Part shown: positions 1 through 22,931 of the stretch, in pieces
How the letters are laid out: the number at the start of each line of letters is the position of its first letter
Position numbering within the stretch: the first letter of the stretch is position 1
NCBI GenBank assembly: GCA_028565635.1
Contig: JAOXYB010082832.1
Coordinates: 1-22,931 of the forward strand
Direction of reading: 5' to 3'
Length of the DNA stretch: 22,931 nucleotides
From: Phoronis ovalis
Lineage: Eukaryota; Phoronida; Phoronidae
Notes under the pieces: model-generated
Told to the model about the DNA's origin: nothing
Seen by the model: the letters and a program-made list of their open reading frames with translations, nothing else
The model's database searches: none
Position numbers and translations under genes: made by a program

Positions 1-1
1 G

Positions 2-847
2 GCTGTGAGCGTGTTTTATTTTGTGGATCAAGGCAACATTGTTATTGGGTTCATTGAGAATAATAGCGCTGTGTTAAACAGCTTTAATGAGTCTCAACAA
101 AGACGTATTCAACCGTTTATTGATATAAAAAAATCTGATACGGTGCCTGAAAAGTATTATGAAGGTAAAGATTTAAGATTGCTGGCATGGCCTGATCTCA
201 ACAATGAAAGCCAGCCGCAGATGATGATGAACCTGTGTATCAAATTGACTAAAAAGCCTTACGACAAAGACCGTGATGGTTTTTTGCTCGGTGATGGCGC
301 GGGTATGGTGGTACTAGAAAGCCTCGCTCATGCCAAAGCACGCGGTGCAACCATACTCGCTGAACTGGTCGGCTTTGGGATGAGTGATGATGCCAGTCAC
401 ATCACAGCACCGCCTGAAGATGGCAGCGGTGCGGCACGAGCGATGCGTAATGCCCTAAATGATGCAGGCATTGAGCCATCGAGTGTTGGTTATGTCAACG
501 CTCATGGCACCAGCACCCCTGCGGGTGATGTCGCTGAATCGATTGCTATTGAAACCGTTTTTGCCCCAGTTAAAGACCACATTTTGGTCAGCTCAACCAA
601 ATCGATGACGGGTCATTTGCTTGGTGCCGCGGGTGCTGTTGAAGCCATATTCACCGTTCTTGCCCTACAGCATCAGCATGTGCCACCCACCATTAATTTG
701 GACAATGTGGAAGACAACTGTAACCTCGACTATGTCGCCAACCAATCGCGTAAAGTTGAAAACCTACACTATGCCGTATCCAATAGCTTTGGCTTTGGTG
801 GTACCAATGGCTCCTTGATATTTGCTCGCTGGCCTGTCAATCAATAA
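2..847 (+). CDS. fabF: Bacterial 3-oxoacyl-ACP synthase II (FabF) C-terminal half, in-frame chimera with unknown N-terminal segment
   Basis: The frame is open from the first base to TAA at 845-847. From nt 257 (motif PYDKDRDGF) to the end it is clearly the C-terminal half of FabF, the condensing enzyme that elongates acyl-ACP with malonyl-ACP. Visible motifs are [18 protein letters not shown] (first catalytic His), [14 protein letters not shown] (Lys and second catalytic His) and the terminal [14 protein letters not shown]. The N-terminal half with the active-site Cys (about 210 residues) is missing. It is replaced by about 85 residues, including [19 protein letters not shown], that are not FabF and that I do not recognise. 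The fragment cannot be an active synthase. Codon use and the lack of introns are bacterial and unlike the AT-rich, intron-rich DNA that follows. The FabF part looks gammaproteobacterial (inference). Contamination or an assembly chimera is more likely than a functional transferred gene. Confidence 0.85.
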
Positions 848-1013
848 CACTTGAGCGCTTACAGCAAGATATATTGTAATATATTACATGTGGGGTTGGC
901 ATGATTTTTATGAACGTGTAATTTTAATATGATGTTTTCTAGAATTCTCCGAGGAAGCTTGTGAACACTTTCGAGTCGTTTTCTCAACTATTTGTGGTTT
1001 GACATACCGTATA
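848..1013. other. Transition from bacterial-like to animal-like sequence
   Basis: No gene seen. Composition becomes AT-rich shortly after the fabF stop, so the junction between the two kinds of DNA probably lies between about 848 and 900. XbaI, EcoRI and HindIII sites cluster at 938-960, which is mildly polylinker-like but may be chance. Any promoter of the downstream gene should be here; I see no convincing TATA box. Confidence 0.4.
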
Positions 1014-1110
1014 ATGCCGGAGAACAATAATCCTACATGTATAAGACAACATAAAAAAGGTGATAACCTTGAACAAGACGTTATTCCGAAGCAGTGTCTA
1101 CTTCAAGAAG
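1014..1110 (+). CDS. Exon 1: short N-terminal coding exon
   Basis: ATG at 1014, beginning MPENNN, gives 32 codons and ends CAAGAAG|GTAAAA with phase 1. That phase joins exactly to the acceptor TTTTCAG at 1376, giving continuous reading VLSVKTMADL into exon 2. The peptide is polar, with no signal peptide or transmembrane segment. It is chosen because the next exon enters in phase 1 like all the downstream modules. The alternative is that this stretch is non-coding and translation starts at ATG 1394 in exon 2. Confidence 0.45.
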
Positions 1111-4100
1111 GTAAAAAGTGAAAGCAAAACTATTTCTGTTTGTGTTAACTTTACTGTTTTATTATTAATCAACCGTTGTTTGAATAATAATGTAATTTCA
1201 GCTAATTTTTTATTTACTCTGAAATACAACTTTTAATTTATTATTATAACATCTTATAATTTTCAGTAACGCATGTAATCACAGCATGTATGCAAATTTA
1301 GAAATCACACATATAGGAACATTAACAGAAAGGCATGGTTAGAAATAACCTTTTATTATCACACTTGTATTTTCAGTTTTGTCAGTTAAAACAATGGCTG
1401 ATCTTGCCAGAATCCTGCAAAACAATGAATTTTTCACTGTTGGGAAAATGCTCGGATTTAAAGACGAGCACCTGCGAAAGTTAAGTGCAAAGCAGAAAAA
1501 GATGCGCAAATGGAGAAATTTCACTATGTTGTATGAATGGTTAAATACGGTAAAGGATGGTACTGAAGGAATCAAAGTTCTACAAAATGCCTGGAGAAAT
1601 TGTGGAAATGAGAATGTGATTACTAGTCTGCTGCCAAAGATAAAACTTTACCATAGCAAGCATGGACGCTGTGCCATGAAAGTTGCCGAAATTCCAATTC
1701 CTTATAAAAATAGAATCCTGGATTTATCAAATAGATCGTTAGATGAGATCCCATCTCATGTATGGGATCTAACTGACACTGAAGCTTTAGATCTTTCTAG
1801 AAACAACCTCACTGAGATCCCGGATGACGTTAAACGACTCATTAATTTAAAATGTTTAATTTTAAGCAAAAACCAATTTCATAGGTTTCCTGATACAATT
1901 CGTGAACTAACGAATCTTGAAATACTATGCCTAAGTAATAATCCCATTGGTAAATTTGATGACTACTTTGCGAAAACAACATGTAAAGAAGGCGCCGACG
2001 TGACATGGCCGTGTTTAAAGATATTAGATCTGGGAGACCTGGGATTGAAAACATTACCAGTTGGCGTGACACAACTGAATTTGGAAGAACTGTACATTTA
2101 TGGCAATAATGGTATTAAACTTGATAACATTGGAGAACTTAGAAAGCTTAAAATGTGCTGTCTTGCAAACAGTAATCTTGAAACCTTTCCAGTATCTATA
2201 ACCAAGTTGACTACACTGAAGCATCTTGACATAGCATACAATTCCCTCACAAAAATTGACGAAGATATCAGCAAAATGCAGGGATTAGAAATTCTTGGCA
2301 TGCAGTGGAATAACATAAAACTTCTCCCACAGTCTGTAACACAGTTGAAGAAATTGAAAACCCTGGATATCACAGCAAATAAGATATCTGATTTTCCAGA
2401 AACTATAGGCAAACTCAAAAATCTTACTACATTGAATGCCGGTGGTAATGTAATAAAAGAAATTCCAAATAACATAGGACAGCTAAGGAAATTGAAGATT
2501 TTGAGATTGCGTCAAAACAAAATCGAAGTACTACCACCATCATTTATTAAATTGACAAACCTTAAGGAGCTAGATATCATCGACAATTTAGTCACAGATC
2601 TACCAGAAGACATTGATAAGCTCAAAAACCTCAACATCTTGGCGGCACATTTTAACAGAATAAAGAAAGTGCCACTTAAAATTGGAGAACTTAAACAATT
2701 AGTTCAATTATTACTTTGTGGCAATGACATTGAAACGCTGCCTGAATCACTGACTACATTGATGAAGCTACGTGAACTTGATGTAAGAAAAAATCAGTTG
2801 GAATGTCTACCCAGCCATATAGATCAAATGAAAAGTCTTGAAGTTTTAAGAGCTGATCACAATAAGTTAAAAGTGTTTCCGGAAACATTTGAGGGACTCC
2901 CGAACTTAATCGAATTGGGCTTAGAAAACAATGAAATTGTCCGTTTACCAACAGCCTTAGTTAAATCTGAAAAATTAACGAGATTACGCGTTAAACAGAA
3001 CAAGTTAATCCAGCCACCACAGCATATGTGCGATAGTCAAGGCTTAGATGGTATACGTATGTACCTTAAAGCCTTGCACTTTGACCCAGGAGTTGATGTT
3101 GGTAGACAACTATGTATTGTGCTAGGTGAAGTTATGGCAGGTAAAACTTGTGTCACTAATGTGCTCGTCTCCGGTGCCCCATTTGCCTGCGATGTCAATG
3201 ATCGAACAAAAGTACTTGAAACTGCTACCTTGAATTTAGAAGGAGATGGGCTGGTTATTCATATTATTGATTTTGGTGCTCATGAGTCATATAAGGCAAT
3301 TCACAGATTCTTTTTAGCCCCAAACGCAATAATTCTATTGGTATTTGATCCGTGTACATATACACCGGAGAGGTTTGATCTACTGATCGGTGATTGGATT
3401 CGTAATATACAGCTGTGGTTACCAGAAACTACTGTCCACCTAGTGGCTACTCACTGTGACAAGATAACTGAAGATCAGCAAGTCAGTATTCAAGATGAAA
3501 TAGAGGAACAAGTGAAGCAGCTTTTGCATAACAGAAAAGCATACTTAGTCAAGGAAAGAAAAAACACGAAACATTTTCCATTTGAAACGATTGACAGAAG
3601 GATTAAAGGAATTCAGAATGTTAAAACAGATGTACTATTTGTGAGCTGCTCATCAGAAAATCTTCAAGGATTTGATGCGCTTCGTACATTAATTACAGAC
3701 TTTGCAAATGATTACAGAATTACAATGCCATCGACATGGGCTAAAATTGTGGATAAAATTACAAGTCAAGAATTGAAAAGGAAATATACATTTTACATAC
3801 CATGGCAAGAAATTGCTGACATACAGGCAGACTTTAAAATAGAAGATAAAGAGGCTCAAGTCATTCTGGAATATTTACGGGATGTTGGACAGATTTTATA
3901 TTTCCCAGGCAATAATAAACAGTTAGGTCGCAAAGTTTTTCACAACAAGACATTTTTTATTGAGCTTTTGAAACTTGTTTTTGATCATAACTTAGAAAAT
4001 CGCCTTAAATCGTTTGTAGAATATCAAGATTATTTTCATGTAGAGCGACAGTTTAGAAAAGCCGTAAAAGATTTTACTGAAAGAGGAGTTATCAGTGAAA

Positions 4101-7100
4101 ATTTTCTTAAGTGCTTGCTGAAACCTATTCATTTTAAAGCTGAATTGGACACCGTTCTGGAGTTATTGAAATTATTTGATCTTTGCTATGAACTTCAGAG
4201 GTCAGAAGATGATGAAAAACATTTCTTGTTTCCGTGGTATCTAAAAAGTATTACTGACAGCGCTGAAAACCCTTGGAAGAAGTGGCAAGTCTGCTCCGAA
4301 GAATTCTTCTTGGTGCTGGATTTTAATTTTGGCGGGTATTTTCCCCCATTTTTGTTCAATATCGTCTTGGTTCAAGTTCAGCAACTTGTTGATTCTAACC
4401 ATTCGGCTGTGTGTTTCCACTGGAAAGATATATCGGTTTTTATGTACGATTGTATCCGTGTTAAAGTAGAACATTTGTTGGGCAATAATCCCCCCATTCA
4501 TCGCCTTCAAGTTACTATTAATGCTCTGCCTACTAAAAAGAATTTATCCGATAGTTGGAAATTCTTCATTTCACTGCACAATCAGCTACGTAAAAGATTT
4601 GAGATGGAATGGCCTGGGGCAACATTTGACTCAAGTTGTTTGTGCCCACACTGTGTTCTATGTGATTTTGAGCTACCAGCCGCATTTGAAATTTTCCGAG
4701 ATCCTTGCAAAGACATACTTAAAGCGAGATGTCCACATGATCATACTATTGAGATACCAGCTGCTCTTGTCATAAACTCCCAGGAAGGTAAACGTTATTT
4801 AGGTATTCTTGTATTACAAAGTTTTTCTAGTTCTGTTAACAGCCTCTCACTAGCTACTACCTATAAAACTATAATATTACCTGTTCGTATAGTGTTGCAG
4901 TTTGACGAATCCATCTTTCCTAGCTGCATTATTTCGATGACACAAGAAAAAATGACTGCAGTTTAATTCAGCCACCTCGGATATAACTATGTTTTAGTAT
5001 TGGTACATATCTTTTCAGCTACAGATCAACAGATGTCGATGATTACAAAGTTTTTGGAGAAGTTTCAGGTTGGTCAAACAAAAGGTAAGAACAAACTTTG
5101 AGATTATTGCAAGAAAATGCAATTACTGCAAAATTATTTTATTTAGATTTTTGTATGTTTCGACTTCTGCGGTAGAAACAGTCTCGTCAACAAAAATAAC
5201 TGTCAGAAAATTATTCCTACGAAATGAGTGTACAGGCGACAGCGTGTTCGAAGCTTGGTAACGCTTTTATGGAACAAATTAACGGAGGTAGTTTAAACGC
5301 GTACGAACAAGTGGTTTGTGAACTAGTAACTGTAAACAACCTGAAAGATGTTCTGGTAAACATTTTATTCTCTAACTACTCTCTTTGTGCCAACATTGTT
5401 TGTTGTAGTCGTGCATTTATTTATTTCTAGAATTAATTTTGGAAAACACCCAGCTGACTCATTTGGCAGAAGAGATAGGAGATGACTGGATGCATCTTGG
5501 TGTATACCTTCACATTAAAAAGTCAGAACTGGATGAGTTTAATACTATGTATCCAAAACAGAGTCTCAGCAGAAACACTCTAATGTTGATGAAATACATA
5601 GAAGAATGCAAAGATAGATCAAGTGCATTAGAACAACTATATGTGGCCTTAAAGAAGTGTGAAAAAGAGTACGTGTGGGCGAAATTAGGGATTAATATAT
5701 CCGGTGATGTTTCTACCTTCACTACAGTATGGCGTACATTCACTAATCTAAGTCGATGGCTTCAAAGAACAGGTATATAACCCATATAATGTAAACTCCT
5801 CTATAGCTTGTAGGTAGCATGTATTTGGTTTAGGACATGACTGCACACATGTTCATTGTTGTACATTTTTTTTATAGATTTGCCCGGAAATAGCTCATCC
5901 TTGATCACAGGTGAAAATTATGCTGAACAAGGTAATCGATTTCTAAGCACTAGATCTAGTTTACTTTGTTGTACTCAAATTGTTTCAATGTGCTGATTAT
6001 TATGTTATATTACACATCGATATCGACATACACTGTACTTATTAATATAGTTTGTTACCTCGACTACTAGCAAAATATTGCGTGTCTACGAAGAAATTTA
6101 TTGTTAAGTCAGCTAGGTAAATATGTAGATTATGCTAGTTTACTAAGCAGTGTTTTGTAAACTCACTTAGTGTTACTCAAAAGCGTCACCTTTTAGAGTC
6201 ACACATTGATTTGAAGTGTATACATGCCCTTTTATATTTACTTTACTCGCTGGAACTGTCGTGATAATCGTCCGAGTAGATATTTCTATTGGGCAGCTGG
6301 ACGTTAGGAGACAGTTGCAGCAGCCGGAAGACAGAGCATTCTTATGTTACTAGTGTAACCATGTCTTTATTTAAGGTAAAATGCCACTATATTGTTGCAA
6401 CAACAGTGACAATGTTCTTAACGATGAATGACATTAACCATGTGATCTTAATATTTTTAGTTTTAATGGCTGACATAGCTCGAGACATCGGCCATGAATG
6501 GCGAGATTTAGGACGGTGTTTAAACTTCACCCCTGGTCAACTTGATATGCTTGCTGACGATTATCGCAGTGGTCGTCAAAGGAACTTAACAATGCTGTGC
6601 AAGTGGAGGGATAGAGTGTTTGCACAAACTAACCATTTGCAGAAACTTATTGAAGCTCTTGTGACTTGCAAGAGAGAAGATTTGGTTCAAAAGCACCTAA
6701 CTGGTAAGTCACAGTGGTAGGAATTGTTTTCATTCATTCGCTTGTGCTATATCAGTGTATACAAAATATGTAAAAATAAAGTGATAACATGCATGGTTGG
6801 AAGAATAAATGACAGCTTAAAATATACAAAAAAAAAATATTAACTCTGATAGCAATTGATGCCTTATAAATCAGAAGTCTTAATGACCTATTGTACATAT
6901 GTCCGGAGAGGCACTCTCTTTTATACGAGGTAGGGGTGTGAGGCCCAGGGGTCCAAACCTGACCCTGAAATATCACCGGAATTGACAAAATACCTACCCT
7001 GAAATATCCTTGGCCCCAAAAATCGTCTCCGTGCTGCCAGAAAAAATTGACAAGCAAAAAAAAGGAAAAGGTCATTTCCACTTCTTCTATCGTACTACTA

Positions 7101-10100
7101 TAACACCCAAATAAGGCTAACGCTTAAAAATATTTAACTTCCGGGTGTAACAACCCTATGCCACTCTAAAATATCTTAAAAACCCCACCCTGAAATATCC
7201 CCTTGACGTCAAATACCCACCCTGAAATATCCTGGTAGCCCAATGACACACCCTGAAATATCCTAGTAGCCCAAAAAATGAGCGACCCTGAAGTGCGGCA
7301 CATATATATATATAGACCGATATAGGAAGTGCCCCCCGGGACATATGTTCATTTGGTTTGTTTAAACATCTCCCAGTTAAATTTAAGATTGTTACAATTC
7401 CTGTTTCATAGTACTAAATTTTTACTTATGTTTACAATATGTTTCTGATTTTGATCTAAGGATCTCCTGCGACTCCTGAAGTGAATAACTCTAAGGACGA
7501 AAATAAAGGTGAAGCCTGCATTATCGCCGAAACTGCTGCGCCAAGTCGTAGTACTGAAGAGCCTAAATTTCAAATTTATAGTGATACCAAGCCTCTATCA
7601 GGTAATGTAAATAGGTATAGAATAATTACTTTATAGATATATTAATGTATAATACGGATTTTATAATTAAACTTGAGTTGAGTGAATTATAGGATATTCT
7701 TAGGATAATCTTTTTTGTCGGGCTATGCTTCTTCAGATATGTGTGGAAAAGTCTTCAAACATGATAATAGTGAAAATGACAAGATTCCAGCTTCCTTTTT
7801 GGTTCGTATTTTCTTTTAAGCAATACATAATTAATTATTAAAATAATGTCGATGTGTCCATTGCAAACTTGTATTCTTATCTTTATATAGGTAAACAAAA
7901 CGTAGGCATCTAAGTATCTGAAACCTTTTACTTGTTCTTAGGAATGGAAAGTGTATATCATTCCATGATCAACACAGGGTGACACAAAATGAACACAGGT
8001 GCACGAACACCGTGCATAGTTTTTTATGAATTTTTGACTATTCATGTACAGCTACTATAGCTAAAATATTAGTATGAGATTTCAAAAATGCTTATTCAGA
8101 TCGACTAAGTGCTACTGAAAACGATACAACAACATCAACAACAATAGTCAACGGGATTTTTTCGAGCGATTTATTAGCAAGAATCATTTTTGAAACGCAA
8201 CGTATTTTACATTTTAGAAGCAAATGAATGTTGTTTTTTTGTGTTTTTTTTGACTGAGCTAGCTAACCTAATTTTAGTTCCTGGGGAGAATTTTGGATTA
8301 ATTCATAGCGTTATATTACGCATTGGCGATATAAACAATGAAATGAAGTAATACAACTATGTATTTTTATAACCCTGTATAGTAGTCCTCCTGTTATTTG
8401 AATTCAAATTTTCATCTTTATCGTCATCTCTGGCTAGGGATACTTTAAAATTGCTCCCATTTTCCTGCTAGGAAAGTTTCAATAGACCCTAATTTCATTA
8501 ACTTTTCTTACTTTGCAGCCTGCCAGGATCAAAAAAGTATTTCCGGTACATATTCCCATTGCACGTTTTTCAGTTTCCATGTTTGCTCACCCTTTATAAT
8601 GGAGAAGTGACATATTTCGACATTAAATAGAAATATTACCAAAGCCTTACCTATTTCAGTGACCAGATAATGATTTATCCTTTTTCATTCTAGCTAGTTT
8701 TTGATATCTTTCTTTTAAATTCCATCACCAGTCCAATTAGACGTTTAGCTACACTTATCTTCTTAAATTTCTCTCTGCGAAAAGTTGAACTGGAAGTAAA
8801 AAAACGTGTATGCATTGTATAAAATTGTATAAATCATATAAATTCGTATTACCTATATCAATATCTGTTTAAGAAAATTCCAGACAATTTTACTTGAACC
8901 TCGTATTTGTTTTTAAATAACAACAACAGTAACAATCTCAATCTGAAAAAGGTATTTCATATATAGTTTGGAACAATTTTATTGATTTCAATAATTTGAG
9001 TTTGGTGTTGAAATATCAATACCGACAAATAGCTACAAGCATTGCAACAAACAATGCTGAACGTTAGTCGTTTCTATATTTATGTATATCAAAGCAACAT
9101 TATGACGTACAATTTATCTATTTCACTTTAGATTTTGATGTGGAAGAACCCATACTTCTGCATAACCAAATGATTCGTGAATTGCACGAAGAATATACAG
9201 AAGACTGCCTGCAAAAAATGATTAGTCAGTCTTCGGATTTGACGAGGTACTTACATCAACATCACATTTACTTAACTAATATGCGTACTTTAATAAATCA
9301 GTGTTAAATTGCAATGTTGCAAAAACAAACCCGAAAGTGTTTTTTAGATTGCCATTTCCGCTTTAGATGACTGAGTAACGTCGCAAACTTAAAAGTAAAT
9401 CATATAAATTTAGACAAAAATGCAAAGCCTTTCTTCCACGCGCACGTCATTATGTTTTCCGACTATCCTCGTTAGTATGGACACTGCTATACAAAGCCAA
9501 GTTAGATAATGCTGTTAGCATATGGGTATTGGTCCTGATTTCACTAACTTACGCTGTCTACAGCCCATCGGGGGGGGGGGGGGTGCTCGGGTATAAAGCG
9601 GGTACCAGTGCGCGTGAATCGTCTGAAAAAAAGACTCTAAACCAGTTGTCCGGTGCATTGGGGACTGGTGCTAAAAAAAAATAAAACGAATAAAAAATAT
9701 GAAATGAGCGAAATAAATATATTTCCACTTCTGTCATTCACTGTTATCACCAAATGGCCAAAAATCCTGCAAAATGGCAAAAAAAACTCATAGAAATTAT
9801 CAGTACAGCTCCTGTGTCCCAGGCGGCGCCTTGTACTAAATAGAACAGTATCAAGGGATGACATGGTTGAATTTTTAAAAAAAATATTGTTTTGCCAATC
9901 AGCCCACGCACCCTCAAGAAACTTACCAGAACAATCCTTCACTCCTTAAACTAGCGTTAAAAATGTTTCTATACACGTACCTCTACAGAAATACGAAATA
10001 TTCAACAAAAAAATTATAACTTGTCCCGAAGACGGTGATCGTTAAGGAAATTGACCTTTCACTCTGACTAGGTCACAAGAAACAGTATCAATATCCACCG

Positions 10101-13100
10101 GAAATCGTCGTTATTTGGACAAAGATTCGCCAGCAGACGAAGCATGATGATTCTCAGAAAGTTCGTTGTTTTCTGATACAAGCATTTATCCAATCAACGA
10201 CGATTTCCATTGGTCAATAGTATTGTTTCCGGTGACCTAGTTAGAGTGAAAGGTCAATTTTCTTAACGATCATCGTCTTCGGGGACAACTTTTGAGTTTG
10301 TTGTTGAATATTTCGCATGTCTGTGGAGGTAAGTGGATGGAAACATTTTTTGACGCTAGTTTAAGGAGTTAAGAGTTATTCTGCTAACTTTCTTGAGGGT
10401 GTTTGGGCTGATTGGCAAACTTTTTTTTTTTTAAATTCAACCATTGACATTTTCAATTCTCGTGTCACCCCTTGATACTGTTCTATATAGTACGAGGCGC
10501 CGCCTGGGACACGGGAGCTCTACTGATCATTTCTATGAGTGTTTTTGGCGTTTTTGCAGGATTTTTGACTATTTGGTGATAAGTGTTAATGACAGAAGTG
10601 GAAATATTTATTTCATTCATTTCATATTTTTTATTTGTTTTATATTTTTTTTAGCACCCTGCGGTCCGGTGTACGAAAAATGACCTCTAAACAATACCAT
10701 TCTCAAAAGAGTACCTTTTTCACCGGATTTTGGTAACGAGCATTGTATCCACTTTTTGTTAGAATATGCATTATATAATATGTATGTTAGTATACATTGA
10801 TATACTATTATTTGTGGTGGAATTGTTTATGTACCAATCCTTTAAATGAGAAATGAAGCAGAGAAGCTAGTTAAATAAGAAATTAGGAAATTGTAAAATG
10901 TGTGCACATGTTTAAATGGAAATGTTTAAAAATAGATTTTAATTTTAAATAAAATCAACATTGTGCCTACTTTTAAATACTATAAAAAGGTTTTGTAACA
11001 CTGTACTGGTCTGCTGGATTTTGTAACTTCAAGCTGAAAATGTTTTGTAGAGCTGATGAATTTGTCAACGTGTTGAATATACCTGAACTGATGGAAGCAC
11101 GCGCATCAACGGGCTCTATATGTGTAGGAAATTATGACTCTCTGCCCTTTTGTCAACTTATTAAAGATTATAGTCAGAAGATATTGAACGCTTCAGGTTA
11201 GTAGCATAAGAGTAGTTTCCTTTATTATACGTAGGTTCTTTCCAAAAAATTGTTAGTTCTTTGTATCTTTTTGCTACAAGTGTGCAAAATGATTTTCAAA
11301 TTATTACATGCACACATAATAAAAACGATTTTTAAAGTACCATCATATACATGCATCAACAAAACTTTATGGAGTTTCAATGAATGTTTCTAATTCGTTT
11401 GCGTGGTTATCGGGAGACGAGATATACATGATTTTAACTGGACATTTTCTCTTTCTAACACCACAGTGCGTTTTAAGCCCAGCTTCTAAGCACGAGTTCG
11501 CATAGGCCGTGCATCTTATTTCCTAGATTGCTGCGCATGCTCTAGTCTGAATAAATCCATCCGGAAGTGTGCCATATCTTCTCAACTAACGTCTGGCTTA
11601 ACCATAGTCAATTTTCGTTATATTCCTTCAATTCAACAAGATACATCATTAAACGTTTGACCAATCGAGTTAACATTTCTCTGTGTGATTGACCTACTTT
11701 ACTAGCTACATGTACCCGCTCATTCCACTGTTGTACGTATTGTTGTACTAGTGCGTGCGGCGTTAGTAGTAGAAAAATGTCAGAAAGCAAATCGTCACCA
11801 AAAGGTGTAGCCTTGCGCCCTATGACACACTAGGTGACAATATAAAATATATCTACTATTATAATCATCGTTATATTGCGTTTTATAAAAATAACACATT
11901 GGTATTACTGTATTTACTTTATAATAAAGACTCGGAATAAACACCACCAATAGCATCCTTATGCCATGTAGTACATGTACTTTGTCGATAGCATAAGAAC
12001 TGTTGAGTTTGCATCTTCTGTTTTTATTTATACTTATCATTGTATTTTAGTTTTAGGATCCAACATTAACCTTGTACATAAACTGGGAACAGACTGGATA
12101 TTTGTTGGTATATACCTTGGTATTAAAAAGTCGGATTTAGATGAATTAGATGGTAGACAAATGTTAATGCAGTGGCTAGCAAGGTGTGCTGGGGACAGAT
12201 CTCAATTGTTACATTTGTACAAAGCATTAGTAAGAAGCCAACAATCTGAACTTGCATACATGTTGACTCCTGCATTGAAAGGTGAATATAACCCAGTTGT
12301 TAAATTAATGTCTCTTGGCAGTACATTTACGAAGAAGTCACGTAAACTGTTTAATTATGCAATTTTCTTGGCACATGAACACATTTATGCGTATATGTAA
12401 TCTAACTGTCAATGAACAAATCAGCATGTCAAAAGCAGGTATGTTATTGTATGGGAAAACTGTTATATGTATGAATATTTAGGTGCGTTTCCAATATCTT
12501 TATGAGCGGCGACTTATTTTCACTGGTGTGAGCTTTAAAGTCCTATAGATAACTACTTGCAATAAACAAAATCTATATATCAATCTTCTAAAAAACCATG
12601 TGTATGCTTTGGTTCAGTCACTGAACATGAATAAAACAATTCATACTGTACGTGTTTTTTGCGTACACTTCTGCTTCGATAAAACTTCTCGCAACAAAAA
12701 CATAGACAAATCTATGCTTCTCGAGCAGACGATTACAAAGAGCCTAGACAACAGACAAGTCTGTTTAACAATAGAAATACTAACATAAATTATAAATTTG
12801 CTTTAAATAAGTTTGCATACCCATTTAATTAAGTTTGAGATATTACCACTTACGGCTACATTATATATATTTACAGGGAAATACACGTTTTGATATATAT
12901 GGTTGGAGGAATAGACTATATGCATGCAGGGCAGCACAATCGAGCCTGACTTAAAAATGCATTATGAGATGAAATTTAATCAATTCAATAAATGTTAATA
13001 AATAATGGTTTATGTAATGAAATACTAAGGGAATGTTTCCTAAACCAACGGTAATAAGATTTTTTGTTTCTGCTCGGTATGTGGAGAAAGCGAAAAATAT

Positions 13101-16100
13101 AGCATTTTGTGAATGAATTGCTTGTGAGCACGGTGAAGTACGTCAAAGTGCGACACGCTGGGAAGGTTTGGGTTCACGAGTGGTGGCTCCACAAAGTGCA
13201 TGCAAATGGTCTATTGCTGCTAAAAAATTCACTGAATATATTTCGTGCAAAAAGCCACACATCCATGAATTAAGGCAGTACTTTCATACAGTCTATAACT
13301 AATAATTATCTATATTTATTCGTCTATATGTTCAAGCATATTAACAAAATATAAACACTTATGCATCGTACTGTCATGATGAATGCATATTAGATCTAGT
13401 ACATCTATCTTGTTACTTGAACACCTTCATCACATGACAATTTATAATTAGATACATATAAGTAAGTGCATATTTTTGCTTACTGTTTTGCAATCTCTTT
13501 TGTTTTTCTTTATTATCATTCACTACCTATTTTCCTCATAGGTTTGATGTCAGAGCGGTTAGACGACTCGGAAAAAAATGGTAAGTTATATTTTTTAATT
13601 CATATTATATATTTAAGTGATACAGAAAAAAAGACACCAACGAACTACACGAATGAGTTTACTGACCACACCGAATTTTAATTCCTGGCAATTCGTGTGC
13701 CCGTCATACTAAAAATCATTGTGTTAGTAAGCAGGCAGTAAATAAAAATGTATTGATAACTATAATACTAGTATGTTTACGTAGATTTGACGGCGCTTAC
13801 TTTGGCTGACACGGCAACACAACTCAAAGGTGATGAATGGAGAAATGTTGGGTTTTCGTTGGGATTTGATACTAAGCATCTGGATTCGCTTGATCTTAAA
13901 TATAACGAAAATGCCAATCTGAGAAACTTCAACATGCTATACGATTGGTTCAAAACAGTTACCAACATAGTGGAAGGCAAAATAATTCTAGATGAAGCGT
14001 TAAAGAGAGGTATAACATTCATTAACTAAAAACAAGTAACAAATGAAATAGAATATTTAAATAATAGCTAAACAATATCTAATGGGCCGGATATATAAAT
14101 ATATATATATATTGTTCGTGTACTTACACGTGTAACATTTCATATTTTCAACGTTTTATTAATAAGCCTATACGAGTCGATTCCTAAGGCTTAGAATATA
14201 CACTGTCAGGAACATAAATACACCAATTTCTTTAATTAAATTTACTTTCCTTTTATATTGTATGACTTGTCTATACAAATTTGTCTGTGTCTGCGTATGG
14301 GTTGTTGAATTTGAATATAAAAATCACATATTAACTGTATGGGTAGAACGAGTAGTAATTGTCTTGAATAAACTCATAAATTGGTTATATATGTTCCATT
14401 ATAACGCTATTCAGGCCCGTTGAAACAGTAACGCACCTGTTGAAACAGTAACGCACCCCCCTTTTGAAATAGTAACGCATCCCCTTGTGAATTGACAGAA
14501 AAACACGCGTACCTGCCCGCTCCCTCTCTTTGGAACAGAAAGAAATATCTTTTTACGACGTTAGCACTTATTCTGGGCGTATTGTCACAATAGGAATGGA
14601 AATGTCCTTTTTTTGCTTGTCAATTTTTTCTGGCAGCACGGAGAGGTTTCAGCGACCTTTTTGGATTACTGAACTGATGTTTTCTGAAATCGGTAATTCT
14701 AAAAACACCACAAACGCATCCCCTTTTGAAAAAGTGTCTGACGGGCCTGACTATTGAAATACTGGGCAGCATATATTTGTGCTAGTAGGTAATTGACAAT
14801 TAAAAATATGTCCAAAAAGTATGCATTTGAAAAAAAAATGTTTAAGATTGTATTAGGAGTTATTTGTACTTATTCAAATTAGATATATCCCATTTATGTT
14901 TATTTTTTTAACGTATTATAAATTAATAGAATATGGCGACTATGCTTGTAGTATAATCGGCCGGGGGATCTCCGAAAATTATTCGCGCACAGATAGTAGT
15001 CCACAACAAAATTGTCGGCAATAGACCAATAGTAGCACATGGAAACTAAATCCATGTGACCCTAAGAGCAGTCTGAATGAATCCATCCGTTAGTGTTCCG
15101 TACCTTCTCAACTAACAGCTGGCTTACCCCAGTCAATTTTTGTTTATTGCATTGAAAAGCAGAAGAACGATAATCTCTGAAACTCTTGACACCAATCAAA
15201 TTACAGCTTAGGTATAACAGTGGACTAAGGGGTAGGTGATCGATTATACACATTCTGTCCTGCCAAAGTTTATCAATAGTCCGCTAGCAAAAGCAAGCTC
15301 CCCAGCGATACCTATTCAGAATGAGTCATCATGATAGATTAGACGTAGTAGGCCGCGATGGATCGCACAGAGTGAAAGGTTTATTTTGGTGGGCAAGTTA
15401 AATGACGTAATTATTTTGTTCTTGTTAAATTGAAGGAATGTAACAAAAATCGACTATGGTTAAGCTCAAACGTTAGTTGAGAAGGTACGGAACACTAACG
15501 GGTGGAATTAGTCAGACTGCCCTAAAAATAACCGTAAGATAGGTTTTCAGTGACATTCTATTTTGACCAATGTTTGTCATGATATGCCACTATCGGAATT
15601 GAAGTCTTTTTATTAGATTCAGTTTTTTTCTCTTTCAGATCAACAATTAACATATGAAACAGAGTTAATAAGCTTCGTTACAGCGACAGAACATCCAATT
15701 ACTGGCATACTATCAGAAATGCATGTGCAGTTGCCATATCCTCGAAAAAATTGGAAGCTTGTGATAGAAGACTTTGAAAGAAACACTGTGAATTTTTCCT
15801 TGAGTGACATTAAAGCTAAAAGTTTTACAGCAAAATTCAGACCCAGAACTGCTGGGAAACATCAAGTCAGAGTTATTAGCGGTGAAGGTATTGAAGTCTT
15901 AGTTAAAAAACGAGAGTTTACTGTAGAGAGTAATAATCCTGTGTGGACATTCGGCAGTAAGGGTTCTGGTGCTGGGCAGTTTCAGTTTCCACGAGATGTA
16001 GCATTAGATAGTAATGGTAACATTTATGTAGCAGATGAGGATAACTACCGGATAGTTAAAGTCAGTCCATCTGGTGAATATGTCAGTCAGTTTAAATTAG

Positions 16101-16765
16101 TAAGCAAAGTGAATAATAGGAATAACGAGGTATATGGGTTGGCAGTTGATAGTAAGGAACAAGAGATTGTATGTACAGTGGGTGAGGTGTTCTCTAGCGT
16201 CATACAAGTGTACACAATGGAGGGAAAGTTGAAGCATGAGTTTGTTAATGCTGAAATAAAGGCAGCATGGTATGTAACTGTTAATAGCAAAAGTCAGATC
16301 ATTGTAACTGATTACCATGCGAATGCCATATTCATTGGTAGTAGGCAGGGTGAACACATACAGTGGGAGAGAGTGGGGAGAAAGGGTCAGGGATCAGGAG
16401 AGCTCTCACATCCACGAGGCATCGCAGCAGGACCAGCTGATGACATTGTTGTATGTGAGGAGGGTAACACGCGTGTGCAGATATCAGATAAGCATGGCTC
16501 TTTTAAGCATCATTTTGGCTGGGAGGGTCAGAAATTAGAGAGGGTCCCCACTAGTGTTGTTGTGGATGAAGACAACAACATCCTGATATCTGACAGGAAG
16601 AAGAATGACATTCAGGTATTCAGTTATAACGGTCAGCTGATTTCCTGCATAGACAGTGAAGCTGTTATGTTGAGTAAACCTCAAGGCCTAGCTGTCACTG
16701 GAGATGGCTATCTCATAGTAGCAGATCAGTTCAATCATTGTATCAAGAAATATCGGTACAAGTAG
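1014..16765 (+). CDS. Predicted multi-exon gene: Death-LRR-Roc-COR-(Death)x4-Filamin-NHL protein
   Basis: Best model: join(1014-1110, 1377-4787, 5019-5084, 5431-5772, 5878-5931, 6461-6703, 7461-7601, 7737-7805, 9132-9246, 11051-11196, 12051-12281, 13542-13580, 13785-14009, 15639-16765), about 2,101 residues. Every intron is GT-AG and all are phase 1 except the one between 9246 and 11051 (phase 2). Domains in order by predicted residue: death domain ~39-120, 19 LRRs ~144-590, Roc GTPase ~608-770, COR ~816-1168, death domains in exons 4, 6, 11 and 14, filamin Ig ~1730-1820, NHL propeller ~1825-2101. No kinase domain is present. Family knowledge: Roc-COR is a dimeric GTPase switch, death domains form signalling helices, NHL propellers bind proteins or RNA. 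Inference: an intracellular stress or immune scaffold. Frame continuity across 14 exons and a single poly(A) signal argue for one gene, but some small exons may be alternative or wrong, and two overlapping transcription units cannot be excluded. Confidence 0.65.
1377..4787 (+). CDS. Exon 2: death domain 1, 19 LRRs, Roc GTPase and COR
   Basis: One 3.4-kb exon. After acceptor TTTTCAG it reads LSVKTMADLARIL, a type-A death domain containing NFTMLYEWLNTV. From about nt 1709 come 19 consecutive ~23-residue leucine-rich repeats of the LxxLxLxxNxIxxLPxxIxxLxx type, ending near nt 3030. The Roc GTPase follows. Its P-loop GEVMAGKT is at 3125-3148, the G3 region DFGAHE at 3269-3286 and the G4 motif THCD, typical of ROCO proteins, at 3449-3460. 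COR runs from about 3725 and ends with the Cys/His-rich CLCPHCVLC...CPHDHTIEIP, as in MFHAS1-like ROCO proteins. The strong phase-1 donor CAGGAAG|GTAAAC at 4787 closes it. Reading on to TAA 4964-4966 would add 59 hydrophobic, domain-free residues, most likely intron. In G3 the DxxG glycine appears to be alanine. Confidence 0.9.
4788..5018 (+). other. Intron 2, open for its first 179 nt
   Basis: The intron starts GTAAAC and ends CATATCTTTTCAG. The exon 2 frame stays open to a TAA at 4964-4966, so intron retention would give a ROCO protein ending after COR plus 59 extra residues, without the downstream death and NHL domains. The residues look like translated intron rather than a domain. Confidence 0.6.
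5019..5084 (+). CDS. Exon 3: 21-codon linker
   Basis: Acceptor CTTTTCAG and donor AAAAG|GTAAGA give a symmetric phase 1-1 exon reading TDQQMSMITKFLEKFQVGQTK. It could be a short amphipathic helix. Its TDQQ start resembles the DQQ at the start of the final exon. No domain is recognised; it links COR to the second death domain. Confidence 0.65.
5085..5430 (+). other. Intron 3
   Basis: GTAAGA to TTTATTTCTAG. It contains an open stretch from an ATG at 5224 with plausible codons, but its possible splice sites are phase 0 and incompatible with both neighbours. No gene is called. Confidence 0.5.
5431..5772 (+). CDS. Exon 4: death domain 2 (type B)
   Basis: Acceptor TTATTTCTAG leads in phase 1 to a death domain: LAEEIGDDWMHLGVYL, then HIKKSELDEF, a loop, LMLMKYIEECKDRSSALEQL and a last helix ending near KLGINISG. 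It is the closest match in the window to death domain 4 in exon 11 (VGIYLGIKKSDLDEL). The stronger donor is AACAG|GTATAT at 5772, which includes about 23 residues beyond the domain. A weaker phase-1 donor at 5703|5704 (CCG|GTGATG) sits where exons 6 and 11 end and may be used instead. The role is presumably homotypic death-fold interaction. Confidence 0.85.
5878..5931 (+). CDS. Exon 5: 17-codon linker with two possible donors
   Basis: A T-rich tract and TTTTATAG precede a symmetric phase 1-1 mini-exon, LPGNSSSLITGENYAEQ, ending CAAG|GTAATC. A second in-phase donor at 5910|5911 (CACAG|GTGAAA) would shorten it by seven codons. It is a polar linker between death domains 2 and 3. Confidence 0.5.
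5932..6460 (+). other. Intron 5
   Basis: GTAATC to ATTTTTAG, AT-rich. Near 6361-6378 an ATG with good context is followed by TTTAAG|GTAAAA, which could be a non-coding or alternative first exon, but it would enter exon 6 out of frame. Nothing else seen. Confidence 0.4.
6461..6703 (+). CDS. Exon 6: death domain 3 (type A)
   Basis: Acceptor ATATTTTTAG; the frame reads LMADIARDIGHEWRDLGRCL, then the type-A signature NLTMLCKWRD and a final helix ending HLTG. The donor ACTG|GTAAGT matches consensus exactly, phase 1-1. Like exon 2 it carries ATGGCTGA close to its start, so it could also serve as the first coding exon of a shorter transcript. Read-through of the donor meets TAG at 6718-6720, and AATAAA follows at 6775-6780. 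Confidence 0.88.
6895..7348 (-). mobile_element. Non-autonomous element in intron 6 with flanking inverted ends and internal GATATTTCAGGGTG units
   Basis: The ends mirror each other: ACATATGTCCGGAGAGGCAC on the left, and the complement of the right end is ACATATGTCCCGGGGGGCAC. ACATATGT is self-complementary, so it may be an 8-bp target duplication or part of the terminal repeat. Inside, the unit CCCTGAAATATC (GATATTTCAGGG on the minus strand) recurs at least five times at irregular ~30-40 bp spacing, on both sides of a ~110-bp core at about 7019-7128. That core matches 14545-14645 in the opposite orientation. No transposase is present, so it is MITE-like or a composite satellite-bearing element; the superfamily is uncertain. 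Confidence 0.7.
7461..7601 (+). CDS. Exon 7: 46-codon low-complexity linker
   Basis: Acceptor TTTTGATCTAAG and donor CTATCAG|GTAATG, phase 1-1. The translation (SPATPEVNNSKDENKGEA to SDTKPLS) is rich in Ser, Thr, Pro, Glu and Lys and is probably a disordered linker. An internal in-phase GT at 7512 (AAAG|GTGAAG) could shorten it. No domain recognised. Confidence 0.65.
7737..7805 (+). CDS. Exon 8: 22-codon linker (tentative)
   Basis: Acceptor GCTTCTTCAG is good; the frame reads MCGKVFKHDNSENDKIPASF. The donor is poor: GTTC|GTATTT at 7805 keeps phase 1, while TTTTTG|GTTCGT at 7801 would be phase 0. Because exons 7 and 9 are both compatible in phase 1, this exon may be skipped or spurious. Confidence 0.35.
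7806..9131 (+). other. Intron 8 (1.3 kb)
   Basis: AT-rich with scattered homopolymer runs; no coding exon, RNA gene or clear repeat recognised. Confidence 0.4.
9132..9246 (+). CDS. Exon 9: first half of an unrecognised helical module
   Basis: Acceptor TTTCACTTTAG, phase 1 entry, reading FDVEEPILLHNQMIRELHEE to MISQSSDLT and ending ACGAG|GTACTT in phase 2. This is the only non-phase-1 junction in the gene, and it joins exactly to exon 10. Together the two exons encode about 86 residues with helical character. A divergent death-fold domain (DED, CARD or DD) is possible, but I cannot assign one. Confidence 0.7.
9570..9583 (+). repeat. G14 homopolymer
   Basis: An uninterrupted run of 14 G within intron 9, just upstream of the foldback element. 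It is prone to length error in sequencing and polymorphism. Confidence 0.9.
9635..9642 (+). repeat. Target-site duplication, left copy
   Basis: CTCTAAAC, identical to 10685-10692 on the other side of the foldback element. Confidence 0.7.
9643..10684. mobile_element. Foldback element: ~0.48-kb inverted arms in intron 9
   Basis: The left arm (9643 to about 10127) is the reverse complement of the right arm (about 10178 to 10684), with a ~50-bp spacer. Matching landmarks are GGTGCTAAAAAAAA against TTTTTTTTAGCACC, TACTAAATAGAACAGTATCA against its complement near 10470-10495, and GAAGACGGTGATCGTTAAG against CTTAACGATCATCGTCTTC. The element is flanked by a perfect 8-bp direct repeat CTCTAAAC at 9635-9642 and 10685-10692, as expected for a target duplication, and the left end starts CAG. 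This suggests a hAT-like foldback. Both arms can be translated into similar peptides (RRRLGH...VNDRSGNI), but this follows from the duplication. I see no transposase. Confidence 0.85.
10685..10692 (+). repeat. Target-site duplication, right copy
   Basis: CTCTAAAC, identical to 9635-9642. Confidence 0.7.
11051..11196 (+). CDS. Exon 10: second half of the unrecognised helical module
   Basis: Acceptor ATGTTTTGTAG, phase 2 entry completing an Arg codon with exon 9. It reads ADEFVNVLNIPELMEARAS, then ICVGNYDSLPFCQLIKDYSQ, and ends GCTTCAG|GTTAGT, phase 1. The pattern of short helices (VNVLNIPEL, FCQLIKDYSQKIL) vaguely recalls death-fold domains. It is separated from exon 9 by a 1.8-kb intron carrying the foldback element. 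Confidence 0.72.
11197..12050 (+). other. Intron 10
   Basis: GTTAGT to TGTATTTTAG. It contains a diverged MITE copy at about 11537-11720; otherwise AT-rich with nothing recognised. Confidence 0.5.
11537..11720 (-). mobile_element. Diverged copy of the 15068-15519 MITE
   Basis: TCTGAATAAATCCATCC followed by CTTCTCAACTAACG and CTTAACCATAGTC aligns best with the reverse complement of the right arm at 15425-15519. Weaker similarity continues inward to about 11720. I could not find its far terminus, so it is truncated or strongly diverged. The right boundary is approximate. Confidence 0.6.
12051..12281 (+). CDS. Exon 11: death domain 4 (type B)
   Basis: Acceptor TTGTATTTTAG, phase 1, reading LGSNINLVHKLGTDW, IFVGIYLGIKKSDLDEL, MQWLARCAGDRSQLLHLYKA and a closing helix ending PALK. 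It is clearly related to exon 4. The B-type core [HF][LV]GxYLxIKKS[ED]LDE is shared and distinct from the A-type domains. The donor is GAAAG|GTGAAT. Reading on gives 39 more codons to a TAA at 12398-12400, and that region holds alternative splice signals. Confidence 0.85.
12282..13541 (+). other. Intron 11, with a possible extra exon near its start
   Basis: GTGAAT to TTTTCCTCATAG. A phase 1-1 open segment at 12322-12438 (acceptor CTCTTGGCAG, donor AAAGCAG|GTATGT) could be an exon, but only 40 nt would separate it from exon 11. The remainder is AT-rich, with no repeat or RNA gene recognised. Confidence 0.4.
13542..13580 (+). CDS. Exon 12: 12-codon micro-exon
   Basis: A strong pyrimidine tract and acceptor (CCTATTTTCCTCATAG) and a consensus donor AATG|GTAAGT enclose 39 nt in phase 1-1, reading LMSERLDDSEKN. 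The splice signals are better than those of most exons here. It is a charged linker before death domain 5. Confidence 0.6.
13785..14009 (+). CDS. Exon 13: death domain 5 (type A)
   Basis: Acceptor TATGTTTACGTAG, phase 1, reading LTALTLADTATQLKGDEWRN, VGFSLGFDTKHLDSL, NFNMLYDWFKTV and LDEALKR, then donor AGAGAG|GTATAA. The segment RNFNMLYDWFKTV is close to RNFTMLYEWLNTV in death domain 1, pointing to duplication of the same exon. It is the last death domain before the filamin-NHL exon. Confidence 0.87.
14412..14749 (+). mobile_element. Second, diverged copy of the intron-6 element
   Basis: Bounded by CAGGCCCGT (14412-14420) and its exact complement ACGGGCCTG (14741-14749). The flanks GCTATT and ACTATT are a near-match that may be a decayed target duplication. 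The 14545-14645 core, including TTGCTTGTCAATTTTTTCTG and GCAGCACGGAGA, matches the reverse complement of about 7019-7128. Short units (TTGAAACAGTAACGCAC and variants) flank the core, but their sequence differs from the GATATTTCAGGG units of the first copy. Confidence 0.7.
15068..15519. mobile_element. MITE with ~90-bp terminal inverted repeats
   Basis: The left end GCAGTCTGAATGAATCC...CGTTAGTGTTCCGTACCTTC is mirrored at the right end (GAAGGTACGGAACACTAACG...GTCAGACTG). The arms extend about 90-100 bp inward, through CTTCTCAACTAAC and AGTCAATTTTTGTT. Flanking 8-mers CCCTAAGA (15060-15067) and CCCTAAAA (15520-15527) differ at one base and fit an old target duplication. The ~250-bp centre has no coding capacity. 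It is a non-autonomous DNA transposon, possibly hAT-like from the duplication length. Confidence 0.8.
15639..16765 (+). CDS. Exon 14 (last): filamin-type Ig domain and NHL beta-propeller
   Basis: Acceptor TTTCTCTTTCAG enters in phase 1 (DQQLTYETELISFVTATEHP), so the coding part extends 80 nt upstream of the first in-frame ATG at 15719. The first ~95 residues have filamin repeat features (VNFSLSDIKAKSFTAKF, RPRTAGKHQVRVISGEGI, final EFTVES). About 275 residues of NHL repeats follow. Clear blades start FGSKGSGAGQFQFPRDVALD with NIYVADEDNYRI, then RKGQGSGELSHPRGIAAG, VPTSVVVDEDNNILISD, and KPQGLAVTGDGYLIVADQFN. Filamin-NHL is the C-terminal pair of TRIM71/TRIM2-type proteins, but no RING or B-box is present here. 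TAG is at 16763-16765. NHL propellers bind proteins or RNA; the ligand is unknown. Confidence 0.92.
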
Positions 16766-16868
16766 GAAGATGCATATAGCAATTAGCAGTATTTTTTGTA
16801 AGAATAACAGTCCTCACATTTGTACTTTATTAACACCATGTTACGTTGTTTCAAGAAATACCAACATA

Positions 16869-16874
16869 AATAAA
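16869..16874 (+). terminator. Polyadenylation signal of the ROCO-NHL gene
   Basis: AATAAA 104 nt after the stop codon, the first canonical hexamer downstream of the final exon. Confidence 0.65.
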
Positions 16875-17256
16875 GTTTAAACATTTTGTGAAAAACTAAT
16901 TGCAAGTTAGATATAATGACATCATGATTGGAGACCATGCCGGTCATGTACCAAAATCTTGAAATCAGGCACTATATTAATATGACGTCGTATACTTTAA
17001 TATAAAAATAAGTGATCTGTAGTAATGAAAAGGAAATATATAACGAAGGACATAAAGATTGGTAACCATAACATACACGAATTTATTATAACATGAAAAC
17101 ATGCAAAACATAAACATTGAAGTAAAATTTAAAAGGCACAAACGTCTTGTTTTTTTTCTAACAGTTCCTTCAATTATTAGATTTAGACTTTTCACGAACT
17201 TTATTTACAATTACAGCATGATCGGATATGAAATTTTTTTATTATTATTGTTAATT

Positions 17257-17305
17257 GGTGGGACTAGAGTGTTAGCCTGAAAATATATAGTCCGTGGTTC
17301 CATCT
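17257..17305 (+). repeat. Possible tRNA-derived SINE remnant
   Basis: GGTGGGACTAGAGTGTTAG resembles a degenerate Pol III A box, and GTGGTTCCATC lies about 20-25 nt further on where a B box (GGTTC) would be expected. It is short, lacks a recognisable 3' tail, and cannot be folded into a full tRNA by eye. Confidence 0.25.
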
Positions 17306-18662
17306 CTTTTTTCAAATTCCTTTACGTTTTAAACTTTTGTATTCTTCTTTATATTGTTTTAATCCAAAATGGATGTATGCAAAAGAATTGTTTTGTAAGC
17401 CATGCATATACTTGGTGTTGTCGTGCGATATTACACATTTTAGTGTTTCAACTATTAGTTTGCATGCCGAGATATTAGGAAATTGTTTAGTTTTTGAATC
17501 AACAATTATAATGACATAATCCTATATTTTTATGATAAAGTACAATAATAATATTAAAAATATTATACGTACGCGTACACGTTCACGAAATAGCGAACAC
17601 AACATTGTTTATGTAATAAACATTACAAAAACTTAGTCCGAGCAAGAAATTGTTTATTTTTTCTCCGTTTGACAGTAACAGGTATAAATGTAGTGTTGTG
17701 GTGTAGTTAACGGAAGTACCTTTCTACTTCTGTTTTAGCGTGGTGTTACCGTATTACACTGATAGTAAACCCAGGTCTTATGTTTCAACTTTCGCTGTTT
17801 TTGAACTTTGAAAAAAGTTTTAATAAGACCCAGGTCTTACATTTTAAACGGTTTTTATTTTTAAGTCATCGTATTTTTGTGGATACAAGCAAGATAATGG
17901 AAGGTACGGTTTATGAAAATGAGTAGTCAAAAATTCGCTATAATCATTAATAAATCAACCAGTAAATAGTCGTTTTGTTCGCTTTAAATCTACCTCACTG
18001 AGCATCAGTCTTCAGGACTGGGGCTGTTTCCATTGAATTGCACAATAACGTTTGTCAACAGAAATTTCGAATTTGGACGACAGGAAAATGTGAGACAACC
18101 TATAATGTATAGCCGTACCTGACGTTTTTGCTGATAACGTGCGTAACCAGCTAGTAATCAAATGATATGTGATTTTCCAAAGTTAATGGAAGGCACGACC
18201 TTGTTGTAGCTTAATCAAATGGCGTATGTCGATGCACTAATGTATTGTATTTTGTGGATATCGATGCAGCAGACTTAAGCAAATGCATTTTAGTTCGATA
18301 GTTAGAACTGCCTCTCATTTTCGAGACTGGATCTTAATTCTACCGGTGCTTGCTATCGGGCCGAGGTAATACGGTATTCGTTCGCTTTTTCTTTAGATGT
18401 CTTGGTAAATACACAAACGATCTAGATTTCTGGGGCCGTCGGCCGTCGGACAAATATCTTTATATTCGTGATTTAAGCATGGAGGCATGTTTACACGCAG
18501 TTCATACACATATTTATGTATTTCTGAATCTCGACTTGTATGTTTGATATTTTTGTGCTCAGACACCTTCATCCCGGAAAGTTTTTATCTCAAATGAGCG
18601 ACCTGATTAACACGATAACTCGTTTTCCAGGTGGTAAGATTTAGAAACCGCAAGGAAATGTA

Positions 18663-18785
18663 ACAACCGCGAAAAAAATCAGGATTTCAAAGGTTAGAAG
18701 TATTAAAAAAGAAAATTCAAATATGCAACAAACCGCGAAAAAAATATAGGATATCAAGGGATAGAAGTTTTAAAAAAGGAATTTG
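18663..18785 (+). repeat. Two-copy tandem repeat, ~64-bp unit
   Basis: Each unit carries ACAA(A)CCGCGAAAAAAAT followed by AGGAT, TCAA and AGAAGT, then an A-rich stretch; the second unit starts at about 18727. Copies differ at several positions. Confidence 0.7.
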
Positions 18786-18881
18786 TTGAGTGGCCAGGAT
18801 AAATTCAGAGGGCCTTTTTAGTGTTTGATATATTACATTTTATGATTAATAGATGTTTTATTAACAAGCATTTCGGTTTCT

Positions 18882-18993
18882 TTCATGTTTTCTCCTAAAT
18901 CATTTTGAAAACTGTTCTTGGTTGGGTCAGTCATCTTCTTCATGTTTCTCCTAAATCATTTTGTAAACCGTTCCTTGTTGGGTTAGCCATCTT
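18882..18993 (+). repeat. Two-copy tandem repeat, ~57-bp unit
   Basis: TTCATGTTTTCTCCTAAATC starts the first unit at 18882, and TTCATGTTTCTCCTAAATC starts the second at 18939. Both continue through ATTTTG, GTTGGGT and CATCTT with a few substitutions. Confidence 0.8.
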
Positions 18994-19292
18994 TATAGCG
19001 AAATATGTCAACCGAGACTGACTGCAATAAATCACAATTTTCAAAACCGCAGACATTTTTTTGGATCATATTATACAAAGCAGTCGTTCAACATTCATAA
19101 CCAAAAAGGTCATATGTAGTTGAAGTATGGTTTTATGTTATAACAGCATAAAATGAATAATTCAACTCTTAAATTTACGTAATTTCTATAAATTTACATT
19201 TCTAAATTTTCGTGCCAAATTTCTTTTGAATAGTCGATATAACAGGCATTTTACGTAGTCCACAAGTAACTCAATTCGACTAATTAGAAATA

Positions 19293-19361
19293 ATGGACAG
19301 AAAACTTCCTGCACCAATGTACAGCCGCTATTGGCCATTCACGAGGGACGACACAGACAAA
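19293..19361 (+). CDS. Gene 2 exon 1: start of the cytoplasmic tail
   Basis: ATG in good context (AAATAATGG), 23 codons beginning MDRKLPAPMYSRYWPFT, then donor ACAAA|GTACGT, phase 0. It joins the phase-0 acceptor of the next exon. It is too short to judge alone; confidence comes from agreement with the transmembrane exon. Confidence 0.55.
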
Positions 19362-22300
19362 GTACGTTTTTCCTAAGCTTTATTCTTCTAAATTATTTTA
19401 ACCAGATAGTTTATTATGTTTTACATGTTTATATTTTTAAATGTAAATACTTTTAAAATATTGCAAGCAAGAAGCACTTTCAAAACATTTGCTCCACAAA
19501 TACATATTCTGCCGGGATTCAGGAGACCCGATAGTGTACCAATAAAATGTTGGAGTAAGTGAAAAAAGATTCATCACCCTCTGATCACATAAAAATTAAA
19601 TGTGTTTTAAAATCCAAACATAGTAGAAACTAGAAATACGAAATACAACTTAAGGAAAAACGCATAAATGCGTTTTTAAAAGAAATATAAAGGGTATATG
19701 TTTTGCTTATAATGTTTTTATTAAGAATACTAACACGATAAAGGGTATTTTACTTGTGTACGAATTTATTTGAGAAAGAAAGGTCGCATCTCAATTTCAT
19801 CGGCTTCAATTTTAAAATTACTTGTTTTAGTGGGAGCCAAGAACACGATTTACTAGTCAGAGAGAAAGGAAGCAGTACAGTCCATGGCTTCTGTCAGAAC
19901 CCTCAGACAGTGCAACTTTACCACCTGAATTTACTGAGGCAGAAATAAAAAAACGCAGAAACAACATAATACTGTGGTTTATACAAATATTTGCATTCGT
20001 GTTTGCTATCATTGTAGTGTCTATTGTAGCAGGTAAAATTTCATTCCTGTTCATCTTTTAATGTATGCACGTATAAAGTAAAACACTTGTCAATAACTTT
20101 GGGGAGGATAAAGTATACTCCAAAAATGTTTATATCAAAGTGCATATTAACTTGAAAGATTCATAATATTCATTTTTTTGGAAAAAAAAGGAATGAATAC
20201 TTTAAAGGGAATTTTGATTTTGTTACGAGAACTCTGGTCCGGATTTTTATTTCCTTTTGATGGCGAACTAAATCACAGCAATTAAATTCTTAACGAAGTA
20301 TTTTTTTCTTATAAGACCGTTGAACCATATTCAGAAATGTACGTACATTTGTAAAGCATATTTTTAACACAATTTACGTGCATGCTCTTGACGCTGTCAT
20401 CAAGGCTACCATATCACCGAAAAATATAGCCAAAAACTGAAAATCTCCCCATCTGTGCTTATCTTTATATTTAAAGAGTATTATTTTCTGTGATAGGAAC
20501 TAAGTTTATGCTCTCTTTATTTCCATTCAAACATTTAATTTTGTGCTCGCACTTGCGGAGGAAATCTGGAAATTACATAGCATTTTACGACATTTTGCGC
20601 AAAAAAATTAAAGGTGGTAAATCATCAGATATTTTATTCATACTTCCGGTCCATTCATTTAAAAAAGATACAGCTTCATTATTTACTGTGAACAATTGTA
20701 TATTGAAGGTCTTACTAATGGATTTGAGACCAAGAAAGAAAGAGAGCAAGCTGCTTATACAGTTGGTAAAAATAATACCATTCCTGATGAGAAGGGAGGA
20801 GGTACTGTTAGTACTTTTATAATATATTTCATTGTTGGTGAAAACTGTTGTGCTTGTGCTTGTGCATGTGCGTATGCGGGTGCGCGGATGTGAATGTGCG
20901 TGTGGGTGTAGCTGTGGGTGCCTGTGGGTATGTGTGGGTGGTTGTGTGTGGTGTAGGTGTGGATAGGTGGGTGTGTGTGTGGATGTGTGTGTATGTGTGT
21001 TTGTGTCTGTGTGCACGTGTGTATAAGAACTAAACAAGTTCAGATAATAACTTTCGATGTACGCTACATATATGTTCCCTTTTCACTTATACTATGAGCA
21101 TTAATTTTCCAGTTCATTTATTTTCTGGGAACATGACAGTCTTGAATATAAACTATATGCCATCCTTGGAAAACACTTCTTCTGGAGAATTCAAAAGATT
21201 AACCCAATTAATCTGTCAGGAGGTGAGATTTTAAATATATCAGACTCTAGAGCTAGGAAAGTACAATAAAATATTTTTTGTGGTCAGTTATAACAGTATT
21301 AAGGATATGAATAGGAAGCCTGGCTCAGGCTGTGTATAGGTAAATTTTATCAGCTTCGTTTCATTCGGCATGTTTTCTTTATTCTTCTCTCCCCTGTGTG
21401 TGTGCATCGTAGAAACGCTAGTTAAACATAATTTTGCGTAGATATGTTGAGAAAAGTATAGTTCACATATGCTTGAGTTAACAACGAAATGCATAGGTTT
21501 GTAGAGGTGCTAGGTCGTGTAAGAATGCAGAGTTGCATAACTCATTATATCCAAAATTTAGTTATACACAAAAATGCTTTGTCGGTAATCTGCCCTATTC
21601 AGTCATCAGGTATACGTGCATATGTAAAACAATTTTACATTGAAATTTCAATTGACCAAAGAAATGAGTTATATAAGGCATAATTGCCGCAGAATTGACA
21701 ATTAAAACATTGCGAAACTTGTATTCTTGATTCCAAAAACAAAATTCAAACTATTTTTTACCGTAACCGTTTTCATCTTTTCAAATTATAAATGTTGATT
21801 TCGTATTCTACGTCTTTTCGTGCAGTGTTAAAAGCAAAAGCGTCTTAGGATAAGATATGTTGGATGGAGTTTATGTGGGTGCAATACCTATAAAAGAGTC
21901 ACCTTTCATATGTTACCACAGTGAATTGTATGTTAAATCATTACTACTTTTTTCACATTTTTTCCTGTAATTAGGTAATATTTATGATTTTTACGTACGC
22001 ATAACTGCTGACCAGGCTGTTGCCATTTATAACGTCCTGCAGTAAAATCATGTTTCAAGTAGCTACCTTAATTTTTTATTTTTAACTTGCTTTATATAAC
22101 AAAAGTCCTTACCAGTTCAGGTGTATGCATACTAATACTTGTATTTAAACTTTTTTTGTATAAAGACGCATCAAGAAGTATGCGGAATTATTGTTTAAAT
22201 TTATTTCATAAATTTTAATTTAAGTTTTTCTTTGGAAAACGCTGAAAACCCAATGTTTGGATTTTTTCAGAAAAATTAAAAAAATTGAATTTCTGTTTTC

Positions 22301-22931
22301 TCCTCAACTTTTCCCCCAGCGTTGTTGCATTTAGAGGATATTTACTATATCGCTTTCACTCCCAGTCCGTAACTGATAATTATTAATTTGGATACATATG
22401 TCATATTATATACATGTCATATTATTTGAAAAACGATTAACTCAACACTTAACATTGCAGTTTGAAACGACCTTCACTTCATCAGCTTTATCGCCGGCTT
22501 ATTTGTCCAACGACGTTGACACCATAAGGTATATTTCACTGACCTATGTTTGCATAAAGAGTCAATTGATTTTCCCATCCACCTCAATAGTAATGTAGGC
22601 CTACTGTCTTCTAGTAAATAGACTCTTCGCGGAAGATTATGGTCAGTCACAAATAAAGATATCCCTGTCTCATGCCTACTCCAGATTGTTCGTGTGTGAA
22701 CTTACCAACATTGTAATCAGTGTTCCCTGAATAATGGAATCTTTTAGTGTAATAATCAAACAATGTTTGTCAACCCATGCCATTAGTTTGCTTTATATCA
22801 GATGTTATCTTTCAGACTTGCTTCTTCGAAATGGCTTATCCCTACAGTTCATTTTACGCTGCATTTTAAGAATAGATTAAAAATATCCACTGTTTCGAAT
22901 GCAATCGACTCAGCATATTTCATCAAGGCAG
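19293..22931 (+). CDS. Predicted gene 2 (5' part): type II transmembrane protein with SEA domain
   Basis: Model: join(19293-19361, 19831-20032, 20709-20801, 21113-21222, 22461-22528, 22816-22931...). The phases run 0, 1, 1, 0, 2 and agree at every junction. The product begins with a ~68-residue cytoplasmic tail ending in KKRRNN, then one transmembrane helix at about residues 69-90, a polar stalk, and a SEA domain encoded by the last three exons. Basic residues before the helix and no signal peptide indicate type II topology. SEA domains sit close to the membrane in surface mucins, agrins and type II serine proteases such as matriptase. The 3' part, which would identify the family, is beyond the window. 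The third exon is the least certain. Confidence 0.65.
19362..19830 (+). other. Gene 2 intron 1
   Basis: GTACGT to ATTACTTGTTTTAG, AT-rich; nothing recognised. Confidence 0.45.
19831..20032 (+). CDS. Gene 2 exon 2: basic juxtamembrane region and transmembrane helix
   Basis: Acceptor ACTTGTTTTAG, phase 0, opening WEPRTRFTSQRERKQYSPW. A stretch with PPEFTEAE leads to KKRRNN and then the 22-residue hydrophobic segment beginning IILWFIQIFAFVF. The donor GTAGCAG|GTAAAA is phase 1. Positive charges on the N-terminal side predict a cytoplasmic N-terminus. The exon is open throughout but has no ATG of its own. Confidence 0.75.
20033..20708 (+). other. Gene 2 intron 2
   Basis: AT-rich. An alternative phase-1 exon could start at 20496 (acceptor TCTGTGATAG), reading GTKFMLSLFPFKHLIL and ending near 20613, but the translation looks like intron. 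Nothing else seen. Confidence 0.4.
20709..20801 (+). CDS. Gene 2 exon 3: extracellular stalk (tentative)
   Basis: Phase 1-1, 30 codons: LTNGFETKKEREQAAYTVGK to PDEKGG, donor GGAG|GTACTG. It is polar and lacks hydrophobic runs, as expected for the stretch between membrane and SEA domain. The acceptor (TATATTGAAG) has a weak pyrimidine tract, and the open frame continues upstream to 20663, so the 5' boundary is uncertain. Confidence 0.45.
20842..21022 (+). repeat. GT-rich imperfect microsatellite
   Basis: About 180 bp of GT/GTGTGG/GTGCGT-type repeat in gene 2 intron 3, almost free of A and C on the + strand in its second half. Long alternating purine-pyrimidine tracts are present. Peptides translated through it (His/Thr-rich on the minus strand) are artefacts. 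Confidence 0.9.
21113..21222 (+). CDS. Gene 2 exon 4: N-terminal part of the SEA domain
   Basis: Acceptor TTAATTTTCCAG, phase 1, reading HLFSGNMTVLNINYMPSLEN then SSGEFKRLTQLICQE, donor CAGGAG|GTGAGA, phase 0. The pattern F-x-G-x-hhh-x-N-x-x-Y-x-x-x-L-x-x-x-x-S-x-E-F-x-x-L is the classical SEA opening strand and first helix. It contains one N-glycosylation sequon (NMT) and a second candidate (NTS). Confidence 0.82.
21223..22460 (+). other. Gene 2 intron 4 (1.2 kb)
   Basis: GTGAGA to TTAACATTGCAG. AT-rich, with no repeats or exons recognised. Confidence 0.5.
22461..22528 (+). CDS. Gene 2 exon 5: middle of the SEA domain
   Basis: Acceptor AACATTGCAG, phase 0, reading FETTFTSSALSPAYLSNDVD and ending ACCATAAG|GTATAT in phase 2. 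F-x-x-x-F-x-x-S-x-L-x-x-x-Y is the usual SEA segment after the first helix, and it continues exon 4 in frame. Confidence 0.75.
22816..22931 (+). CDS. Gene 2 exon 6 (runs off the window): end of the SEA domain
   Basis: Acceptor TGTTATCTTTCAG, phase 2, completing an Arg codon; then LASSKWLIPTVHFTLHFKNR and onward, open to the last base. WLIPTVHFTLHF fits the last SEA beta strands. The position of the autocleavage motif GS[VI]VV is occupied by SSKWLIP, so self-cleavage is not predicted (inference). The domain after SEA is outside the window. Confidence 0.72.

Follow-up and report, generated by a model that had tools for sequence, protein, structure and literature searches.

The contig studied here raises the question of whether a ROCO GTPase, a series of death domains and a Filamin-NHL tail of the TRIM-NHL type, all lying on one strand, are parts of a single protein. 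The window, meaning the whole stretch of 22,931 nucleotides that was analysed, is contig C4521 of the Phoronis ovalis assembly (77.4 Mb, 4805 contigs). We suggest, with a probability of about 60%, that it carries one gene that is kin to the ROCO-death genes found on at least 15 further contigs, that this gene encodes a (Death)-LRR-Roc-COR-Death-Death-DED-Death-Death-Filamin-NHL protein, and that the tail was added by exon shuffling. The domains, the open frame, the recurrence of exons beside ROCO paralogs and the purifying selection are all results of computation.

In brief, a splice model of 12 exons on the + strand (Table 1) gives a stop-free frame of 2040 codons from 1394 to 16765, with GT-AG at each intron. 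The in-frame splicing of a ROCO GTPase to death domains and a Filamin-NHL end, as put forward in the preliminary description, can thus be built. All junctions in the model are phase 1, with the sole exception of exon 7/8, whose phase 2 intron is common to the paralogs. Comparative support is lacking for linker exons 4 and 10, and no conserved copy of exon 4 was found in the loci searched. A possible polyadenylation signal, AATAAA, lies at about 16869. The Pfam E-values, together with the exons that recur in paralogs, put the domain assignments above chance: LRR, Roc, COR-A, the exons of death domains 2 and 3 (DD2, DD3) and NHL all lie between 2.5e-8, the value for Roc, and 4.8e-46, that for LRR. 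The assignments of the N-terminal domain, DD4 and DD5 are weaker and derive from family members and a profile.

Table 1. Exons of the gene model and the evidence for each. Positions are those of the window; in the splice model exon 1 is counted from 1394 (1394-4787).
Exon	Feature	Position	Strand	Evidence
1	ROCO exon	1377-4787	+	Phase-1 acceptor and phase-1 donor; death-like domain at about 1394-1640, LRRs, Roc, COR
2	Linker	5019-5084	+	In frame, GT-AG; C3035 exon 68% identical; stretches in C4344 and C3846 57-59% identical
3	Death domain 2 (DD2)	5431-5772	+	Pfam Death 4.2e-9; C3035 exon 74% identical
4	Linker	5878-5931	+	In frame, GT-AG alone; skippable with frame kept
5	Death domain 3 (DD3)	6461-6703	+	Pfam Death 3.1e-11; C3035 exon 78% identical
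6	Linker	7461-7601	+	In frame, GT-AG; C3035 stretch 40% identical
7	DED-like domain, first half	9132-9246	+	Exon in 8 other loci; C3035 56% identical
8	DED-like domain, second half	11051-11196	+	Exon in 7 other loci; C3035 71% identical
9	Death domain 4 (DD4; Death / bDLD3-like)	12051-12281	+	Below the Pfam cut-off: bDLD3 2.1e-4, Death 0.033
10	Linker	13542-13580	+	In frame, GT-AG alone; skippable with frame kept
11	Death domain 5 (DD5)	13785-14009	+	Family profile vs RIPK1 death domain 4e-4
12	Filamin-NHL and stop codon	15639-16765	+	Pfam NHL 7.6e-28, Filamin 0.019 (below cut-off); phase-1 acceptor

Three further observations were made outside this gene. Two possible exons at 19290-20033 (+) of the window, the second with a hydrophobic stretch seen by eye, may be a gene for a small membrane protein. 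A low-complexity, GT-rich tract, also seen by eye, lies at 20850-21030. Elsewhere in the assembly, G000:C1114:10091-11431 matches COX1, and the six TGA codons in its frame are what a mitochondrial code that reads TGA as tryptophan would give.

The open stretch of the ROCO exon is 1131 codons long. Pfam identifies LRR_14 (4.8e-46), Roc (2.5e-8) and COR-A (2.3e-11) on it; Roc and COR-A follow each other in that order, each over its cut-off, as is diagnostic of ROCO (Roc-COR) proteins. The GTPase motifs in the window read GEVMAGKT (P-loop), DFGAHE and THCD. All nine aligned ROCO copies keep the P-loop and the DFG, and eight keep the D of THxD. The LRRs described at the outset are present; their number was given as 19, and a loose motif counts 17 matches, a few of them overlapping. 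The description of the protein as lacking a kinase agrees with our scan, in which a kinase match was absent from the six ORFs scanned, a scope limited by the upstream exons missing from the window. Apaf-1/CED-4 homologs use an NB-ARC ATPase, and neither NB-ARC nor NACHT was matched in these six ORFs. PIDD has the layout LRR-ZU5-UPA-Death; the model here differs in that neither ZU5 nor UPA was matched in the same ORFs.

Where the protein begins depends on how the 5' edge of the ROCO exon is read. An AG acceptor lies just 5' of the N-terminal domain in all eight paralogs read. We read the ROCO exon as internal, and the N-terminus of the model as incomplete, because this acceptor is kept in 8/8 and the ATG at 1394 in 5/8 of the paralogs; a start at that ATG was rejected on the same grounds. 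An upstream death-domain exon on the same strand is found on 11 of the 15 other near-family contigs. The window's N-terminal domain has no Pfam Death match when scanned alone; members of its family do match. Further upstream, positions 257-847 are Psychrobacter fabF, with 81-86% DNA identity (eight loci compared of the 80 returned) and up to 93% identity to the Psychrobacter FabF protein. By these identities the piece is a chimera or a contaminant, and we rejected FabF as a part of the ROCO gene. An upstream exon may have been lost along with it. The candidate exon at 1014 in the preliminary description begins 166 bases past the Psychrobacter fragment; it could be real and is without support.

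The link from the ROCO part to the death domains is well supported by comparison with paralogs. The phase-1 GT of the ROCO donor codon is at the same position in eight of the nine paralogs read, and in C4798 it is about one codon off. The join proposed between COR (4787) and 5019 is borne out by this kept donor, by the linker exon shared with C3035 (Table 1) and by the death-domain exons that follow in paralogs. An end of the ROCO part at 4966, named beforehand as the outcome that would separate the two, has the kept donor and the downstream paralog exons against it. We rejected it as the end of the ROCO gene: the frame passes the donor, yet the similarity to paralogs stops there.

At least 15 contigs besides the window, some of which could be alleles of one another, carry near relatives of the ROCO exon. 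These are C3035, C4344, C3846, C2924, C1727, C261, C1831, C3258, C4798, C2001, C2375, C3443 and C1255, with C2490 and C4107 present as fragments; the best candidates were scored, and the count is a lower bound. One or more death-fold exons lie downstream on the same strand on 11 of the 15 (C3035, C261, C1727, C1831, C2924, C3258, C4798, C2001, C2375, C3443 and C3846). Of the remaining four, three (C1255, C2490, C4107) run out at the ROCO part or close to it; in C4344 there are linker 2 and a weak match to exon 7, with nothing stronger downstream. In C3035, C1831, C261, C2924 and C3258 the ROCO exon is followed by DD2 and then DD3, and in C1727 by DD2. Exons 7 and 8 come after DD3 in C3035 and C3258, after which both contigs end. 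The order in C3035 is linker 2, DD2, DD3, linker 6, exon 7 and exon 8, at the identities given in Table 1.

The death-fold array varies between paralogs, since in C4798, C2001, C2375, C3443 and C3846 exon 7 is the next match after ROCO, DD2 and DD3 being unmatched in between. Exon 8 and DD4 then follow in two of these, C4798 and C2001, and in C4798 DD5 comes after them. Later exons also occur on contigs that have no ROCO match, namely C1297 (exons 7 and 8, DD4, DD5), C2423 (DD4-DD5-DD4-DD5) and C3266 (DD5). Every adjacent pair of the window's death-fold exons recurs elsewhere; the full DD2-DD5 series is in no single paralog, partly because contigs end.

Five death-like domains, the number first reported, are confirmed. 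The array as a whole appears to hold six death-fold modules, as exons 7 and 8, missed in the preliminary description, look like a Death effector domain (DED), which is not certain. Pfam finds DED in two of eight members of the exon 7 and 8 family (best 3e-5) and not in the window's own exons. A profile search of the PDB with this family found no DED structure, and the split exons were not among the matches of a genome-wide DED search. DD2 and DD3 match Pfam Death over the cut-off and so belong to the death-fold superfamily; DD4 falls below, and exons 48-57% identical to it are found in C2423, C4798, C2001 and C1297. When exon 11 (DD5) and the N-terminal domain are aligned together, eight of the 11 family members match Pfam Death (best 5.2e-4), and their common profile gives the RIPK1 match listed in Table 1. 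The window's own exon 11 has no Pfam Death match.

The edges of the DD4 and DD5 exons are kept in other loci. Both C2423 copies have the phase-1 donor of DD5 at the codon used in the window, and C4798 and C1297 have it further on. With a phase-1 donor closing it here and at other loci, DD5 is on this comparison normally not the last exon.

Exon 12 has the Filamin-NHL C-terminus of TRIM-NHL (RBCC) proteins, in which Filamin alone is weak. Against structures it matches TRIM2, TRIM3 and TRIM71 at E-values down to 5e-38 (TRIM71 entry 6fpt, 1.3e-32). Its nearest relatives are in the same genome, on C3004, C1138, C406, C3254 and C2933, and it is 41-51% identical to three aligned copies from CARD-(RING)-Filamin-NHL genes. 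In C3004, C406 and C2933 a RING lies directly 5' of Filamin-NHL in the same frame; the parts of C1138 and C3254 that were fetched gave no RING match. A CARD exon lies upstream on the same contig and strand in four of the five close relatives (C1138, C3004, C406 and C2933), and the three CARD exons scanned have Pfam CARD E-values of 4.5e-18, 6.1e-20 and 2.2e-14. The C3254 copy is near a contig edge and has stops. CARD exons precede (RING)-Filamin-NHL exons on one and the same strand at L020 (3972-4235 with 2149-3540), L021 (4875-5174 with 2855-4003), L022 (2850-8366) and L024 (158-2820), the exons of these layouts being joined by adjacency. The contigs of the CARD-(RING)-Filamin-NHL relatives have no ROCO match. 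In the window, a tblastn search with the RING of the relatives gave no match at E 0.5, and no credible CARD match was found (best E 0.2).

It should be noted that the join of DD5 to Filamin-NHL is present at the window locus only, as a genome-wide search gave no second example. Four contigs, C4798, C1297, C3266 and C2423, extend past the DD5 exon without Filamin-NHL; only C4798 also has ROCO, and for C2423 and C3266 the first 9990 bases were read and the absence of Filamin-NHL comes from the genome-wide search. Downstream of DD5 and on the same strand, C4798, C1297 and C3266 instead have a conserved exon of about 60 amino acids (L027 5303-5485 and 1966-2145, -; L030 2967-3155 and 1385-1573, -; L029 1614-1790, +). 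Two copies of it were scanned with no Pfam match, and its profile had no PDB match; TRADD-N-like is a candidate identity. No match to this tail exon was found between DD5 and the NHL exon in the window.

The proposed join from 14009 to 15639 stands in part: the phase fits and no CARD or RING partner is found in the window, but it is a single locus. We consider an exon-shuffled hybrid the best reading of it, because the DD5 donor and the exon 12 acceptor are both phase 1 and each is without its usual partner. Most likely, phase-1 exon shuffling would have supplied the Filamin-NHL end from this genome's own CARD-(RING)-Filamin-NHL genes, in the position that another tail exon occupies in some paralogs.

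Instead of one gene the window could hold two: a ROCO-death gene, which stops with DD5 or later, or else runs on into unrecognised exons, and downstream of it a separate Filamin-NHL gene. The absence of Filamin-NHL at the four other DD5 loci would fit this, as would the CARD exons that adjoin the relatives of exon 12 on contigs where ROCO has no match. A short first exon is also possible, given nine short stretches from an ATG to a phase-1 donor within 14010-15638. Such a gene would nevertheless be without a RING match or a credible CARD match in the window, and DD5 has its phase-1 donor here as at other loci. The + strand from DD5 to the NHL exon has no open frame as long as 100 codons, and no match to the tail exon. 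The Filamin-NHL exon is itself probably used, because its 374 codons form an unbroken frame while its nearest relatives are about 50% identical to it, and it needs an upstream exon. On balance we regard two genes as unlikely, and favour the single hybrid gene.

A misassembly is possible at the repeat in the last intron, between DD5 and exon 12, in which case the death-domain and Filamin-NHL parts would come from different places and be joined at this repeat. The Psychrobacter fragment at the contig start indicates that the assembly is not clean, and the repeat, 453 bases at 15068-15520, has related copies elsewhere. Against an artefact, and only suggestively, the copies compared among the fetched loci are only about 76-86% identical. 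The flanks of the repeat, read by eye as CCTAAGA and CCTAAAA (7 bases, 6/7 alike), are as left by insertion into one contiguous site, and the window is free of N; these points too are only suggestive. We find an artefact improbable. The repeat and a second one at 11544-11641 have inverted ends of 52 bases and are MITE-like, with related copies at L025, L015 and L007.

The gene may also be a relic, that is, a decaying or unexpressed member of its family. Some relatives do carry stops, for example the C3254 Filamin-NHL copy and the ROCO copies of C1727 and C3258. Compared with C3035, dN/dS is about 0.28 for the ROCO exon, 0.22 and 0.27 for DD2 and DD3, and 0.33 and 0.29 for exons 7 and 8, which indicates purifying selection on all the exons of this comparison. 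Compared with C2423 it is about 0.27 for DD5. The higher values for DD4 (about 0.63 vs C2423) and for the last exon (about 0.51 vs both C1138 and C3004) would suit a relic; still, dN/dS reached 1 in none of the comparisons, from which linker 2, saturated against C3035, was left out. All 12 exons are open and the GTPase motifs are intact, and we give a relic very little credence.

If the single hybrid gene is accepted, a mechanism can be proposed from its domains. The LRRs and the propeller would bind a signal, and GTP/GDP turnover in Roc-COR would alter dimerisation and free the death-fold array. The Death and DED modules could then seed an oligomer, to which partners bearing matching domains would be drawn, for example DED or Death adaptors and caspases. 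By analogy, a signal read by LRRs or propeller, switching by Roc-COR and an array of Death and DED modules would together amount to an apoptosome-like platform; it would not be a member of the apoptosome family, because NB-ARC and NACHT were unmatched in the six ORFs scanned. A predicted death platform fits the domains, and is strengthened by the DED-like exons and by caspase-like exons in the same genome. The assembly has 42 caspase-like matches, several of which are pieces of one gene, 42 Death matches at E 0.01 and seven DED matches at E 0.05; this content, together with the CARD exons, points to an animal genome.

More tentatively, and at rather less than even odds, we speculate that the whole family consists of innate-immune or cell-death platforms in which Roc-COR stands in for the ATPase, a variable Death/DED array recruits caspases, and the C-terminal sensor is swapped with CARD-(RING)-Filamin-NHL receptors by phase-1 shuffling, with the window as a hybrid. 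If real, the gene, whose relatives occupy 15 further contigs or more, would extend to a GTPase switch the rule of sensor, nucleotide switch and death-fold array that holds for animal death platforms. It would also show receptors gaining new sensors through the exchange of symmetrical exons, and the DED-like module would be a direct link to caspases.

Database searches outside the genome returned parts of the layout. Region 560-2040 of the model gave 84 matches among 7997 candidates scored in a protein database, to NHL and other propeller families, and Death, Roc or COR was noticed in no row among the 84. Roc-COR alone had none at E 1e-3 among 5739 candidates, and that database thus yielded no relative of the ROCO part. 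The ROCO exon had no confirmed match in genome-contig and viral-contig collections; against plasmids 95 records had a match, and the five listed are LRR or COR proteins at 29-35% identity. PADLOC gave no match. NCBIfam gave sub-cut-off LRR and NHL look-alikes alone, including some with bacterial effector names, which we take to be repeat similarity.

Within this genome, the CARD-(RING)-Filamin-NHL genes on C1138, C3004, C406 and C2933 contain the closest relatives of the last exon; they differ in the CARD exon upstream, in the RING of three of the four and in having no ROCO match on their contigs. TRIM71, TRIM2 and TRIM3 share the NHL propeller, and TRIM71 also Filamin; unlike them, the model here has no RING, and its NHL is apparently fused to ROCO-death exons. 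Malin, according to the part of PMC3503706 available, is a RING-NHL protein without a B-box.

For the ROCO part, the available sections of PMC6337361 offer two animal comparisons. DAPK1 (ROCO group 3) combines Roc-COR with a Death domain, and differs in having a kinase before Roc-COR and no LRRs, where the model here has LRRs and several death-fold domains. MFHAS1/MASL1 (ROCO group 1) is LRR-Roc-COR without a kinase, and, as far as the accessible description goes, without a death-fold array or propeller. The same sections report that bacterial CtRoco is mainly a monomer with GTP and a dimer without nucleotide, and that the oligomeric state of MFHAS1 shifts with nucleotide.

Death-fold domains recruit each other, FADD-type adaptors and caspases, according to the part of PMC8195603 at hand, which also describes bacterial LRR-AP-GTPase-COR conflict proteins with variable C-termini and a proposed role in defence. 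These resemble the model here in LRRs, Roc-like GTPase, COR and a variable C-terminal region; they are bacterial, and the C-terminal domains named for them there are effectors and other adaptors. In Amphimedon, proteins are reported that combine TRADD-N and variable C-termini with between one and three death-like domains (PMC8195603). Invertebrate homologs of Apaf-1/CED-4 share with the model a death-fold recruitment domain, a nucleotide switch, a tail of propeller or other repeats and domain swapping, varying at both ends; theirs is WD40 rather than NHL, and NB-ARC rather than Roc-COR (PMC2246300, available part).

A close published case is Trichoplax adhaerens, with at least 17 ROCO genes and with CARD, death, TPR and LRR around Roc-COR (PMC4104024, and again PMC11378527, in the parts available). 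These are animal Roc-COR proteins, and NHL, Filamin and DED are not named for Trichoplax in the accessible part of PMC4104024. Roc, COR and NHL were not found as words in the accessible part of a paper on placozoan immunity (PMC6321704), and in PMC8075586 Roco occurs solely as the name of an author. The preliminary description knew of no family with this layout. We recognised no paper describing the full layout among those listed from the literature searched, most subscription papers being outside its scope; CARD or death domains and LRRs around Roc-COR are, however, already in print for Trichoplax, as far as the available part of PMC4104024 goes. ROCO proteins with CARD or death domains are thus known from Trichoplax, and what is new, as far as the literature searched, is the layout here.
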